Shown here: piece by piece, positions 1 to 64,000 of the stretch
Numbering within the stretch: position 1 is the first letter of the stretch
Layout of the letters: every line of letters begins with the position of its first letter
Source of the DNA: Angustibacter luteus
GTDB taxonomy: Bacteria; Actinomycetota; Actinomycetes; Actinomycetales; Angustibacteraceae
Direction: 5' to 3'
Assembly (NCBI RefSeq): GCF_039541115.1
Contig: NZ_BAABFP010000002.1
Coordinates: 806,001 to 870,000 of the forward strand
Length of the DNA stretch: 64,000 nt
Translations under genes and position numbers: made by a program
Notes under the pieces: generated by a model
Database searches by the model: none
What the model was told of the DNA's origin: nothing
What the model saw: only the letters and a program-made list of their open reading frames with translations

Positions 1-359
1 ACCTCCGCGGACTTGGCCGTCTCGGTGTCTATATCGCGCGCACCGCCGCATACCTTCGCAGCGTCGAGGCGGGCGAGGTCAACTTCGACATCGGCTTGCT
101 CAGCCAACAACTCGACCAGCCTGGGCTCGCCGACGCAGTTGCTCTTCGCCGTCAGGCGACGTTCTCGCTCTCCGATATCGCAAAGCTGCGTCATGAGATC
201 GAGCGCATCGTGCCAAACGTGCCAAGCGGCCCTATCGAATCCGTTGAGTCGTACGCCATCGCACATGCAGACCATGGGGAACTGGCAATGCTCATGGCCA
301 CGGTGTTGACCGATGAAGACGAGCTGGAGTACAGCGCACTCACCCTCCCCCCGTTCTGA
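1..359 (+). CDS. 3' end of an unidentified island gene (partial)
   Basis: An open frame enters from the left edge (first full codon at position 3) and ends at the TGA at 357-359, giving about 118 visible residues. The start is outside the window; an internal TTG at 96 is in frame but has no reason to be preferred. I do not recognise the fragment. It is mixed helical/polar sequence with an acidic stretch (DEDELEY) near the C terminus. Its stop overlaps the ATG of the phosphoesterase gene (TGATG at 357-361), so it is the upstream member of a translationally coupled operon. Codon use is clearly less GC-biased than in the core genes to the right. Function unknown. Confidence 0.7.
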   Translation, partial: LRGLGRLGVYIARTAAYLRSVEAGEVNFDIGLLSQQLDQPGLADAVALRRQATFSLSDIAKLRHEIERIVPNVPSGPIESVESYAIAHADHGELAMLMATVLTDEDELEYSALTLPPF

Positions 360-1036
360 TGCGTGAACGGATCGCGGTCGTCGGTGACGTCCACGGCAAC
401 GCTCGGGCGTTGGCGCGAGCCTTCGAGTGGCTTGAGACTTGGGACGGATTGGTGATCTTCGTCGGGGATTACGTAAACCGTGGCCCGGCATCGCGCGAAG
501 TCGTCGATCACTTGATCCTCGCCAAGGACGCACTCGGCGAGCGCTTGGTGCTCCTGCGTGGCAATCACGACCAAGTGCTGCTGGACTTCATTTCGGGCGA
601 GAGCCCACGCCGACTGCTTTCGCATGGCGGCCTGACCACCGTCAGCAGCTACCTGAAGGGTACGGAGGCTCAGGCGAGCATTGAGACTTTTCGCGAAACC
701 TTTCCCGACGGGCATCTACGTCTCCTAGGCGACACAGGGACGCACTTCGAGACCGACGAGATGCTGGTGTCGCATGCCGGCTATAACCCTGACAGACCAA
801 CAAGTAGGAGGTCAGAAGACTTGGCCTTGGGACGGCATCATGGGATCTTTTCCCGAGGCGCTACTGCACCAAAGGCGCTCATCATCTGCGGCCACTACAT
901 CCAGAGGGGGATGAAGCCGTTCGAGTCGAGGAACCTGATATGCCTTGACACCGGAAGCGGCACGACCGCGGGGGCTCCGCTGACGTTGGTCACGCTGCCA
1001 GATCGCAACTTCTACCAATTCTACGGAGAGACATGA
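359..1036 (+). CDS. PPP-type calcineurin-like metallophosphoesterase
   Basis: 225 aa. The phosphoesterase motifs appear in order: GDVHGN (9-14), GDYVNRGP (36-43), RGNHD (67-71), SHAG (138-141) and CGHY (177-180). These supply the usual Asp/His/Asn ligands of a dinuclear metal centre. The set resembles PPP-family enzymes of the ApaH/PrpE kind (dinucleoside polyphosphate hydrolase or protein phosphatase). The second motif reads VNRG where most members have VDRG, and the last reads GHY rather than GHT. The ATG overlaps the preceding stop, and its own TGA overlaps the next ATG (1033-1036), so three proteins are made in a fixed ratio. The substrate cannot be read from sequence; coupling to a nuclease gene suggests nucleic-acid ends or a signalling nucleotide. 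Confidence 0.88.
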   Translation: MRERIAVVGDVHGNARALARAFEWLETWDGLVIFVGDYVNRGPASREVVDHLILAKDALGERLVLLRGNHDQVLLDFISGESPRRLLSHGGLTTVSSYLKGTEAQASIETFRETFPDGHLRLLGDTGTHFETDEMLVSHAGYNPDRPTSRRSEDLALGRHHGIFSRGATAPKALIICGHYIQRGMKPFESRNLICLDTGSGTTAGAPLTLVTLPDRNFYQFYGET

Positions 1037-2163
1037 CGGATCTGAAGGAGGCATGTCGGGACCTTTTCGCGGCGCTCGATGAGGGCAAGCGCGTAATCTG
1101 CATCCACTATAGTTGCGAAAACTTCCACGATGTCACCGACCGCCCTGTTGCGGTGAGCGCCATCGCTGTTTCCGAACTGACCGATGCAACAGGGGGACGA
1201 GAGTCAACCGTCTTCTCCATCGCCAATTCTTCAGCAAACCAAGACCCGGTCGAACGCGAAAAGGAGATGTTTGCCAGATTCTTCGAGTATGCACGCACAC
1301 GCCCCGATGCGTTCTGGGTTCACTGGAATATGAACAACGCCACCTACGGCTTTTCTGCACTGATCTCTCGATACCGTTACCTGTTGGGCTCTGAACCCAA
1401 CAGTCCGTGGCAGAGCAACCGTCTCTTCGATCTTGACTCACTAGTGGGCGCCAGGTACGGCGATCAGTTTGCCAAGCACCCAAAACTCCTGAGTCTTTGC
1501 TCGTTGAATGGGTATTTCCTCTCGTTCTTCAAGGCGGGCCGTGACGAAGCAAAGGCGTTTTCGGACGGCGACTACGGCTTGTGCGAGAGGTCCACTGCGG
1601 AGAAATCACACCTTCTAGCATCTATTTTGACTGACTTCCGTGCGGGATCGCTGCGTACACAAAACTCAGTCGGTTCACTGCACTTTGCATCCGAGCCCCT
1701 AGACGCTGTGAAGGTCGTGCTGGCCATAGGTGATCGCTTTCGATATGTGGAACGGCAACTGCTCCGTCGCCACGCCTCTCGCGACACGCTTAAGATTCAA
1801 GACGAGTACGATGCACAGGATTTGCTCAGGGCGCTCCTTGCCGTGTTCTTCGAGGATATTCGCCCTGAAGAGGTCGCACCAAAGCTTGGCGGCGCCTCCT
1901 CACGCATCGACTTCATTCTTCCCGACTACGCGCTCGCACTAGAGCTGAAGTACGCGCGTAGCAGCATGACTTCAGCTTCACTCGGCGAGGAACTCATCGT
2001 TGATCGAGACCGGTACCAATCTCGGCAAGAGATCCAGCACCTGATCTGTCTGGTATTTGATCACGACGGCCAGCTCGATAACCCGCGTGGCCTAGAACGG
2101 GACCTGAGTCGGGAGGCCAGCCTTGAATCGTTTGCGGTGACCGTTCGGATCTACGACCGGTGA
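1033..2163 (+). CDS. Two-part protein with C-terminal DpnII/MboI-like PD-(D/E)XK nuclease domain
   Basis: 376 aa, with an ATG inside the ATGA overlap. Residues about 255-376 match what I know of the DpnII-MboI-type restriction-nuclease domain: an acidic helix with DEYDAQDLL (257-265), GGASSRIDF (286-294), then ELK. D293, E304 and K306 form the D-X10-E-X-K catalytic signature. It ends in a strand of the form LICLVFDHDG and an NPRGLERDL motif. Residues 1-210 form a separate region with a conserved-looking core (FWVHWNMNNATYGF at 94-107, then SRYRYL) that I cannot assign; an RNase H-like fold is only a guess. No methyltransferase gene accompanies it, so it is unlikely to be a classical type II R-M enzyme and may be an effector nuclease. 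G+C is about 53% in sampled lines. Confidence 0.8.
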   Translation: MTDLKEACRDLFAALDEGKRVICIHYSCENFHDVTDRPVAVSAIAVSELTDATGGRESTVFSIANSSANQDPVEREKEMFARFFEYARTRPDAFWVHWNMNNATYGFSALISRYRYLLGSEPNSPWQSNRLFDLDSLVGARYGDQFAKHPKLLSLCSLNGYFLSFFKAGRDEAKAFSDGDYGLCERSTAEKSHLLASILTDFRAGSLRTQNSVGSLHFASEPLDAVKVVLAIGDRFRYVERQLLRRHASRDTLKIQDEYDAQDLLRALLAVFFEDIRPEEVAPKLGGASSRIDFILPDYALALELKYARSSMTSASLGEELIVDRDRYQSRQEIQHLICLVFDHDGQLDNPRGLERDLSREASLESFAVTVRIYDR

Positions 2164-2250
2164 AGGCCGCCACCCCCACCTGGCTAGGGCTTCGCGCCAT
2201 TTCCCCTGTGGCTGACAGTCATGAAAGTGCCCTGACCGGAGGATTCCTGA

Positions 2251-3465
2251 ATGTGGCGCCCTGATTCAGAGAAGCAACTTGTCGACGCTCTATCAAGTGG
2301 CGATGTACGCGAACATCGCGGCTTGGATGTCAAGCGCGAGGTCGGAGACAGCAACGGACCCCGGCGCGAATTGGCGCGGGATCTTGCCGGATTCGCTATT
2401 GATGGTGGCGCCCTGCTGATCGGCGTCGCCGAGGACACAGACACAGGAACGCTCACGCCTAGTCCCGTCCCCCTAGTTGGGCAGGCGGAGCGCATCGAAC
2501 AGGTAGCAGCGACTCGCATCGACCCTCCACTCTTCGTGCAGGTCCGCGCGATTCCAACTGCGAGCGATCCCGCCCGCGGCTACCTCTGGGTTGATGTTCC
2601 ACCCAGCCCGCTAGCCCCCCATATGGTTGAGGGCGCGTATTGGGGCAGGGTCGACAAGACCAAGGGACGGCTCACCGACGCCCAGGTCCTTCGCTTGCAC
2701 GCCGAGAGGAAGTCCGTCGAGGCCAGCATGTCGGCCACCTTGGACCTTGAGATCGAGCGCGATCCTGTCCCTCTCGGCCTTCAGCGCGAGGGCCACTTGT
2801 ACCTTGCCGCGAACCCGCTATCGCCTCAGGCAGACCTTGGACTCGCCTTTCTCAAGCAACGGGACCAGGCTCGCTTGTTTCGACTGATCAACGCCCCAAG
2901 TACGACTCTGTCGAATCGCGCCCGGGGCATTCCCCCGACACCTGAGTACGCCGGTGCGATGCGACTGCGTGCCGAAGGCATTGCCATGAGCTCGCTTTCG
3001 GAGGGTGCACGTGAGAGCCCGGTCAACGCCGATCGCGAGACAGACCTGGTGGACATCGAGTTCCGGGAGGACGGCGGAATCCGAGCCGTCGTGGGACGCG
3101 CAACAACCACCTGGGGCGAGCGACGCGCGATCGTGGACGGGCTCGCCGTGGCCTACGCGCGCCTGATGTTGGGTTGGGCACGAGAGTACGGCTCGGAGTG
3201 TGCCTTCTCTGGGGTGTGGGTCTTTGGTCTTGCCGCCACCGGGCTGAAGAACCTGTCGTCCTCGGTGTACGACAGTTCAAGCATTCGCCGTCAGCCTCCA
3301 ATCTACGACGCTGCGCAGTACCGAGCCGTGACGAGAGCTAGCACCCTCGAGTTGGAGGATCAGCCCTGGGCTGTAGCGGATCGCCTCGTCTCGAAGTTGC
3401 TTCGGAGCTTGGCGACCGAGCAGTACTTCATAGCCGATCTTCAGACACCCAACTCGGCGGGCTAG
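2251..3465 (+). CDS. AlbA_2/Schlafen-type putative ATP-binding protein
   Basis: 404 aa with GGAGG about 8 bases before the ATG. The N-terminal 150 residues carry the AlbA_2 (Schlafen AAA_4-like) signature: EHRGLDVKRE (21-30), RRELARDLAGFA (38-49) and DGGALLIGVAED (51-62). A region with YWGRVDKTKGRLTDAQV follows. The remaining 250 residues are unassigned. Proteins with this domain bind nucleotides or nucleic acids and are common in defence islands and as transcriptional regulators. It follows the nuclease gene in the same orientation after 87 bases with its own ribosome site, so it could be a fourth operon member or separately expressed. Its stop shares a CTAG palindrome with the stop of the convergent XRE gene. 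Composition is intermediate between island and core. Confidence 0.8.
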   Translation: MWRPDSEKQLVDALSSGDVREHRGLDVKREVGDSNGPRRELARDLAGFAIDGGALLIGVAEDTDTGTLTPSPVPLVGQAERIEQVAATRIDPPLFVQVRAIPTASDPARGYLWVDVPPSPLAPHMVEGAYWGRVDKTKGRLTDAQVLRLHAERKSVEASMSATLDLEIERDPVPLGLQREGHLYLAANPLSPQADLGLAFLKQRDQARLFRLINAPSTTLSNRARGIPPTPEYAGAMRLRAEGIAMSSLSEGARESPVNADRETDLVDIEFREDGGIRAVVGRATTTWGERRAIVDGLAVAYARLMLGWAREYGSECAFSGVWVFGLAATGLKNLSSSVYDSSSIRRQPPIYDAAQYRAVTRASTLELEDQPWAVADRLVSKLLRSLATEQYFIADLQTPNSAG

Positions 3466-3707
3466 CCACGACCGGCACGTGCCTCGGCGGCTCGGCATAG
3501 ATCACCGAGCGATAGGTCCAGAGCCCAAGCTAGCCGGGCTGCCACCTGAAGCGTGACTCCACGCTCGCCACGCTCAATCAATCCGACAGACGTGCGGTGG
3601 AGGCCGGCCTCCCCGGCGAGTTGTTCCATGGACCAGCCGCGCTCTCGACGCGCAACCGCCAACTCCTCGGCAACGGAGCGAGCAAACACTTCGTCACGGG
3701 CCGGCAC
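3462..3707 (-). CDS. XRE-family HTH regulator
   Basis: 81 aa, GTG start. Residues 11-68 form a complete Cro/C1-type helix-turn-helix (RRERGWSMEQLAGEAGLHRT, then SVGLIERGERG, then a TLQVAARLAWALDLSLGDL tail). There is no effector domain, so it is probably a small autorepressor. It is transcribed towards, and overlaps by 4 bp, the 3' end of the AlbA_2 gene. Its promoter region contains a perfect 16-bp palindrome shared with the divergent gene at 3762, the expected layout for a regulator controlling itself and its neighbour. Confidence 0.88.
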   Translation of the reverse strand: MPARDEVFARSVAEELAVARRERGWSMEQLAGEAGLHRTSVGLIERGERGVTLQVAARLAWALDLSLGDLCRAAEARAGRG

Positions 3708-3742
3708 ATGGCGAACCTACGGACCGTGGCCGCACGACGCCA

Positions 3743-3758
3743 CGAGACTATAGTCTCG
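3743..3758. promoter_or_regulatory. Perfect palindromic operator with overlapping divergent -10 elements
   Basis: CGAGACTATAGTCTCG is its own reverse complement. Its centre gives TATAGT on the plus strand (3749-3754), seven bases before the GTG at 3762, and TATAGT on the minus strand (3752-3747), about 40 bases before the XRE GTG at 3707. A third half-site, CGAGACT, occurs at 3769-3775. A bound XRE dimer would cover both -10 elements at once. Confidence 0.7.
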
Positions 3759-3761
3759 GCT

Positions 3762-4223
3762 GTGTCCAACGAGACTCCCAAATCGGTACTAGGTGAAGAT
3801 GGCGGCTACTACTGGCCAATGATCGGGACGCCCGTCGCCCGGGAAGAGGCCTGGTCGCGGTTCTGGGCGGTCATGCGGGATGGCCTAGCCGAGCTTGCCA
3901 TGGAAGGCCGGCTGCCAGAGTGGATCGTTGACCCAGACTGCGCCGACGCCATGAAATCAGCCTCAACCCCCGGGGAGGGTCGACGCGCTGCCATGGAGTT
4001 GTGGATCACAAAGCTCATACGCGGCGATGTCGTCGAGATGCAGGTGTTTCCGAATCTCGAGCAGATGGTCTTCGACGGCACCGACGATCTTCGACACGCG
4101 CGTCGGCGAGCGCGACGCGAAGGAATGACAGATGTAGTGGTCAGCCTGGCTGATCGCTACCAGCTGCGCATCGACATAGCGAGGCGCTCGCGATGTAGTG
4201 GCCGTGGCGGAAATAGTCGTTAG
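3762..4223 (+). CDS. Unidentified island protein, likely leaderless mRNA
   Basis: 153 aa from the GTG at 3762. The open frame extends upstream to 3597, but that part is antisense to the XRE gene and runs through its promoter. The GTG lies exactly seven bases after a TATAGT -10 element, which fits a leaderless transcript. The protein is soluble and mixed, with two Trp-rich helices (WSRFWAVMRDGLAEL) and a basic C-terminal tail. I recognise no domain. Being divergent from, and sharing an operator with, an XRE regulator suggests it is that regulator's target. It is the last island gene before xthA. Confidence 0.6.
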   Translation: MSNETPKSVLGEDGGYYWPMIGTPVAREEAWSRFWAVMRDGLAELAMEGRLPEWIVDPDCADAMKSASTPGEGRRAAMELWITKLIRGDVVEMQVFPNLEQMVFDGTDDLRHARRRARREGMTDVVVSLADRYQLRIDIARRSRCSGRGGNSR

Positions 4224-4263
4224 CGATGGATCGGTCCGCGGCCAAATGCACTAACGAATTCAG

Positions 4264-5070
4264 TTACAAATCGTAGTCAACCGTAACGGCAGCGTGATCA
4301 CTCCATCGCTCAGCGTAACTGCTTGCCCGCCCGACTGTCGCTTTTACCGCTTTCGTAGCCATTTCTCGTGACGCTAAGTGATAATCGATTCGCCAGCCAG
4401 CGTCGTTATCGAACGCCTGCCCGCGCCAGGACCACCACGTGTACGGGCCGGGGCCCTCACCGGCCAGCGCCCGGTGCACGTCCACGTACCCGCCGCGGGT
4501 CGACGTCCACCGGTCGAGCAGCGCTCGCTCCGCGGGCAGGAAGCCGGCCTTGCCGCGGTTGCCCTTCCAGTTCTTCAGATCTGCCTCGCGGTGGGCGACG
4601 TTGAGGTCGCCGGTCACCACGACGTGCCCACCCACCCGGCGCAGCGCACTCATCCGACGTCCCATGGCGTCCAGGAAGCGCAGCTTCGTGTCCTGGCGCG
4701 GGGTACCCGCCTCGCCCGTGTGCACGTACACCGACACGGCGGTGAGCAGCCCGGACTGGGTCGCGACGTCAGCCTCGACCCAGCGGCCGGTACCGGCGAA
4801 CTCGCGACGACCCACCCCGTGCCGGACGTCGAGCGGCTCGTCGCGGGTCAGCACGGCCACGCCGGCGTGCCCGGCGACCAGGCTCGCGTCGTGCGAGACG
4901 TGCCAGCCGGCGAAGGGACCGACGGCGAGGAGCTCGCGCAGCAGGTCGTCGCCGGCGCGCACCTCTTGCAGCGTCAGGACGTCCGGTTGCTGCGCCGCCA
5001 GCCAGTCGAGCCCGCCGCGCCTGGCGGCGGCCCGGATCCCGTTGACGTTGGCGGAGACGACGCGTAGCAC
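4264..5070 (-). CDS. xthA: Exodeoxyribonuclease III (AP endonuclease)
   Basis: 268 aa, GTG start. It is an endonuclease/exonuclease/phosphatase-fold enzyme of base-excision repair that cleaves 5' of abasic sites and removes 3' blocks. Active-site residues are visible: N10 (SANVNG), E36 (LQEVR), D155 and N157 (GDLNV), D229 (RIDY) and D258-H259 (SDH). Length matches the family. The 3' end is odd: G+C in 60-base lines rises from 50% (4261) through 57% and 62% to 80% (4441), so roughly the last 55 codons have island-like codon use although the reading frame and terminal SDH motif are intact. This suggests the gene end was replaced or restored when the island was acquired. Confidence 0.95.
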   Translation of the reverse strand: MLRVVSANVNGIRAAARRGGLDWLAAQQPDVLTLQEVRAGDDLLRELLAVGPFAGWHVSHDASLVAGHAGVAVLTRDEPLDVRHGVGRREFAGTGRWVEADVATQSGLLTAVSVYVHTGEAGTPRQDTKLRFLDAMGRRMSALRRVGGHVVVTGDLNVAHREADLKNWKGNRGKAGFLPAERALLDRWTSTRGGYVDVHRALAGEGPGPYTWWSWRGQAFDNDAGWRIDYHLASREMATKAVKATVGRASSYAERWSDHAAVTVDYDL

Positions 5071-5091
5071 GCGCCTATCCTGCCGGTCGGG

Positions 5092-5565
5092 TCAGCGACG
5101 GATGAAGTCGGTCACCGTGGTGCACTGGCTGGCGCACTGGGTGCCGACGCCGATCTGGTTGACCTTGGGGTCGAGGATGTTCGCCCGGTGACCCGGCGAC
5201 CGCATCCAGAGCGCGACGAGGGAACGGGCGGGCAGGTTGGCGCGCGCGATGTTCTCCGAGGCCCGGTTCGCGCTGCAGGCCTTCATGATGGGCAGCAGCG
5301 CCTGGTGGGTCAGCGTCGACTTGGTGCGCAGCTGGGTGGCCAGCCGCTCGGCGTACCGGTCAGGGCACGAGGTGTACGAGAGCGGCTTGAGGTGGTGGCT
5401 GACGCGCTGGGCGTTGATCGCCTTGACGACCCGCACCTCGTAGGCGTTCAGGTAGGACTGGCTGACGGCCGCCTGCGCCGGTGCGACACCCGCGCCAGCG
5501 ACCACACCAGCGGCCAGTGCCACGGCCACGCCGGCCCGCGCGATTACTCTGGGTGTAGAAGGCAT
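5092..5565 (-). CDS. Secreted CAP-domain protein
   Basis: 157 aa with an N-terminal signal peptide (hydrophobic 11-28, predicted cut after A32 in AQA). The mature part is a CAP/SCP-PR1 domain with its usual residues: H87, E104 (SENIA) and H126 (SPGHRANIL). Four cysteines (67, 97, 144, 148) could form two disulfides. Bacterial members are extracellular; their activity is mostly unknown. A TACTCT -10 element lies six bases before the ATG, so the mRNA is probably leaderless. Confidence 0.88.
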   Translation of the reverse strand: MPSTPRVIARAGVAVALAAGVVAGAGVAPAQAAVSQSYLNAYEVRVVKAINAQRVSHHLKPLSYTSCPDRYAERLATQLRTKSTLTHQALLPIMKACSANRASENIARANLPARSLVALWMRSPGHRANILDPKVNQIGVGTQCASQCTTVTDFIRR

Positions 5566-5577
5566 CCCCAGAGAGTA
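5566..5577 (-). promoter_or_regulatory. Leaderless promoter of the CAP gene
   Basis: On the minus strand TACTCT (5577-5572) is followed by six bases and then the ATG at 5565. It fits the TANNNT-N6/7-start pattern seen at nine other genes in the window. Confidence 0.5.
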
Positions 5578-5648
5578 GGGGGTGAATGGGCCGATTGACT
5601 AGTCCCAATCTCACCCAACGTGCCTGAACAACTACCCAGAGCGCCGCA

Positions 5649-5700
5649 GCGCGGCGTCCCCGAGGGGGCGCCGCGCCGCGGTCGGAGCCTGCCAGGCTCC
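5649..5700 (-). terminator. Tandem hairpins downstream of icd
   Basis: Two stem-loops lie just after the icd stop on the minus strand. One has arms 5649-5661 and 5664-5676 (12 of 13 positions complementary, GC-only, very short loop). The other is a perfect 7-bp stem, 5684-5690 with 5694-5700, and a 3-base loop. There is no U-tract, as is usual in actinobacteria. Confidence 0.6.
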
Positions 5701-5710
5701 TTCGGATGTC

Positions 5711-6928
5711 TCAGACCTGAGCTGCGGCCAGGTTCTCGTCCAGCGCCGCGAGGAACTCCTCCGTCGTCAGGAACGGCTGGTCCTTGCTGATCAGCAGCGC
5801 CAGGTCCTTCGTCATCTTGCCGCTCTCGACGGTCTCGATGCAGACGCGCTCGAGCGCCTCCGCGAAGCCCGTGACCTCGGGAGTGCCGTCGAGCTTGCCG
5901 CGGTGCTTCAGGCCACCGGTCCAGGCGAAGATCGAGGCGATCGGGTTCGTGGACGTCGGCTTGCCGGCCTGGTGCTGGCGGTAGTGCCGGGTGACCGTGC
6001 CGTGCGCCGCCTCGGCCTCGACCGTCTGGCCGTCCGGCGTCATCAGGACCGACGTCATCAACCCGAGCGAGCCGAAGCCCTGGGCCACGGTGTCGGACTG
6101 GACGTCGCCGTCGTAGTTCTTGCAGGCCCAGACGTAGCCGCCCTCCCACTTCATCGCGGCCGCGACCATGTCGTCGATCAGCCGGTGCTCGTACGTGAGC
6201 CCCGCCGCGTCGAACTCGCCCTTGAACTCGGCCTCGAAGATGCGCTCGAAGATGTCCTTGAACTGGCCGTCGTAGGCCTTCAGGATCGTGTTCTTGGTGG
6301 ACAGGTACACCGGGTAGCCGCGCTGCAGGCCGTAGCTGAACGACGCCCGCGCGAAGTCCTCGATGGACTTGTTGAAGTTGTACATGCCCATCGCCACACC
6401 GCCGTCCGCGCCGTAGTTGGCGACGACGTGCTGGATCGGCTCGCTCCCGTCCTGCGGGGTGAACGTCATGGTCAGCTCGCCCGCACCGGGCACCTTGAAG
6501 TTGGTCGCCTTGTACTGGTCGCCGTGGGCGTGACGGCCGATGATGATCGGCTTCGTCCAGCCCGGCACCAGCCGCGGGATGTTGCTGATGATGATCGGTT
6601 CGCGGAACACGACCCCGCCGAGGATGTTGCGGATCGTGCCGTTCGGCGAGACGTACATCTTCTTCAGGCCGAACTCCTCGACCCGCGCCTCGTCCGGCGT
6701 GATCGTCGCGCACTTGACCCCGACGCCGTACTGCTTGATGGCGTTGGCCGCGTCGACCGTGACCTGGTCGTCCGTCGCGTCGCGGTGCTCGATGCCGAGG
6801 TCGTAGTACTTGAGGTCGACGTCGAGATAGGGGTGGATCAGGCGGTCCTTGATGAACTGCCAGATGATCCGCGTCATCTCGTCGCCGTCCAGCTCGACGA
6901 CCGGCTGGGCGACCTTGATCTTGGCCAT
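5711..6928 (-). CDS. icd: NADP-dependent isocitrate dehydrogenase
   Basis: 405 aa from the ATG at 6928, where MAKIKV aligns with family N termini and AGAGG lies about 9 bases upstream. The frame stays open further upstream into the next gene, but that part is not conserved. It belongs to the homodimeric eukaryote-like NADP-IDH subfamily: [11 protein letters not shown] near the N terminus, SPNGTIRN in the substrate loop, [10 protein letters not shown] for metal binding and [13 protein letters not shown] in the coenzyme region. It converts isocitrate to 2-oxoglutarate in the TCA cycle. mdh and sucCD are nearby but not in one operon. Confidence 0.97.
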
Positions 6929-6969
6929 GAGGGGAGCCTCTCGTGGGGATGCGATGCGATTGCTTGACG

Positions 6970-7938
6970 TCAAGATATCGGCAACCCGGTCGCGGTCGCC
7001 ACCCCGGGATCCTCGGCCCATCCGGCCGGGTCCGTCCAGGCCCGCAGCGAGCGCCGGCTCTCGAACCGGCGCGGCCGCCCGCTGACCGGGTCGGTGAACT
7101 CGAGGGTCCGGGCCAGCAGCTGCAGCGGGCGGGACCAGTCGTCCACCGCCTGGTCCCGCACGACGGGGTAGAGCGGGTCGCCGAGGATCGGCAGGCCGAT
7201 CGCGCACATGTGCAGCCGCAGCTGGTGGGTGCGTCCGGTCAGGGGCAGCAGCCGGTACCGCCCGAGCCCGTCCCGCTGCTCGACCAGCTCGATCCGGGTG
7301 CTGCTGTTGGGCTCCCCGGGGACCTCGGCCGCCGCGAACACCCCGCGCTCCTTGACGATCCGGGTGGCCCGCTCGACCGGCAGCTCGACCCGCGGGTCGT
7401 ACGGGGCCACCGCCTCATAGACCTTGCGCACCTGACGGTGCTCGAACAGCGACTGGTACGCGCCGCGCAGCTCGGGGCGGACGACGAACATGACCACGCC
7501 CGCGGTGATCCGGTCCAGCCGGTGCGCCGGGCTCAGGGCTGGCAGGTCGAGCTCGGTGCGCAACCGCACCAGCGCCGTCTGCAGCACGTGCCGGCCGCGC
7601 GGGATCGTCGCCAGGAAGTGCGGCTTGTCCACCACGAGCAGGTCGTCGTCCCGGTGCAGGACGTCGATCTCGAACGGCACCGGCGCCTCGTCCGGCAGGT
7701 CGCGGTGGAACCAGATCGACGTCCCCGGTCGGTACGGCGCGAGCCGCCCGAGCGGACCGTCGCGGTCCACGACCTCGCCGTCGTCCAGCATCTGCTCGAG
7801 CCGGCCCGAGGGTGCCCACGGCAGCCGGTCGTGCAGGTAGTCCAGCACCGTCGCCCAGTCGCCGCCCGCGGGCAGCCGCAGCTCAGCGGGCTCCAGCCCG
7901 TGGCGGCGCGGCAGCGGGGACGGCAGGGCTCGGCGCAT
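6970..7938 (-). CDS. RluA-family 23S rRNA/tRNA pseudouridine synthase
   Basis: 322 aa from the ATG at 7938; an open extension to 8010 lies beyond a plausible promoter and is not family-like. The catalytic motif HRLDRITAG has Asp142. [10 protein letters not shown] and the substrate-loop motif [10 protein letters not shown] are also present. The first 75 residues form a small RNA-binding-like extension before the catalytic fold. The enzyme isomerises uridine to pseudouridine in RNA; the exact target (23S rRNA or tRNA) cannot be told. It is transcribed in the same direction as icd, 41 bases upstream, so a transcript could run through. Confidence 0.9.
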
Positions 7939-8012
7939 GGTGGTCCCAGGGTAGGCGCGCTGGCGTGCCGTGCGCGCGAGCGGCAGACTCACGCCGACCC
8001 CTGGAGGCACCC

Positions 8013-8327
8013 GTGCTCGAGAACGCCGCCGACCCCGACATCCTGCGGCAGTCCCTGCAGACCCACCGCGCCCTGCTCAGCGCCGCCTACGCCGAGGGAG
8101 CCCGGCCGGACATCGGCAAGGTGACCAGCCTGGACGTCCGGCTCGATGCGCTGCTCGACCGGTGGAACGAGCTCGACGACGCGGACCAGCGCGACCTGGC
8201 CCGGGTCGTGCAGTACGTGGTGCGGGTGCCGGACGACATCGACGACGTGCACCGGCGGGACGGCCTGGACGATGACGAGGACCAGGTCGAGCAGCTCGTC
8301 ACCCGGCTGCACGACCGGGTGGGCTGA
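8013..8327 (+). CDS. Small acidic protein of unknown function
   Basis: 104 aa from the GTG at 8013, chosen because a clear GGAGG lies six bases upstream (8003-8007). The protein is acidic and largely helical (LRQSLQTHRALLSAAYAEG, then a DRWNELDDADQRDLARVVQY stretch) and ends with an Asp/Glu-rich run followed by a short helix. No domain, signal or membrane segment is visible. It stands alone, convergent with the MOSC gene. Confidence 0.65.
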   Translation: MLENAADPDILRQSLQTHRALLSAAYAEGARPDIGKVTSLDVRLDALLDRWNELDDADQRDLARVVQYVVRVPDDIDDVHRRDGLDDDEDQVEQLVTRLHDRVG

Positions 8328-8351
8328 CCGACCGCCAGACAAGGCTGTCGG

Positions 8352-9197
8352 TTACGGCACGCCGAGGTCGGTGACGGCGTCACCGACGCGCACGACGCCC
8401 GTGGACAACGGGATCAGCCGGACGCCGAACCAGACCTTGTGGTCCCACCGGCGGTACCGCGCCATGGTCCGCAGCGGCTCCTTGCCGCCGGCCAGCGTCA
8501 CCGGGTCGAGCGTCGTCATCACGCACCGGTCGCAGTGCTCGCCGAACCGGTACTCGACGTCCCCGATCCGGACCCGCCGCCAGCCGTCCTCGACGAACGG
8601 GCGGAGGTCTCCGTCCACCACGACGTTCGGCCGGAACCTCAGCATCGCCAGGGGTTCGGACGCCGGTTCGCCGCGGTCCACCCGTTCGGCGGCCACCCAG
8701 GAGTTGAGCTGGTGCAGCGACGCAGTGGTGGTGAGCAGCAAGGGTCCGGCGTCGGCCAGGCTCAGCGGGTCCGTGCCGCTGCCGCCGTGGTGGGTGCCCA
8801 CCGGCCGCCGGGCCGGGTCGTCCAGCCAGACCAGCCGGGCCGGCTCGCCCAGCAGGTCACTGACCCAGGCGTCGGCGGCCGGCCCCGCGCAGGTCGCCCG
8901 GTCCAGCCGGGACAACGAGACCGCGACGTCGGGCGGACCGTCCGGTGGGGCGACCAGGAGGGTGTCTCGACCCGGCGCGGCCAACGTGAGCCCGTCGTCG
9001 CCGGCGCTCGCCGCGACCGACAGGAGCACGTGCCGCTCGCGGGCGGTGAGCACCTCGCCGTCGGGCCGCACGACCATCCAGCGGCGGTCGTGCCGTAGCC
9101 CGGCAAGCTCGACCCGCGCCCGATCCACCGCCTGGCCGCCGAGCGACTTCACCGGGTAGACGTGCACGGCGCTGACGACCGCAGGCTCGACCCTCAC
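8352..9197 (-). CDS. MOSC-domain protein (YcbX-like molybdenum enzyme family)
   Basis: 281 aa, GTG start. An N-terminal MOSC_N beta-barrel (VYPVKSLGG at 13-21, [10 protein letters not shown]) precedes a MOSC domain with FRPNVVVDG and the paired cysteines C222 and C225 in [13 protein letters not shown]. Relatives (mARC, YcbX) carry a molybdenum cofactor on a conserved cysteine and reduce N-hydroxylated compounds. The gene is divergent from mdh. A TAGGTT element lies eight bases before the start. Confidence 0.88.
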
Positions 9198-9205
9198 GAG
9201 GCCCG

Positions 9206-9227
9206 AACCTACCGAGCGGACTAGGCT
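9206..9227. promoter_or_regulatory. Divergent -10 elements for the MOSC gene and mdh
   Basis: AACCTA at 9206-9211 reads TAGGTT on the minus strand, 8 bases before the MOSC start. TAGGCT at 9222-9227 precedes mdh, leaving a short leader that contains GAGGAG before the GTG at 9263. No TTGACA-like -35 is obvious for either. Confidence 0.4.
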
Positions 9228-9262
9228 CGGCGCGCCAGATCCGTCGTCCTGAGGAGCATGTC

Positions 9263-10255
9263 GTGAGCCCCACCCCCGTCAAGGTCGCCGTCACCGGAGC
9301 CGCCGGCCAGATCGGTTACAGCCTGCTGTTCCGCATCGCGAGCGGCGCGCTGCTGGGCCCCGACACTCCCGTCGAGCTGCGCCTGCTGGAGATCACGCCG
9401 GCGCTCGGCGCGCTCGAGGGCGTCGTCATGGAGCTCGACGACTGCGCGTTCCCGCTGCTGTCCAAGGTCGAGATCGGCGACGACGCCGAGACGATCTTCG
9501 ACGGCGTGAACCTCGCCCTGCTGGTCGGCGCCCGCCCGCGCACCAAGGGCATGGAGCGCGGCGACCTGCTGGAGGCCAACGGCGCCATCTTCACCGCGCA
9601 GGGCAAGGCGCTCAACAAGGTCGCGGCCGACGACGTGCGGATCGGGGTGACCGGGAACCCGGCCAACACGAACGCGCTGATCGCGATGAGCAACGCCCCC
9701 GACATCCCCCGCGAGCGGTTCTCCGCGCTGACCCGGCTGGACCACAACCGTGGCCTGTCGCAGCTCGCGAAGAAGGCCGGCGTCACGGTCAGCGAGATCA
9801 AGAAGCTGACGATCTGGGGTAACCACTCGGCCACCCAGTACACCGACATCTTCCACGCGGAGATCAACGGCCAGAACGCCGCCGAGGTCGTGAACGACCA
9901 GGCCTGGATCGCCGACACGTTCATCCCGACCGTCGCCAAGCGCGGTGCGGCGATCATCGAGGCGCGGGGCTCGTCGTCCGCCGCCTCCGCCGCGTCGGCC
10001 ACCATCGACGCCGGCCGCGACTGGCTCACCGGCTCCCCCGAGGGCGACTGGGTGTCGATGGCCGTCGTCTCGGACGGCTCGTACGGCGTCCCCGAGGGCC
10101 TGATCTACTCCTACCCGGTGATCACCAGGAACGGTGACTGGGAGATCGTCCAGGGCCTGGAGATCGACGACTTCTCGCGAGCCAAGATGGACGCGACCGC
10201 CGCCGAGCTCGTCGAGGAGCGCGACGCCGTCAAGGCGCTGGGCCTGATCGGCTGA
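9263..10255 (+). CDS. mdh: Malate dehydrogenase
   Basis: 330 aa, GTG start with GAGGAG upstream. It oxidises malate to oxaloacetate with NAD in the TCA cycle. The nucleotide loop GAAGQIGY (12-19), the substrate-loop arginines in [20 protein letters not shown] and the catalytic His in GNHSATQ identify the cytosolic-type MDH family. Length is typical. It is convergent with the folD-DUF3017 unit; the stops are three bases apart under a shared hairpin. Confidence 0.97.
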
Positions 10256-10265
10256 GCGTCAGGCC
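10241..10265. terminator. Hairpin spanning the mdh and DUF3017 stop codons
   Basis: GGCCTGA (10241-10247) pairs with TCAGGCC (10259-10265) around an 11-base loop. Both stop codons lie in the loop or right arm, so one 25-base structure could serve both convergent genes. Confidence 0.45.
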
Positions 10266-10528
10266 GTGAGCTTGATGGTCGCCGCCAGGGCGATCGCGGC
10301 GACCGCGACGGCCGCCAGCATCAGGACGTCGGCGGGGCGGGAGCGCACCACGAGCGCTCCCGCCGCGGACGCCGGCAGCACGGCGCGGAGAACCGCCACC
10401 AGTCCGATCGTCGCGGCCAGCAGGTAGCCGCCGAGCCGCAGCTCGTCCGCGACCACCGCGGTCACGCCGGCCGCCACCCCGACGGGGAGCACCAGCCAGG
10501 GGCCGAGCAGCCGCGGCGTGGTGTTCAT
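10259..10528 (-). CDS. DUF3017-type small membrane protein
   Basis: 89 aa with three hydrophobic helices (about residues 9-27, 33-55, 66-87). Its ATG overlaps the folD TGA (ATGA at 10528-10525), so it is coupled to folD. Small DUF3017 membrane proteins directly after folD are a standing arrangement in actinobacteria; function unknown. Confidence 0.75.
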
Positions 10529-11385
10529 GCGCTGGCCCGCTCCGCGGCGTCCACGACGTTGCTCAACAGCATGGCCCGGGTCATCGGCCCGACGCCGCCG
10601 GGGTTGGGGCTGACCCAGCCGGCCACCTGCGTGACGTCGTCCGCGACGTCCCCGGCGACCCGCGACTTCCCGTCCGCACCGACGACGCGGCTGACGCCGA
10701 CGTCCAGGACGGCGGCACCAGGCTTGACCATGTCGGCCGTCACCAGACCGGGGACGCCGGCGGCCGCCACGACGACGTCCGCGCGACGCACCTCGGCGGC
10801 CAGGTCGCGGGTTCCCGTGTGGCACAACGTGACCGTGGAGTTCTCGCTGCGCCGGGTGAGCATCAGGCCGAGGGGGCGACCGACGGTGATGCCGCGGCCG
10901 ATGACGCAGACCTGCGCGCCGGCCAGCGGGACGTCGTAGCGGCGCAGCAGCTCGATGATGCCGGTCGGCGTGCACGGGGTGGGGGCGGCCTTGCCGAGCG
11001 CCAGCCAGCCCAGGTTCATCGGGTGCAGGCCGTCGACGTCCTTGACCGGGTCGACCCGCTCGAGGATCGCGAACTCGTCCAGGCCGGTGGGCTGCTGCAC
11101 CAGGAACGCGGTGCAGGCGGGGTCGGCGTTGAGCTCGTCGACGACGGCCTCGACCTCGGCCTGGGTCGTGCCGACGGGGAGCTCGCGCTGCAGGCTGGCG
11201 ATGCCGATCTCGGCGCAGTCCTTGTGCTTGGCGTTGACGTACCACCGGCTGCCCGGGTCGTCGCCCACCAGCACGGTCCCCAGCCCGGGGACGACGCCCT
11301 GCTCGCGCAGCCGGTCCACCCGGACCCGCAGCTCGCCCTTGATCTGGGCGAGCACCGCCTTGCCGTCCATCACGCCTGCCGCCAT
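10525..11385 (-). CDS. folD: Bifunctional methylenetetrahydrofolate dehydrogenase/cyclohydrolase
   Basis: 286 aa from the ATG at 11385. An ATG three codons upstream (11394) abuts the GGAAGG ribosome site with no spacer, whereas 11385 has a 9-base spacer. It interconverts 5,10-methylene-, methenyl- and 10-formyl-THF, supplying the formyl groups used by purN and purH nearby. The catalytic Tyr/Lys pair is in [20 protein letters not shown] replaces the more common QLPLP loop; VKDVDGLHP and the NADP-site GRGITVGRP follow. It is coupled to the DUF3017 gene. Confidence 0.96.
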
Positions 11386-11470
11386 GCCGTTCATCCTTCC
11401 ATGCCGACCGGTCGGCGCTGCCCGGGACCCGCTGGCTCAAGCCGAGGCGCCGCACCGCCGATGGGGGGGC

Positions 11471-12388
11471 GTGGTGGACTGCGCAGACCAGGCCCGCGGG
11501 CCGGACGACGCCCCGTGCTGGGCCGGGCACTGGTCCCGGGTCGAGCCGCTCCAGTCCGTCTGGGCGCAGGCCGCGCTGGTGCGCACCGTGGGTTCGCTCC
11601 CGCGCCTGCACGCATGGCGCCTCGGTGACGCCAAGGGTTCGTCACGCCAGCTGCAGTGGGTCGCACAGCTGGCCGGCAGCCCGGCGCCGATCGCCCCGCT
11701 CGGGGTCCTCGCGGTCACCGCGACCCAGCCCCGGCTGGACCACGGCGACGGGTCGGACGTCGGTGACAGCGTCGACCTCGCGATGGCCGTCGGCAGCTGG
11801 GCCGTCGACGCGCTGACCGGCGCCCTGAACGGCCTGGCGACGCGAGGGACGAACCCGCAGTGGGCAGGCGCGATGGTCCGGTTGCCCGGCAGCTGGCTGC
11901 CGCCGATGGCCTGGCTACCGCGCGACCGGCGCGGCGGTGACGACCCGGGGACCGCGTGGCCCACGGAGTCGGTCGAGGTGGCCCGCCGGTACACGTTGCA
12001 CTGCGCCGAGCTGCGCACGATGGCAGCGCTGCTCACGCCTGCGGTGCTGGCCCTCGCGCTGGACGCCGTGCCCGCCGGCAGCGCGGTGACGGTCGCGGGC
12101 GATGCGCTGCACGTGTGGTGGCCGTACTCCGGCGACGCGCTGCGCCAGGTGGGCCGGGTCGCCCGGGCCGGCCGTGCCGCGCGGCTCATCGCGGACGCCT
12201 TCCCGGCGTTCGTGCTCGCCGACTTCCCGGACCGCAGCGGTGAGGTCGAGGCGGACCTCGCCGAGCGGCAGTCCGCAGCCGACGCGTACCGCGCGTCCCG
12301 ACGTCCGGGCGCGTCCGTGGACCCCGTCATGCAGCGGATCTACGACCAGGCCCGCGCCGCCTACGACGCCGGCCACCCCTCCCCCTGA
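11471..12388 (+). CDS. Conserved-looking protein of unknown function
   Basis: About 305 aa if it starts at the GTG at 11471, next to a G-rich stretch (11463-11469). The frame is open much further upstream, but there it is antisense to folD. The start is uncertain (a second GTG is at 11474). The sequence is Trp- and Ala-rich with motifs such as WAVDALTGALNGL, VRLPGSWLPPMAWLP and HVWWPYSGDALRQVGRVA. It is soluble with no signal peptide. I recognise no family. It sits alone on the plus strand between folD and purH. Confidence 0.6.
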   Translation: MVDCADQARGPDDAPCWAGHWSRVEPLQSVWAQAALVRTVGSLPRLHAWRLGDAKGSSRQLQWVAQLAGSPAPIAPLGVLAVTATQPRLDHGDGSDVGDSVDLAMAVGSWAVDALTGALNGLATRGTNPQWAGAMVRLPGSWLPPMAWLPRDRRGGDDPGTAWPTESVEVARRYTLHCAELRTMAALLTPAVLALALDAVPAGSAVTVAGDALHVWWPYSGDALRQVGRVARAGRAARLIADAFPAFVLADFPDRSGEVEADLAERQSAADAYRASRRPGASVDPVMQRIYDQARAAYDAGHPSP

Positions 12389-12408
12389 CCCGCCCGACCT
12401 CACGCAGA

Positions 12409-12459
12409 TGTCCCGACATCCGGGGTCGTGGGCGCTCCATGACCCCGAATGTCGGGACA
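12409..12459. terminator. Long imperfect inverted repeat between convergent genes
   Basis: Two 22-base arms (12409-12430 and 12438-12459) are complementary at 20 positions around a 7-base loop, starting TGTCCCGACAT and ending ATGTCGGGACA. It lies between the unknown plus-strand gene and purH, both of which end here, so it is probably a bidirectional terminator. Confidence 0.65.
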
Positions 12460-12481
12460 AGTGCGGGTGAGGCTGCTCGGG

Positions 12482-14086
12482 TCAGTGGGCGAAGTGGCGG
12501 GTGCCGGTGAGGTAGAGGGTCACGCCGGCGGCGTTCGCGGCCTCGATGATCTCGTTGTCGCGGATCGACCCCCCGGGCTGGACGACGGCCCGCACACCCG
12601 CGTCCAGCAGCACCTGCAGCCCGTCGGCGAACGGGAAGAACGCGTCGGACGCCGCCACGGCACCGGCCGCCCGCTCCGCGCCGGCCCGCTCGACGGCCAG
12701 CCGGCACGAGTCGACCCGGTTGACCTGACCCATGCCGACCCCGACGCTCGCCCCGTCGGCGGCGAGCAGGATCGCGTTCGACTTCACGGCCCGCACCGCG
12801 CGCCAGGCGAAGGCGAGGTCGGCCAGCACGTCGTCGCCGGCCGCCGGACCCGCCGCCAACGTCCAGGACGACGGGTCGTCGCCCCCGGTGGGGACGCCGT
12901 CCTCGCCGGTCACCACCGCGTCGATCCGGTCCCCGGTCTGCACGAGGACGCCGCCGCTGACCTGGCGCAGCTCGACGCTGTCCCGGCCGTAGCCGTCGGG
13001 CAGCTCGAGCAGCCGGACGTTCTTCTTGCGGGTGAGCAGCTCGTAGGCGTCGGCCTCGAAGGACGGCGCGACGACCACCTCGGTGAACACGTCCGCGAGC
13101 TGCTCGGCCATCGCCAGCGTCACCGGACGGTTCGCCGCCACCACGCCGCCGTACGCCGACACCGGGTCGCAGGCGTGCGCCTTGCGGTGCGCGTCCGCGA
13201 CGTCGTCCCCCACCGCGATGCCGCACGGGTTGGCGTGCTTGATGATCGCGACGGCCGGCCGGTCGAAGTCGAAGGCCGAGCGCAGCGCGGCGTCGGCGTC
13301 CACGTAGTTGTTGTAGGACATCTCCTTGCCGTGCAACGGGGTCGCCTGGGCGATGCCCGGCGTCGCGTCGGCGTCCACGTAGAGCGCGGCCTGCTGGTGC
13401 GGGTTCTCGCCGTAGCGCAGGGTCGCCGCCCGCTCCAGCGCGAGGCCCGCGTAGGCCGGCCACCACTGCGGGTCGTCGTCCAGCTCCTGCGCGCACCAGG
13501 CCGCCACGGCCTTGTCGTACGACGCCGTGTGGGCGAACGCCCGAGCGGCCAGCCGGCGACGCGCGGCGAGGTCGAAACCGCCGTCCTGCAACGCCTCCAG
13601 CACCTGTGGGTAGTCCGACGGGTCGGTCACGATCGCCACGCTGGCGTGGTTCTTCGCGGCGGCGCGCACCATCGACGGGCCACCGATGTCGATCTGCTCG
13701 ACGACGTCGTCCAGGCCCGCGCCGGAGGCCACGGTCTCGCGGAACGGGTACAGGTTGCTGACCACCAGGTCGAACGGCTCGATGCCGAGCTCGTCGAGCT
13801 GGCGCTCGTGGTCGGCGTTGCGCCGGTCGGCCAGGATGCCCGCGTGCACCTTGGGGTGCAACGTCTTCACGCGCCCGTCCAGGCACTCCGGGAAGCCCGT
13901 GAGGTCCTCGACCTGGGTGACCGGCACGCCCGTCGAGGCGATCAGCTTGGCCGTCGAACCGGTCGACACGATCGCCACGCCGGCACCGTGCAGCGCCGCC
14001 GCGAGGTCCTCCAGCCCGGACTTGTCGTACACCGACACCAGGGCGCGGCGGATGACCCGCCGGCCGTTCGTGGTGGGCTCGCTCAC
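12482..14086 (-). CDS. purH: Bifunctional AICAR transformylase/IMP cyclohydrolase
   Basis: 534 aa, GTG start overlapping the purN stop by 4 bp. It catalyses the last two steps of IMP synthesis. The N-terminal MGS-like cyclohydrolase domain (about 1-200) has [19 protein letters not shown] and [11 protein letters not shown]. The transformylase domain has the catalytic Lys-His in [10 protein letters not shown] and ends [11 protein letters not shown]. Length is normal. It lies downstream of purN and near folD, which makes its 10-formyl-THF. Confidence 0.97.
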
Positions 14087-14727
14087 GGGATGGTGACCCT
14101 TCTGTCGTGGACGGTCCAGCCGTCGCGGGCCATCCGGCCCACGACGTCGACGAGCATGGCGCGCTCGACGGTCTTGATGCGCTCGTGCAGGGACTCGACG
14201 TCGTCACCGTCGGCGACCTCGACCGCGCGCTGGGCGATGATCGCGCCGGTGTCGACCCCGTCGTCCACCAGGAACAGCGTCGCACCGGTCACCTTCACGC
14301 CGTACGCGAGGGCGTCGGCCGCGCCGTGCATGCCGGGGAACGAGGGCAGCAGCGCCGGGTGGGTGTTGACGTAGCGGCCGGCGAAGCGGGCCAGGAACGC
14401 CGGACCCGCCAGCTTCATGAACCCGGCGGAGACCACCAGGTCCGGCTCGCACGCCGCGACGACGTCGGTGACGTCGCGGTCCCAGGCCGCGCGGTCGGGC
14501 GCATCGGCCACCCGCCGGACGAACGTCGGGACGCCGGCCCGCTCGGCCCGGGCCAGCCCCTCGATGCCGGGCCGGTCGGCCCCGACCGCGACGACCTGCG
14601 CGCCGTACGACGGGTCCTGGCAGGCATCGAGCAGCGCCTGCAGGTTCGTCCCGGCGCCCGAGACCAGCACCACCAGGCGCGCAGGTCTGCGCGGGCGGTC
14701 GCGCGGGCGGCCCGCGTGCGTCGTCAC
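14083..14727 (-). CDS. purN: Phosphoribosylglycinamide formyltransferase
   Basis: 214 aa, GTG start. It transfers a formyl group from 10-formyl-THF to GAR in purine synthesis. [15 protein letters not shown] binds the phosphate, [15 protein letters not shown] holds the catalytic Asn and His, and [10 protein letters not shown] holds the catalytic Asp. It is coupled to purH through a GTGA overlap and lies 25 bases after the DUF6350 gene, giving a DUF6350-purN-purH unit. Confidence 0.96.
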
Positions 14728-14752
14728 GGTGGACGAGGGTATCCGGCTCGGG

Positions 14753-16036
14753 TCAGTGGCTGATCCGGCGGTGGGTCATCCAGGCCACCGCCGCCGCCCC
14801 GAACGCCAGCTCGCCGGCCAGCACCAGCCCCACCCGCCACGGGGACGGACCGACCTCGGCCAGCGCCCCCGGCCCCGCCGCACCCCCGCTGAGCGCCATC
14901 AGCACGGTCAGGAACCCGGCCGCGAGCGCCGCCGCGGTCAGGGCGGCGCGGATGCAGTCGACCGCGCTGGGATCCGGCTCGGGCGTCGAGCGCGCCGCCA
15001 CCCACCAGCCGAGCAGGCCGCCGACGACCACCGGCACCAGCACCACGGCCCACAGCGCGGTCGGCAGCGGACCCGGTGCGGGCACCGCACCGAGCGCGGG
15101 CACCAGCGGCAGCAGGCCCAGGCTCGAACCACCGGCGGAGACCAGCGACCCGGCTCCGAACGCGACCCCGGGGCCGGCCAGGAAGGCCACCGACCAGATC
15201 GCGGCGTTGGGGATCAGGGCGAGCTGGCCGAGGCTCAGCACCAGCCCGCCGACCGCGCCGGGATCGAGGGCCCGGTGCAGGGTCAGGATCCGGTCCAGGT
15301 GCCAGGCGAGCGTCACCGTGAGCAGCACGGCACCGCAGAGCAGCAGCGAGAACGTGGCCATCAGGGCCCCGCGCAGGGCCCGGACGAACGACGGCGGCAC
15401 CGGGACGACGTCCGCGACCAGCGCGCTCAGGGGACGTTCCAGCGTCCGGCCGCTCGCCCCCAGCGCGCCGGCACCGGCAGCCAGCAGGGGCAGCACGAAC
15501 CCGAACACGGCCGCCTGCCAGAGCACCGGCCGGAGCATCCCGGACGACGAGCCGCCGCCGTCGGTGCGGGCCACCAGCGCGGCGAACGTCACGACGATCG
15601 CGTAGCCGCCCGCCAGCGCCGCCACCACCGGTGCGAGCGCGCGCAGTGGGGACGTGCTCGCGGTCAGGGTCTTGCGGTCCAGCCCGGACCCCACCCGTCG
15701 CCCGGCGACCCAGCACAGCCAGATCGGGACGAGCGTCAGGCCCAGCGGGGCGAAGGCGACCGAGCCGCCGGGCAGCAGCACCTGCACGCGGTGCACGACG
15801 AGCCAGAGCACCGTCGACACCCGCGCGGCCTCACCCCAGGTGGCGCTGGCCTGCGCGGACGTGGCCCACGCCAGGAGCGCCGGCAGCACGACGGCGACCC
15901 AGGACAGCGCCGCGGTGGCCGCGCCGGTCAGCGCCGCCATCGTCGCCGTCGTCGCCCGCTCCTGGGCAGCGGTGGACGACGCGCGCTCGGAGGCGCGCGG
16001 GGGCGAGTCGTTGCGCAGGCGGTCGAGGAGGCTCAT
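14753..16036 (-). CDS. DUF6350-type polytopic membrane protein
   Basis: 427 aa from the ATG at 16036 (GGACAGGAC upstream); an open extension to 16081 lacks a better ribosome site. It has a short charged N terminus (MSLLDRLRND) and about nine or ten hydrophobic helices. Its place directly upstream of purN is a standing actinobacterial arrangement for DUF6350 proteins. There are no catalytic or transport motifs; function unknown. It is divergent from the sigma factor gene. Confidence 0.75.
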   Translation of the reverse strand: MSLLDRLRNDSPPRASERASSTAAQERATTATMAALTGAATAALSWVAVVLPALLAWATSAQASATWGEAARVSTVLWLVVHRVQVLLPGGSVAFAPLGLTLVPIWLCWVAGRRVGSGLDRKTLTASTSPLRALAPVVAALAGGYAIVVTFAALVARTDGGGSSSGMLRPVLWQAAVFGFVLPLLAAGAGALGASGRTLERPLSALVADVVPVPPSFVRALRGALMATFSLLLCGAVLLTVTLAWHLDRILTLHRALDPGAVGGLVLSLGQLALIPNAAIWSVAFLAGPGVAFGAGSLVSAGGSSLGLLPLVPALGAVPAPGPLPTALWAVVLVPVVVGGLLGWWVAARSTPEPDPSAVDCIRAALTAAALAAGFLTVLMALSGGAAGPGALAEVGPSPWRVGLVLAGELAFGAAAVAWMTHRRISH

Positions 16037-16166
16037 GTCCTGTCCATGGTCGCGGGCGCAGCCGCTCCGCCGTCGGACCACGCGAAAGGTCGGGGTGTCG
16101 CGCCTGCAACCATCCGGCCCGCTGCCGCGTGATGATGGACGTGGACGGACCGGACGGAGGTACCAC

Positions 16167-16733
16167 GTGGCTGCGCACCCGGCGCAGGAGTCGTTCGACG
16201 ACTTCTACCGGACGACGAGCCGTCGCGTGGTGCACCAGGTGTACGCGATGACGGGCGACCTGGCCGAGGCGCAGGACTGCGTCCAGGAGGCGTACGCCCG
16301 CGCCTGGCAGCGGTGGGGACGGGTGGGGTCGATGGCCGATCCCGAGGCCTGGGTGCGCACGGTCGCCCGGCGGGTCGCGGTCTCCCGCTGGCGACGCACC
16401 GTGACCGCCACCCGGCACCTGCTGCGCCAGCGCGGCGAGCCGGTGACGCCGCCGCCCAGCGAGGACCACCAGCTCGTCGTGCAGGCCCTTCGCCAGATCC
16501 CGGCCGCTCAGCGCGAGGCCATCGTGCTGCACCACCTGGTCGGGCTGCCGGTGGCCCAGGTCGCCGTCGAGACCGGCGCCCCCGAGGGCACGGTGAAGGC
16601 GCGGCTGCACCGCGGCCGGGCCGCGCTCGCGCAGATCATCGGGCCGCTCGACGCGCCTCCCGACGTCCGGCCCGATGCCCGAGCCGATGCCCGGCCCGAA
16701 GCCCGGCCCGATGCACCGGGAGGCCGGTCATGA
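16167..16733 (+). CDS. ECF sigma-70 factor (SigE-type)
   Basis: 188 aa from the GTG at 16167, with GGAGG six bases upstream. Region 2 is at about 8-75 (FDDFYRTTSRRVVHQVYAMT, DCVQEAYARAWQRW) and region 4 at about 105-155 (LRQIPAAQREAIVLHHLVGL, then PEGTVKARLHRGRAAL). The C-terminal 25 residues are a low-complexity Pro-Asp-Ala-Arg tail (PDARADARPEARPDA) encoded by imperfect 12-base repeats, unusual for such factors. Its stop overlaps the ATG of the membrane protein, as with a sigma/anti-sigma pair. Confidence 0.88.
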   Translation: MAAHPAQESFDDFYRTTSRRVVHQVYAMTGDLAEAQDCVQEAYARAWQRWGRVGSMADPEAWVRTVARRVAVSRWRRTVTATRHLLRQRGEPVTPPPSEDHQLVVQALRQIPAAQREAIVLHHLVGLPVAQVAVETGAPEGTVKARLHRGRAALAQIIGPLDAPPDVRPDARADARPEARPDAPGGRS

Positions 16734-17701
16734 GCACCGACCCGGTCCACGACGTCCTGGACTCGCTGCGCGACGACGTCGCGCAGGTGCCGCTGGCGGA
16801 CGCCGGTGCCGTGCGCCGCCGCGGTGACCGTCGCCAGCGGCGCCAGCGGGTCGCGGGCGCCGCCGGGGCCGTCGCTGCCGTCGCGGTGGTCGCGGCCGGC
16901 GTCGGTCTGCTCCAGGGTCCGGCGCCCTCCCCACCCACTCCGCCGGCGACCCAGTCGCTGTCCGTCCCCCCACCCTCGACCGGGACCACCACCGGGACCA
17001 GTACCGGGAGCACGTCTCCCACCGACACCTCCTCGGCGACCACGCCCGCGACCCCGGCCACCCGCTCGGTGATCACCGTCCAGCCGGTGGGTGTCGGCGA
17101 CGTCCCGGCGCGGTACTTCCTGCCCGGCCGCTACTGGCGCGGGCCCGACCTGAACGACAACGCGGCGATCGTCTCGGCCGCGCTCAAGGAGTCCGAGGGC
17201 TCGATCCAGTACTTCGACTGCGACCCCGACACCCGACTCAAGGGCGACGTCGCGCTGGTGCAGGCGACGGAGCGGTCCGGCGGCTACGTCGGGGTGCAGA
17301 AGGTGCGCGTCCTGGGCTCGGTGCAGGCAGCGCAGACCCTCATGGACGAACTCGTCGCCGCGATGCCGCGCTGCCAGGCCCGCCTGCGGGCCCAGGCGAT
17401 CGCGGACGCCGGGCCGTTGCCCTCCGGCGAGACCGCTCCCGTGCCGAACGCCACCGTCGTCGAGGACCCGCAGAGCCAGCTCGACGACGCGAGCGGGTCC
17501 CTGCGGGTCTACCGGACCACCTCGGACTACGGCACCCCGGCCAGCTCGAAGACCATCGAGTGGGTGGTCCTGGCCCGCGAGGGATCAACGGTCACCTCCG
17601 TCGCGATCCGCAAGAGCGAGGACACCCAGGCCACCTTCGGGGCGCTGCGCCGGATCGGTTCGCAGGCCCGCGACCAGCTGCGGTGGGCACTCGCTCAGTG
17701 A
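16730..17701 (+). CDS. Single-pass membrane protein, probable partner of the ECF sigma factor
   Basis: 323 aa, ATG coupled to the sigma gene (ATGA at 16730-16733). The cytoplasmic N terminus (1-40) ends in a strongly basic run (RRRGDRRQRRQR), followed by one membrane helix (about 41-61), a Pro/Thr/Ser-rich linker (64-115) and an external domain with no recognised fold (RYFLPGRYWRGPDL ... VSVAIRKSED). There is no canonical HxxxCxxC zinc anti-sigma motif, so an anti-sigma role rests on gene context only. Confidence 0.7.
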   Translation: MSTDPVHDVLDSLRDDVAQVPLADAGAVRRRGDRRQRRQRVAGAAGAVAAVAVVAAGVGLLQGPAPSPPTPPATQSLSVPPPSTGTTTGTSTGSTSPTDTSSATTPATPATRSVITVQPVGVGDVPARYFLPGRYWRGPDLNDNAAIVSAALKESEGSIQYFDCDPDTRLKGDVALVQATERSGGYVGVQKVRVLGSVQAAQTLMDELVAAMPRCQARLRAQAIADAGPLPSGETAPVPNATVVEDPQSQLDDASGSLRVYRTTSDYGTPASSKTIEWVVLAREGSTVTSVAIRKSEDTQATFGALRRIGSQARDQLRWALAQ

Positions 17702-17720
17702 CGGCGGCAGACTGGCGGGC

Positions 17721-19238
17721 ATGACGTCCGACGCCACCACGAACCGGTGGCGGGCGCTCGCGGTCTGCCAGGTCGCGCTGTTCGCGACGCTGATCGACGT
17801 CAGCGTGACGAACGTGGCGTTGCCCTCGATCGGCCGGGCCACCGACGCGACGCCGTCCCAGCTGCAGTGGATCGTCACCGGGTACGTCCTGGCCTTCGGT
17901 CTGGTGCCGGTGCTCGCCGGGCGGCTGGGCGACGACCGGGGCCGGCGGTCGATGTTCCTGATCGGCGTCGGCGGCTTCGTGGTGGCGTCCGCGATCGTCG
18001 GGATCTCGCCCGACCCGAAGCTGATCATCGTGGCCCGGGTGGTGCAGGGCCTGTTCGGCGGCCTGATCAACCCGCAGGTGTCGGGGATCGTGCAGCAGCT
18101 GTTCAGCGGCGCGGAGCGCGGGCGGGCCTTCGGGGCCATCGGGGCCACGGTGGGGACGGCGACCGCGGTCGGACCGCTGGTCGGTGGCCTGCTGATCGGG
18201 ATCGGCGGCCCGGACCTCGGTTGGCGGCTGGTCTTCTTCATCAACGTGCCGATCGGGCTGACCGCGATGGTGCTGGCCTGGCGCTGGCTGCCGGCGCGGG
18301 ACGTTCGGCGCGGCCCGCCGCCACGGCTCGACGTCCTCGGGGCCGCGCTGCTGGGACTGACCACGTTGTGCGTGCTCTTCCCGACGGTGCAGTACGACAG
18401 CGTGCGCGACGCGAGGCTGTTCTGGCTGCTGCTGCCGGCCGTGCCGCTCGCCGCCGCCTTCGTGCGGCGGGAGTGGCGGCTGACCAAGGCACGGCAGGAC
18501 CCGCTGGTCGACCTGCGGCTGTTCCGCCGCCCGTCGTACACCGTGGGGGTCGGGCTGGCGCTGCTGTTCTTCTGCGGCTTCACCGGGCTACCGCTGGTGC
18601 TGGCCCTCTACTACCAGCTGGGCCTGGGGTTCACCGCGCTGCAGTCCGGGCTGGGGATCACGGCGTTCGCGGTCGGGTCGGCCACCGCCGCGCCGCTGGC
18701 CGGACGGCTGGTGCCGCGCTTCGGGCGTCCCCTGGTGATCGTGGCCCTGGGCGTCTTCGCGGCCGGCGCGCTCGCCATCGACCTGGTGGTGCGCAGCGCC
18801 CCGGTCACCACGGACCCGCTGGAGGCGGCGCTGCGGCTCTCGTTGCCGCTGCTGCTGCTCGGGATCGGGGCCGGCGCGATCATCACGCCGAACCAGGCGC
18901 TATCGCTCGCCGACGTCGACCCGCGCATGGGTGGCGCGGCCGGCGGCGTCCTGCAGACCGCGCAACGCATCGGCTCCGCGGTCGGCCAGGCCGTCATCGG
19001 GTCCGCGTTCTTCGCGGCGCTCGCGGCCCAGGGCGTCTCGAACGCGACGGTGGGGACGACGTCCGGCCCGACGTCCGTGAAGGTGTCGCAGGCCTACGCG
19101 TCGGCGCTGTCGACGTCCGTGCTGGTGACGTTGCTGTTCATCGGCGCGGCCCTCGTGCTCGGCGTCGTCGACCTGACCCTGACCCGCCGCCGCAACCGCA
19201 CACCAAACGCGAAAGACGTGCCTATCGCGTCGGGATAG
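17721..19238 (+). CDS. MFS drug-type exporter, DHA2 (14-TM) family
   Basis: 505 aa, about 14 membrane helices. Features are LFATLIDVSVTNVALPSI in TM1, motif A GRLGDDRGRRSMF after TM2, and an antiporter motif C-like GPLVGGLLIG in TM5. This is the EmrB/QacA-type proton-coupled export family; the substrate is unknown. It lies 19 bases after the sigma-partner gene, so it may be read through from it. Its last codons and TAG (19236-19238) lie inside a large hairpin shared with convergent sucD. Confidence 0.9.
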   Translation: MTSDATTNRWRALAVCQVALFATLIDVSVTNVALPSIGRATDATPSQLQWIVTGYVLAFGLVPVLAGRLGDDRGRRSMFLIGVGGFVVASAIVGISPDPKLIIVARVVQGLFGGLINPQVSGIVQQLFSGAERGRAFGAIGATVGTATAVGPLVGGLLIGIGGPDLGWRLVFFINVPIGLTAMVLAWRWLPARDVRRGPPPRLDVLGAALLGLTTLCVLFPTVQYDSVRDARLFWLLLPAVPLAAAFVRREWRLTKARQDPLVDLRLFRRPSYTVGVGLALLFFCGFTGLPLVLALYYQLGLGFTALQSGLGITAFAVGSATAAPLAGRLVPRFGRPLVIVALGVFAAGALAIDLVVRSAPVTTDPLEAALRLSLPLLLLGIGAGAIITPNQALSLADVDPRMGGAAGGVLQTAQRIGSAVGQAVIGSAFFAALAAQGVSNATVGTTSGPTSVKVSQAYASALSTSVLVTLLFIGAALVLGVVDLTLTRRRNRTPNAKDVPIASG

Positions 19239-19259
19239 GCACGTCTTTCGCGATTGGTG
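19201..19259. terminator. 26-bp-arm hairpin overlapping the MFS stop codon
   Basis: Arms 19201-19226 and 19234-19259 match at 25 of 26 positions around a 7-base loop. The MFS TAG is in the right arm, and sucD ends six bases beyond. The stem is too long and too perfect for chance, and the last dozen codons of the exporter are constrained by it. Confidence 0.75.
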
Positions 19260-19264
19260 CGGGG

Positions 19265-20167
19265 TCAGAGCGACTGCATGATCTCGCGCATCAGCTGGGC
19301 GGTCTCGGACGGCGTCTTGCCGACCTTCACGCCGGCGGCCTCGAGGGCTTCCTTCTTGGCCTGCGCAGTGCCCGACGAGCCGGACACGATGGCGCCCGCG
19401 TGGCCCATGGTCTTGCCCTCGGGCGCGGTGAACCCGGCGACATAGCCGACGACCGGCTTCGTCACGTGGTCCTTGATGTACGCAGCGGCGCGCTCCTCGG
19501 CGTCGCCGCCGATCTCGCCGATCATCACGATGGCGTCGGTCTCCGGGTCGTTCTCGAAGGCCTCCAGCGCGTCGATGTGCGTGGTGCCGATGATCGGGTC
19601 GCCGCCGATGCCGATCGCGGACGAAAAGCCGAAGTCCCGCAGCTCGTACATCATCTGGTAGGTCAGCGTGCCGGACTTCGAGACCAGCCCGACCCGGCCG
19701 GCGCCGCTGATGTCCGCCGGGATGATGCCCGCGTTGGACTTGCCGGGGCTGATCAGGCCCGGGCAGTTCGGCCCGATGAGCCGCGTCTTGCCGGAGCGCT
19801 GGGCGTAGGTGAAGAACTCCGCGGTGTCCTTGACCGCGACGCCCTCGGTGATGCAGATGGCGAGCGGGATCTGGGCGTCCACGGCCTCGACGACCGCGGC
19901 CTTGGTGAACTTCGCGGGCACGAAGATGACGGTGACGTCCGCGCCGGTGGCCTCGACGGCCTCGCCGACGGAGCCGAACACCGGGATCTGGACGCCGCCC
20001 GGTGCGTCAGGGCCGTCGAACTCGACGCTCTGGCCGCCCTTGCCGGGCGTGACGCCGCCGACGATGTTCGTGCCGCTGGCCAGCATCCGCTGGGTGTGCT
20101 TGCGCCCCTCGGAGCCGGTCATGCCCTGGACGATGACCTTGCTGTTCTCGGTCAGGAAGATTGCCAT
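19265..20167 (-). CDS. sucD: Succinyl-CoA synthetase, alpha subunit
   Basis: 300 aa. It forms succinate and ATP/GTP from succinyl-CoA with SucC. The CoA-binding N terminus has [20 protein letters not shown] and [12 protein letters not shown]; the phospho-histidine is H256 in [12 protein letters not shown]. Its start is 16 bases after the sucC stop, in one operon. It ends against the long hairpin shared with the MFS gene. Confidence 0.97.
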
Positions 20168-20183
20168 GTGTGTGGTCCGTCCC

Positions 20184-21353
20184 TTACTTCGCGGCCGCGA
20201 GCTCGGCCGCCTTGCGGGCGGCGCCGTCCATGGTGTCCTCGAGCGTGACGAGCGGGTGGTTCGCCTCGGCGAGGATGCGTCGTCCCTCGATCACGTTGTT
20301 GCCGTCGAGCCGGACGACGAGGGGCTTGGTCGCCTCGTCGCCGAGGATCTGCAGGGCCTGCACGATGCCGTCGGCCACCGCGTCGCACGACGTGATCCCG
20401 CCGAAGACGTTCACGAAGACGCTCTTGACCTGCGGGTCGTTCAAGATGATGTGCAGCCCGTTGGCCATCACCTCGGCCGACGCGCCGCCGCCGATGTCCA
20501 GGAAGTTGGCCGGCTTGACGCCGCCGAAGTCCTCACCGGCGTAGGCGACGACGTCCAGGGTGCTCATCACGAGCCCGGCGCCGTTGCCGATGATGCCGAC
20601 CTCGCCGTCCAGCTTGACGTAGTTGAGGCCCTTCGCCTTGGCCTGCGCCTCGAGCGGGTCGGCGGCGGCCGTGTCTTCGAGCGCCTCGTGCGCCGGGTGC
20701 CGGAAGCCGGCGTTCTCGTCGAGGGAGACCTTGCCGTCCAGGGCGATGATCGCCCCGTCCTCGGTCTTGACCAGCGGGTTGACCTCGACCAGCGTCGCGT
20801 CCTCCTCGCGGTAGACGACCCACAGCTTCTGGATGACGTCGGCGATGGCGTCCTTGACGTCGTCGTCGAAACCGGCCGCGTCCACGATCTCGCGGGCCTT
20901 GGCCTCGTCGATGCCGTCGATCGGGTCGACCGCGATGCGGGCCAGCGCCTCCGGGCGCTCCACGGCCAGCTGCTCGATCTCCATGCCGCCCTCCTTGCTC
21001 GCCATCGCGAGCAGGGAGCGGTTGGCCCGGTCCAGCAGCACCGAGAAGTAGTACTCCTCGGCGATCTTGGCGCCCTGGGCGACCATCACGCGGTGGACGG
21101 TGTGGCCCTTGATGTCCATGCCGAGGATCTCGCCGGCCTTCTCGGCCGCCTCGTCCGGGGAGTGGGCGAGCTTGACGCCGCCGGCCTTGCCGCGCCCGCC
21201 GGCCTTCACCTGGGCCTTGACGACGACGGTGCCGCCGCCGATGCGCTCCGCGCCCGCGCGGGCTTCCTCGGGGGTGTCGGCAACCGCCGCATCGAGCACG
21301 GGAACCCCGTGCTCGGCGAACATGTCGCGCGCCTGGTACTCGAACAGGTCCAC
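20184..21353 (-). CDS. sucC: Succinyl-CoA synthetase, beta subunit
   Basis: 389 aa from the GTG at 21353. The mature family N terminus ([12 protein letters not shown]) begins there, GGAAGG lies 10 bases upstream, and the length equals the family norm; an upstream ATG at 21392 would add an unconserved tail. The ATP-grasp domain has [34 protein letters not shown] and the CoA-ligase signature [10 protein letters not shown]. It acts with SucD in the TCA cycle. Confidence 0.97.
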
Positions 21354-21438
21354 GGGTTTCTCGCCTTCCGGTGACGTCGTCGTCGGGTTCATGAGGCCGC
21401 GGACGCACCCCGGGGGGCGGCCGGCAGGGCCGCTGGCG

Positions 21439-21444
21439 AGCCTA
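21439..21444 (-). promoter_or_regulatory. Candidate -10 of the sucCD operon
   Basis: AGCCTA on the plus strand reads TAGGCT on the minus strand, giving a leader of roughly 80 bases before the sucC GTG. No convincing -35 is visible. Confidence 0.35.
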
Positions 21445-21529
21445 GCCCTGTGCGTGGACGTCGCACGACGCCGGTGCGCCAAGTGCGACGAACCGCACAC
21501 GGCGGGCGCCCGGCGGGCGGCCCGGGCGG

Positions 21530-21934
21530 TCAGTCGGAGGAAACGTTCTCCCGCACCCAGGTGACGATGGACTCCATGGTGGCGCCGGGCGTGAACACCT
21601 TCGCGACGCCGAGCTTCTGCAGCTCGGGGATGTCGCCCTCGGGGATGATCCCGCCGCCGAAGACGACGATGTCCTCCGCGTCGCGCTCCTTGAGCAGGGC
21701 GACGACCTTGGCGAAGAGCGTCATGTGCGCACCGGACAGCACGGACAGGCCGACGACGTCCGCGTCCTCGGCGATGGCCGCCTCGACGATCTGCTCGGGC
21801 GTCTGGTGCAGGCCGGTGTAGACGACCTCCATGCCCGCGTCACGCAGCGCCCGCGCCACGACCTTCGCCCCCCGGTCGTGGCCGTCCAGCCCCGGCTTGG
21901 CGACGACGACGCGGATCGGTGCGCTGCTGCTCAT
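21530..21934 (-). CDS. Stand-alone B12-binding protein (methylmalonyl-CoA mutase C-terminal type)
   Basis: 134 aa, ATG with a perfect AGGAGGT nine bases upstream. It is a single cobalamin-binding Rossmann domain with the base-off/His-on motif DGHDRG (17-22, His20 as the cobalt ligand), the LSVLSGAH loop and [10 protein letters not shown]. Such small subunits work with separate mutase large chains in isobutyryl- or methylmalonyl-CoA mutases. No large chain is in this window. It is upstream of sucCD in the same orientation, which fits methylmalonyl-CoA entry into the TCA cycle. Confidence 0.9.
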
Positions 21935-22068
21935 TGCGGCGGGACCTCCTGGTCACGGGGCGGGCCGGCACCGTCGCCGGACTGCGCCGAAACTCTAGCG
22001 GCCCTTCGTGGGCGGCTTTCGCCGCGTCGTCCTGCGTCCGCCCCTACCTGCGGGTAACGTCCCGGCTC

Positions 22069-23058
22069 GTGAGGACCTCGGGGCGTCGGGCGATCAGCCG
22101 GGCCCGCAGCACGTCGAAGGCGGTCTCGCGCGGGGCGCGCACGCTGCTGTCGCCGTCCGGGATGCGCGGCGCCGTCGTGGAGGGCGCCTGGCTGGCCACC
22201 CACCTCGCGCTGTACCCGCTCGGCGTGCTCGCGCCGTCCGAGCGGGCGGGCGACGTCCCCCGCCAGTACGGCGTCGGGCACCTGCCGCCGGTGCAGCGCG
22301 GCCTGCTGATCGGGGACGTCGAGGCCGCCGGGACGCCGATCCTGCTGGTGCACGGGATGGTGGACAACCGCTCGATCTTCACGCTGCTGCGCCGCGGCCT
22401 GCTGCGACGGGGCTTCGGCCGGGTGCACTCCATCAACTACTCACCGCTGACCACCGACATCCGGGTCGCGGCGGAGCGCCTCGCGGCCGAGGTCGAGGCG
22501 ATCGCCGCGGACACCGGCTACGAGCGGCTGCACGTCGTGGGCCACAGCCTCGGCGGGCTGATCGCCCGCTACTACGTGCAGCGCCTCGGCGGCGACGAGC
22601 GGGTGCACACGCTGGTCACCTTGGGCACCCCGCACGGCGGCACCCTGCCCGCGTACCTGCTGCCCGCCCGGCTGGGCCGACAGCTGCGACCCGGCAGCGA
22701 CCTGCTCGCCGAGCTCGACGACCCGAGCGCCGGCTGCCGCACCCGGTTCGTCGCGTACTGGTCCGACCTGGACCAGATGATCGTGCCGCAGCGCAACGCC
22801 CGGATGCTGCACCCCGACCTCACCGTGCGCAACGAGCTGGTCTCCCGGGTGGGGCACATGTCGCTGCCGATCGACCCGCGGGTGGTGCACGGGATCTGCT
22901 CCGAGCTCGCCCAGCTGGACGTCGACGGGTCGACGCTGCGGCCCGGGGTCTCACCGCTCGCGCCGCGGCGCGAGGCGCGTGCGCAGTCGCCGCGCGGGCG
23001 TCGGCGGGCGGGCGAGCCTGGCGGGAACGTCACACAGCGTAGTCAATCATCAACTTGA
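22069..23058 (+). CDS. Alpha/beta-hydrolase lipase/esterase
   Basis: About 329 aa from the GTG at 22069 (an ATG at 22162 is an alternative; the frame is open further upstream without conservation). The oxyanion motif LLVHGMVDN (92-100), nucleophile elbow GHSLGG with Ser160, a candidate acid D233/D235 and H263 (VGHMSLP) form the triad. LGTPHGGT after strand 6 is typical of triacylglycerol-lipase-like enzymes. The N-terminal 45 residues are basic then mildly hydrophobic and may anchor or export it. The C terminus is basic and disordered. The M23 promoter overlaps its last codons. Confidence 0.8.
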   Translation: MRTSGRRAISRARSTSKAVSRGARTLLSPSGMRGAVVEGAWLATHLALYPLGVLAPSERAGDVPRQYGVGHLPPVQRGLLIGDVEAAGTPILLVHGMVDNRSIFTLLRRGLLRRGFGRVHSINYSPLTTDIRVAAERLAAEVEAIAADTGYERLHVVGHSLGGLIARYYVQRLGGDERVHTLVTLGTPHGGTLPAYLLPARLGRQLRPGSDLLAELDDPSAGCRTRFVAYWSDLDQMIVPQRNARMLHPDLTVRNELVSRVGHMSLPIDPRVVHGICSELAQLDVDGSTLRPGVSPLAPRREARAQSPRGRRRAGEPGGNVTQRSQSST

Positions 23059-23083
23059 TCACTGGCCGTCACCACCGTATGGT
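23055..23083 (+). promoter_or_regulatory. Candidate promoter of the M23 peptidase gene
   Basis: TTGATC (23055-23060), a 17-base spacer and TATGGT (23078-23083) make one of the better sigma-70-like promoters in the window. It starts inside the end of the lipase gene. The implied leader is about 35 bases, too short for a c-di-AMP riboswitch. Confidence 0.55.
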
Positions 23084-23124
23084 CGGAGAGCCCCTTGCTC
23101 CACGCCCCATCGTGAGGTCCCGTT

Positions 23125-23898
23125 TTGCCCAAACGCACCAAGTACGCCGGTCGCCACCGTGGTCGCCACCGCGCCGAGGTCCGTCCCCGCTCCTCTGCCC
23201 TGCCTGGGGCAGCGGCGGCGGCGCTGACGCTGACCGCCACCGGTGCGGCTGTGATCCCGGGACTGGCGGGTACGGCGGCGAATGCGAGCGGTGACGACAC
23301 GGGTGCACTGAAGAACACGAACGGCTCTGGTTCGGCGTCGGGCGGCGTCACCGGCAGCGCACAGGTCGCCGGTCTGCGGGAGCGCGAGGCGCAGTCCGTG
23401 ATGCTCACCCAGGCCCGCGAGGCGCGGGCCGAGGCGGCGGCTCGGGCCAGCCGCGCCGAGAAGCGCCAGAAGCTCGAGGACAAGCAGCGCAAGGCCCGCG
23501 CGATGGCGCACCGCTGGGTCATGCCGCTCAGCAACTTCCGCTTCACCTCCGACTTCGGGGCCCGCTGGGGCAAGCTCCACGCCGGGGACGACCTGGCCGC
23601 GCCGATCGGCAGCCGCATCGGCGCGCTGTCCTCCGGCACCGTCGTGTTCGCCGGCCAGCAGAGCGGCTACGGCAACAAGGTCGAGATCCGGCACTGGGAC
23701 GGCACCGTCAGCTGGTACGGCCACATGTCGCAGATCGAGGTCAAGGTCGGCGAGAAGGTCACGCCCGGCCAGAAGGTCGGCGAGGTCGGCAACACCGGCC
23801 ACTCCACCGGACCGCACCTGCATCTCGAGATCCACCCGGACGGCGCCGGCCCGGTCGACCCGCAGCCGTGGCTGGCCAAGCGCGGTCTGAAGATCTGA
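23125..23898 (+). CDS. Secreted M23 (LytM/lysostaphin-type) peptidoglycan peptidase
   Basis: 257 aa from a TTG start (GAGG about 9 bases upstream). A very basic N terminus is followed by a hydrophobic segment (27-50) likely acting as signal or anchor. A charged coiled-coil-like region (83-128) leads to the M23 domain with zinc ligands H152 and D156 (LHAGDD), catalytic H200 and ligand H233 (GPHLHLE). The complete metal set suggests an active endopeptidase that trims cell-wall cross-links. The coiled coil may place it at the division machinery. The DUF192 gene follows after 11 bases. Confidence 0.9.
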   Translation: MPKRTKYAGRHRGRHRAEVRPRSSALPGAAAAALTLTATGAAVIPGLAGTAANASGDDTGALKNTNGSGSASGGVTGSAQVAGLREREAQSVMLTQAREARAEAAARASRAEKRQKLEDKQRKARAMAHRWVMPLSNFRFTSDFGARWGKLHAGDDLAAPIGSRIGALSSGTVVFAGQQSGYGNKVEIRHWDGTVSWYGHMSQIEVKVGEKVTPGQKVGEVGNTGHSTGPHLHLEIHPDGAGPVDPQPWLAKRGLKI

Positions 23899-23909
23899 CC
23901 CGCCCGGCG

Positions 23910-24302
23910 ATGGCCTCCGGCGCGCTGCCCGTCTTCGGGCCAGGGGACGACGTCCTGCTCGTCGACGACGCCCCGGTCGCTCCCCTCTCGGTGGCCCGTA
24001 GCTCCGGGGCTCGCCGCAAGGGTCTGCTGAAGACGTCCGCCGTCGACGGCGCCCTGTGGATCACCCGGTGCCCGAGCGTGCACATGGTCGGCATGAAGTA
24101 CCCGATCGACGTCGCGGTGCTGGACGGGGACGGTGTGGTGCTACACGTCGCGACCCTGCGCCCGACCTGGGGCATGACGCGCTGGCGTCTGCGCGCGCGG
24201 TCGACCGTCGAGACCGGCGTCGGTCAGCTGGAGCGCTGGGGTGTGCGGGTCGGCTCCCGGCTGGCGATCGGCTCGGAGTCGACCAACCCCGACGCCGGCT
24301 GA
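23910..24302 (+). CDS. DUF192-family protein
   Basis: 130 aa from the ATG at 23910, the first start after the preceding stop. It has the DUF192 pattern: SSGARRKGLLKT, then LWITRCPSVHMVGMKYPIDV, then LRPTWGMTRWRLRARSTVE. This small beta-rich fold is often secreted or fused to other domains; here no signal peptide is seen. No biochemical function is established. Probably in one transcript with the M23 gene. Confidence 0.85.
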   Translation: MASGALPVFGPGDDVLLVDDAPVAPLSVARSSGARRKGLLKTSAVDGALWITRCPSVHMVGMKYPIDVAVLDGDGVVLHVATLRPTWGMTRWRLRARSTVETGVGQLERWGVRVGSRLAIGSESTNPDAG

Positions 24303-24312
24303 GCGCCGGCCC

Positions 24313-24870
24313 TCAGGGGTGCCAGCCGGCCGGCGGGTCCTCACCGGTGAGACCGTCCACGGCCTCGCGCAGCAGGTCCGCATGCCCGGTGTGCCGGCCG
24401 TACTCCTCCACGAGGTCGAAGACGAGGCGGCGCAGGTTGGCGTGCTCTCCGGAGTCGCTACTGGCGTGGATGGGCTGGTCGAGCCCGCCGTCCGCGAGCG
24501 CCGCGGCGAGCCGCGCGTGCGAGCGCTCGACGGCGCCGTCCCAGAGGGCGTAGAGGTCGGCGGGGCTGTCGTCAGCGGCGCTGGCGAACTCCCAGTCGTT
24601 GCCCCCGTCCCAGCCGGTCGACTCCCACGGCTCGCCGATCGGCTCACCGCGCAGCTTGTGGGTGAAGGAGTAGTCCTCGACGGCGGCGAGGTGCTTGAGC
24701 AGCCCACCGAGGGTCAGCGTCGAGGCTCCGACGCGGTGTTGGAGCCCGGCCGAGTCGAGGCCGCCGGCCTTCCAGCGGAAGGTGGTGCGCAGCCGGTCGA
24801 CGGCGCCGGTGAGGTGCTGGACCTCGTTGCCCGCGAGCGGGGGTTCCCAGGGGTAGTCGTTGTCGCTCAT
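24313..24870 (-). CDS. DinB-family (DUF664) protein
   Basis: 185 aa, mostly helical, with the DinB four-helix-bundle layout: GLLKHLAAVEDYSFTHKLRG after the first helix and LVEEYGRHTGHADLLREAV at the end. The histidines H59, H159 and H162 are the likely metal ligands. In actinobacteria this fold includes mycothiol-dependent transferases and isomerases; the specific reaction is unknown. It is divergent from the VOC gene. Confidence 0.85.
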   Translation of the reverse strand: MSDNDYPWEPPLAGNEVQHLTGAVDRLRTTFRWKAGGLDSAGLQHRVGASTLTLGGLLKHLAAVEDYSFTHKLRGEPIGEPWESTGWDGGNDWEFASAADDSPADLYALWDGAVERSHARLAAALADGGLDQPIHASSDSGEHANLRRLVFDLVEEYGRHTGHADLLREAVDGLTGEDPPAGWHP

Positions 24871-24951
24871 GGCGTGAGGCTAGAACGGGTTCCGGACGTT
24901 CTGACTCCGGTAGCGGCGCTCCCACCGGAATCCAGGCCGGAATCGCAAGCG

Positions 24952-24994
24952 GTCAGGAATCGAGAAGCATCCCCGCGGGTGCCGCGCCTAGCGT
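24952..24994 (+). promoter_or_regulatory. Promoter with a 17-base box, copy 1 (VOC gene)
   Basis: GTCAGGAATCGAGAAGC (24952-24968) lies exactly 37 bases start-to-start from TAGCGT (24989-24994), which is seven bases before the ATG at 25002. The same 17 bases at the same distance from a -10 occur before the DUF1801 gene (47981-48023). Confidence 0.75.
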
Positions 24995-25001
24995 GAACGG
25001 C

Positions 25002-25649
25002 ATGGATACCACCGAGTCACGAACTGAAGGACACGCCCTGACGTCGATCACGTCCGTCGTCCTCGACGTCGCCGATCCCGTTGCCGCCCAGGCGTTCTAC
25101 GCCGCACTCGGCGTCGACCACCTGCTGAGCCTGCGCGAGTCGCAGGCGCCGACGAGCGGCTTCCGCGGGTTCACGCTGTCGGTCGTGGTGGCGCAGCCGG
25201 CGGACGTCGATGCGATCGTCGGCGCCGCGCTGACCGCGGGCGCGACGTCGCTGAAGCCGGCGGCGAAGAGCTTCTGGGGGTACGGCGGCGTCGTCCAGGC
25301 ACCGGACGGGACGATCTGGAAGGTCGCGTCGTCGTCCAAGAAGAACACCGGACCGGCCAACCGGGAGATCGACCAGATCGTGCTCCTCCTCGGGGTCAGC
25401 GACGTCCGTGCGACCAAGCGCTTCTACGTCGAGCGCGGCCTGACGGTGGGCAAGAGCTTCGGCGCCAAGTACGTCGAGTTCGACACCCCGTCGTCGACGG
25501 TGAAGCTCGCGCTCTACGGGCGCAGGGCCCTCGCGAAGGACGCCGGCGTGCCCGAGGACGGGACCGGGTCGCACCGGATCGTCGTCGTCGGTGGCACCGA
25601 GCCCTTCACCGACCCGGACGGGTTCGCCTGGGAGGCTGCGTCCGCCTGA
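25002..25649 (+). CDS. VOC-superfamily (glyoxalase-like) protein
   Basis: 215 aa from the ATG at 25002 (a GTG three codons upstream falls inside the promoter spacing). Two tandem VOC modules are seen: SITSVVLDVADPVAAQAFYA ... VQAPDGTIWKVASS, and IDQIVLLLGVSDVRATKRFY ... TDPDGFAWEAA. Metal-binding His/Glu positions are not complete, so it may be a binding or resistance protein, not an enzyme. Expression is predicted from a leaderless promoter that shares an upstream box with the distant DUF1801 gene. Confidence 0.82.
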   Translation: MDTTESRTEGHALTSITSVVLDVADPVAAQAFYAALGVDHLLSLRESQAPTSGFRGFTLSVVVAQPADVDAIVGAALTAGATSLKPAAKSFWGYGGVVQAPDGTIWKVASSSKKNTGPANREIDQIVLLLGVSDVRATKRFYVERGLTVGKSFGAKYVEFDTPSSTVKLALYGRRALAKDAGVPEDGTGSHRIVVVGGTEPFTDPDGFAWEAASA

Positions 25650-25691
25650 GCCGGGCGATGGTTGGCTTTGGCCCGGTGCGGGGCCATGCTG

Positions 25692-25713
25692 GGGACTCCA
25701 GCGAAGGAGTCCC
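25692..25713 (+). promoter_or_regulatory. Perfect hairpin enclosing the ribosome-binding site of the SAP protein gene
   Basis: GGGACTCC (25692-25699) pairs with GGAGTCCC (25706-25713) around AGCGAA, and the ATG starts at the next base. The ribosome site (AAGGAG, 25704-25709) is half inside the stem. A candidate promoter TTGGCT-N17-CATGCT (25662-25690) would start transcription near 25697, which might cut off part of the left arm. Confidence 0.45.
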
Positions 25714-26055
25714 ATGGCCAAGAAGAAGCCGAAGTCAGCCGCCGACAAGCAGCACGAGGCGACCATCAAGCAGCTCCGCACCGACCTGAAGAGCGCAGAG
25801 GCCAAGCGAGACAGCTGGAAGCAGCGCGCCACGAAGGCCGAGGCGTCAGCCGCCGAGCTCCGGTCCCAGCTCAAGGTGACGAAGAAGTCGCTCAAGAAGT
25901 CGCGCAAGCCCAGCGCCGCGGAGGTGCCAGCCGTCGCGGCGGCCGGTCCGGACGCCGAGTGGACGGTCGTCCAGCTGCGGGCCGAGGCACGCCGTCGCGG
26001 CCTCACCGGCCTGTCGAACAAGCCCAAGGCCGAGCTGTTGGCTGCCCTGGCCTGA
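25714..26055 (+). CDS. Small coiled-coil protein with C-terminal SAP-like motif
   Basis: 113 aa from the ATG at 25714. A Lys-rich N terminus and a charged coiled coil (about 10-65: AATIKQL-type heptads, many Lys/Glu/Ala) lead through an Ala/Pro linker to WTVVQLRAEARRRGLTGLSN (83-102) and KPKAELLAAL. This is the helix-extended-loop-helix pattern of SAP or Rho-N-like nucleic-acid-binding motifs. The combination suggests a small DNA-associated or nucleoid protein; this is inference. It is a single gene. Confidence 0.75.
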   Translation: MAKKKPKSAADKQHEATIKQLRTDLKSAEAKRDSWKQRATKAEASAAELRSQLKVTKKSLKKSRKPSAAEVPAVAAAGPDAEWTVVQLRAEARRRGLTGLSNKPKAELLAALA

Positions 26056-26072
26056 AAAGCGTCCAGGATAGG

Positions 26073-26099
26073 TGTCGGATCTGACCCGAGGCATTCGTT
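26073..26099 (+). promoter_or_regulatory. Possible ECF-type promoter before the DGPF gene
   Basis: TGTCGG (26073-26078), a 17-base spacer and CGTT (26096-26099) loosely resemble the TGTCGA/CG[AT]C elements I recall for ECF42 promoters. It is the right place for self-regulation of the DGPF-sigma operon, but the match is imperfect. Confidence 0.3.
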
Positions 26100-26150
26100 G
26101 CGAGGGTAGACAGTGGGCGGACCGGCCCACGACACCCTAAGGAGACAGAG

Positions 26151-26510
26151 ATGACGCAGTACCTGATGTCGGTCTACGGGCCGGCCGAGCGCACCGACTT
26201 CGGCAGCTACCCGTCCGAGGAGGCCATGAACCAGGCGATGGCCGACACCGGCGCCTTCAACGAGCGCCTCCAGGAGCAGGGCTACTGGGTCTACGCCAAC
26301 GGCCTGGAGGCGGCCACGACCGCGACCGTCGTCGACGGGCAGAACGGGGAGCCCGTGTTCACCGACGGGCCCTACCTGGAGTCGAAGGAGTACCTCGGCG
26401 GCTTCTGGATCATCGAGGCACCCGACCTCGACGTGGCGCTGAAGCTGGCCGCCGAGGGGTCGAAGGCCTGCCGCGGCAAGGTCGAGGTACGCCCCTTCGC
26501 GAGCATGTGA
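26151..26510 (+). CDS. DGPF/YCII-related protein
   Basis: 119 aa, AAGGAG six bases before the ATG. A dimeric ferredoxin-like fold protein with the DGP signature in VFTDGPYLESKEYLGGFWII and a conserved ending GKVEVRPF. These proteins typically accompany ECF42 sigma factors; their own activity is unknown. Its TGA overlaps the sigma factor GTG (GTGA at 26507-26510). Confidence 0.9.
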   Translation: MTQYLMSVYGPAERTDFGSYPSEEAMNQAMADTGAFNERLQEQGYWVYANGLEAATTATVVDGQNGEPVFTDGPYLESKEYLGGFWIIEAPDLDVALKLAAEGSKACRGKVEVRPFASM

Positions 26511-27745
26511 CGGACGTCGCCGAGGCGATCACCCGGGTCCACCGCGAGGAGTGGGCTCGCGTGGTCGCCTCCCTGACCAGGCGCTTCGGCGACCTGGACC
26601 TCGCCGAGGAGATGGCCGCCGAGGCGTTCGCGGTCGCCGTCGAGCGCTGGCCGACGGACGGCGTCCCGCCGAATCCGGGCGGCTGGATCACCACCACGGC
26701 GAACCGTCGCGCGATCGACCGGCTGCGCCGGGAGTCGCGACGCGACGACAAGCAGAAGGAGGCTCAGGTGCTGTACGAAGGCGACGGACCTGAGCGGCTC
26801 GGCGCGATCGACGACGACCGGCTCCGGCTGATCTTCACCTGCTGTCACCCGTCGCTGGCGATGGACGCCCGGATCGCGTTGACGCTGCGGATGGTCGGGG
26901 GTTTGACGACGCCCGAGATTGGTCGCGCCTTTCTGGTCCAGGAGGCCACCATCGGGCAGCGGATCACCCGGGCGAAGGGCAAGATCAAAGCGGCCAGGAT
27001 CCCCTATCGGGTGCCGTCAACCGAGGACCTCCCGGCCCGCGTCGCCGGCGTCCTGACGGTGCTCTTCCTGGTCTTCAACGAGGGGTACCTCAGCTCGGAC
27101 CCCGAGCGCGAGCCCGTCCGAGGCGACCTCACCCTGGAGGCGATCCGGCTGACCCGGCTGGTGCACGCCCTGCTGCCCGCCGATGGTGAGGTGGCCGGTT
27201 TGCTGGCGCTGATGCTCCTCACGGAGGCCCGGCGGTCGACGCGTGTCTCGGCCTCGGGTGAGCTGGTCACGCTCGACGAGCAGGACCGTGGTGCCTGGGA
27301 TGCCGCCCTGATCGCGGAGGGCCACGCGCTCGTCTGGGAGCAGATCTCGGCTGTCGCAGCGGGCCGGGGACGCCCAGGGCGCTACCAGATCCTGGCTGCC
27401 GTCAACGCCGTGCACACCTCAGCCCGGGACGTGCGCGACACCGACTGGTCCCAGATCGTCGCCCTCTACGACCAGCTCGCCCGTATCGACCCCTCCCCCA
27501 TCGTCGCGCTCAACCGGGCCGTGGCCCTCGCCGAGCTCGACGGGCCCGAGGTGGCGCTGGCGCTGGTCGACCGGCTCGACCTGGACGGCTACCACGCCTA
27601 CCACGTCACGCGGGCAGACCTGCTGCGCCGGATCGGGCGCTCGGCGGAGGCCCGCGCCGCGTACGAGCGGGCCATCGACCTCGCCACGAACACCGCCGAG
27701 GTCGCCTACATCACCCGTCGGCGCGACCAGCTCGGCATCGCCTGA
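26507..27745 (+). CDS. ECF42-type sigma factor with TPR-like C-terminal extension
   Basis: 412 aa, GTG start coupled to the DGPF gene. Region 2 (about 5-75: WARVVASLTRRFGDLDLAEE, PNPGGWITTTANRRAIDRLR) and region 4 (about 105-165: FTCCHPSLAMDARIALTLRM, FLVQEATIGQRITRAKGKI) are followed by a 240-residue helical extension with DRLDLDGYHAYHVTRADLLR and AEARAAYERAIDLATN, a tetratricopeptide-like region. No anti-sigma factor is adjacent; in this family the C-terminal extension is needed for activity and there is usually no anti-sigma. The targets include the DGPF operon itself. Confidence 0.92.
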   Translation: MTDVAEAITRVHREEWARVVASLTRRFGDLDLAEEMAAEAFAVAVERWPTDGVPPNPGGWITTTANRRAIDRLRRESRRDDKQKEAQVLYEGDGPERLGAIDDDRLRLIFTCCHPSLAMDARIALTLRMVGGLTTPEIGRAFLVQEATIGQRITRAKGKIKAARIPYRVPSTEDLPARVAGVLTVLFLVFNEGYLSSDPEREPVRGDLTLEAIRLTRLVHALLPADGEVAGLLALMLLTEARRSTRVSASGELVTLDEQDRGAWDAALIAEGHALVWEQISAVAAGRGRPGRYQILAAVNAVHTSARDVRDTDWSQIVALYDQLARIDPSPIVALNRAVALAELDGPEVALALVDRLDLDGYHAYHVTRADLLRRIGRSAEARAAYERAIDLATNTAEVAYITRRRDQLGIA

Positions 27746-27750
27746 GCCGG

Positions 27751-28173
27751 TCAGAGCTCCTTGCGCAGGTGGACGTCGTCCCGCCCGGGAGTCGGGACGG
27801 CCTCCCAGCGGAAGATCTCCACGTAGCCCAGCCGCTCGTAGAAGGCGGGGGCCTGGAACGTGAACGACGTGACGAAGACGTGCGTGCAGCCGCGGTCCTG
27901 GGCGGCGGCCTCGAAGGCCGCGATCAGCGCCGCGCCGACGCCGTCGCCTCGCCGGTCGTCCCGCACCCAGGTCAGGCCGATGCCGGCGGCCCGACCCCAC
28001 GTCCACCCGGAGGCACCGGCGACCAGGTCGCCGTCCTCGTCCATGCGGACCGTGAGCTCCTGGGCCGGGGCGACCTCAGGCGTGGCCGCGGTGTTGAACG
28101 CCTCCAGCTCGTCCCGGAGGCGCTGGTCCAGGGCGGCGTCGCCCTGACCGATGGTCGTCTCTGCGTCAGGCAT
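27751..28173 (-). CDS. GNAT-family N-acetyltransferase
   Basis: 140 aa. The acetyl-CoA loop is RRGDGVGAALIAAFE (motif A, R/Q-x-x-G-x-G/A) preceded by strand IGLTWVRDD; motif B is TFQAPAFYERLGYVEIFRWE. The substrate cannot be told. It is convergent with the sigma factor gene and 25 bases upstream of nothing on its own strand except pcrA's end region. The N terminus is acidic and probably flexible. Confidence 0.85.
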   Translation of the reverse strand: MPDAETTIGQGDAALDQRLRDELEAFNTAATPEVAPAQELTVRMDEDGDLVAGASGWTWGRAAGIGLTWVRDDRRGDGVGAALIAAFEAAAQDRGCTHVFVTSFTFQAPAFYERLGYVEIFRWEAVPTPGRDDVHLRKEL

Positions 28174-28198
28174 GGCGTGGATGCTGCCACGCCGGCGG

Positions 28199-30544
28199 TC
28201 AGAGCTTGGTGACCGGCGCGTAGCGCAGGAGCAGACGCTTCACGCCGTCCTCGCCGAAGTCGACGTGCGCGAGGCTCTTGTCGCCCGAGCCCTCCATCTG
28301 CACGACCGTGCCGAGGCCGAAGGTGTCGTGGGTGACCCGGTCCCCCGGCTCCAGGTGGATGATCGGGCGGTTGCCGGGTGACCGGACGCCGGGTTGCTGG
28401 GACAGCCGGGCCACCGCGGGCGTCGAGCTGCCGCGCACCCCGGTCGGGTCGGTGCGGCGCCAGTCGACCAGCTCGGCGGGTAGCTCGTCGAGGAAGCGCG
28501 ACGCGGGGTTGTACGACGGCGCACCCCAGGCGCTGCGGACGCTGGCCCGCGACAGGTACAGCCGCTCCATCGCGCGGGTGATGCCGACGTAGGCCAGCCG
28601 TCGCTCCTCGGCCAGCTCGGTGGCGTCGCCGAGCGCGCGCAGGTGCGGGAAGACGCCGTCCTCCATGCCGGTGAGGAAGACCACCGGGAACTCCAGGCCC
28701 TTCGCGGTGTGCAACGTCATCAGGGTGACGACGCCGAGCTCCTCGGCCTCGGCGTCCGGGATGTCGTCCGTGTCGGCGACCAGGGAGACCCGCTCCAGGA
28801 ACTCGGTGAGCGTCCCCTCGGGTGACGTCTCCTCGAACTCGCGGGCCACCTGCACCAGCTCGGCGAGGTTCTCCAGCCGGGTCTCGTCCTGCGGATCGTG
28901 GCTGGCCTGCAGCTCAGCGACGTAGCCGGTCTGCTCGAGGATCGCCTCCAGCACCGTCGCCGGGCCGGCGCCGCCGTCCACGATGGTGCGCAGCGCCTCC
29001 ATCAGCGCGGTGAAGGCGCGGATGCAGGACAGCGACCGGCTGGCGATGCCCGGTGCCTCGTCGGCCCGGGCCAGCGCCTCGGCGAACGAGATCCGCTCCC
29101 GCTCGGCGAGCACCGCGACCACGGCCTCGGCCCGGTCACCGATGCCGCGCTTGGGGACGTTCAGGATGCGTCGCAGGTTCACGGTGTCGGCGCCGTTGGC
29201 AAGTACCCGCAGGTAGGCCAGCGCGTCCTTGACCTCGCGCCGCTCGTAGAAGCGGGTGCCGCCGACCAGCTTGTACGGCAGCCCGACCCGGACGAGCACC
29301 TCCTCCACCGCGCGCGACTGAGCGTTCGTCCGGTAGAACACGGCGACGTCCCGCGGCTTGACGCCCTCGTTGTCCGTGAGCCGGTCGATCTCCTCCGCGA
29401 CGAACGCGGCCTCGTCCCACTCGTTGTCCGCGACATAGCCGACGATCTTCGGGCCGCCGTCGTGCGCCGTCCAGAGGTTCTTCGGGCGGCGCTCGGGGTT
29501 GCGCGAGATCACCGCGTTCGCGGCGGTCAGGATCGTCTGCGTGGAGCGGTAGTTCTGCTCGAGCATGATCGTCCTGGCGTCCGGGTAGTCGGACTCGAAC
29601 TCGACGATGTTGCGCATCGAGGCGCCGCGGAACGCGTAGATCGACTGGTCCTGGTCGCCGACGACGGTCAGCTCGGCCGGGGGCACCTCGACGACGTCCT
29701 CGCTGCCCTCGGGGCGGCGCTTGGCCTCGGCCGCCGAGCCGCCCACCAGCTCGCGGACCAGCACGTACTGCGCGTGGTTCGTGTCCTGGTACTCGTCCAC
29801 CAGCACGTGCCGGAAGCGGCGGCGGTAGTGCTCCGCGACGTCCGGGAAGGCCTGCAGGACGTTCACCGTCGTCATGATCAGGTCGTCGAAGTCCAGCGCG
29901 TTCGCCTGGCGCAGCCGCTGCTGGTACATCCGGTACGCCTCGGCGAGCATCCGCTCGGTCGGGTTCGACTCGTCGCCCGCGCGCTGGGCGAACGACTCCT
30001 CGTCGACCAGCTCGTTCTTCAGGTTCGACACCTGGGCGCTGAACGAGCGCGGCGGGTAGCGCTTGGGGTCCAGGTCGAGCTCGCGGCAGACCAGCGCCAT
30101 CAGCCGCTGGCTGTCCGCCGCGTCGTAGATCGAGAACGTCGACTTCAGGCCGACGTGCGAGGCCTCGCGGCGCAGGATCCGCACGCACGCGCTGTGGAAC
30201 GTCGAGACCCACATGGACGCCGCCCGCGGGCCGACCAGCGCGGCCACCCGCTCCTTCATCTCACCGGCGGCCTTGTTGGTGAAGGTGATCGCCAGCACCT
30301 GGCCCGGCCGGGCCCCGCGCTCGGCCAGCAGGTACGCGATCCGGTGGGTCAGCACGCGGGTCTTGCCCGAGCCCGCACCGGCCACGATCAGCAGCGGCGA
30401 GCCCTCGTGCAGGACGGCCTCGCGCTGGGGCGGGTTCAGCCCTTCGAGCAGGGCTTGGGCGGACGCCGGCGCGGTCCCCGAGGGGTCGTCGATGGAGTCG
30501 GTGCCGAAGCCCGGGACGGGGATGTCATCGAACAGGGTGCTCAT
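28199..30544 (-). CDS. pcrA: UvrD/PcrA-family superfamily-1 DNA helicase
   Basis: 781 aa from the ATG at 30544 (MSTLFDDIP); an open 37-codon extension overlaps the divergent promoter. All SF1A motifs are visible: LIVAGAGSGKTRVL (Walker A), DEYQDTNHAQY (Walker B), VVGDQDQSIYAFRGA (III), LEQNYRST (IV), VTLMTLHTAKGLEFPVVF (V) and AEERRLAYVGITRAMERLYL (VI). It unwinds DNA in excision repair and clears replication conflicts. The C-terminal about 60 residues (GDRVTHDTFGLGTVVQMEG) form the Tudor-like RNA-polymerase-binding region. The metal transporter gene is divergent with a mirror-image promoter. Confidence 0.96.
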   Translation of the reverse strand: MSTLFDDIPVPGFGTDSIDDPSGTAPASAQALLEGLNPPQREAVLHEGSPLLIVAGAGSGKTRVLTHRIAYLLAERGARPGQVLAITFTNKAAGEMKERVAALVGPRAASMWVSTFHSACVRILRREASHVGLKSTFSIYDAADSQRLMALVCRELDLDPKRYPPRSFSAQVSNLKNELVDEESFAQRAGDESNPTERMLAEAYRMYQQRLRQANALDFDDLIMTTVNVLQAFPDVAEHYRRRFRHVLVDEYQDTNHAQYVLVRELVGGSAAEAKRRPEGSEDVVEVPPAELTVVGDQDQSIYAFRGASMRNIVEFESDYPDARTIMLEQNYRSTQTILTAANAVISRNPERRPKNLWTAHDGGPKIVGYVADNEWDEAAFVAEEIDRLTDNEGVKPRDVAVFYRTNAQSRAVEEVLVRVGLPYKLVGGTRFYERREVKDALAYLRVLANGADTVNLRRILNVPKRGIGDRAEAVVAVLAERERISFAEALARADEAPGIASRSLSCIRAFTALMEALRTIVDGGAGPATVLEAILEQTGYVAELQASHDPQDETRLENLAELVQVAREFEETSPEGTLTEFLERVSLVADTDDIPDAEAEELGVVTLMTLHTAKGLEFPVVFLTGMEDGVFPHLRALGDATELAEERRLAYVGITRAMERLYLSRASVRSAWGAPSYNPASRFLDELPAELVDWRRTDPTGVRGSSTPAVARLSQQPGVRSPGNRPIIHLEPGDRVTHDTFGLGTVVQMEGSGDKSLAHVDFGEDGVKRLLLRYAPVTKL

Positions 30545-30594
30545 CACGGACCAGCCTACGTCGGGCCACCGACGGCGACCGTAGGCTGACCGTG
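30545..30594. promoter_or_regulatory. Mirror-image divergent promoters of pcrA and the CDF transporter
   Basis: The 50-base gap has AGCCTA at 30553-30558 (TAGGCT on minus, 8 bases before the pcrA ATG) and TAGGCT at 30582-30587 (7 bases before the CDF ATG). The flanking bases also mirror each other (CACGG...CCTACG against CGTAGG...CCGTG), and both genes start ATGAGC. Confidence 0.55.
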
Positions 30595-31527
30595 ATGAGC
30601 AGCCACGGACACGACCACGGCGTCCCGCTGGGTGTCGGCGCGGGAGCCGGCGCACACCGCGGGCGCCTCGCCGTCGTGCTCAGCATCACCGTGACGATCC
30701 TGGTCGCCGAGGTGATCGGGTCGGTCATCTCGGGCAGCCTCGCGCTGCTCGCGGACGCCGGGCACGTGCTGACCGACGTCGCCGGCCTCACGCTCGCGCT
30801 GATCGCCGCCACCCTGGCCCGCCGACCGGCGTCCGACAAGCGCACCTGGGGGTACCGCCGCGCCGAGGTGCTGTCCGCGGCCGCGCAGGCGGCGGTGCTG
30901 CTGGCCGTCGGCGGGTTCGTCCTCGTCCAGGGGGTGCGCCGGCTGATCGACCCGCCCGACGTCTCCGCCGACTCGATGCTGCTCTTCGGGGTGGTCGGCC
31001 TGGTCGGCAACGCGGTGGCGATCTGGGTGCTGGTCGGCGCCCGCAACCATGACCTGAACCTGCGGGCCGCGTTCCTCGAGGTGCTCAACGACGCGCTCGG
31101 CTCGGTGGCGGTGATCGTCGCCGCCGTGCTGATCGCCACGCTCGGTTGGCTGCGCGCCGATGCCGTGGCGTCCCTGCTGATCGGCGCGCTCATCCTGCCG
31201 CGTACCTGGCGGCTGCTGCGCGAGAGCGTCGACGTGCTGCTGGAGTCGACGCCGCGCGGCCTGGACCTGTCCCAGGTGCGCCAGCACCTGCTCGACGTCC
31301 CACACGTGCTGGAGGTGCACGACCTGCACGCCTCGCAGGTCGCCACGGGCCTGCCGGTGCTGTCCGCGCACGTCGTCGTCGAGGACGAGTGCTTCCACGA
31401 CGGGCACCTGCCCGCCATGCTCGACCGGCTCCAGGAGTGCCTCGCCGGGCACTTCGACGTCGAGCACTCCACACTGCAGTTCGAGGCCCGCCGGCACGGC
31501 GCCCACGAGCCGGCCGCCCACGCCTGA
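30595..31527 (+). CDS. Cation diffusion facilitator (zinc-type metal exporter)
   Basis: 310 aa. A His-rich N terminus (SSHGHDHG), six membrane helices and a cytoplasmic ferredoxin-like C-terminal domain (LDVPHVLEVHDLHASQVATG) are typical of CDF exporters. The TM2 metal site is DAGHVLTD. In TM5 the position usually occupied by HxxxD reads EVLND, a variant that may change metal preference. The predicted promoter is leaderless. Confidence 0.92.
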   Translation: MSSHGHDHGVPLGVGAGAGAHRGRLAVVLSITVTILVAEVIGSVISGSLALLADAGHVLTDVAGLTLALIAATLARRPASDKRTWGYRRAEVLSAAAQAAVLLAVGGFVLVQGVRRLIDPPDVSADSMLLFGVVGLVGNAVAIWVLVGARNHDLNLRAAFLEVLNDALGSVAVIVAAVLIATLGWLRADAVASLLIGALILPRTWRLLRESVDVLLESTPRGLDLSQVRQHLLDVPHVLEVHDLHASQVATGLPVLSAHVVVEDECFHDGHLPAMLDRLQECLAGHFDVEHSTLQFEARRHGAHEPAAHA

Positions 31528-31558
31528 CCGCCAGCCGCACCCTCTGAAGGAGAACCGC

Positions 31559-32284
31559 ATGCCCTTGCCGGACAACGAGATCGAGCGCGTCCTCGCCGTC
31601 GTCGCGCACCCGGACGACGTCGACTTCGGCTCGGCGGGCACCATGGCCGGCTTCGTCCAGGCGGGGCTTCAGGTGACCTACCTGCTGTGCACGTACGGCG
31701 AGCAGGGCGGCTTCGACGAGACGCCGCGCGACCAGATGCCGGCGATCCGCGAGGCCGAGCAGCGGGCCGCCGCCGCGGCGGTCGGGGTGGACGACGTCCG
31801 CTTCCTGAGCGGGTACCGGGACGGTTGGCTGGAGCCGACCTTCGAGCTGCAGCGGGAGATCTGCCGGGTGATCCGCCAGGTGCGGCCGCAGCGGGTGCTG
31901 ACGCAGAGCCCGGACCGGTTCTGGGACCGGCTCGGTGCCAGCCACCCGGACCACCTGGCCGCAGGTGAGGCGACCGTCCGGGCCGTCTACCCGGCGGCGC
32001 GCAACCCCTTCGCCTGGCCGGAGCTCATCGCCGACGAGGGCCTGGAGCCGTGGACCGTCCAGGAGCTGTGGATGATGGCGCACCCCGAGTCGAACCACAC
32101 CGTCGACATCACCGACGACTTCGACCGCAAGCTCGCCGCGCTGCACGCCCACGTCAGCCAGACCGGCCACCTCGGCGACGGGCTCGAGGAGCGGTTGCGG
32201 CAGTGGGGAACGACGGTCGCGTCGGGCGGTGGGCTCGGTGAGGGGCGACTGGCCGAGGCGTTCCGGGTGGTCGCGACCGGGTGA
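31559..32284 (+). CDS. PIG-L/LmbE-family deacetylase (Mca/MshB-like)
   Basis: 241 aa, AAGGAG seven bases before the ATG. The zinc motif AHPDDVDFG (16-24), the LLCTYGEQGGFDET loop and GASHPDHLAAGEA match the GlcNAc-PI de-N-acetylase family. In actinobacteria the closest roles are mycothiol biosynthesis (MshB) and mycothiol-conjugate amidase (Mca). It is shorter than either, so it may be a paralogue with a related amide substrate. It lies 31 bases after the CDF gene and may be co-transcribed. Confidence 0.85.
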   Translation: MPLPDNEIERVLAVVAHPDDVDFGSAGTMAGFVQAGLQVTYLLCTYGEQGGFDETPRDQMPAIREAEQRAAAAAVGVDDVRFLSGYRDGWLEPTFELQREICRVIRQVRPQRVLTQSPDRFWDRLGASHPDHLAAGEATVRAVYPAARNPFAWPELIADEGLEPWTVQELWMMAHPESNHTVDITDDFDRKLAALHAHVSQTGHLGDGLEERLRQWGTTVASGGGLGEGRLAEAFRVVATG

Positions 32285-32305
32285 GCGCCGGTTCGGGGCG
32301 CGGCG

Positions 32306-32659
32306 TCAGCGCCAGACGGCGGCGACGACCACGTTGAGGATGGCGAGGCCGCCGACGAGGTGCGCCAGCACCGCCGAGTCCTTGCCTTCCCTGTCGCGCT
32401 TGGCCCCGACGATCGCCAGGGCGAGGACGGCGAGCGCGACGACGAGCTTGACGCCCATCTTCGCGTGGTTCAGGTCCTTGTCGACCGCGTCGGACTCGGC
32501 CAGCCCGACCAGCACGATCCCGGCCAGCAGCGCGGTGCCCGCGCCGTCCCGCATGATGCCGAGCACCCGCGGCTGACGCAGCACCGTCAGGTAGCCGCCG
32601 ACGACGGCGGCCATGCCGAGCAGGTGCATGACGACGACGATGTTGTAGACCACGCTCAT
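32306..32659 (-). CDS. Four-helix small membrane protein, function unknown
   Basis: 117 aa with four hydrophobic helices (about 3-24, 42-54, 66-85, 97-116). Conserved-looking polar positions are H12 in VVVMHLLGMAAVVGG and H65/K67 in LNHAKMGVKLVVA, the sort of His placement seen in small haem or metal membrane proteins, but nothing is diagnostic. It is convergent with the PIG-L gene and divergent from nothing close. Confidence 0.75.
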   Translation of the reverse strand: MSVVYNIVVVMHLLGMAAVVGGYLTVLRQPRVLGIMRDGAGTALLAGIVLVGLAESDAVDKDLNHAKMGVKLVVALAVLALAIVGAKRDREGKDSAVLAHLVGGLAILNVVVAAVWR

Positions 32660-32697
32660 GCGGTTGATCGTACGGCCGCCTGCGGTGGTGTTCGGGA

Positions 32698-33213
32698 CTA
32701 GTAGTAGCCCGTTTCGCCGTCGATCAGCTCGCGGATGGCGTCGAGCTGCCCGACGTGACGCGCGGTCTCCTCGAGCATGTGGAGCACCATCCAGCGCAGG
32801 GTCGGTGCGGCCCAGTCAGGATCCTGGTGGTGGCCGGCCTCGTCCAGGCTGTGGGCCGCGATGATCTCGTTCGACCTGGCGCACTGGCGTTCGTAGTCGT
32901 CGAGCAACTGGGCCAGCGGGACGTCGTCCACCAGGAAGTCCAGGTCCTCGGACCCCTCGGTGAACTGGGGGTTCTCGGCGGCGGGCGTGTCGAGGAAGAT
33001 CACCTCGAACCAGCAGTGCTCCGTCCAGCGCAGGTGCGAGACGAGGCCCGCCACGGTCATCCGTGGTGACGATGGCAGCACGGCGCGGTGGGCGTCGGCC
33101 TCGCTCAAACCCTCGGCCTTGAACCGGACCAGCGCTCGCTGGAGGTCGTACCAGCCCGTGAGCTGGGTGCGCTCGTCGGCAATGGCGGGTGGGCGAACGC
33201 GTTCGAATGGCAT
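32698..33213 (-). CDS. DinB-family (DUF664) protein
   Basis: 171 aa from the ATG at 33213 (MPFERVRPP), where the conserved region begins. It is a four-helix-bundle protein with SHLRWTEHCWFEVIFLD and a closing RWMVLHMLEETARHVGQLDA helix; H82, H87, H147 and H154 (approximate) supply metal ligands. It is similar in kind to the protein at 24313-24870 but not a close copy. The reaction is unknown; mycothiol-dependent chemistry is common in this fold. Confidence 0.85.
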   Translation of the reverse strand: MPFERVRPPAIADERTQLTGWYDLQRALVRFKAEGLSEADAHRAVLPSSPRMTVAGLVSHLRWTEHCWFEVIFLDTPAAENPQFTEGSEDLDFLVDDVPLAQLLDDYERQCARSNEIIAAHSLDEAGHHQDPDWAAPTLRWMVLHMLEETARHVGQLDAIRELIDGETGYY

Positions 33214-33280
33214 GGCCGCGAACGTTACCCCCGCCATCCTCGACCTCGCACCAGCTTTCGGCCGGATGGACCTGTCGTGC

Positions 33281-33316
33281 GAGATGGGGTGTGAGCGAGG
33301 TGGTCGTGATCGTGAC
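33281..33316 (+). repeat. Degenerate copy of an intergenic palindromic element
   Basis: GCGAGGTGGTCGTGATCG at 33295-33312 is identical to 42638-42655, where it forms half and loop of a perfect hairpin. Here the right arm has decayed (TGACCCGG...), so the stem is imperfect. It lies between the divergent DinB and amidohydrolase genes, so a terminator role is unlikely at this copy. Confidence 0.6.
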
Positions 33317-33392
33317 CCGGTGCCTCGCACCACGGCGCGCACCACGTGCCAGGGCTTGCCCTCCTGGGGATGGCAGGGGTACCACGGAGGGC

Positions 33393-34643
33393 GTGCAGGC
33401 GATTCGGGCCACGACCGTCTTCGACGGTGAGACCTTCCTGGACGGCGGGGCTACCGTGCTCGTCGAGGACGGCGTGGTCGTCGGTGTCGAATCCCGTGGG
33501 CACGACCTTCCCGCCGGGTGCAGCGTCACCGTGCACGACGGCACGCTCCTTCCGGGGCTGATCGACGCCCACAGCCACCTGGTGGCCGACAGCGGGCTGA
33601 ACGCGCTCGACCGGGTCGCCGGCTACTCCCCCGCCGAGCTCGACGGCGTCATCACGCAGGCGCTCGGCGACCAGCTCGCCGCTGGGGTCACCACGGTGCG
33701 CGACCTGGGCGACCGCGACTTCTGCGTCGTGGACCGGCGCGACCGCCAGCATCCTGGGCTCGTCGAGCCCACCATCGTCGCCTCGGGGCCGCCGATCACC
33801 ACGGCCGGCGGCCACTGCCACTTCCTCGGCGGGGCTGTCGCCAGCGAGGAGGTCATCGCCCGCGCGGTCGCCGAGCGCGTGGAGCGCGGCGTCGACGTGG
33901 TCAAGGTGATGGCGTCGGGAGGGGTCAACACCCCGGGGACCGACGTCCTGCGCACCCAGTTCAGCGACGACGGGTTGCGGCGCCTCGTCGAGCAGGCCCA
34001 CGCGGCCGGGCTCCCGGTGACCGCGCACGCGCACGGCACACCGTCGGTGCAGCAGGCCCTCGACGTCGGCGTGGACGGCGTGGAACACGGGTCCTGCGTC
34101 ACCGAGCGCGGCTTCGGCCAGGCGTCCGACGACCTGCTGGACGCCTGGGCGCGCAGCGGGATCGTGCTGTGCCCGACGCTGGGGACGGACCCGGACCTGA
34201 TGAAGGAGCCGCCGGCGCCGATCAAGGCCGTCATGGACCGGATGGGCGTCACCGCCGAGCAGATGATGCGGATGCGCTACGAGTTCGTCGGGCGCCAGCA
34301 CCGGGCTGGAATCCAGCTGGTCACCGGCGTCGACTCCGGGATCCAGCCGCCCAAGCGGCACGGCGCCCTTCCCTTCGCCGTCGGCGACCTGGTCAGCGCC
34401 GGACTGACCGTGGCGCAGGCACTGGCCACGGCGACGTCACGGGCTGCCGCCGCCGTCGGCCTCGGCGAGCGCAAGGGACGGGTCGCTCCGGGCTACGACG
34501 CCGACCTGGTCCTCGTCGCCGGCGACGTGGCGGCCTCGATCATGGCCCTGCACGACGTCCGATCCGTTCTGCTGCAGGGACGTCCGGTCACGCCGCCCGG
34601 CGCTGACCACCGTCTCGGAGCAGGTCCCGCGCCAGCACGCTGA
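33393..34643 (+). CDS. Amidohydrolase (imidazolonepropionase/Xaa-Pro-dipeptidase-like)
   Basis: 416 aa from the GTG at 33393, where VQAIRATTVFDGE begins the beta-sandwich; the GGAGG is close (2-3 bases). The metal-dependent TIM-barrel motifs are LLPGLIDAHSHL, VKVMASGGV (bridging Lys), VTAHAHG, GVEHGS and TGVDSG (catalytic Asp). It hydrolyses amide or ester bonds in small cyclic or peptide substrates; the specific one is unknown. Its 3' end overlaps the convergent glpQ-like gene by 56 bp. Confidence 0.9.
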   Translation: MQAIRATTVFDGETFLDGGATVLVEDGVVVGVESRGHDLPAGCSVTVHDGTLLPGLIDAHSHLVADSGLNALDRVAGYSPAELDGVITQALGDQLAAGVTTVRDLGDRDFCVVDRRDRQHPGLVEPTIVASGPPITTAGGHCHFLGGAVASEEVIARAVAERVERGVDVVKVMASGGVNTPGTDVLRTQFSDDGLRRLVEQAHAAGLPVTAHAHGTPSVQQALDVGVDGVEHGSCVTERGFGQASDDLLDAWARSGIVLCPTLGTDPDLMKEPPAPIKAVMDRMGVTAEQMMRMRYEFVGRQHRAGIQLVTGVDSGIQPPKRHGALPFAVGDLVSAGLTVAQALATATSRAAAAVGLGERKGRVAPGYDADLVLVAGDVAASIMALHDVRSVLLQGRPVTPPGADHRLGAGPAPAR

Positions 34644-35763
34644 TATCGCTCTGATCGGTGAACAGGCCGTCGATCCCGGTGCGCAGGAACGCGAGCTGCT
34701 CGTCGAGGGCGCGGCCGAACGCGGTGGGGTCGGCGCCCACCCGCAGATCGACGGGCACGAACTGGTTCTCGGCCCGGAACGTGTACGGGTGGACGACGAG
34801 CCCGGCCGCGTGGGCATCCGCGACCAGGGACGTCGGGCTGCCGAGGGTCCCGTCGGCCGCCCGTCCGATCACCTGGCTCTTGTCCGGGCCGACACCGTCG
34901 ATCCGTAGGTGCTGCAACGACTTCAGCCCCGCCGAGGTGGTCAGCTCGGCGTACGTTCGCGGGTCGCCGGAGCTCTTGAGGTCGTACGGCGCACCACTGG
35001 CCGAGGTCAGGAAGACCGCCCGCGTGCGCAGCCCGAGCGCGGCTCGCAGCTCGACCAGGTTGGTGAGCTCGAAGGACTGCACGAACGCCGGCGCAGAACG
35101 GGTGTTGAGGCCGGCGTGGTTCAGGGCGCGCACCAGCCGAGCCTCCAGGGGCAGCCCGACCGACTGGAAGTACGTCGGGTGCTTGGTCTCGGGGTACACC
35201 CCGATGGTGCGCCGCAGCTCGCGGGACAGGCGAGTCCGCAGCGCGAGCACCTCGGCGAACGTCGGGACCTGGAACAGCCCGTCGTAGAGGGTGTTCTCCT
35301 GGCGGACCAGCGGCAGGCGCTCCTTGGCGCGCAACGTCTTCAGCTCGGCCAGGGTGAAGTCCTCGGTGAACCATCCGGTCACGGCCACACCGTCCACGGT
35401 TTTGGTGGCACGCCGTCCGGCGAACTCGGGGTGATCCGCGACGTCCGTGGTGCCGCCGATCTCGTTCTCGTGCCGGGCGACCAGCACGCCGTCCTTGGTG
35501 CACACCAGGTCCGGCTCGATGAAGTCGGCGCCCATCCGGGCGGCCAGCTCGTAGGAGGCGAGCGTGTGCTCCGGCCGGTAGCCGGCCGCGCCGCGGTGCC
35601 CGATCACCAGCGGCCGGCGGGACGATGCCGGGCCCGCGGTCGACGACGCTGCCTCGGCGCCCGAGCCGGGCGTGGCAACTGCGACGACGCTCGCCGCGAC
35701 GGAACCGAGGGCGGCTCGTCGGGTGATGCCTCGCTGGGTGAAGCCAGGAGCGGTGGGACTCAC
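34588..35763 (-). CDS. glpQ: Secreted glycerophosphodiester phosphodiesterase
   Basis: 391 aa from the GTG at 35763, with GAGGAGG seven bases upstream. The N terminus carries a twin-arginine-like signal (ITRRAALGS at 13-21, then a hydrophobic stretch and a GAEA cut region). The GDPD barrel has H56-R57 (GHRGA), E65 (PEHTL), E83 and D85 (FIEPDL) and H98 (ARHEN). It releases glycerol-3-phosphate from deacylated phospholipids or teichoic acids outside the cell. A PHO-box-like repeat lies upstream, fitting a phosphate-starvation gene. Confidence 0.92.
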   Translation of the reverse strand: MSPTAPGFTQRGITRRAALGSVAASVVAVATPGSGAEAASSTAGPASSRRPLVIGHRGAAGYRPEHTLASYELAARMGADFIEPDLVCTKDGVLVARHENEIGGTTDVADHPEFAGRRATKTVDGVAVTGWFTEDFTLAELKTLRAKERLPLVRQENTLYDGLFQVPTFAEVLALRTRLSRELRRTIGVYPETKHPTYFQSVGLPLEARLVRALNHAGLNTRSAPAFVQSFELTNLVELRAALGLRTRAVFLTSASGAPYDLKSSGDPRTYAELTTSAGLKSLQHLRIDGVGPDKSQVIGRAADGTLGSPTSLVADAHAAGLVVHPYTFRAENQFVPVDLRVGADPTAFGRALDEQLAFLRTGIDGLFTDQSDISVLARDLLRDGGQRRAA

Positions 35764-35839
35764 GGTTCCTCCTCGTGGACGCAGCCGGTCTGCGTGCCAC
35801 AAGAAGTCAACGACCCCCGTCAGATCGGACGGCGAGCGC

Positions 35840-35883
35840 GACGCCAACGTCGGGTGAACCTCGCGCGAACCTCCGCGACGCCT
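35840..35883 (-). promoter_or_regulatory. PHO-box-like 11-base direct repeats upstream of glpQ
   Basis: On the plus strand CGGGTGAACCT (35851-35861) and CGCGCGAACCT (35862-35872) are adjacent 11-base units identical at 9 positions, with weaker units on each side (35840-35850, 35873-35883). On the minus strand they read AGGTTCRC, matching the GTTCACC core of streptomycete PhoP boxes. Confidence 0.6.
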
Positions 35884-36013
35884 GGTGCGTTGCCAGTCAC
35901 ATCGGCGGCTCCTGTGCCTCCGGAGATGGGCCACAACGCAAGGCTGGCGTGGCGCTTCTTCGTCATCTCAACAACGAGAGCGGTCACGCCGCTCGTGGGT
36001 AGTCTGCTGCGGC

Positions 36014-36787
36014 TCAGTAGCCCGGGAAGACGTTGCGGAGCTCGTCCAGCGTGACGTTGCCGGTCACGGTCACCTCAGCGGCGTGCTCGGGGCCGAGCCG
36101 GCCGCTGAGCAGCCGCACCACGGCCTCCGCCGGACCCTCGAAGACGGCCGTTGGATCGTCGATCGAGCCCAGCACGGTGACCGCGTCGGTGATCTCGAGT
36201 GCACCGCCCGGGATCGCCAGGCGGACCTCCCGTTCGACCTCGTGGGGCTTTCCGGTGAACCCCAGCAGGAACGCCAACGGTCCGCCGAAGAGCTCGACGA
36301 TCAGTTCCGCGGACTCGGGGTCCACGGTTGCGGACGGGTCGACGCCGACGCGCGCGTCCCAGCTGTGGTTGGCAACTTCGTTGAGCCGCATGCCGAGCGC
36401 GACCACCAGCGGGACCGGCTCGGGGAGGAAGCCCAGGTCGACCTTCAGGCTTGCGCGCTGCTCGTCGCTGAGCGCCTCAACCGTCTCGAGGTACGCCAGG
36501 TCGTGCGTGACGAACTCGGCTGCCTGGTCGGCCGGGGCGGACGCGTTCCACCGTGCCCAGATCGCCTGGTTGTCCTCATCCTCGACCCGCCCGCCCGCGG
36601 CGGCCGCGATCGGCTTGCGGGCGATTTCCGCACCGCTGCCAAGGTGCGAGAGCACCTGCGCGACGCTCCACTCCGTCGCACCACTGGGCTTGCTCAGATC
36701 CGCTTCGGACAAGGTGGGCGTCAGCGCCGCGAGGGCGCTGTGGTTGGCACGCAGCGCCGCGACGGTGCGGTCGACAAGTGTGGTCAT
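36014..36787 (-). CDS. Maleylpyruvate isomerase family, mycothiol-dependent
   Basis: 257 aa from the ATG at 36787 (MTTLVDRTVAALR). An N-terminal DinB-like helical domain with metal ligands in WSVAQVLSHLGSGAEI (His) and MRLNEVANHSWDAR (Glu, His) is followed by a C-terminal MDMPI-type domain. The family uses mycothiol in place of glutathione; the substrate here is unknown. It is divergent from the methyltransferase gene. The 250 bases between it and glpQ hold only the glpQ control region. Confidence 0.88.
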   Translation of the reverse strand: MTTLVDRTVAALRANHSALAALTPTLSEADLSKPSGATEWSVAQVLSHLGSGAEIARKPIAAAAGGRVEDEDNQAIWARWNASAPADQAAEFVTHDLAYLETVEALSDEQRASLKVDLGFLPEPVPLVVALGMRLNEVANHSWDARVGVDPSATVDPESAELIVELFGGPLAFLLGFTGKPHEVEREVRLAIPGGALEITDAVTVLGSIDDPTAVFEGPAEAVVRLLSGRLGPEHAAEVTVTGNVTLDELRNVFPGY

Positions 36788-36918
36788 ACCCCACGCAACC
36801 TTGCCGACCACGGGCTTCTTCCCGCCCGCCGATCGGCGCGGTCGTGCCGAGGAACGGCACCTGCCGCGTACCTCGGGGCGATCAGTGCGCAGAGTCGGTC
36901 GTCCGGCATCATGCGCAC

Positions 36919-37692
36919 ATGGTCGAGGAGAGCTCGGTAACCCACGCTGCTGGCCCGGTTGGCGGCGACTCGAGCCACCCATGGGGGACGCTCGCCTCCG
37001 GCTTCGAGCAGGCCCGCGCCCGCGAGGACTCACTCGACCGACTCGTCGAGTGGCCGGCCCAGCGCGCTCTGCTCGGCGACGTCACCGGCCTCGCCATCCT
37101 GGACGCCGGATGCGGCAACGGGGCGAAGATTGCGCAGCTCGCCAACGACGGGGCCTCCGCGTCGGTCGGCGTCGACATCAGCGGGAACTTCATCACCCCC
37201 CCGCCGGGAGTCGAGCTCATCGAGGGTGATCTCTCCGACCTGGCGGTGGTCCCCGGACTCGCGGGCCGGAGGTTCGATCGGATCCTGTTCCTGCAGTCCT
37301 TCGGGTACGCGGCCAACGGGGTGAGGGCCTTGCAGACCGCGCGCGAGATGCTGACCGAGGACGGCTTCATTCTCCTCACCCGGACCCAGCCGATCCGGTA
37401 CGCCATCGAGCGTGCGGAGGAGAACGGGACCTCACTGGGAGAGGAGTACTTCGCGACCGAGCCGTTCGCCTACCGGCACCAGAGCTGGAACGACCACGTG
37501 ACCCTCACCAAACGGCCGTACACGATGTCGGATCTGCTGAACACGTTCAGCGCAGCCGGACTCTGGATCGAGGCTGCGCTCGAGCCGCAGATGCCTCCCG
37601 AAGCCGCCGAGCGCTATCCCCACAAGCAAGCGGTGATGGACAAGTACCTCGGCATCCTCATGTTCAGGTTGAGGCCGTTGCCAGGGAGGTAG
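36919..37692 (+). CDS. Class I SAM-dependent methyltransferase
   Basis: 257 aa from the ATG at 36919. SAM motif I is ILDAGCGNGAKIAQL (about 57-71), the acidic post-I residue is in VGVDIS, and FDRILFLQSFGY follows. The later region (HQSWNDHVTLTKRPYTMSDL) resembles small-molecule methyltransferases. A CATCAT hexamer six bases before the ATG may be a -10. The substrate is unknown. Confidence 0.88.
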   Translation: MVEESSVTHAAGPVGGDSSHPWGTLASGFEQARAREDSLDRLVEWPAQRALLGDVTGLAILDAGCGNGAKIAQLANDGASASVGVDISGNFITPPPGVELIEGDLSDLAVVPGLAGRRFDRILFLQSFGYAANGVRALQTAREMLTEDGFILLTRTQPIRYAIERAEENGTSLGEEYFATEPFAYRHQSWNDHVTLTKRPYTMSDLLNTFSAAGLWIEAALEPQMPPEAAERYPHKQAVMDKYLGILMFRLRPLPGR

Positions 37693-37751
37693 CCGAGTCG
37701 CGGCGCGAGGGCGGCCGGCGCCGATCGATCCATCCCGGTGGTGGGTGACCG

Positions 37752-38897
37752 TTACCCGGCCCTCGTCGCCCCAGTGGTCGGTGAGGAGGTGAGCGTGACG
37801 GTCAGCTCGCGGCCGACGAGCGTGCCGAGTCTGACGGCCTCCTGCTCGATGGCCTGATCGGCTGGACGTCGCCTGTCGAGCCAGACGACGGTGAGGTCGT
37901 CACCCTTGCGTGCCCAGGTTCCGCAGACGACGCCGCGGAAGATCACCGGGTTGGCCTTGCGGGTGATGAGATCACGCCGGGACTGCGGCGTGACGCGCCC
38001 GTCCTTGGTGCCGGGTCCCATCACCCACTGGTCGTGCCCGGGTAGGAACCGCACCGCGTTCGAGGCACGCGCGGCGAGGAGGGAGTCGACGTCCTGCCTG
38101 ACGACGTAGGCCGTGGTGCCGTCGACGTCAACGGGCACCAGGCGGTCGCCCAGCTCGGACAGCCAGGTGTTGATCCGCTTGCGGCCCGCGCTCAGGCCGT
38201 CACCGAGCCAGTAGTGGACGCGGTCGACCGTCGCCGGGCCGTACGTCCGCAGGTACGCGGTGACGGCACGCGGACCCGCGTCGTCGAGGTCAGGCAGACC
38301 TGTCCACCTCGGGTTGAGGTCCAGGCGTTGAAAGGTGTGCTGGCCGTCGCGTGGTGGCGCGAAACCGATGTCTCCTTGCCAGGTCAGTGGCTTGATCAAC
38401 GTCTTCGCGCCGTCGTCGAACACGTGTCCCAGGTGGCGGTACGCGCGGTTCCTGACCACCGCTTCGCCGAGCTCGGCGATCGTCAACGGGCCCGCATCGA
38501 GGGCTTCGCGCACCGCGGCCCGGAAGTCTGGCCAGTCCGACGGGGTGAGCCGGTAGTAGTCCACCCAGCTCGGCAGCTCCCACTGCCGGCCGGCCGATCG
38601 GAGCGCCAGGTAGATGCCGCCGTCCTCAGGTGAGAGGTAGTTCATCGACCCACGGAAGGCGAACGCCTTGATGACGGTCCCGTCCGCCAACGCCGCGGCC
38701 AGCTCGCCGGAGCGTGACGTCTGACGCCGGGTTCGAACGGCGAGCTCAGCCAGCGACTCGTCCATCGACGGCACGGCACCCAGGCGGCGTACGACGTCCG
38801 CCACCGACGCGGATCCGATCGGGTCGAGCAGGTGCCGTTCGGACCGCCAGGCCAGCGCCTGCTCCCACGTGACCGAGGCCTCTACCGGAACGTCCAT
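37752..38897 (-). CDS. Winged-helix DNA-binding protein (HTH_42/YcaQ-like)
   Basis: 381 aa from the ATG at 38897. It has the repeating winged-helix arrangement of the HTH_42 (AlkX/YcaQ-like) family: a N-terminal region with HLLDPIGSASVADVVRRLGA, FRGSMNYLSP, LTIAELGEAVVRNRAYRHL and a final domain with FLPGHDQWVMGPGTKD and NPVIFRGVVCGTW. YcaQ-type relatives are DNA glycosylases for cross-links and AZL members confer resistance to natural products. Without a clear catalytic motif I leave the role open. Single gene. Confidence 0.82.
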   Translation of the reverse strand: MDVPVEASVTWEQALAWRSERHLLDPIGSASVADVVRRLGAVPSMDESLAELAVRTRRQTSRSGELAAALADGTVIKAFAFRGSMNYLSPEDGGIYLALRSAGRQWELPSWVDYYRLTPSDWPDFRAAVREALDAGPLTIAELGEAVVRNRAYRHLGHVFDDGAKTLIKPLTWQGDIGFAPPRDGQHTFQRLDLNPRWTGLPDLDDAGPRAVTAYLRTYGPATVDRVHYWLGDGLSAGRKRINTWLSELGDRLVPVDVDGTTAYVVRQDVDSLLAARASNAVRFLPGHDQWVMGPGTKDGRVTPQSRRDLITRKANPVIFRGVVCGTWARKGDDLTVVWLDRRRPADQAIEQEAVRLGTLVGRELTVTLTSSPTTGATRAG

Positions 38898-38950
38898 GTC
38901 CTCAGACTGGCACCTGTGCGCAGATGTCAGGCGCGGTGCGGACGAGGTGG

Positions 38951-39604
38951 TCAGAGCAGCCGGCGGTCGGCGGCCCACTTGGTGAGCTCGTGCCGGCTGG
39001 ACAGCTGGAGCTTGCGCAGCACCGCCGACACATGGGTCTCGACGGTCTTCACCGAGATGAAGAGCTCCTTCGCGACCTCCTTGTAGGCATAGCCGCGCGC
39101 GATGAGCCGCATGACCTCGCGCTCGCGCGCCGACAGCCGGTCGAGCTCGGGATCCACCGACGGCGCCTCGCCCGTCGCGAACGCGTCGAGCACGAAACCG
39201 GCCAGCCGCGGGCTGAACACCGCGTCGCCGTCCGACACCCGCTCAATGGCCTGCACCAGCTCGGCTCCGGTGATGGTCTTCGTCACGTAACCGCGCGCAC
39301 CGGCCCGGATCACCCCGATGACGTCCTGCGCCGCATCGGAGACCGACAGGGCCAGGAACCGGGACTGCGAACCCTGCGCGGCCGCCTGGGTGAGCACCTC
39401 GACCCCGCCCCCACCGGGCAGGTGCACGTCGAGCAGGACGACGTCCGGTGTCTCGCGCAGCACCGCGGCGACCGCGCTGGCCACGTCCTCGGCCTCCGCG
39501 ACGACGTCCACCGCGTCACCGAGCTCGGCCCGGACGCCACTGCGGAACATCGCGTGGTCGTCGACCACCACCACGCGCACCCGGCGGGGACTGTCCTCGC
39601 TCAT
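38951..39604 (-). CDS. LuxR/NarL-family response regulator of a PspC-linked two-component system
   Basis: 217 aa, ATG overlapping the kinase stop (ATGA at 39604-39601). The receiver has D15-D16 (VVDDH), phospho-acceptor D59 (VLLDVHLPG) and K109 (YVTKTI). The LuxR helix-turn-helix is at about 150-212 (LSAREREVMRLIARGYAYKE, ISVKTVETHVSAVLRKLQ). It should act on genes that share its binding site; the CAGGG-N6-CAGGG boxes before the two nearby PspC genes are the best candidates. Confidence 0.95.
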   Translation of the reverse strand: MSEDSPRRVRVVVVDDHAMFRSGVRAELGDAVDVVAEAEDVASAVAAVLRETPDVVLLDVHLPGGGGVEVLTQAAAQGSQSRFLALSVSDAAQDVIGVIRAGARGYVTKTITGAELVQAIERVSDGDAVFSPRLAGFVLDAFATGEAPSVDPELDRLSAREREVMRLIARGYAYKEVAKELFISVKTVETHVSAVLRKLQLSSRHELTKWAADRRLL

Positions 39605-40896
39605 TGCTCCTCCTCCGCCGCCTTGTCGCCGACCGGCCGGTCCGCGCCCTTGCCGATCGTCAACGCCACCTCGGTGCCCTCCCCGGGGGCCGACCTGATC
39701 CGCGCCGTCCCGCCGTGCCGTTCCATCCGGCCCGTGACGGAGCCTCGCAGACCCATGCGGTCCTCGGGGACGTCGTCCGGGTCGAACCCTCGCCCTCGGT
39801 CGCGCACGAACACCTCGACGAGGTCGTCGGCGCACTCCCCATAGACGTCGACGGACGCGGCGCCCGAGTGCCGGGCCGCGTTCACCATCGCCTCGCGGGC
39901 GGCCCGCACCATGGCGTGCAGCCCGTCGTCCAGGGGGCGATCGCCCACCACCACGACCTCCACCGGGACGCCGTGCGCCTGCTCGACCTCGGCGGCGGCC
40001 TCGTCCAGCGCGCCCCGCAGCGTGCCCTCGTTGTTCGCGGCGTTCTCGAACAACCAACCGCGCAGGTCGCGTTCCTGCGCCCGGGCCAGCGTCATGACGG
40101 CGCGCGGGTCGTCGGCCTTGCGCTGGATCAGCGCCAGCGTCTGCAGCACCGAGTCGTGCAGGTGCGCGGCCACGTCGGCCTGCTGCTGCTGCAGGACCCG
40201 CTCGCGGCGCTCGTCCTCCAGCTGGCGCAGCAGACGCCAGACCAACGGGCCCGCGACCAGGCCGAGCCCGAGCGCGACGACCACGAACAGCAGGATCGTG
40301 CTGCCGATCTCGGACGGGCGTCCGCTACCCACCAGGAAGGTCAGGACGGCGACCACGACGAGCAGCAACCCGCCGACCACCCGGACGACGGTCACCCACG
40401 GCCGCTCGCCCGTGCCGGACACCGCGGACAGGCCGCCACCAGAACCCGAGTTGAACCAGGCCCGCTCGCTCGCGTCGGCCTGCGTCCACAGCAGGGCCAG
40501 GCCGGCGCCGGCGATCAGCACCGGGACGGTCACGGTCAACGGCAGGCCCCAGCCCGTGCGGTTGAGCAGCAGCAGGAGCCCCACCGCGAGCGCCCCGAGG
40601 GCCACCAGCTGACCGAGGTCGTCGGGACGGACGGCCCGGCGCGGACGGCGTCCGCCGCGGTTCGCCGACGCGAGCCCCGCGGGTTCGTCGTCCAGGCCCT
40701 GCGCGGGCACGAAGATCCACAGCGCGCCGTACAGCGCGAGGCCGAAGCCGCCGAGCACGCAGAGCAGCACGAAGGCGATCCGGACCTTCAGCACCGGCAG
40801 GTGCAGGTGCTCAGCGAGGCCCGCGGCGACACCACTCAGCAGGCGCCCGTCGGTCGGGCGCACGAGATGCGGCGGGTCGCCGGGAGTCAGGGGCAC
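39601..40896 (-). CDS. PspC-domain sensor histidine kinase
   Basis: 431 aa from the GTG at 40896 (GAGGATC upstream). A PspC domain occupies about 8-68 (GRLLSGVAAGLAEHLHLPVL, then VLLCVLGGFGLALYGALWIF). Several further membrane helices follow up to about residue 215. The HisKA_3 dimerisation helix has the phospho-His in VAAHLHDSVLQTLALIQ, and the ATPase domain has REAMVNAARHSG and DRGRGFDPDDV. The N-terminal PspC segment probably senses envelope state. It is coupled to the regulator gene and divergent from a PspC-toastrack gene. Confidence 0.93.
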   Translation of the reverse strand: MPLTPGDPPHLVRPTDGRLLSGVAAGLAEHLHLPVLKVRIAFVLLCVLGGFGLALYGALWIFVPAQGLDDEPAGLASANRGGRRPRRAVRPDDLGQLVALGALAVGLLLLLNRTGWGLPLTVTVPVLIAGAGLALLWTQADASERAWFNSGSGGGLSAVSGTGERPWVTVVRVVGGLLLVVVAVLTFLVGSGRPSEIGSTILLFVVVALGLGLVAGPLVWRLLRQLEDERRERVLQQQQADVAAHLHDSVLQTLALIQRKADDPRAVMTLARAQERDLRGWLFENAANNEGTLRGALDEAAAEVEQAHGVPVEVVVVGDRPLDDGLHAMVRAAREAMVNAARHSGAASVDVYGECADDLVEVFVRDRGRGFDPDDVPEDRMGLRGSVTGRMERHGGTARIRSAPGEGTEVALTIGKGADRPVGDKAAEEEQ

Positions 40897-40960
40897 GGCT
40901 CGATCCTCTCGCGTGCGCAGGCGCCCGACCACCAGGCATGGCACCCATTCGGCGCGGCGT

Positions 40961-41006
40961 CCCTGAGTGCGGACGTCAGGGGTCGCTCAGGGTGCTCACC
41001 GATGGT
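40961..41006 (+). promoter_or_regulatory. CAGGG-box promoter of the large PspC gene
   Basis: CAGGG at 40977-40981 and 40988-40992 repeat with an 11-base period (one helical turn), with an inverted CCCTGAG at 40961-40967. GATGGT (41001-41006) lies 37 bases before the ATG. The same arrangement with the same 37-base distance precedes the small PspC gene at 43770. Confidence 0.65.
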
Positions 41007-41037
41007 TTCGGGGACGCCGGACGCCGACGATGGATGC

Positions 41038-42354
41038 ATGGATGAGAACCAGCCCCACGCCGAACCACAGGCCGAACCACAGGCCGCCCCACCGCCGCCG
41101 AGCGGACCCACCAGCAGCTCCACCAGCGACCAGATCCTGGACCAGCTGCGTGGCCTGCGCCGCAGCACCGACGACAAGGTGATCGCCGGTGTCGCCGGCG
41201 GGCTCGGTCGCAGCCTCGGGATCGACCCGCTGCTGCTGCGCGTGGTGCTCGCCGTGCTCGTGCTGTTCGGCGGCTCGGGGATCGTGCTCTACGCCCTGGC
41301 GTGGCTGCTGGTCCCGCAGGACGACGGAACCCCCTCCGTCGGGCAGCAGGCACTGGACCGTCCGCGGTTCCGGCCGTCGGGCTCGACGGTGTGGCTGGCG
41401 ATCATCCTCGTCGTCGCCGTCTCGATCGGCGTCGTCGGTGCCTTCTCCCAGTGGCACGGACCGGTCCTGCTGACGCTCGCGGTCGTCGCTCTGCTCGTGC
41501 TGCTGCTGCGCCAGGACGACCGGACGTCGCGGGCCGCGAACGCCCCGGCGCCGGAGTACGCCCCGGCGGCCGCGCCGACGTACGCCGCCGCTGCGGCACC
41601 GACGTACGCTGCGACCGCGGCACCGACGTACGCCGCCCCCACGACGGCGATGCCGACGGCCGGCGCGCCGGTCCCCCCGCAGCCGCCGACCTGGGCCGCG
41701 CCGGTACCGCCGCCACCGCCCCTGCCGCCCCGGCCGCCGAAGCCGCGCTCGCACCTGTTCGGCATCACGTTCAGCCTCGGCCTGATCGCACTCGGCGTGC
41801 TCGGCGCGGCGGACCTGTACGGCGCGGACGTGCCGACCGGTGCCTACCCGGCGCTGGCCCTCGGGATCGTCGGCCTGGGGCTGCTCGTCGGCGCCTGGTT
41901 CGGCCGGGCCCGCGGGCTGATCTTCTGGGGCATCCTGCTGGTCCCGGTGATGCTGGTCGCGACCATCGCCGGTGAGGCGAGGAGCATCAGCCACCGCGCG
42001 GTCGACAAGAACGTGGTCGTCACGCAGGTCGACCAGCTGCCCTCGGACGACCGGTACGGCGCAGGCCAGGTCGAGTACGACCTGACCGGCCTGGACCTGA
42101 CCGGTCAGACCGCGAGCATGGGCGCCCAGATGGGCTTCGGCGAGATCGTCGTGACCGTGCCGCGCACGATGGACGTGCACCTCACCAGCCGCGTCGGCGT
42201 CGGCGGCCTGACGCTCTTCGGTCAGGAGAGCGGCGGCGTGAACGAGCGCATCGTGCGCGTCGACAACGGCCCGGACGGCGTCGGCGGCGGGCAGCTCGAC
42301 CTCGACCTGTATGCGGGATTCGGACACCTGGAGGTGCGTCGTGCGACGTCATGA
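41038..42354 (+). CDS. PspC-toastrack membrane protein
   Basis: 438 aa. An acidic/Pro-rich N terminus leads to a PspC domain (about 45-100: DKVIAGVAGGLGRSLGIDPL, VLFGGSGIVLYALAWLLVP), more membrane helices (about 120-160), a long Ala/Pro/Tyr-rich spacer made of 24-base repeats, further helices (about 240-300) and a C-terminal beta-rich domain (about 315-438: VEYDLTGLDLTGQTASMGAQ, MDVHLTSRVGVGGLTLFG) of LiaF/toastrack type. The layout is a phage-shock/LiaF-like envelope stress sensor-modulator. It is divergent from its presumed kinase-regulator pair, and a small membrane gene is coupled after it. Confidence 0.88.
   Translation: MDENQPHAEPQAEPQAAPPPPSGPTSSSTSDQILDQLRGLRRSTDDKVIAGVAGGLGRSLGIDPLLLRVVLAVLVLFGGSGIVLYALAWLLVPQDDGTPSVGQQALDRPRFRPSGSTVWLAIILVVAVSIGVVGAFSQWHGPVLLTLAVVALLVLLLRQDDRTSRAANAPAPEYAPAAAPTYAAAAAPTYAATAAPTYAAPTTAMPTAGAPVPPQPPTWAAPVPPPPPLPPRPPKPRSHLFGITFSLGLIALGVLGAADLYGADVPTGAYPALALGIVGLGLLVGAWFGRARGLIFWGILLVPVMLVATIAGEARSISHRAVDKNVVVTQVDQLPSDDRYGAGQVEYDLTGLDLTGQTASMGAQMGFGEIVVTVPRTMDVHLTSRVGVGGLTLFGQESGGVNERIVRVDNGPDGVGGGQLDLDLYAGFGHLEVRRATS
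41551..41646 (+). repeat. 24-base tandem repeat inside the PspC-toastrack gene
   Basis: Four imperfect units with 24-base spacing (ccg-xxx-tacg cores at 41551, 41575, 41599 and 41623) encode EYAPAAAP, TYAAAAAP, TYAATAAP and TYAAPTTA. The repeats give a flexible linker and a likely site of length variation. Confidence 0.7.
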
Positions 42355-42613
42355 CACGGATGTGACCAGCCTGGTCTTCGGCCTGATCTTCGTCGGGGTG
42401 GTGGGGCTGTGGGCGCTGGTCGCCAGCGACACGATGGGCCTGCCGGACCTGTCGGTGCTCGGCCCGGCCGTCCTGGTCGTGGCCGGCTTCATCGGCCTGG
42501 CGGCCACGCTGGGCAAGAGCGGCAAGTCGCGCGGTCCGGGGCAGGCCCAGGCCGAGCCGGCCGAGGAGCCGGACCTCCTGCTCGAGCCGGAGCCCGAGGA
42601 CGAGAAGGCCTAG
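42341..42613 (+). CDS. Small two-helix membrane protein coupled to the PspC-toastrack gene
   Basis: 90 aa from the GTG at 42341, with GGAGG six bases upstream, overlapping the previous gene by 14 bases. Two hydrophobic segments (about 9-30 and 38-56) are followed by an acidic Glu/Pro-rich cytosolic tail (EPAEEPDLLLEPEPEDE). There is no known domain. Overlap and position suggest it works with the PspC-toastrack protein. Confidence 0.7.
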   Translation: MRRHDTDVTSLVFGLIFVGVVGLWALVASDTMGLPDLSVLGPAVLVVAGFIGLAATLGKSGKSRGPGQAQAEPAEEPDLLLEPEPEDEKA

Positions 42614-42620
42614 TCGGCCT

Positions 42621-42684
42621 GTGCACCAGTGGGTGCGGCGAGGTGGTCGTGATCGCGACCACCTCGCCGCACCCACTCATGCAC
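42621..42684. terminator. Perfect 22-bp hairpin between convergent genes (element copy 2)
   Basis: Arms 42628-42649 and 42656-42677 pair without mismatch around the 6-base loop TGATCG; five more pairs (42621-42625 with 42680-42684) extend it after one or two mismatches. It separates the small membrane gene (ends 42613) from the GST gene (ends 42688). It contains the 18-mer also found at 33295-33312. Confidence 0.75.
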
Positions 42685-42687
42685 CTC

Positions 42688-43641
42688 CTAGCTCGTCCAG
42701 ACCCGCGCGTCCGGACCCTTCGGCACGATGCCGGTCGGGTTGATGGTGTCGTGCGTGACGTAGTAGTGGCGCTTGATGTGGTCGAAGTCCACCGTCTCAC
42801 CGAAACCGGGCTGCGAGAACAGGTCCCGGGCGTAGCGCCACAGGTTCGGCAGCTCGGTGAGCTTGACCCGGTTGCACTTGAAGTGACCGTGGTAGACCGC
42901 GTCGAAGCGCACCAGCGTGGTGAACAGCCGGACGTCGACCTCGCGGATCTCCTCGCCCATCAGGTAGCGCCGGTCGGCCAGCCGGGTTTCGAGCACGTCG
43001 AGCCGCGCGAACAACCGGTCGAACGACGCCTCGTACGCTTCCTGCGAGGTCGCGAAGCCGCACCGGTACACGCCGTTGTTGACGTCGGCGAAGACCTGCT
43101 GGATGAGCTCGTCCATCTCGGCGCGCTCGTCCTGCGGGTAGAGGGACGGCGCGTCCGGCCGGTGCAGCGCCGTCCACTCCGTCGACAGGTCCAGGGTGAT
43201 CTGCGGGTAGTCGTTGGTGACGACCAGACCCGTTGCGGTGTCGACGATGCACGGCACGGTGACCCGGCCCTCGTACGACGGGTCGGTGCGCAGGTAAGCC
43301 TCGCTGAGGTACTCGATGTCGAGCCGCGGGTCGCGGTGCGCGTCGTCCAGCCAGAAGCGCCACCCGCGCTCGTCCCGGATCGGGTCGACAACGGCCAGGC
43401 TGATCGCGTCCTGCAGTCCGAGCAGCTCGCGCACGATGATCGACCGGTGCGCCCACGGGCAGGCCAGCGAGACGACCAACCGGTACCGGCCCGGCTCGAC
43501 CGGCCACCGCCCCTGCGCGTCCGGCCCGTCGCCCGGCGCGCTGTCGCTGTCCGCTGCGATGCGGCCGGTGAAGCGGTTCGGCTGGCGCTTGAACTCGCCG
43601 CTCGTGCCGGTCTCGGCGGTGAACTGTCCGGTGGTCGTCAT
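42688..43641 (-). CDS. Glutathionyl-hydroquinone reductase-like GST (Xi/omega class)
   Basis: 317 aa from the ATG at 43641. The N-terminal thioredoxin-fold domain has the catalytic Cys in SLACPWAHRSIIVRELLGL, followed by SEAYLRTDPSYEGRVTVP and VTNDYPQIT. The all-helical domain has ADVNNGVYRCGFATSQEAYE and TLVRFDAVYHGHFKCN. Xi-class enzymes remove thiols from glutathionyl-quinones. As actinobacteria generally use mycothiol, the natural thiol partner here is an open question. It is divergent from the small PspC gene. Confidence 0.9.
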   Translation of the reverse strand: MTTTGQFTAETGTSGEFKRQPNRFTGRIAADSDSAPGDGPDAQGRWPVEPGRYRLVVSLACPWAHRSIIVRELLGLQDAISLAVVDPIRDERGWRFWLDDAHRDPRLDIEYLSEAYLRTDPSYEGRVTVPCIVDTATGLVVTNDYPQITLDLSTEWTALHRPDAPSLYPQDERAEMDELIQQVFADVNNGVYRCGFATSQEAYEASFDRLFARLDVLETRLADRRYLMGEEIREVDVRLFTTLVRFDAVYHGHFKCNRVKLTELPNLWRYARDLFSQPGFGETVDFDHIKRHYYVTHDTINPTGIVPKGPDARVWTS

Positions 43642-43697
43642 GGCTCGACGGTACGTCCACCCCGCGCCGGCGACCACGGCACCGTGCACCCGGGAGT

Positions 43698-43738
43698 CAG
43701 GGGTTGGCCAGGGTCGGGTGCGGGCTCTCCCTGATGGT
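43698..43738 (+). promoter_or_regulatory. CAGGG-box promoter of the small PspC gene
   Basis: CAGGG at 43698-43702 and 43709-43713 repeat with the same 11-base period as before the large PspC gene, with an inverted CCCTGA at 43729-43734. GATGGT (43733-43738) again lies 37 bases before the ATG. The boxes sit 11 bases (one turn) further upstream of GATGGT than in the other copy. Confidence 0.65.
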
Positions 43739-43769
43739 CACCGGACGCCGGCCCGGCCACGCTGGAGGC

Positions 43770-44003
43770 ATGACACAGAACCTGACCGAGAACCTGACCG
43801 AGAACCCGACCGATGCCACCCAGCCCAAGCGGCTGGTCCGACCGCGAGATGGACGCAAGCTCGGTGGCGTCTGCGCCGGCGTGGCCGACTACACCGGCGT
43901 GGACGTGACCGTCGTCCGGCTCGTCGCCGTCGCGTCCGTGCTGTTCGGCTTCGCCGGCGTCGTCCTGTACGTCGCGGGCGTCATCCTCATGCCGCAGGAG
44001 TGA
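43770..44003 (+). CDS. Small PspC-domain membrane protein
   Basis: 77 aa from the ATG at 43770. Residues 1-17 are three copies of a NLTE-like unit encoded by a 12-base tandem repeat (43776-43811). The rest is a minimal PspC domain: RPRDGRKLGGVCAGVADYTG followed by a helix pair ending VVLYVAGVILMPQE. It is probably a target of the neighbouring kinase-regulator system because its promoter carries the same paired CAGGG boxes. Its 3' end overlaps the convergent methyltransferase gene by 17 bases. Confidence 0.85.
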   Translation: MTQNLTENLTENPTDATQPKRLVRPRDGRKLGGVCAGVADYTGVDVTVVRLVAVASVLFGFAGVVLYVAGVILMPQE

Positions 44004-46125
44004 GCCGCTCGAACGCCGCCAGCACGCGCTCGCGCGTCACGAACCGCCCGCTCCGGGCCTCGTCCGCGGCGCGCAGCGCGCCGAAGGTGCCCAGCACGTG
44101 CTCGAGGTCGGACGTCGTCCAGCCGAGCAGGTGGGCGTGCAGCGCATCGAGGTCGGCCAGGGCGAGCGCCCGGGCCTGCGGCGACGGAACGGGCGGGACG
44201 ACGTCGAGGCCCAGCTCGCCGGCCAGCGGCGCCAGGGCGGCGCACCAGCCCACGGCGTCGGCCAGCCGGCGCAGCGCCCACTCCCCGAGGGTGAGCCCGT
44301 CGGTACCCCGCCAGATCGCCTGGTAGCAGCCAGGTCCGGGGACCGGCAGCTGCTCGACCTTGAACAGGCTCAGGTTGTGCCCGCCCGACTTGGCGCGAGC
44401 CACGTAGTCGATCGGGATCGACGCGAACGCGGCCAGCAGCAGGGGCAGGTCGGGCGACTCGAGGAGCGCCAGCGAGTTCGCGTACGCGCCGGCCGGCACC
44501 GCGACCGGCAGCAGGGTGCGGGCCGTCTTGTCGGTGGACACGATCCGGTAGCCGGCCAGCCAGCCACGGGTCAGCAGGTCGCCGTACCTCGCCTCGACGA
44601 GCTCCGTCGGGACCCACCAGCGGGTCCGCGGCGACCAGCCCGGGTCCGCCAGCTCGTCCACCGTCGGCGGACGGACCCGCCCGCCGTCCCAGGTCGCGGC
44701 GCGCGGGTCCAGCAGCCCGGCCAGCTTGGCCTCGCCGAGCGGCAGCAACCCAGCCCCCGCGGCGGTGCGTACGTGCCGGGCCTCGCGGCTCAGGTGGATC
44801 GGGGTGCGCGCCCGGAACCCCCAGCGGCCGTGGACGACGTCACCCGCGCGGTCGCGCTCCAGCAGCACGCCGAAGCGTTCGTGCGCCGCGGCGACCAAGG
44901 CAGCATCCCGACCGGAGCGGAACAGGACGGCGGTCCCCGACCCCGGGTTCACCCGGCGCACGAGGTCGGCGGTGAGCCGCCACGAACGGGCTCGCTCGAC
45001 CTGCGGGTCCCGGGCGTCAGCCACCCGGGTCAGCACCTCGGCTCCCGTGGTCTTGGAGGCGCCGGACCCGTTGCGGCGCAGCGTGATCAGCGCGGCACGC
45101 ACCCCGGGGGCGCCGACGAAGCCGGCCCGGTCGGCCAGCGTGTGCACCGAGACGAGCGCGTCCGCGTCCAGCAGCGCGCGCACCAGCGCGCCGGCCTGAC
45201 GGTCGGTGACCGCCCCCTCGGGGACGAGCAGGGCCGCGGTGCCGCCGTCGGCGAGCAGCCGCCAGCAGGTCTCCAGGAACGGCAGGTGCGCGTTCAGGTC
45301 GCCGGACCCGGTGAGCGGGTGCCGCCCGCCTTCGCGGACGGCGCGCACCCGGTCTCGGACGTACCCGCGCTGGACGTCGAGGTCGTCACCCTGGTGCTCG
45401 GCCCGCGGCACCTTCAGCCGCTCCCACGGCGGGTTGGCCAGGACCACGTCGAAGCCGCCGGACCAGCCGGTCACCGGGTCGCGCGGACCGGGCCGGGCCA
45501 GCACCTCGGTGAACGTCGTCCGCCAAGTCATCGCCGGGGTGTCCACGAGCGCGTCCCCCACGACGATCCGGTGCGCCACGTCCGCCAGCAGGTCCGCCCA
45601 GGTGGCCGGGTCGGCGCCGCCCCGGACGGCGCCAGCCACGACCGCGGCCCGGGCCAGCGCGACCGCGGTCGGGTCGACGTCCACCCCGTGCAGGCAGCGC
45701 ACGGCCGTGTCCGGGGCGAGGCCCTGCCCGACCAGCCGGTCCAACGCGACGAGCAGCAGCGCACCCGCACCGCAGGCCGGGTCCAGCACCGCCGGAGGGT
45801 TCGCACGCGGCGTCGGCAGCGCCCGGTCGGCCAGCGCCGCGGCGAGCTGCGGCGGCGTCGCGAAGGCGCCCAGCCGGCGCCGTCCGTGCTTCGCGACCCG
45901 CTGCCACCGCACGCCGCCGTCCCCACCACCGACGCGGACGGGCGCGAGCTCGAGCAGCTGGTCGTAGCGACCGGCGAGCGCCAGCACGTCGGCGCCGTGA
46001 CGGGCCAGGACGGCGCGGTCCAGCTCGGCGAGCACGCTGGCTCGCCGCCACGCGTCGCCGTCCGGACCGGCCGGCTCCACCCGGGTGGCGGCGGCCTCCA
46101 GCCGGCCCAGCAGAGCGTCGTCCAC
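43987..46125 (-). CDS. Orphan Eco57I-like N6-adenine DNA methyltransferase
   Basis: 712 aa, GTG with GAGGAG six bases upstream. SAM motif I is DPACGAGALLL (115-125), an acidic motif II is in LHGVDVDPTAVALA, and the catalytic motif IV is NPPWERLK (231-238). VSVHTLADRAGF and LLVPEGAVTDRQ follow. Residues about 440-712 form a target-recognition-like region with GGHNLSLFKVEQLPVPGPGC. I see no PD-(D/E)XK nuclease motif at the N terminus and no adjacent restriction, helicase or BREX gene. Its composition is core-like. It may be a solitary epigenetic methylase, or a type IIG-like enzyme that lost cleavage. It lies 9 bases after a Nudix gene. Confidence 0.85.
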   Translation of the reverse strand: MDDALLGRLEAAATRVEPAGPDGDAWRRASVLAELDRAVLARHGADVLALAGRYDQLLELAPVRVGGGDGGVRWQRVAKHGRRRLGAFATPPQLAAALADRALPTPRANPPAVLDPACGAGALLLVALDRLVGQGLAPDTAVRCLHGVDVDPTAVALARAAVVAGAVRGGADPATWADLLADVAHRIVVGDALVDTPAMTWRTTFTEVLARPGPRDPVTGWSGGFDVVLANPPWERLKVPRAEHQGDDLDVQRGYVRDRVRAVREGGRHPLTGSGDLNAHLPFLETCWRLLADGGTAALLVPEGAVTDRQAGALVRALLDADALVSVHTLADRAGFVGAPGVRAALITLRRNGSGASKTTGAEVLTRVADARDPQVERARSWRLTADLVRRVNPGSGTAVLFRSGRDAALVAAAHERFGVLLERDRAGDVVHGRWGFRARTPIHLSREARHVRTAAGAGLLPLGEAKLAGLLDPRAATWDGGRVRPPTVDELADPGWSPRTRWWVPTELVEARYGDLLTRGWLAGYRIVSTDKTARTLLPVAVPAGAYANSLALLESPDLPLLLAAFASIPIDYVARAKSGGHNLSLFKVEQLPVPGPGCYQAIWRGTDGLTLGEWALRRLADAVGWCAALAPLAGELGLDVVPPVPSPQARALALADLDALHAHLLGWTTSDLEHVLGTFGALRAADEARSGRFVTRERVLAAFERLTPAA

Positions 46126-46134
46126 CGCCGCTCC

Positions 46135-46623
46135 TCAGGTGGGGGGGAGACCGAGCAGCCGGCCGATCCAGAACCTGGCGCGGTCGCCCAGGTCGAGGGT
46201 CGGCAGGTCGGCGAGGTCGACCCAGCGGGCGTCCGACGTGCTGCCGCCGACGTCCAGGACCCGCGGCTCCAGCACGCGCTCCACCTGCCCGGAGTAGACG
46301 ACCTGGATGCCGTGGAAGTCCTCGAGCCGGCCGCTGGGCGCGCGTCCGGTGAACCGGTGCGACCCGACGTCCAGCAGGCGGACGTCACGGAGCCGGTGCC
46401 CCGTCTCCTCGTAGACCTCGCGGACGACCGCGTCCAGCGGCGCCTCGCCGTGGTCGATGCCGCCACCCGGCAGGACCCAGCGTCCCGGCGCCGGCGTCCG
46501 CTCGGACAGCTGGGTCAGCAGGAGCCGGCCGGTCGCCAGCACGATGGCGTACGCGGCCACCCGCTGCATCGGGACGGGCTGCTCCGCGTCACCGGTGTGA
46601 CCCGCGCCATGACCACCGCTCAC
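46135..46623 (-). CDS. Nudix hydrolase
   Basis: 162 aa from the GTG at 46623, seven bases after a TAGGGT -10 (leaderless). The Nudix box is GGGIDHGEAPLDAVVREVYEETG (in pieces: GGGIDHGE, then REVYEETG), complete for metal binding. VLPGGGIDHGE and WVDLADLPTLDLG fit small-molecule nucleoside diphosphate hydrolases. It heads a transcript with the DNA methyltransferase, an unusual pairing. Confidence 0.88.
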   Translation of the reverse strand: MSGGHGAGHTGDAEQPVPMQRVAAYAIVLATGRLLLTQLSERTPAPGRWVLPGGGIDHGEAPLDAVVREVYEETGHRLRDVRLLDVGSHRFTGRAPSGRLEDFHGIQVVYSGQVERVLEPRVLDVGGSTSDARWVDLADLPTLDLGDRARFWIGRLLGLPPT

Positions 46624-46656
46624 TCGGGCGACCCTAGCCGTCCGTAGGCTGGGGTG
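46624..46656. promoter_or_regulatory. Overlapping divergent leaderless promoters of two Nudix genes
   Basis: Only 33 bases separate the two start codons. ACCCTA (46631-46636) reads TAGGGT on minus, 7 bases before the GTG; TAGGCT (46645-46650) is 6 bases before the plus-strand ATG. Each promoter's -35 region lies in or past the other gene's start codon, so they should compete for polymerase. Confidence 0.6.
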
Positions 46657-47169
46657 ATGGCTGCCGCTCCGGTGCACTCACGCCCGGTCTACCTGCTGGC
46701 GCTGCGGATCTTCCGCAGGCTGCCGGCTCCCGTACGCCGCTCCTTGGTGCGGGCCGGTACGCCGAACTTCACCGTGGGCGCGGTGTGCCTGCTCCAGCGG
46801 GGCGACACGCTGCTCATGCTGCGCCAGCCGCACCGGGTGGGTTGGAGTCTGCCCGGCGGTCTGCTGGACCGTGGTGAGTCGGCGGCGGTGGCGGTGGTCC
46901 GCGAGGTGCGCGAGGAGCTGGGCCTGACCATCGAGGTGGGCCGTCCCGTCACCGTCGTGGTGGACTCCCCGCTGCGCCGGGTGGACGTCATCTTCCAGGT
47001 GCAGGTGGAGGGTGAGGTGAGCGAGGAGGTCGGCGGCGAGGCCACCACCGCCCGCTGGCTGCGCCCGCAGGACGTGGACGAGATGGACGCCCCTACTCGG
47101 CAGATCCTGGACGCGGCCCGCGCCGTCGCCCAGCCGGACGGGTACGCCGGGCGCGTCGTCCTGCCATGA
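46657..47169 (+). CDS. Nudix hydrolase (second)
   Basis: 170 aa from the ATG at 46657, six bases after a TAGGCT -10. A basic, partly hydrophobic N-terminal region (1-35: LALRIFRRLPAPVRRSLVRA) precedes the Nudix fold with GGLLDRGES and REVREELG. It is not a close copy of the divergent Nudix protein. Its stop overlaps the ATG of the nucleotidyltransferase (47166-47169), suggesting joint work on sugar nucleotides. Confidence 0.88.
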   Translation: MAAAPVHSRPVYLLALRIFRRLPAPVRRSLVRAGTPNFTVGAVCLLQRGDTLLMLRQPHRVGWSLPGGLLDRGESAAVAVVREVREELGLTIEVGRPVTVVVDSPLRRVDVIFQVQVEGEVSEEVGGEATTARWLRPQDVDEMDAPTRQILDAARAVAQPDGYAGRVVLP

Positions 47170-47963
47170 CCGGCTCGCTGGCCGCCGTCGCCCTCGCCGC
47201 GGGTCGTGGCGAGCGGATGCGGCCGTTGACCGACACGGTGCCGAAGGTGCTGATGCCGTTGGGGCACACCACCTTGCTGGACCTGGCGCTCGACCGGCTG
47301 GCCGGCGAGGCGGTCGCGCCGGACTGGGTGGCGGTGAACGCGCACTACCTGGCCGACCAGGTCCGCGCCCGGGTCGGCAACCGGGCGACGGTGTCGCGCG
47401 AGCGACCCGAGGCGCTCGGCACGGCGGGTGCGCTCGGCCGGTTGCGCCCGTGGCTGGACGGCCGCGACGTCCTGCTGACGAACGCCGACGTCTACCAGCC
47501 GGGCGACCTGAGCCGGCTGACGGAGGGGTGGGACGGCGAGCGCTGCCGGCTGCTCGTCGCGGACGCGCTGCCCGGACGCCGGGCCGACTTCCGGACGTCG
47601 GACGGCGCCCAGGTGCGGTACGTCGGCTCGTGCCTGCTGCCGTGGTCCGCGGTGCACGAGCTCGAGGCGCTGCCGAGCGGGCTGTACGAGGTGCTCTGGC
47701 GTGACCTCGATGCCGCGGGGCGGCTGGACCTGGTGCGACTCGACCCGTCGTCCGTCTCGATCGACTGCGGGACGCCGGCCGACTACCTCGCCGCGAACCT
47801 GCACGCCTCGGGTGGTCACAGCGTCGTGGGCGAGGGCGCGGTGGTGCAGGGGTCGGTCGACCGCTGCGTCGTCTGGCCCGGTGCGTGGGTGGGTCCGGAC
47901 GAGCAGCTGCGGGACGTCGTCCGCGCCGGGACGCGCGAGCAGCCGATCACGGTGGCCGGGTAG
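47166..47963 (+). CDS. Sugar nucleotidyltransferase (NDP-sugar pyrophosphorylase-like)
   Basis: 265 aa. The signature ALAAGRGERMRPLTDTVPKV with PKVLMPLG is that of GlmU/RmlA/ManC-type enzymes, which make NDP-sugars from sugar phosphates. ERPEALGTAGAL and LLTNADVY hold the nucleotide and metal sites. A short C-terminal hexapeptide-like stretch (VVGEGAVVQGSVDRCVVWPG) follows. The sugar cannot be told. It is coupled to the Nudix gene upstream. Confidence 0.85.
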   Translation: MTGSLAAVALAAGRGERMRPLTDTVPKVLMPLGHTTLLDLALDRLAGEAVAPDWVAVNAHYLADQVRARVGNRATVSRERPEALGTAGALGRLRPWLDGRDVLLTNADVYQPGDLSRLTEGWDGERCRLLVADALPGRRADFRTSDGAQVRYVGSCLLPWSAVHELEALPSGLYEVLWRDLDAAGRLDLVRLDPSSVSIDCGTPADYLAANLHASGGHSVVGEGAVVQGSVDRCVVWPGAWVGPDEQLRDVVRAGTREQPITVAG

Positions 47964-47980
47964 CGGCAGACCGCGATCCG

Positions 47981-48023
47981 GTCAGGAATCGAGAAGCGGC
48001 CCGGTTTCCCCGGGGCCTAGCCT
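47981..48023 (+). promoter_or_regulatory. Promoter with a 17-base box, copy 2 (DUF1801 gene)
   Basis: GTCAGGAATCGAGAAGC (47981-47997) lies 37 bases start-to-start from TAGCCT (48018-48023), identical in sequence and spacing to copy 1 at 24952. Here a leader of about 50 bases with an AAGGGGAG site precedes the ATG at 48082. Confidence 0.75.
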
Positions 48024-48081
48024 TTGGGACGGAGGCCAGCAGGACGCTGAGCCCGCGAGTGCGAGAAGGGGAGCGCGCGAG

Positions 48082-48534
48082 ATGCCCACGAAGAAGGCCA
48101 CGACCGAGTCCGACGGCGGCTTCAGCGCCGCCGAGCGCGCCGCGATGAAGGAGCGCGCCGCCGAGCTGCGCGCCGAGGGCAAGAAGGGCGCCAAGAAGGC
48201 CGACGGCCTGCAGGCGGTGCTGGACGCCATCGCCAAGATGGGGCCGGACGACCGTGCGCTCGCCGAGCGGGTGCACGTGGCCGTGACCGCGAACGCCCCG
48301 GAGCTGTCTCCGAAGACCTGGTACGGCATGCCCGCCTACGCGAACGCGGACGACAAGGTCGTGCTGTTCTTCCAGGACTCCGGCAAGTTCAAGTACCGGT
48401 ACTCGACGCTCGGCTTCCAGGACGCGGCGAACCTGGACGACGGCGACCTGTGGCCGACGTCGTACGCGCTGCAGCAGTGGACCCCCAAGGTCGAGAAGCA
48501 GGTCATCGCGCTGGTGAAGGCCGCCCTGTCCTGA
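48082..48534 (+). CDS. DUF1801-domain protein
   Basis: 150 aa. A Lys/Glu/Ala-rich helical N terminus (1-60) leads to the DUF1801 domain (about 65-150: LSPKTWYGMPAYANADDKVV, FKYRYSTLGFQDAANLDDG, LWPTSYALQQWTPKVEKQV). Relatives include the frataxin-like iron chaperone YdhG/Fra, but iron ligands are not evident. It shares its upstream promoter box with the VOC gene 23 kb away, suggesting one regulon. Confidence 0.85.
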   Translation: MPTKKATTESDGGFSAAERAAMKERAAELRAEGKKGAKKADGLQAVLDAIAKMGPDDRALAERVHVAVTANAPELSPKTWYGMPAYANADDKVVLFFQDSGKFKYRYSTLGFQDAANLDDGDLWPTSYALQQWTPKVEKQVIALVKAALS

Positions 48535-48552
48535 GCGTGACCGAGTGCCCGA

Positions 48553-49809
48553 TCAGGCGACGCTGCGGATCCGGAGCACGAGGATCGAGCCGAGGACGCT
48601 CACCGCCGCCGCCAGCGTGTACAGCGCGGGGTAGCCGAGACCGGCCCCGATCACCAGGGCCGCGATGGCGGGTGCGAGCACCTGGGGCAACGTGTTCGCG
48701 ATGTTGATGACGCCGAGATCCTTCCCCCGGTCGCCCGCCGCGGGCAGCACCTGGGTGATCAGGGCGAAGTCCACCGCGGTGTAGGCGCCGAACCCGATGC
48801 CCAGCACCACGGCGCCGACGTACGCCGCGGTCATGGTGGGCACCAGGGCGAAGAGCTGCAACGCCGCCGCCGTGATCAGGCCCGACCAGATGACGAAGAC
48901 CTTGCGCTTGCCGAGCCGGTCGGACCAGAGCCCGCCGAGGTAGGCGGTGACCACGGTGCACAGCCCGTACACGGCAGTGAGCACGAAGACCGCGTCCTCG
49001 GCCTCGTCGTCGGTCAGCTGGACCGCGTCGGTGAGGTAGTAGAGCAGGTAGAGCACCAGCAGGGCGTTGCCGAGGTTCATCAGGAAGCGGGTGATCCAGG
49101 CCCAGCCGTAGTCCGGATGCTGTCGCGGCGAGACCCAGAACCCGCGCAGGAACGCTCGCCACCGCATCGGGGGGCGCAGCTCGCGCGGCAGTGGGATGTC
49201 CCGCGAGTCGACGGCGTACGGCAGGGTCGTCACGACGAGGACGGCGGCGAGTGTCAGGTAGCCCGCGGCGATGCTGCCCGTGGCCGCGGCGACGCCCGAT
49301 CCCGCGATCACGCCGAGGGTCTGAGCGATCGCGAGCGCGCCGCCGACCACGCCTCGCTCCCGGCTGGGCACCTGGTCCGGGACGACGGCCGTGATCGCGG
49401 CGAGCATGGCGTTGAGCCCGGCCTGGGCGAGCGACCACGCGAGCACCATCGCCGGCACGCTGTCGGCCCGGGCGAGCAGCAGCATCGCCACCGCTCCGCT
49501 GGCGGCACCGCCGACGACCCACGGGAGCCGTCGACCCAGCCGGGACACCGTGCGGTCGGAGAACGCGCCCCACAACGGGTTGAGCACCATCGACACGGTG
49601 GCGCCGACGCCGGTGACCAGGGCGAGCACCGCCTCCTTGTGGTCCGGCGAGACCGCCTCGGCCTGCTGCGCGAGCAGCACCTGGATCGGCCCGAAGAACC
49701 CCGACCAGAGACCGATGCTCGCCAGGACCAGCCAGCCGACCCACAGCCGGGACGGCGAAGCGGTCGGCTCCGCGAGGGCCCGGTCCACCGGTCGGGCCGG
49801 GCTGCTCAC
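48553..49809 (-). CDS. MFS sugar-type transporter
   Basis: 418 aa with 12 membrane helices and MFS motifs (NPLWGAFSDRTVSRLGRR after TM2, GGLWSDRLGKRKVF after TM8). Its ATG overlaps the beta-glucosidase stop (49806-49809), so it is the second gene of that operon and probably brings in or releases the glycoside handled by the enzyme. Confidence 0.88.
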   Translation of the reverse strand: MSSPARPVDRALAEPTASPSRLWVGWLVLASIGLWSGFFGPIQVLLAQQAEAVSPDHKEAVLALVTGVGATVSMVLNPLWGAFSDRTVSRLGRRLPWVVGGAASGAVAMLLLARADSVPAMVLAWSLAQAGLNAMLAAITAVVPDQVPSRERGVVGGALAIAQTLGVIAGSGVAAATGSIAAGYLTLAAVLVVTTLPYAVDSRDIPLPRELRPPMRWRAFLRGFWVSPRQHPDYGWAWITRFLMNLGNALLVLYLLYYLTDAVQLTDDEAEDAVFVLTAVYGLCTVVTAYLGGLWSDRLGKRKVFVIWSGLITAAALQLFALVPTMTAAYVGAVVLGIGFGAYTAVDFALITQVLPAAGDRGKDLGVINIANTLPQVLAPAIAALVIGAGLGYPALYTLAAAVSVLGSILVLRIRSVA

Positions 49810-51152
49810 TCAGCTGCCCCGTGGTGGGCGCGGATCACCGCGGCGTACCAGTCGAACGACCTCTTCGGGGTGCGCACCAGCGTCTCGTAGTCGACGTGCA
49901 CCAGGCCGAACCGCTGGGTGTACCCGTGCGCCCACTCGAAGTTGTCCATCAGCGACCAGCAGTAGTAGCCACGGACGTCGACGCCGCGCTCGACCGCCTC
50001 CGCCACAGCCCGCAGGTGCGAGTCCAGGTAGTCGATCCGCGTCTGGTCGTCGACCTCGCCGTGCTCGTCCGGTCCCATGCCGTAGGAGCACCCGTTCTCG
50101 GTGATGATGATCGGCGGGATCGCCGGGTACCGCTCCTTCAGCTGTACCAGCAGGTCGGTGAAGGCCGCCGGCACCACCGGCCAGTCGAAGTCCGTGGTCG
50201 GGTAGCCGGGCACGGTGTCGACCTCGAACGGCAGCGGAGCACCCTCGGCGGCCGCCCGGACCCCCAGCGGGTTGTAGTAGTTCACCCCGTAGAAGTCGAG
50301 CGGCTGCGAGATGAGCGCCAGGTCGTCGGCGACGGGGCCGGGCATGGCCTCCCCGATGCCCTCGGGGTACTGGCCGAGCAGGACCGGGTCGGCGAACAGC
50401 CGGTTCCAGAGGGTGTCCATCAGGGTGGCCGCCGCTCGGTCGGGCTCACTCTCGGACAGCGGCCAGACCGGCAGGTGGTTCGTCGCAGTCCCGATCTCGC
50501 GGACGCCGGCCGCCCGCAACGCCTGGACGGCCAGCCCGTGAGCCAGCAGGACGTGGTGCGCCACCGGCAGGGCACCGAAGGTGAGCGCCTTGCCCGGCGC
50601 GAGGGTGCCCTCGCCGTAGCCGTTGAGCGTGACGACGTTCGGTTCGTTGACCGGGCACCAGTGGGTCACCCGGTCCCCCAGCAGGTCACCCATGATGGCG
50701 GCGTACTCGCCGAGCCGGAGTGCGGTGTCGCGGTTGAGCCAGCCCCCGTCGTCCTCCAACGCCTGCGGCAGGTCCCAGTGGTAGAGCGTGGCCATCGGCT
50801 TGACGCCGGCGTCGAGCAACGCGTCGACGAGCCGGTCGTAGAAGTCCAGGCCGGCCTGGTTCGTGACGCCCCGGCCGGTCGGCTGGATGCGTGGCCACGC
50901 GATCGAGAAGCGGTAGCCGTCCAGGCCCAGCCGTCGCATCAGCTCCACGTCCTGCGGCCACCGGTGGTAGTGGTCGCAGGCCACGTCTCCGGTACTGCCA
51001 TCGAGGATCCGGCCGGGCTCGGCGGCGAACGTGTCCCAGATGCTCTGGCCCTTGCCGTCCTCGGTCGCCGCCCCTTCGATCTGGTACGAGGCGGTGCTGA
51101 CACCGAACAGGAAGTGCGCCGGCAGGGCGGGTCTGGGCGGGTTGGTCTCCAT
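49806..51152 (-). CDS. GH1 beta-glucosidase
   Basis: 448 aa from the ATG at 51152 (GAGGAGC upstream). The glycoside hydrolase family 1 barrel has the N-terminal signature FLFGVSTASYQIEGA, the acid/base Glu in CPVNEPN, the nucleophile Glu in IIITENG and GYYCWSLMDNFEWAHGY near the end. It lacks a signal peptide, so it acts in the cytosol on imported beta-glucosides such as cellobiose. It is in an operon with an MFS transporter. Confidence 0.95.
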   Translation of the reverse strand: METNPPRPALPAHFLFGVSTASYQIEGAATEDGKGQSIWDTFAAEPGRILDGSTGDVACDHYHRWPQDVELMRRLGLDGYRFSIAWPRIQPTGRGVTNQAGLDFYDRLVDALLDAGVKPMATLYHWDLPQALEDDGGWLNRDTALRLGEYAAIMGDLLGDRVTHWCPVNEPNVVTLNGYGEGTLAPGKALTFGALPVAHHVLLAHGLAVQALRAAGVREIGTATNHLPVWPLSESEPDRAAATLMDTLWNRLFADPVLLGQYPEGIGEAMPGPVADDLALISQPLDFYGVNYYNPLGVRAAAEGAPLPFEVDTVPGYPTTDFDWPVVPAAFTDLLVQLKERYPAIPPIIITENGCSYGMGPDEHGEVDDQTRIDYLDSHLRAVAEAVERGVDVRGYYCWSLMDNFEWAHGYTQRFGLVHVDYETLVRTPKRSFDWYAAVIRAHHGAAE

Positions 51153-51210
51153 GCTGCGGCTCCTCGACGCGGTCCGGCGGCGTGCGTGTGCCTGCACCCA
51201 ATCACGAGTG

Positions 51211-51223
51211 GTGCCTCAGGCAC
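51211..51223. promoter_or_regulatory. Palindrome upstream of the beta-glucosidase operon
   Basis: GTGCCT-C-AGGCAC is a perfect 13-base palindrome 59 bases before the GH1 ATG, in the promoter region. It could be an operator for a regulator encoded elsewhere. No LacI or ROK regulator gene is adjacent. Confidence 0.35.
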
Positions 51224-51245
51224 GAGACCTTGTCACATCCGCTGC

Positions 51246-51656
51246 TCAGATGAGAGCGACGACCGAGACCAGGGTGAGCGCCACTGCGGCCAGAGCGAGG
51301 ATGGCGCCCACGACGGCGCCGATGCCGGCCGGGCTGGACTGACCCTCCAGGACCACCCAGGTCGGCTCCTGCGGGTCGTACCAGAGGTTCACCTGCTGGC
51401 CCGGCTCGAACCGGTGCGCAGCGGACGCCGACTGCGACGTCGCCTGCACCACGCGCCCTTCCGCGGTGGTGAACCCGACGGTGCACGCGGCCTGCCGCGC
51501 GCTGTCGCGGTCGATCTCGGCGACGACGCCGCTGGCCATCGTGGCGCCGCGCAACCGCACCGCCGACCGGCGCGCGTCCCGCAGGCAGAGCACGGCACCG
51601 AACGCGAAGCTCAGGGCGAGCAAGGGCGCCAGCACCTGGACGAAGGCGAGGTTCAC
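51246..51656 (-). CDS. DUF3592-type membrane protein
   Basis: 136 aa from a GTG seven bases after a TAGCCT -10 (leaderless). Membrane helices at both ends (about 5-25, 110-135) enclose a soluble beta domain with ASGVVAEIDRD, VGFTTAEGRVVQA and GQQVNLWYDPQEP, the DUF3592 pattern. Function unknown. It is divergent from the CapA-like gene. Confidence 0.82.
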   Translation of the reverse strand: MNLAFVQVLAPLLALSFAFGAVLCLRDARRSAVRLRGATMASGVVAEIDRDSARQAACTVGFTTAEGRVVQATSQSASAAHRFEPGQQVNLWYDPQEPTWVVLEGQSSPAGIGAVVGAILALAAVALTLVSVVALI

Positions 51657-51690
51657 GGCCAGCAGGCTACGCGAGCCCTAGCCTGTGCCT
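51657..51690. promoter_or_regulatory. Divergent leaderless promoters of the DUF3592 and CapA-like genes
   Basis: AGGCTA (51664-51669) reads TAGCCT on minus, 7 bases before the GTG at 51656. TAGCCT (51679-51684) is 6 bases before the plus-strand GTG at 51691. The two -10 hexamers are the same sequence on opposite strands, 9 bases apart, within a 34-base gap. Confidence 0.6.
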
Positions 51691-52956
51691 GTGCTCACCG
51701 GTCGCCGTCCTCCTGCCCTCGTGGCGGCGCTCGCCTGCACGGCCTTCGCCCTCGCGGCGTGCAGCGACGACAGCACACGGGCCGAGCCCTCCGGGGTGAG
51801 CGCGGGCCCGTCGGGCGCACCGTCCAGCTCGGCACCGTCCAGCCCAGCACCGTCCAGCTCGGCACCGTCCAGCTCGGCGACGGGGACGCCGGGTACAGCC
51901 GCCGGGCAGCCGGCCTGCCCGGGTGACGCCTGCGTGACCCTCGTGATGACCGGCGACGTCCTGCTGCACCCTCCGCTGTGGGACCAGGCGCGCGCCGACG
52001 CCAAGGCCCTGTCGTCGTCGTCCGCCTTCGACTTCCGTCCGCTGCTGGCCGGGCAGAAGGCGATCGTCTCCGGGGCGGACGTCGCCCTGTGCCACCTGGA
52101 GACGCCGCTGGCGCGCGAGGGCGGCCCGTACCGGGGTTACCCGAGCTTCACGGTGCCGCCCGAGATCGCGCCGGCACTGGTGGACACGGGGTACGACGCG
52201 TGCAGCACGGCCAGCAACCACACGATGGACGCCGGCACCGCCGGCATCGACCGGACGCTGGACACGCTCGACGCGGACCACCTGCGGCACACCGGCTCCG
52301 CCCGCTCGGCCGCCGAGGCCCGCACGATCCTGACGTTCGACGTGCGCGGCACGACGGTGGCGATGCTGTCCTATGCCTACGGGCTCAACGGGCGCAGCAA
52401 TCCGGCTGGCGAGCCGTGGCACGTCAACATCATCGACCCGGCGAGGATCCTCGCCGACGCGCACCGCGCCAAGGCCGGCGGCGCCGACGTCGTGGTGGTC
52501 GCGCTGCACTGGGGCACCGAGTACGTGCACCCGCCGACGGCGCAGCAGCGCGCGCTGGCCGACCGGCTGACCGCGAGCAAGGACGTCGACGTCGTGTACG
52601 GCCACCACGCCCACGTCGTGCAGCCGGTGGCCAAGGTGCACGGCAAGTGGGTGGTCTACGGACTGGGCAACACCGTTGCGGCACACAGCGTCCGGCGGCT
52701 GGACAACCGCGAAGGACTGCTGGTCCGGGTGCAGCTCGTGCACTCCGGCGGCCGGTGGCGCAGTGGCCGGCTCGACTGGGTGCCGTCGTACGTGGCCGAG
52801 TCGCCGTACCGCTGGGTCGACCTCACGAAGGCCCTCCGGGACGGGGGGCTCTCGGCTTCCACCCGCGCCGTCTACGCCAACTCGGCCAAGCGGATCGAGG
52901 GGGTCGTGGACAGCCTCGGCGCAGCCGACGACGGCGCCCACCTGCTCGATCCCTGA
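51691..52956 (+). CDS. CapA/PgsA-like metallophosphoesterase-fold lipoprotein
   Basis: 421 aa from the GTG at 51691. A lipoprotein signal (ALVAALACTAFALAAC, Cys as the lipid site) is followed by a Ser/Pro/Ala linker made of 15-base repeats and a CapA (PGA_cap) domain: LVMTGDVLLHPP (metal Asp), LCHLETPLA, TASNHTMD (Asn-His), VALHWGTEY and VYGHHAHVVQP. The motifs fit a calcineurin-like catalytic site. The family is linked to poly-gamma-glutamate capsule; no other pgs genes are nearby, so the substrate is open. Confidence 0.9.
   Translation: MLTGRRPPALVAALACTAFALAACSDDSTRAEPSGVSAGPSGAPSSSAPSSPAPSSSAPSSSATGTPGTAAGQPACPGDACVTLVMTGDVLLHPPLWDQARADAKALSSSSAFDFRPLLAGQKAIVSGADVALCHLETPLAREGGPYRGYPSFTVPPEIAPALVDTGYDACSTASNHTMDAGTAGIDRTLDTLDADHLRHTGSARSAAEARTILTFDVRGTTVAMLSYAYGLNGRSNPAGEPWHVNIIDPARILADAHRAKAGGADVVVVALHWGTEYVHPPTAQQRALADRLTASKDVDVVYGHHAHVVQPVAKVHGKWVVYGLGNTVAAHSVRRLDNREGLLVRVQLVHSGGRWRSGRLDWVPSYVAESPYRWVDLTKALRDGGLSASTRAVYANSAKRIEGVVDSLGAADDGAHLLDP
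51819..51878 (+). repeat. 15-base tandem repeat in the CapA-like gene
   Basis: Four adjacent units (51819, 51834, 51849, 51864); three read ACCGTCCAGCTCGGC exactly and one differs at three positions. They encode the repeated PSS(S/P)A linker after the lipid anchor. It could change length by slippage. Confidence 0.75.
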
Positions 52957-52967
52957 GCAGGTGGGCG
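52935..52967. terminator. 13-bp hairpin with the CapA stop codon in its loop
   Basis: CGCCCACCTGCTC (52935-52947) pairs perfectly with 52955-52967 around a 7-base loop; the TGA (52954-52956) spans the loop and stem edge. The convergent ABC permease gene ends at 52973. Confidence 0.65.
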
Positions 52968-52972
52968 GCGCG

Positions 52973-53965
52973 TCAGGCGATGCGCCGGACCTGCCGGAAG
53001 GCCAGCAGCAGCAGGCCCGCGGCGAGGGCGACGAAGATCCCCGTCTCGATGCCCTGGAAGAGCCAGTACCGGCTGGCCGGCTGGTAGGAGAGCCAGTTGT
53101 AGGCGCCCTTGCCGATCCCCAGCGGGGTACCGCAGCCGCCGCCGTCCGGGCCGGCCGCGCCCACGGGGCACCGGATCTCTGCCCCCGGCGCGATCAGCTT
53201 GCCTGCGACGTCCCGGATGCCACGGGCCAGGATCCAGTCCTCGGGCGACGTCTGCGAGAGCCTCCCTGGGCCCTCGAGCGGGTACGTGAGCGTCTTGGCG
53301 GGCAGGTAGCGCGGTCGTGCCAGCGCCGTCAGCAGCAGCCGTACGACCACGAACGCGGCGAGGGTCACGGCCATGGCCGGCAGGACCCGCCGCCACAGCG
53401 TGCCGACGAAGATGCCGAGCGCGACCGCGAACAGCGTGTAGCCCACCGGGGCGATGCCGGACATGTCGAACAGGAACTGCTGGAAGCGGCTCTGCTCCCC
53501 GACGGAGGTCAGCGGCTGCAGCCACCACGACATCCCCAGCCCGTAGGCGAGTCCGACGACGACCGCCAGACCGCCGACCGCGCCGAACTTGACCGCCGCC
53601 CAGCGGGTGCGGCTGATGCCCTGGGTCCAGACCAGCCGATGCGTGCCGTGCTCCACCTCGCGCGCCACCAGCGGGGACCCCCAGAACAGGCCGATCAGCA
53701 GCGGCAGGAGCAGCAGCAGGATGCCGATGAACATCATCGAGCTGTACCGGTTGGTGAACTGGTCCATCGCGTAGTGGCAGCCGTCCACCTTCGCCTGCGC
53801 GGTGCTCGGGTCGGCCATCTGCTTCAGGCAGGCACCGAGGCCCTTGCCGGTGTACGCGGAGTGCATGGCCAGGCCGGTCGGCAGCATCAGGGCGGCCAGG
53901 ACCACCAGGCCGATCCCGGTGAACAGGGCCTGCTTGCGGTGCTGCCGCCACGCGAGCCAGATCAT
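52973..53965 (-). CDS. ABC exporter permease
   Basis: 330 aa from the ATG at 53965, overlapping the ATPase stop (ATGA). Six or so membrane helices; the N terminus (MIWLAWRQHRKQ) and REVEHGTHRLVWTQGISRTR after helix 2 are typical of ABC-2-type permeases found with GntR/YtrA operons. A large loop (about 205-300) contains CPVGAAGPDGGGCG with two cysteines that may form an external disulfide. The substrate is unknown. Confidence 0.85.
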   Translation of the reverse strand: MIWLAWRQHRKQALFTGIGLVVLAALMLPTGLAMHSAYTGKGLGACLKQMADPSTAQAKVDGCHYAMDQFTNRYSSMMFIGILLLLLPLLIGLFWGSPLVAREVEHGTHRLVWTQGISRTRWAAVKFGAVGGLAVVVGLAYGLGMSWWLQPLTSVGEQSRFQQFLFDMSGIAPVGYTLFAVALGIFVGTLWRRVLPAMAVTLAAFVVVRLLLTALARPRYLPAKTLTYPLEGPGRLSQTSPEDWILARGIRDVAGKLIAPGAEIRCPVGAAGPDGGGCGTPLGIGKGAYNWLSYQPASRYWLFQGIETGIFVALAAGLLLLAFRQVRRIA

Positions 53966-54876
53966 GCCGTCACCCCCCACGCCTCGTGGCTGCCCTGGGT
54001 CTGACCGTCGGCCAGGTACGCCAGGATCAGGTCCTCCAGCGGGATGTCGTGTGCGGCCCAGGCCGGGTCGAGCGGCGTCCCGTCGGTGCGCACCAGCAGA
54101 GTGGACTGGCGGTCGGTGTGGCTGGCCCGGACGACGTCCGCGACTCCCGCGATCGGCTGCCCGTCGTGCCGGGGACCGACCAGCTGGCAGTGCTCGGCGA
54201 CCAGGTCGTCGACGGCGCCGACCAGGCGGACCTTGGCCCGGTTGAGCACGATCAGGTAGTCACAGACCCGCTCCAGGTCGGCCAGCAGGTGCGACGACAG
54301 CAGCACCGTGGTGCCCGTGTCGGCGACGCTGCCCATCAGGGCCTGCAGGAACTCCCTGCGCGCCAACGGGTCCAGGCTGGCCACCGGCTCGTCGAGCAGC
54401 AGCAGGCGGGGCCGCTTGGCGAGCGCGAGCGCCAGGGCCACCTGCGCGCGCTGGCCGCCCGACAGCTGGCCGACGGGCTTGTCCGGCGGGATACCGAGCT
54501 GCGCGAGTCTCGTGCGAGCCAGGACGTCGTCCCAGGTCTTGTTCAGCTTGCTGCCCATGGTGATCAGCTCGGCCGCGCTGAAGTCCGCGTACAAGGGGGT
54601 GTCCTGCGCGACGAAGCCGATCTGGCTGAGCACGCCGGTGTTCGCCCACGGCGACTCACCGAAGATCCGCACGTCACCGGCATCCGGGCGGAGCAACCCG
54701 ACCGACAGGTGCAGGAGCGTGCTCTTCCCTGCCCCGTTCGGCCCGACCAGGGCGGCGATGCGCCCCTCGGGCAGGTGTAGCGAGCAGTCCTGGAGCGCCC
54801 AGGTGTCGCCGTAGCGCTTGCCGAGCTGGTCGGTCTCCAACGCCAGGGGTGTCTGTGGTGCTGCTGAGCCGTTCAC
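53962..54876 (-). CDS. ABC transporter ATP-binding protein
   Basis: 304 aa from the GTG at 54876 (GAGGAGG upstream, overlapping the GntR stop). Walker A is LVGPNGAGKST, the Q-loop FVAQDTPLY, signature LSGGQRAQVALALALAKR, Walker B LLLLDEPVASLDP and H-loop LLSSHLLADLE. The C-terminal extension fits antibiotic-type ABC-2 exporters. It lies between its regulator and permease, coupled to both. Confidence 0.93.
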   Translation of the reverse strand: MNGSAAPQTPLALETDQLGKRYGDTWALQDCSLHLPEGRIAALVGPNGAGKSTLLHLSVGLLRPDAGDVRIFGESPWANTGVLSQIGFVAQDTPLYADFSAAELITMGSKLNKTWDDVLARTRLAQLGIPPDKPVGQLSGGQRAQVALALALAKRPRLLLLDEPVASLDPLARREFLQALMGSVADTGTTVLLSSHLLADLERVCDYLIVLNRAKVRLVGAVDDLVAEHCQLVGPRHDGQPIAGVADVVRASHTDRQSTLLVRTDGTPLDPAWAAHDIPLEDLILAYLADGQTQGSHEAWGVTA

Positions 54877-55280
54877 GCGTCCTCCTCGTGCGGCGAGCCA
54901 TCGGTGAGGGTGGCTCGGATTGTGGTGTCGATGAGCGCGACGACGTCCTCGTGAGCGAGGCCGGCCGCTTGCGCCTGGCCGAGCCACGCGACGAGGTCCT
55001 CGCGCAGCTCGGCCTGGTTGACCAGGGACGGTCCGGCCAGGGTGCGGCGGACGAACGTGCCCACCCCCGGCTTGCCCTCGGCCAGACCCTCGAGCTCCAG
55101 CTCGCGGTAGGCCTTCAGGACCGTGTTCGGGTTGATCGCCAACGACTGCGCGACGTCCCGGACCTTCGGCAGCTGGTCCCCCGGCTCGAGCAGACCCACG
55201 CGTAGAGCCTGCTTCACCTGCTGGACCAGCTGCATGTAGGTGTTGACCTTCGACCGGCCATCCAGGACGAACTCGATCAC
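54873..55280 (-). CDS. YtrA-subfamily GntR repressor
   Basis: 135 aa, GTG with GGAGGTGA upstream. The winged HTH (about 12-75: YMQLVQQVKQALRVGLLEPG, LPKVRDVAQSLAINPNTVLK) is followed by a short 50-residue helical tail, as in YtrA-type regulators of ABC operons induced by cell-wall antibiotics. Its operator lies in its own promoter; the downstream exporter genes overlap its end, so it controls the whole operon. Confidence 0.92.
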   Translation of the reverse strand: MIEFVLDGRSKVNTYMQLVQQVKQALRVGLLEPGDQLPKVRDVAQSLAINPNTVLKAYRELELEGLAEGKPGVGTFVRRTLAGPSLVNQAELREDLVAWLGQAQAAGLAHEDVVALIDTTIRATLTDGSPHEEDA

Positions 55281-55295
55281 CGGTCACCTCCCTGT

Positions 55296-55315
55296 TGTCT
55301 TACGACAATAAGACA
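55296..55315. promoter_or_regulatory. GntR operator
   Basis: TGTCTTA (55296-55302) and TAAGACA (55309-55315) are perfect inverted arms around six bases, 16 bases before the GntR start. On the minus strand the element contains TATTGT, a possible -10, so binding would block transcription. Confidence 0.7.
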
Positions 55316-55384
55316 GGATGGAGGCGACGCCGTCAAGCCCCTCGTGGACGCCGGACTGTCGGACCTCTCTGGTCTGCTCGGACG

Positions 55385-55810
55385 GTGCGCAGGTACTGGG
55401 TCAACACCGTCAGTCGGGACCACGTGCTGATCGGGGTCGAGGGGGGCTTCACCCAGGCCGACCACGGGAGGTCCACCCGGCTGCACCGACTCAGCCGCGG
55501 CGACGTCCTGGTGTTCTACTCCCCGCGGACGGCGATGGGGTCCGGCGATCCGGTGCAGTGCTTCACGGCCATCGGGGTGGTCGCGGACGACGAGCCGTAC
55601 CAGGTGGAGATGAGCGAGACCTTCCACCCGTGGCGTCGCCGACTCGACGTGCTGCCCTCCCACGAAGCGGCAGCCAAGCCCCTGGTCGAGCAGCTCAGCT
55701 TCGTCGCCGATCCCCAGCGCTGGGGACTGCCGTTCCGCCGCGGGCTCTTCGAGGTGCCGGCGGCGGACCTGGCCGCCATCGCCCACGCCATGGGCGCCGA
55801 GCTCCCCTGA
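55385..55810 (+). CDS. EVE-domain protein
   Basis: 141 aa from the GTG at 55385 (VRRYWVNTVSRDHVLIGV), where the EVE fold begins; the open frame reaches back into the GntR operator region. RLHRLSRGDVLVFYSPRTAM and FTAIGVVADDEPYQ fit EVE/PUA-like domains, which read modified bases in DNA or RNA. No partner nuclease is adjacent. It is convergent with trpB2 (three bases between stops). Confidence 0.85.
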   Translation: MRRYWVNTVSRDHVLIGVEGGFTQADHGRSTRLHRLSRGDVLVFYSPRTAMGSGDPVQCFTAIGVVADDEPYQVEMSETFHPWRRRLDVLPSHEAAAKPLVEQLSFVADPQRWGLPFRRGLFEVPAADLAAIAHAMGAELP

Positions 55811-55813
55811 TCC

Positions 55814-57193
55814 CTACTGCGACACCGCCGGCAGCTTCGTGAGCGCCTCCGCGACGGCGGCCTGGTCGGCGTCCGTCCACTCGCGGTCCGACATGGCGCC
55901 GGACAGGTAGGCGTCGTACGCCGGCAGGTCCAGGTGGCCGTGCCCGCACAGTGCGGTCAGGATGACCTTCTCCTCCCCGGACTCCTTGCAGCGCAACGCC
56001 TCCTCGATCGCGGCCGCCAGCGCGTGCGTCGGCTCCGGTGCCGGCACGTTCCCCTCGGTGCGCGCGAACAGCACGCCCGCCGCGAAGCACTCCGACTGCG
56101 TCTTCGCGATCGCCTCCAGCTCGCCCTCCTCGTAGAGGTGGCTGATCAGCGGGCTCATGCCGTGGTACCGCAGGCCACCGGCGTGGATCGGGTCCGGGAT
56201 GAAGTCGTGGCCGAGTGTGTGCATCTTCATCAGCGGGGTCATGCCCGCCGTGTCGCCGAAGTCGTAGGCGTAGGTGCCCTGGGTGAGCGACGGGCAGGCC
56301 GCCGGCTCGACCGCACGAACGACCGGACTCATCCGGCCCGCCCACTTCTCGCGCAGGAACGGGAACGCCAGGCCACCGAAGTTCGACCCTCCCCCGGTGC
56401 AGCCGACCAGCAGGTCCGGCGTCTCGCCGACCTTCGCCAGCTGCAGCAACGCCTCCTCGCCGATGATCGTCTGGTGCAGCAGCACGTGGTTCAGCACGCT
56501 GCCCAGCGCGTAGTTCGTGTCGGCGTTCTGCGCGGCCACCTCGACCGCCTCGCTGATCGCGATGCCCAGTGAGCCGGTCGAGTCCGGGTGCTCGGCCAGG
56601 ATGGCGCGGCCGGCGTTCGTCAGGTCGGACGGGCTGGGGTGCACGCGGCCACCGAAGGTCTCGATCATCATCCGGCGGTAGGGCTTCTGGTCGTAGGACG
56701 CCCGCACCTGCCAGACCTCGCACTCCATGCCGAACTGCGCGCAGGCGAACGCCAGCGCCGTCCCCCACTGACCGGCGCCGGTCTCCGTGGTGAGCTTGCG
56801 GATCCCGGCCTTGAGGTTGTAGAACGCCTGCGGCACAGCAGTGTTGGGCTTGTGCGATCCGGCCGGCGAGACGCCCTCGTACTTGTAGTAGATGCGCGCC
56901 GGCGTGCCCAGCGCCTGCTCCAGCCGGTGTGCTCGGAACAGCGGGCTCGGGCGCCACAGCCGGTAGACGTCGAGCACCTCCTCGGGGATGTCGACGTACT
57001 GCTCGCCCGAGACCTCCTGGAGGATCAGGTCCATCGGGAACAGCGGGGCCAGGTCGTCCGGGCCGACGGGCTGCCCGGTGCCCGGGTGCAGCACCGGCGG
57101 CGGCGGGGTAGGCAGGTCGTGCAGCACGTTGTACCAACGCGTCGGCATCTCGTCCTCGGTGAGCAAGACCTTGTGCTGCAGCGGTGCTGCCAT
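55814..57193 (-). CDS. trpB2: Tryptophan synthase beta-like protein, TrpB2 type
   Basis: 459 aa from the ATG at 57193. The PLP Lys is in [12 protein letters not shown]; the phosphate loop is [15 protein letters not shown]. The extended N terminus ([20 protein letters not shown]) and [20 protein letters not shown] mark the TrpB2 (long) subfamily, which works without TrpA. There is no trpA or other trp gene here. It probably joins indole (or another nucleophile) to serine as a salvage enzyme. Confidence 0.92.
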
Positions 57194-57342
57194 GGTGCGC
57201 CCCGTTCCCGTTCGCCCCTGCCCGGCCGCCACCGGCCGGTGCGCGAAGGCTACTCCGGTCGCCGAACTCGAGGCCCGGCGCTAGCGTTCCTCCCGCATCG
57301 CGACGAATGTCCCGATGCGTCCACTTCTGAAGGGGAGAGCAC

Positions 57343-57801
57343 ATGACGCGAACGATCTTCAGAGCGACCCTTGCGCTGATGCTGGCGCTGACAGCCGCGA
57401 CCGGGCTGGCCACCTCGGCGCAGGCCGCGAACTTCCCGCACGACGGCAACTTCGCCCGTGAGGACGGCTGTCGCGCGGATCAGCAGGTCATCTACCACAC
57501 GGTGATCTACCAGGGCTCGACCGCTGTCGGCTACATCGACCTCATGTACTCGGTGCACTGCCACAGCGCCTGGGGACACGTGCACGGAACTCGCACCGTG
57601 CAGAACCAGACCTGGGTGCCGCACGGCTACATCCACCGCAACTACGACGGCAAGCAGTACCAGTGCACGACCGCCGAGGGGGCGCAGGACTGCTACACCC
57701 CGATGGTCTACGACCTGAACATGACGTCCTACGCCAAGGGGATCATCGACCCCAACGGCGCCGCCGGTACCGAGTTCACGGCTCGAACGCCGAGCTACTG
57801 A
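57343..57801 (+). CDS. Secreted DUF2690-like protein
   Basis: 152 aa, GAAGGGGAG before the ATG. A signal peptide (1-28, cut after AQA) is followed by a small domain with DGCRADQQVIYHTVIYQG, YIDLMYSVHCHSAWGHV and four cysteines (in DGCR, HCHS, QCTT and DCYT) that may form two disulfides, like DUF2690 exported proteins of actinobacteria. Function unknown. Single gene. Confidence 0.75.
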   Translation: MTRTIFRATLALMLALTAATGLATSAQAANFPHDGNFAREDGCRADQQVIYHTVIYQGSTAVGYIDLMYSVHCHSAWGHVHGTRTVQNQTWVPHGYIHRNYDGKQYQCTTAEGAQDCYTPMVYDLNMTSYAKGIIDPNGAAGTEFTARTPSY

Positions 57802-57855
57802 CAGCTCCCGCGACCGCTCGGCGCTGCTCACGATCGACGGGGCGGCGCCGAGCGC

Positions 57856-57861
57856 TAGCGT
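57856..57861 (+). promoter_or_regulatory. Leaderless -10 of the PEP-mutase family gene
   Basis: TAGCGT is followed by six bases and the ATG at 57868, the same hexamer as before the VOC gene. Confidence 0.5.
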
Positions 57862-57867
57862 CTGTCC

Positions 57868-58632
57868 ATGAGCTTCGCCGACCTGCACCACGCCGACCTG
57901 CCGCTCCTGCTTCCCAACGCGTGGGACGTTCCGTCCGCACTGGCCTTCGTCGAGGCCGGGTTCGAGGCCATCGGCACGACGAGCTTCGGCGTCGCCAGCT
58001 CCATCGGACGTCCGGACGGCGACCGGGCCACCCGCGATGCGAACCTCCGCCTGGCCCGACAGCTCGCCGACCTGGGGTGCTACGTGAGCATCGACATCGA
58101 GGACGGCTACTCCGAGGACGCCGATGAGGTCGCCGAGTACGTCGCGAACCTGCCGGCCGACGGGGTCAACCTCGAGGACAGCATCGAGGGCCACCTCGTC
58201 CCGCCAGACGTGCTTGCTGCAAAGATCTCGGCCGTCAAGATGCGGCGGCCCGAGCTGTTCGTGAACGCCCGGATCGACACCTACTGGTTCCGCGAGCTGG
58301 CCACCGTCGAGGAGACCGTGGCCCGAGCGGCGCGGTACGTCGAGGCCGGGGCAGACGGCGTCTTCGTGCCGCGGGCGAGCGACCCCGACCTGCTGCGCGA
58401 GCTGACCGCGAGGATCCCGGTGCCCCTCAACGTGCTGGCCATCCCCGGCACGTCGCTGCTCGACCTGGCTGCCCTCGGGGTCCGACGGGTCAGCACGGGG
58501 TCGTTGCCCTACCGCGCCGCGGTCCAGGCCGCCACGGACGCCGCGACCGCCGTGCGTGACCACCTGGCCGTACCAGCGTCGGTCGGCTACGACGACCTGC
58601 AGGCCAGGCTGGTCGAGTACGCCGGCCGCTGA
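57868..58632 (+). CDS. Isocitrate lyase/phosphoenolpyruvate mutase family enzyme
   Basis: 254 aa TIM barrel. LLLPNAWDVPSALAFVEAGF, the loop IGTTSFGVASSIG and the metal site SIDIEDGYSEDADEV are characteristic; VNLEDSIEGHL and FVNARIDTYWF follow. It lacks the KKCGH loop of true isocitrate lyases, so it is more like oxaloacetate decarboxylase or 2-methylisocitrate-type lyases. The reaction is unassigned. Confidence 0.88.
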   Translation: MSFADLHHADLPLLLPNAWDVPSALAFVEAGFEAIGTTSFGVASSIGRPDGDRATRDANLRLARQLADLGCYVSIDIEDGYSEDADEVAEYVANLPADGVNLEDSIEGHLVPPDVLAAKISAVKMRRPELFVNARIDTYWFRELATVEETVARAARYVEAGADGVFVPRASDPDLLRELTARIPVPLNVLAIPGTSLLDLAALGVRRVSTGSLPYRAAVQAATDAATAVRDHLAVPASVGYDDLQARLVEYAGR

Positions 58633-58639
58633 GCGCCGA

Positions 58640-59152
58640 TCAGAACAGCCGGTCCGTCCCGACCGGGGCCAGCCCCTCGAGCTCGAGCAGAAAGTGCTTG
58701 CGCGCCAACCCGCCCGCGTACCCGGTGAGCTTCCCGTCGCGTCCGACGACCCGGTGGCAGGGCACGACGATGGACAGCGGGTTGTGCCCCACGGCCCGGC
58801 CGACGATGCGCGCCAGGTTCCGGTCACCCAACGACTCGGCGATCTCGCCGTACGACATGGTCTCGCCGTAGGGGATCGCGGCCAGGACCTGCCAGACCCG
58901 CTGCTCGAAGCCGGTGCCGGTCGCGGCAGTCGGCAGGTCGAACGACGTGCGCTCACCGGCGAGGTACGCGACCAGCTGAGCGCGCGCCGTCCCGAGCAGG
59001 ACGTCGTCATCGGCGTCCACCTGCCTGCCGAACGCCGTCCGGTCGGGGTTCGTCCAGTGCTGCGGGTAGTAGAGGCCGACGACCGCGTCGCGGTCCGCGA
59101 CGATCGTGACCTCGCCGAACACGGTCTGCACGACCGCGTGCCGAGTGCTCAT
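58640..59152 (-). CDS. ogt: Methylated-DNA-protein cysteine methyltransferase
   Basis: 170 aa, GGAGG eight bases before the ATG at 59152. The acceptor Cys lies in IVVPCHRVVG, with the helix-turn-helix in IPYGETMSYGEIAESLG and the Asn hinge position in AVGHNPLS. It removes alkyl groups from O6-guanine in a suicide reaction. It is convergent with the preceding gene. Confidence 0.95.
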   Translation of the reverse strand: MSTRHAVVQTVFGEVTIVADRDAVVGLYYPQHWTNPDRTAFGRQVDADDDVLLGTARAQLVAYLAGERTSFDLPTAATGTGFEQRVWQVLAAIPYGETMSYGEIAESLGDRNLARIVGRAVGHNPLSIVVPCHRVVGRDGKLTGYAGGLARKHFLLELEGLAPVGTDRLF

Positions 59153-59253
59153 GCTGCTGACCTCCGTCGCCCGCCATTGTCCGTCACTCGGAGAACGCAG
59201 CGAGGCGCAGCCCTGTGAGGTCGCTCGCGGAACCGGCCCTGGCTGCGTGCGGG

Positions 59254-60501
59254 TCAGCCGTCGCCGACCGCGGCGGACCCCTTGGCCGCACGGCGGGCGC
59301 GCACCGCGTCCATGTCCGTCCAGACCTGCGAGTCGAACGAGACGTTGCCCAGCGTCGAGACCTGGTTGTGCATGACGATCACGACGTCCGGCTTCACCCG
59401 GGCGACGACGTCGCGGATGTTCTCGGGCTTGTTGTAGTGGCGCTCGTCGATGGTGATGAGGGTCTTGACCCGCTCGGAGAAGTACGTGGAGAAGGCGTCG
59501 CCGAACGAGTCCTTCAGGATGAGCACCGTGCCGCGGGCGGCTGGGTCCGGGTTGACCGAGCGCTGGTAGGCCGAGTCGCCGCCCATGAAGGCGAGGTACC
59601 GGTTGGCGTACTTGTCCTTCGCCTTGGCCGCCTTGGTGACGAAGGTGGGCTTGTTGCAGACCGAGCCCCGGCAGATCCGGGCGCGCCACGCGTCCGGCTG
59701 CAGGACGTCGAAGGCGTCCGGCTGCCGGGTCGCACCCGCGGTGACCTCCCGGGCCAGGCTGCCGTAGAAGTCCGGGTACGTCACCGTGTGGTAGGCGCGG
59801 GTGTCGGTACCGATCCGCACGCCCATGCCCGCCAGTCGCTGCGACACCAGGTCCACTGCCCTGATCGCCCCCGCTGGCGTCCAGTGGTGGTCGGTGCGCC
59901 AGTAGTTGGCCTCGCGGGTCGCCGGGTCCGACAGCGTCGGGCCGAGGTCGAGGACCGGGCCACCTCGGGCGATCGCCTTCAGGTAGGCCGGCTTGGTGCC
60001 GGTGTAGCCCCCCTGCCAGGCGGCCGGCAGCTTGTCGTCGAAGACCTCCTCGCGGCGGGGGGCGTAGACCCACAGGATCGGCGTGCCCGTGGCGCGCACG
60101 TCCTTGCCGAGCTGCTCCGCGCGGTCCCCGAACGTCGTCGGCAGCCGCAGCTTGGCCGGCTTGCCGAGCAGGAAGCCGTCCTGGTCACCGACGTAGACGT
60201 TGTTCACGACCGGCTGCCGCAGCACGCCCTTGGACAGCGAGGCGTGCGCCTCGAGCCAGCGCTGCCGACCGGGCACGTGATCGTCCAGCCAGGCCTCCGT
60301 GGTCCGCATCCAGCTGCCGTCGCGGACCGAGTCGACCGTCGCCGGCTCGTACGACTGCAGGGAGCGGCCGTCGAGCGTCGAGCGGGCCGGCGGGTCGAGG
60401 GCGACGGCGCCGAACCCGAGGGCCGTCACGAAGAGCACCAGGGCGAGTCCTGGCGCAGCAGCCAGCCAGAGGCGGCGGCCGTGGCGGGTCGGGCGGGTCA
60501 T
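59254..60501 (-). CDS. AlgX/AlgJ-like SGNH acetyltransferase
   Basis: 415 aa from the ATG at 60501 (GAGGAG upstream). A membrane segment (about 11-35) anchors an external SGNH-like domain: the Asp-His pair in YWRTDHHWTPAGA and the Ser in LILKDSFGDAFSTY. AlgX/AlgJ partners receive acetyl groups from an MBOAT channel and add them to exported polysaccharide. It starts 11 bases after the MBOAT gene stop, an operon of exactly those two parts. Confidence 0.88.
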   Translation of the reverse strand: MTRPTRHGRRLWLAAAPGLALVLFVTALGFGAVALDPPARSTLDGRSLQSYEPATVDSVRDGSWMRTTEAWLDDHVPGRQRWLEAHASLSKGVLRQPVVNNVYVGDQDGFLLGKPAKLRLPTTFGDRAEQLGKDVRATGTPILWVYAPRREEVFDDKLPAAWQGGYTGTKPAYLKAIARGGPVLDLGPTLSDPATREANYWRTDHHWTPAGAIRAVDLVSQRLAGMGVRIGTDTRAYHTVTYPDFYGSLAREVTAGATRQPDAFDVLQPDAWRARICRGSVCNKPTFVTKAAKAKDKYANRYLAFMGGDSAYQRSVNPDPAARGTVLILKDSFGDAFSTYFSERVKTLITIDERHYNKPENIRDVVARVKPDVVIVMHNQVSTLGNVSFDSQVWTDMDAVRARRAAKGSAAVGDG

Positions 60502-60512
60502 GGAAGAGCTCC

Positions 60513-62159
60513 TCAGAACCGGAAGTAGATGAACGGCGAGTAGGTCGTCGCCACGACGAAGGCCGTCGCGATGAGCAGCAGCACGCAGCCGGCGGCGGTC
60601 AGCGCGAGGGTGAGCAGCGGCGCCGGCTCGCGCACCAGCACCTCGTCGGGTTCGAGTTCGTCGAGCTGGACGTCGATCGGCTCGGACCCGGCGGCCGTGG
60701 TCGTCAGCGCCGGAGCCTCCTCCACCGCGACCACCGTGGACGTGCCACCGGTCGGAGCCGACGGCAGGCCCTGGTGCACCGGCTCGACGGCAGCGGGCGA
60801 CGTCGCCGGGTCGGCCGGGGAGGCGGGCACCGGGGTCCGGCGTCCGACCCCGCTCGGCGCCTCCCAGCGGCCCGCCATGACGAGCTCGGCCTTGTCCATG
60901 AGGGGCCGGAAGATGCCCGCCGCCAGGACCACCGCGACGATCACGATCACCCAGGTGCTCTGCAGGTCGAGCGTGGTCTGCGAGTCCCAGGCCGGGAGGC
61001 CGCCGCCGGTCAGCATGGTCCGGTAGTACTCCCCGGCCTGGCCGACCGAGGTGCTGCGGAACAGCACCCAGCCCAGCACCGCGACCAGCACGCCGTACAG
61101 GTGCTGCAACGGGATGGGCAGCCGCTCGACGGCGCGGCCCAGGAACGAGCGCTCCAGACCGATCAGCACCCCGTAGTAGAGGCCCCAGAGGATGAACGTC
61201 CACGCCGCCCCGTGCCACAGGCCGGTCAGGCCCCACACGATCAGCAGGTTGCGCCACAGCACGAGAGGCCGCACTCGCGAGCCACCGAGGGGGATGTACA
61301 CGTAGTCCCGGAACCAGGAACCGAGCGAGATGTGCCAGCGCTGCCAGAACTCGCGGGCCGACTTGCTCACGTACGGGTAGCGGAAGTTCTCGTGGAACCG
61401 GACCCCCATCATCGCGGCCAGGCCGATGGCGATGTCGGAGTAGGCGGAGAAGTCCAGGTAGATCTGCAGGCTGTAGAGGACGACGGCCAGCCAGGCCGCG
61501 CCGAACGAGCGCGGCTCGCCGGTGGCGAACATGCCGTCGATGATGACAGCGAGCGAGTCCGCCAGGACCGCCTTCTTCGCCAGGCCGCCGGCCACCCGGA
61601 GCGCGCCGTAGCCGAACAGGCCCGGGTCGAACCGCGGCGCCGCCAGCTGCGGTCCGATGTCGTGCCAGCGCACGATCGGGCCGGCTACCAGGTGCGGGTA
61701 CATGGTCAGGAAGCCGGAGAACGACAGCAGACCCGGCGCGCCGTCGTCCCGGCGCCGGTGGATGTCGATCAGGTAGCCGATCGCCATGAACGTGTAGAAC
61801 GAGACCCCGATCGGCAACGGCAGGTGGGTGCGATCAGCGAGCGCATCCAACCCGAACACGTTGAGCGCGAAGTCCAGGTACTTGAACACCGCGATCGGCA
61901 CCAGCACCACAGCTATGCCGACGACCAGCAACGCGGTGCGCCGCTGGTCCTCGCGGTGGCGCACCAGCAGCCGCCCCCACTGGTAGGTGAAGAGGCCCGT
62001 GACCAGGATCAGGACGACCAGCACCGGCTCGCCCCACGCGTAGAACACCGCGCTCGCCACGAGCAGGGGCGCAACCCGCCAGCGCGGCGGCGCGGCATAG
62101 AAGAGCAGCATCGCAGCGGGCAGGAAGAGGAACAGGAAGATGGTGCTGGTGAAGACCAT
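60513..62159 (-). CDS. MBOAT-family O-acyltransferase (AlgI-like)
   Basis: 548 aa from the ATG at 62159. About 11 membrane helices carry LPIGVSFYTFMAIGYLIDI, LDFSAYSDIAIGLAAMMG, FWQRWHISLGSWFRDYVYIP and the catalytic His in LWHGAAWTFILWG. After about residue 420 a non-family Pro/Ala/Thr-rich cytosolic stretch (about 425-500) leads to one extra terminal helix. The extra helix and linker are unusual for AlgI. It passes acetyl groups across the membrane for the AlgX-like partner. Confidence 0.92.
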   Translation of the reverse strand: MVFTSTIFLFLFLPAAMLLFYAAPPRWRVAPLLVASAVFYAWGEPVLVVLILVTGLFTYQWGRLLVRHREDQRRTALLVVGIAVVLVPIAVFKYLDFALNVFGLDALADRTHLPLPIGVSFYTFMAIGYLIDIHRRRDDGAPGLLSFSGFLTMYPHLVAGPIVRWHDIGPQLAAPRFDPGLFGYGALRVAGGLAKKAVLADSLAVIIDGMFATGEPRSFGAAWLAVVLYSLQIYLDFSAYSDIAIGLAAMMGVRFHENFRYPYVSKSAREFWQRWHISLGSWFRDYVYIPLGGSRVRPLVLWRNLLIVWGLTGLWHGAAWTFILWGLYYGVLIGLERSFLGRAVERLPIPLQHLYGVLVAVLGWVLFRSTSVGQAGEYYRTMLTGGGLPAWDSQTTLDLQSTWVIVIVAVVLAAGIFRPLMDKAELVMAGRWEAPSGVGRRTPVPASPADPATSPAAVEPVHQGLPSAPTGGTSTVVAVEEAPALTTTAAGSEPIDVQLDELEPDEVLVREPAPLLTLALTAAGCVLLLIATAFVVATTYSPFIYFRF

Positions 62160-62194
62160 GAAGTGATTTCTTGTCGCGGCAGGCAGGCCTGGGG

Positions 62195-62200
62195 AGTATA
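62195..62200 (-). promoter_or_regulatory. -10 element of the MBOAT-AlgX operon
   Basis: AGTATA on plus reads TATACT on minus, close to the sigma-70 consensus, with a leader of about 30 bases. No good -35 is seen. Confidence 0.5.
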
Positions 62201-62349
62201 CCGGCGACACGTCGCTGCCCGGACCGCGAGCGCGCGCGGCACAGCGGCCGTCCACCCAGAAGAACCGCAGGTCAGAGTAGGTGTGAGCACCCGTGACGGA
62301 CCGTGTCGGGACCGCGTCGGACCGCGTACCGCGAGCCCCCCGCCGCCGG

Positions 62350-62355
62350 TAGGTT
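62350..62355 (+). promoter_or_regulatory. Leaderless -10 of the kinase-aminotransferase gene
   Basis: TAGGTT is followed by six bases and the ATG at 62362. Confidence 0.5.
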
Positions 62356-62361
62356 GAGCCC

Positions 62362-64000
62362 ATGGGCCGCACTCCTGAGGAGCCGACGTCCGGGATCGAC
62401 GCGGTGCTGCTGGCGCAGCCGCCCGCGTTCGCCGAGGACGCCGCCGCCGCGATGGCACGCCAGGCGTTCGGCATCGAGACGGCGGGTGCGCGGAACTTGG
62501 GCAGCGAGCGGGACCAGACGTTCATGCTGCTCGACGCCGCGGGCGAGGGACTGGCCATCCTGAAGGTGTCCAACCCCGCCGAGGACCCGGCGACGCTGGA
62601 CATGGAGGCGCTGGTCGCGTTCCACGCCGTCCGCGCCGACCCCGGCCTGGCGGTGGCTCAGCCGCGCCGCGTCCCGACGGCCGACCCGGCCGCGGACGCA
62701 CCCGGGTACCGGGCTCGGTGGGAGCACGCCGGCGACACCCACTGGCTGCGCGCCTACGACCTGCTCCCCGGGCGCGCCCGCCTCGACCCGCTCACCCTGC
62801 CGGACCCGGCCCTCATTGCCTGGGGTGAGACGACTGCTCGACTCGGGCTGGCCCTGCGCAGCTTCATCCACCCCAACGCGATCCGCACCCTGCCGTGGGA
62901 CGTCCAGCACGCCGCCACGGTGCGCCCGATGCTGGGCTCGATCCGCGACGGGGCGACGCGCCGGACGGTCGAGGCGGTGCTGGACCGGTTCGAGGCCAGC
63001 GTCCTGCCGCGCTGGTCCGCGCTGCGGGCGCAGGTGATCCACAGCGACCTCACCGCTGACAACGTGCTGGCGGACGACGACGGCCTGATCACCGGGATCA
63101 TCGACTTCGGCGACCTGAGCCACAGCGCCCTGGTCGTCGACCTCGCGTCCGTGCTGGACTCGATGGCGATGGGCCGTCGCGGCGACGAGATGTTCCGGGT
63201 GGCTCGGCTCGTCCTGGACGGGTACGAGAGGGTCCTGCCGCTGGAACCCCTCGAGCGCGAGGTGATGGGTGAGCTCTGGGCGGCCCGGGCCGCGGTCGGT
63301 GTCGCGATCGGGTCGTGGCGGGCGTCCGAGGGCCTGGAGGAGCAGGTGTTCGCGGAGCGGCTCAACGAGACCGCGCTGGTCATGATGGACCACATGCTGA
63401 CCACCGGGTGGGAGCGCACGGCGCACGCCCTCGGCGCGTCAGGCACCAACGCCCGCAACGGTTCTGGCCTGTCCGGCCGGCGGGACGCGGTCTTCGGTCC
63501 GGCGATGGAGCCGTTGAGCTACGACGAGCCCATCGAGCTGACCTCCGCCCGCGGCGTGTGGATGGCCGCCACCGACGGCCGTCGCTACCTGGACACCTAC
63601 AACAACGTCGTCTGCGTCGGTCACAGCCACCCGCGGGTCACGTCGGCCGTGGCCCGGCAGTGGCGCGTGCTGAACACGAACATGCGCTACCTGCACCACG
63701 CCGCGATCGAGCTCGGCGAGCGCCTGGTGGCGACCTGCCCGCCCGAGCTGGACACGGTCCTGTTCATGAACTCCGGCTCCGAGGCGAACGACCTCGCCTG
63801 GCGGATCGCCAAGTACCACACCGGAAACACCGGCGGCCTGTGCACCGACTTCGCCTACCACGGCATCACCGAGGCGATGGCAGACCTGTCCCCCGAGGTG
63901 CTGCCCGCCGGGGTGTCCGCGGCGGGGCACGTCGAGACCTGGCTGCCGCCGGACGCCTACCGCGGGGCGCACGCCTCGACGGCCGGGTTCGCCGACGCCT
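62362..64000 (+). CDS. APH-type kinase fused to class III aminotransferase (partial, runs off right edge)
   Basis: At least 546 residues with no stop before the window ends. Residues 1-350 are an aminoglycoside/choline kinase-like domain: LAILKVSNP (ATP Lys), VIHSDLTADNVL (Brenner catalytic Asp/Asn) and IIDFGDLSHS (metal Asp). From about 375 a class III PLP aminotransferase begins: DGRRYLDTYNNVVCVGHSHP, TNMRYLHHAAIELGERL and FMNSGSEANDLAWRIA. The PLP lysine lies beyond the edge. The fusion resembles kinase-aminotransferase proteins related to ethanolamine-phosphate phospho-lyase, so phosphorylation followed by PLP elimination is likely. Confidence 0.9.
   Translation, partial: MGRTPEEPTSGIDAVLLAQPPAFAEDAAAAMARQAFGIETAGARNLGSERDQTFMLLDAAGEGLAILKVSNPAEDPATLDMEALVAFHAVRADPGLAVAQPRRVPTADPAADAPGYRARWEHAGDTHWLRAYDLLPGRARLDPLTLPDPALIAWGETTARLGLALRSFIHPNAIRTLPWDVQHAATVRPMLGSIRDGATRRTVEAVLDRFEASVLPRWSALRAQVIHSDLTADNVLADDDGLITGIIDFGDLSHSALVVDLASVLDSMAMGRRGDEMFRVARLVLDGYERVLPLEPLEREVMGELWAARAAVGVAIGSWRASEGLEEQVFAERLNETALVMMDHMLTTGWERTAHALGASGTNARNGSGLSGRRDAVFGPAMEPLSYDEPIELTSARGVWMAATDGRRYLDTYNNVVCVGHSHPRVTSAVARQWRVLNTNMRYLHHAAIELGERLVATCPPELDTVLFMNSGSEANDLAWRIAKYHTGNTGGLCTDFAYHGITEAMADLSPEVLPAGVSAAGHVETWLPPDAYRGAHASTAGFADA

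Follow-up and report, generated by a model that had tools for sequence, protein, structure and literature searches.

In the window, a 64,000-nucleotide stretch of the Angustibacter luteus genome, the 17-base sequence GTCAGGAATCGAGAAGC occurs exactly, on the + strand, at 24952-24968 and again at 47981-47997, ahead of two genes of different families. What does this box do, and which protein would read it? The features concerned are as follows.

24948..24968, + strand: putative activator box 1, with the core GTCAGGAATCGAGAAGC at 24952-24968 and a conserved 5' extension (A.CG) from 24948, as given by the motif of unselected sites
24989..24994, + strand: -10 element TAGCGT, 20 nt after box 1
25002..25649, + strand: two-domain VOC/glyoxalase-fold gene, 215 aa; 17 of 30 homologues picked by protein only are likewise preceded by the box
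47977..47997, + strand: putative activator box 2, with the core GTCAGGAATCGAGAAGC at 47981-47997
48018..48023, + strand: -10 element TAGCCT, 20 nt after box 2
48082..48534, + strand: DUF1801-like gene, 150 aa, whose homologues' promoters were compared

The initial annotation had described identical 17-mers at one distance from a -10 element, and this is exact: TAGCGT (24989) and TAGCCT (48018) both lie 37 nt from the box, start to start. Chance identity had been called unlikely, in agreement with the 0.15 box matches expected in a shuffled window even when three mismatches are allowed. The sole other match in the window, at 14619 (three mismatches), lacks a -10 element at the right distance. 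The ATG of the VOC gene at 25002 is 7 nt past the -10 element, and its mRNA is probably leaderless. The label of the gene at 48082 reflects a match to DUF1801 under the Pfam cut-off (E 0.0024, 18.7 bits against 27.2). Around box 1 we also observed an imperfect second copy, GGAATCGCAAGC, at 24939-24950, which lies 17 bp ahead of the part of the box that it matches and is absent from the other sites. Divergent from the VOC gene, and sharing its intergenic region, is a gene of the mycothiol-S-transferase family (PF04978; 24313-24870, - strand), which no box faces.

The exact 17-mer has three copies in the 4.16-Mb genome, two in the window and one on a contig that we call C5, and the reversed-pattern control has none. 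TAGC(G/C)T follows exactly 20 nt after the box in 3/3 of these copies. When the whole genome was searched for the 16-mer, N20 and TAGNNT with up to three mismatches, the same three sites were recovered, all perfect, and the reversed control was again empty. A relaxed bipartite pattern added two one-mismatch matches in the whole genome, no excess over its reversed control, and the regulon in A. luteus therefore probably comprises just three promoters.

The third box is embedded in the 3'-terminal codons of a gene for a 149-aa AraC/XylS-type protein (P0005), and its TAGCCT overlies the final codons of the same gene. Directly after the regulator gene comes a probably leaderless VOC/glyoxalase gene, with its ATG 7 nt past TAGCCT. 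This regulator-linked VOC gene is followed on C5 by a gene for a 785-aa UvrA-like protein; in other genomes, boxes are also found immediately upstream of genes of this type. The regulator scored 81.8 bits against Pfam HTH_18 (cut-off 33.6) and 51.6 against HTH_AraC (cut-off 26.6), as expected for an AraC/XylS protein with a double helix-turn-helix, and consists of an AraC-type DNA-binding domain with no ligand domain. Its nearest solved relatives in the PDB include RamA, SoxS, Rob and MarA. As judged by the NCBIfam cut-offs it is not an orthologue of these proteins (RamA 47.8 of 180 bits, SoxS 33.3 of 174, MarA 20.3 of 202), and it is predicted to act like them. An AlphaFold model made with five sequences was of low confidence (mean pLDDT 55). 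A cysteine in the C-terminal tail is common, not universal, among the regulators; that it could serve as a sensor is speculation.

None of 30 loci had a box upstream of the regulator's own start. Simple autoregulation is thus not indicated, since the promoter of the regulator is free of the box. In these loci (L159-L188) the gene mostly starts with GTG, and in many of them a conserved -10-like CACGAT or TACGAT is found 6-9 nt upstream. This arrangement suggests a leaderless regulator mRNA from a separate, box-free promoter.

Beyond A. luteus, the exact 17-mer was present in 113 of 395 sampled genomes of the class, with a reversed control of 0. When public genomes were scanned for the box plus -10 element, at least 118 loci were returned, nearly all actinobacterial; hosts among the matches listed were Streptomyces, Nocardia, Micromonospora, Mycolicibacterium, Microbacterium and Kribbella, plus two Variovorax. 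The latter (Betaproteobacteria; L062 and L117) carry the regulator, box and VOC gene as a unit with an identical box, the single one in each genome, and probably acquired it by horizontal transfer. The initial annotation had proposed as a check that the full genome and related genomes be searched for the 17-mer with TANNNT 37 bases on. This gave the three genomic copies and, among wider sites found by the 17-mer alone, TANNNT in 33/33, at a gap of 19 nt (7 sites) or 20 nt (26 sites). At 29 of these 33 sites an ATG lies 5-9 nt past TANNNT, and the corresponding mRNAs are probably leaderless.

A close homologue of the regulator (E<=1e-50) was found in 113/113 genomes with the exact box, and the exact box in 0/212 genomes without a homologue; some of this co-occurrence is to be expected, as a box is often part of the regulator gene itself. 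Conversely, 29 of 30 loci fetched by similarity of the regulator protein alone carried the box (up to one mismatch) 19-20 nt before a -10 element. The tests of codon use and of DUF1801 promoters are free of this circularity.

About half of all recovered copies of the box lie inside the coding end of the regulator, as might be seen if it were a mobile or dispersed repeat, or a trace of coding conservation at the C-terminal VRNREA of the regulator, without regulatory meaning. In the regulator frame the box reads VRNREA, and it is spelled with AGG in 28/30, AAT in 29/30, CGA in 28/30 and GAA in 30/30 genes. Elsewhere in the regulator genes the same codons make up 1.9% (AGG), 11.5% (AAT), 2.1% (CGA) and 12.4% (GAA) of the codons for their residue. 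The box is thus kept in rare codons, demonstrating that it is the DNA, not the protein, that is conserved, and coding conservation was ruled out by codon use. A repeat would also have to account for window copies that lie outside genes, for flanks that are unconserved while the -10 element is kept at a fixed distance, and for the empty reversed-pattern control. We consider a repeat or coding origin to be vanishingly improbable. Chance and a scattered repeat without link to promoters, the latter named by the initial annotation as what would refute it, were ruled out by the controls and the spacing.

For a comparison independent of the box, DUF1801-like genes were found by protein in 120 genomes, their upstream DNA was fetched, and regulator homologues were called at E<=1e-40. 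The box was present in 64/102 promoters from genomes with a regulator homologue and in 2/20 from genomes without one (Fisher p = 1.2e-5; the genomes are related, which makes this and all other p-values too optimistic). On the reverse strand it was found in 1/122. Many genomes that bear the regulator have no box at DUF1801 or VOC-B, and regulon membership therefore varies.

Could another regulator, an AraC-type paralogue or a member of another family, bind the box, with the VOC-adjacent AraC gene being no more than a target or neighbour? Both exceptions in the DUF1801 comparison, metagenome-assembled genomes with completeness values of 91% and 95%, carry a box upstream of DUF1801 and no detected regulator, and AraC-type genes are so numerous that a paralogue could share the site. 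Set against this are the presence of this AraC-type regulator alongside the box in every one of the 113 exact-box genomes, the box-free promoter of the AraC gene itself and a site shape that fits a MarA-type monomer. The box sequence also drifts as the regulator drifts (Spearman -0.56, 64 sites), a correlation that is not separable from shared phylogeny. Taken together, a different regulator appears unlikely.

The 66 unselected DUF1801 sites gave the consensus A-Y-C-G-R-T-C-A-G-G-A-W-T-C-G-A-G-A-A-G-C, an asymmetric, bipartite motif of ~20 bp that reaches 4-5 bp further 5' (A-Y-C-G-R-TCAGG...) than the 17-mer. CAG and AGAAGC are near-invariant and about one helical turn apart, and the middle is tolerant. 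Consistent with the initial annotation, which had found the sequence between box and -10 element unconserved, no other position is conserved there in the unselected sites. With the -10 element set at -12 to -7, the 17-mer spans ~-49 to -33 with its centre at ~-41 and occupies the place of the -35 element. The box had been placed just upstream of the -35 position, where an activator would bind; the reading as an activator site adjoining -35 is supported, and the placement is corrected in that the 3' end overlaps -35. An asymmetric site in forward orientation, overlapping -35 at fixed spacing to the -10 element, has class II geometry.

A constant distance to a conserved -10-like hexamer, together with target genes that are few and scattered, would also be expected if an alternative (ECF) sigma factor recognised the box as an elongated -35 element. 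However, ECF promoters have a -35 to -10 spacer shorter than 19-20 nt, and with the whole box read as -35 the gap is too long. TAGCNT fits the vegetative TANNNT, the motif is bipartite and ~20 bp long, and it is the AraC gene, and no sigma gene, that is tied to the site. We therefore disfavour an ECF -35 element on spacing and site length, and regard it as highly unlikely.

The motif, its fixed spacing, its link to promoters, the selection at the DNA level and the co-occurrence with the regulator were all computed directly. They lead us to propose that the box is very probably the operator of the small stand-alone AraC/XylS-type activator of ~149 aa encoded at C5, a MarA/SoxS/RamA-like protein that would switch on a few detoxification-type genes. 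The initial annotation had postulated an activator site near -35 that defines a small unrecognised regulon, and this is supported: the site is promoter-linked wherever examined, its targets are restricted, and it tracks one AraC-type regulator. From the same comparative evidence we infer that the C5 regulator binds the box, that it controls transcription of the neighbouring genes and that it activates them (class II) rather than represses them.

Bound as a monomer, the regulator would contact the asymmetric site in two consecutive major grooves, one helix-turn-helix motif in each, with CG.TCAG as the 5' half of the contacts and GAGAAGC as the 3' half. Positioned over ~-49 to -33, it would draw vegetative-type RNA polymerase holoenzyme to promoters with a TAGCNT -10 element and no usable -35, which would otherwise be weak. 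Three promoters would be turned on by such class II activation: that of the C5 VOC gene, and then the UvrA-like ATPase gene; that of the VOC gene at 25002; and that of the DUF1801-like gene at 48082. The activity of MarA and SoxS is set by the amount of protein. The same probably holds for this regulator, since it has no ligand domain.

The initial annotation had also called for the downstream genes to be listed, and the box recurs before a restricted set of families. Among recovered sites with a called gene these were the regulator-linked VOC (89), the two-domain VOC (28, including 25002) and DUF1801-like proteins (13, including 48082); rarer were the UvrA-like ATPase (7), a third VOC type (4), an F420H2-dependent quinone reductase (3), a 71-aa membrane protein (2) and an AraC paralogue (1). 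The box directly before this AraC-type paralogue gene (L086) is a hint that regulators may act in a cascade in some Streptomyces. Several VOC proteins of solved structure match the VOC protein next to the regulator, with 5umw and 6cky as the best matches, and some of them are TnmS-type enediyne-binding resistance proteins. The regulator-linked VOC protein resembles the enediyne-binding VOC and glyoxalase/bleomycin-resistance proteins in the PDB with a homology that is superfamily-wide, and drug binding here is hypothetical. The types of target suggest a role in detoxification or in drug binding and resistance.

Searches of the open-access literature with words and with the motif string (both strands) found no paper on the motif or regulon. 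Small AraC-type activators with class II sites are a known kind of system; this regulator-operator pair and its regulon appear to be new. Given a near-invariant operator and a named regulator, Streptomyces, Micromonospora, Nocardia, Mycolicibacterium, Microbacterium and numerous further actinobacteria are predicted to share a regulon that seems not to have been described, and uncharacterised DUF1801-like, VOC and UvrA-like proteins gain a common context. An intrinsic resistance or detoxification response of drug-producing and environmental bacteria may thereby be exposed. The conservation of the site across actinobacteria, and a regulator encoded outside the window, were beyond the reach of the window sequence alone. 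More tentatively, and with somewhat less than an even chance of being right, the system may be an actinobacterial counterpart of mar/sox/ram: a class-wide small AraC-type activator with a near-invariant operator would govern an inducible defence, directed at drugs or reactive electrophiles, in which the VOC and DUF1801 proteins, a UvrA-like ATPase and an F420H2-dependent quinone reductase are coordinated, and the operator in the regulator's own coding end would let the regulator-target cassette move as a unit, even into Variovorax.

As in the MarA/SoxS/Rob/RamA regulons, an AraC-type protein comprising a DNA-binding domain only is found here as the predicted activator, and the targets are of a stress- or drug-resistance type. 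MarA is a monomer on DNA and places its two helix-turn-helix motifs into neighbouring major grooves, and RamA sits at ~-41 on the class II micF promoter (PMC8811837); class II marboxes are in forward orientation and overlap -35 (PMC12052159). The actinobacterial site likewise resembles the enterobacterial marbox in being asymmetric, ~20 bp long, forward and over -35 with its centre at ~-41. In contrast, its sequence is unrelated (GTCAGGAATCGAGAAGC versus gcannwwntgnnaaa) and much less degenerate. The system further differs from those of MarA, SoxS, Rob and RamA in having very few targets per genome and a copy of the operator inside the 3' coding end of the regulator itself, and from mar/sox in its actinobacterial host, where no MarR- or SoxR-like partner was seen.
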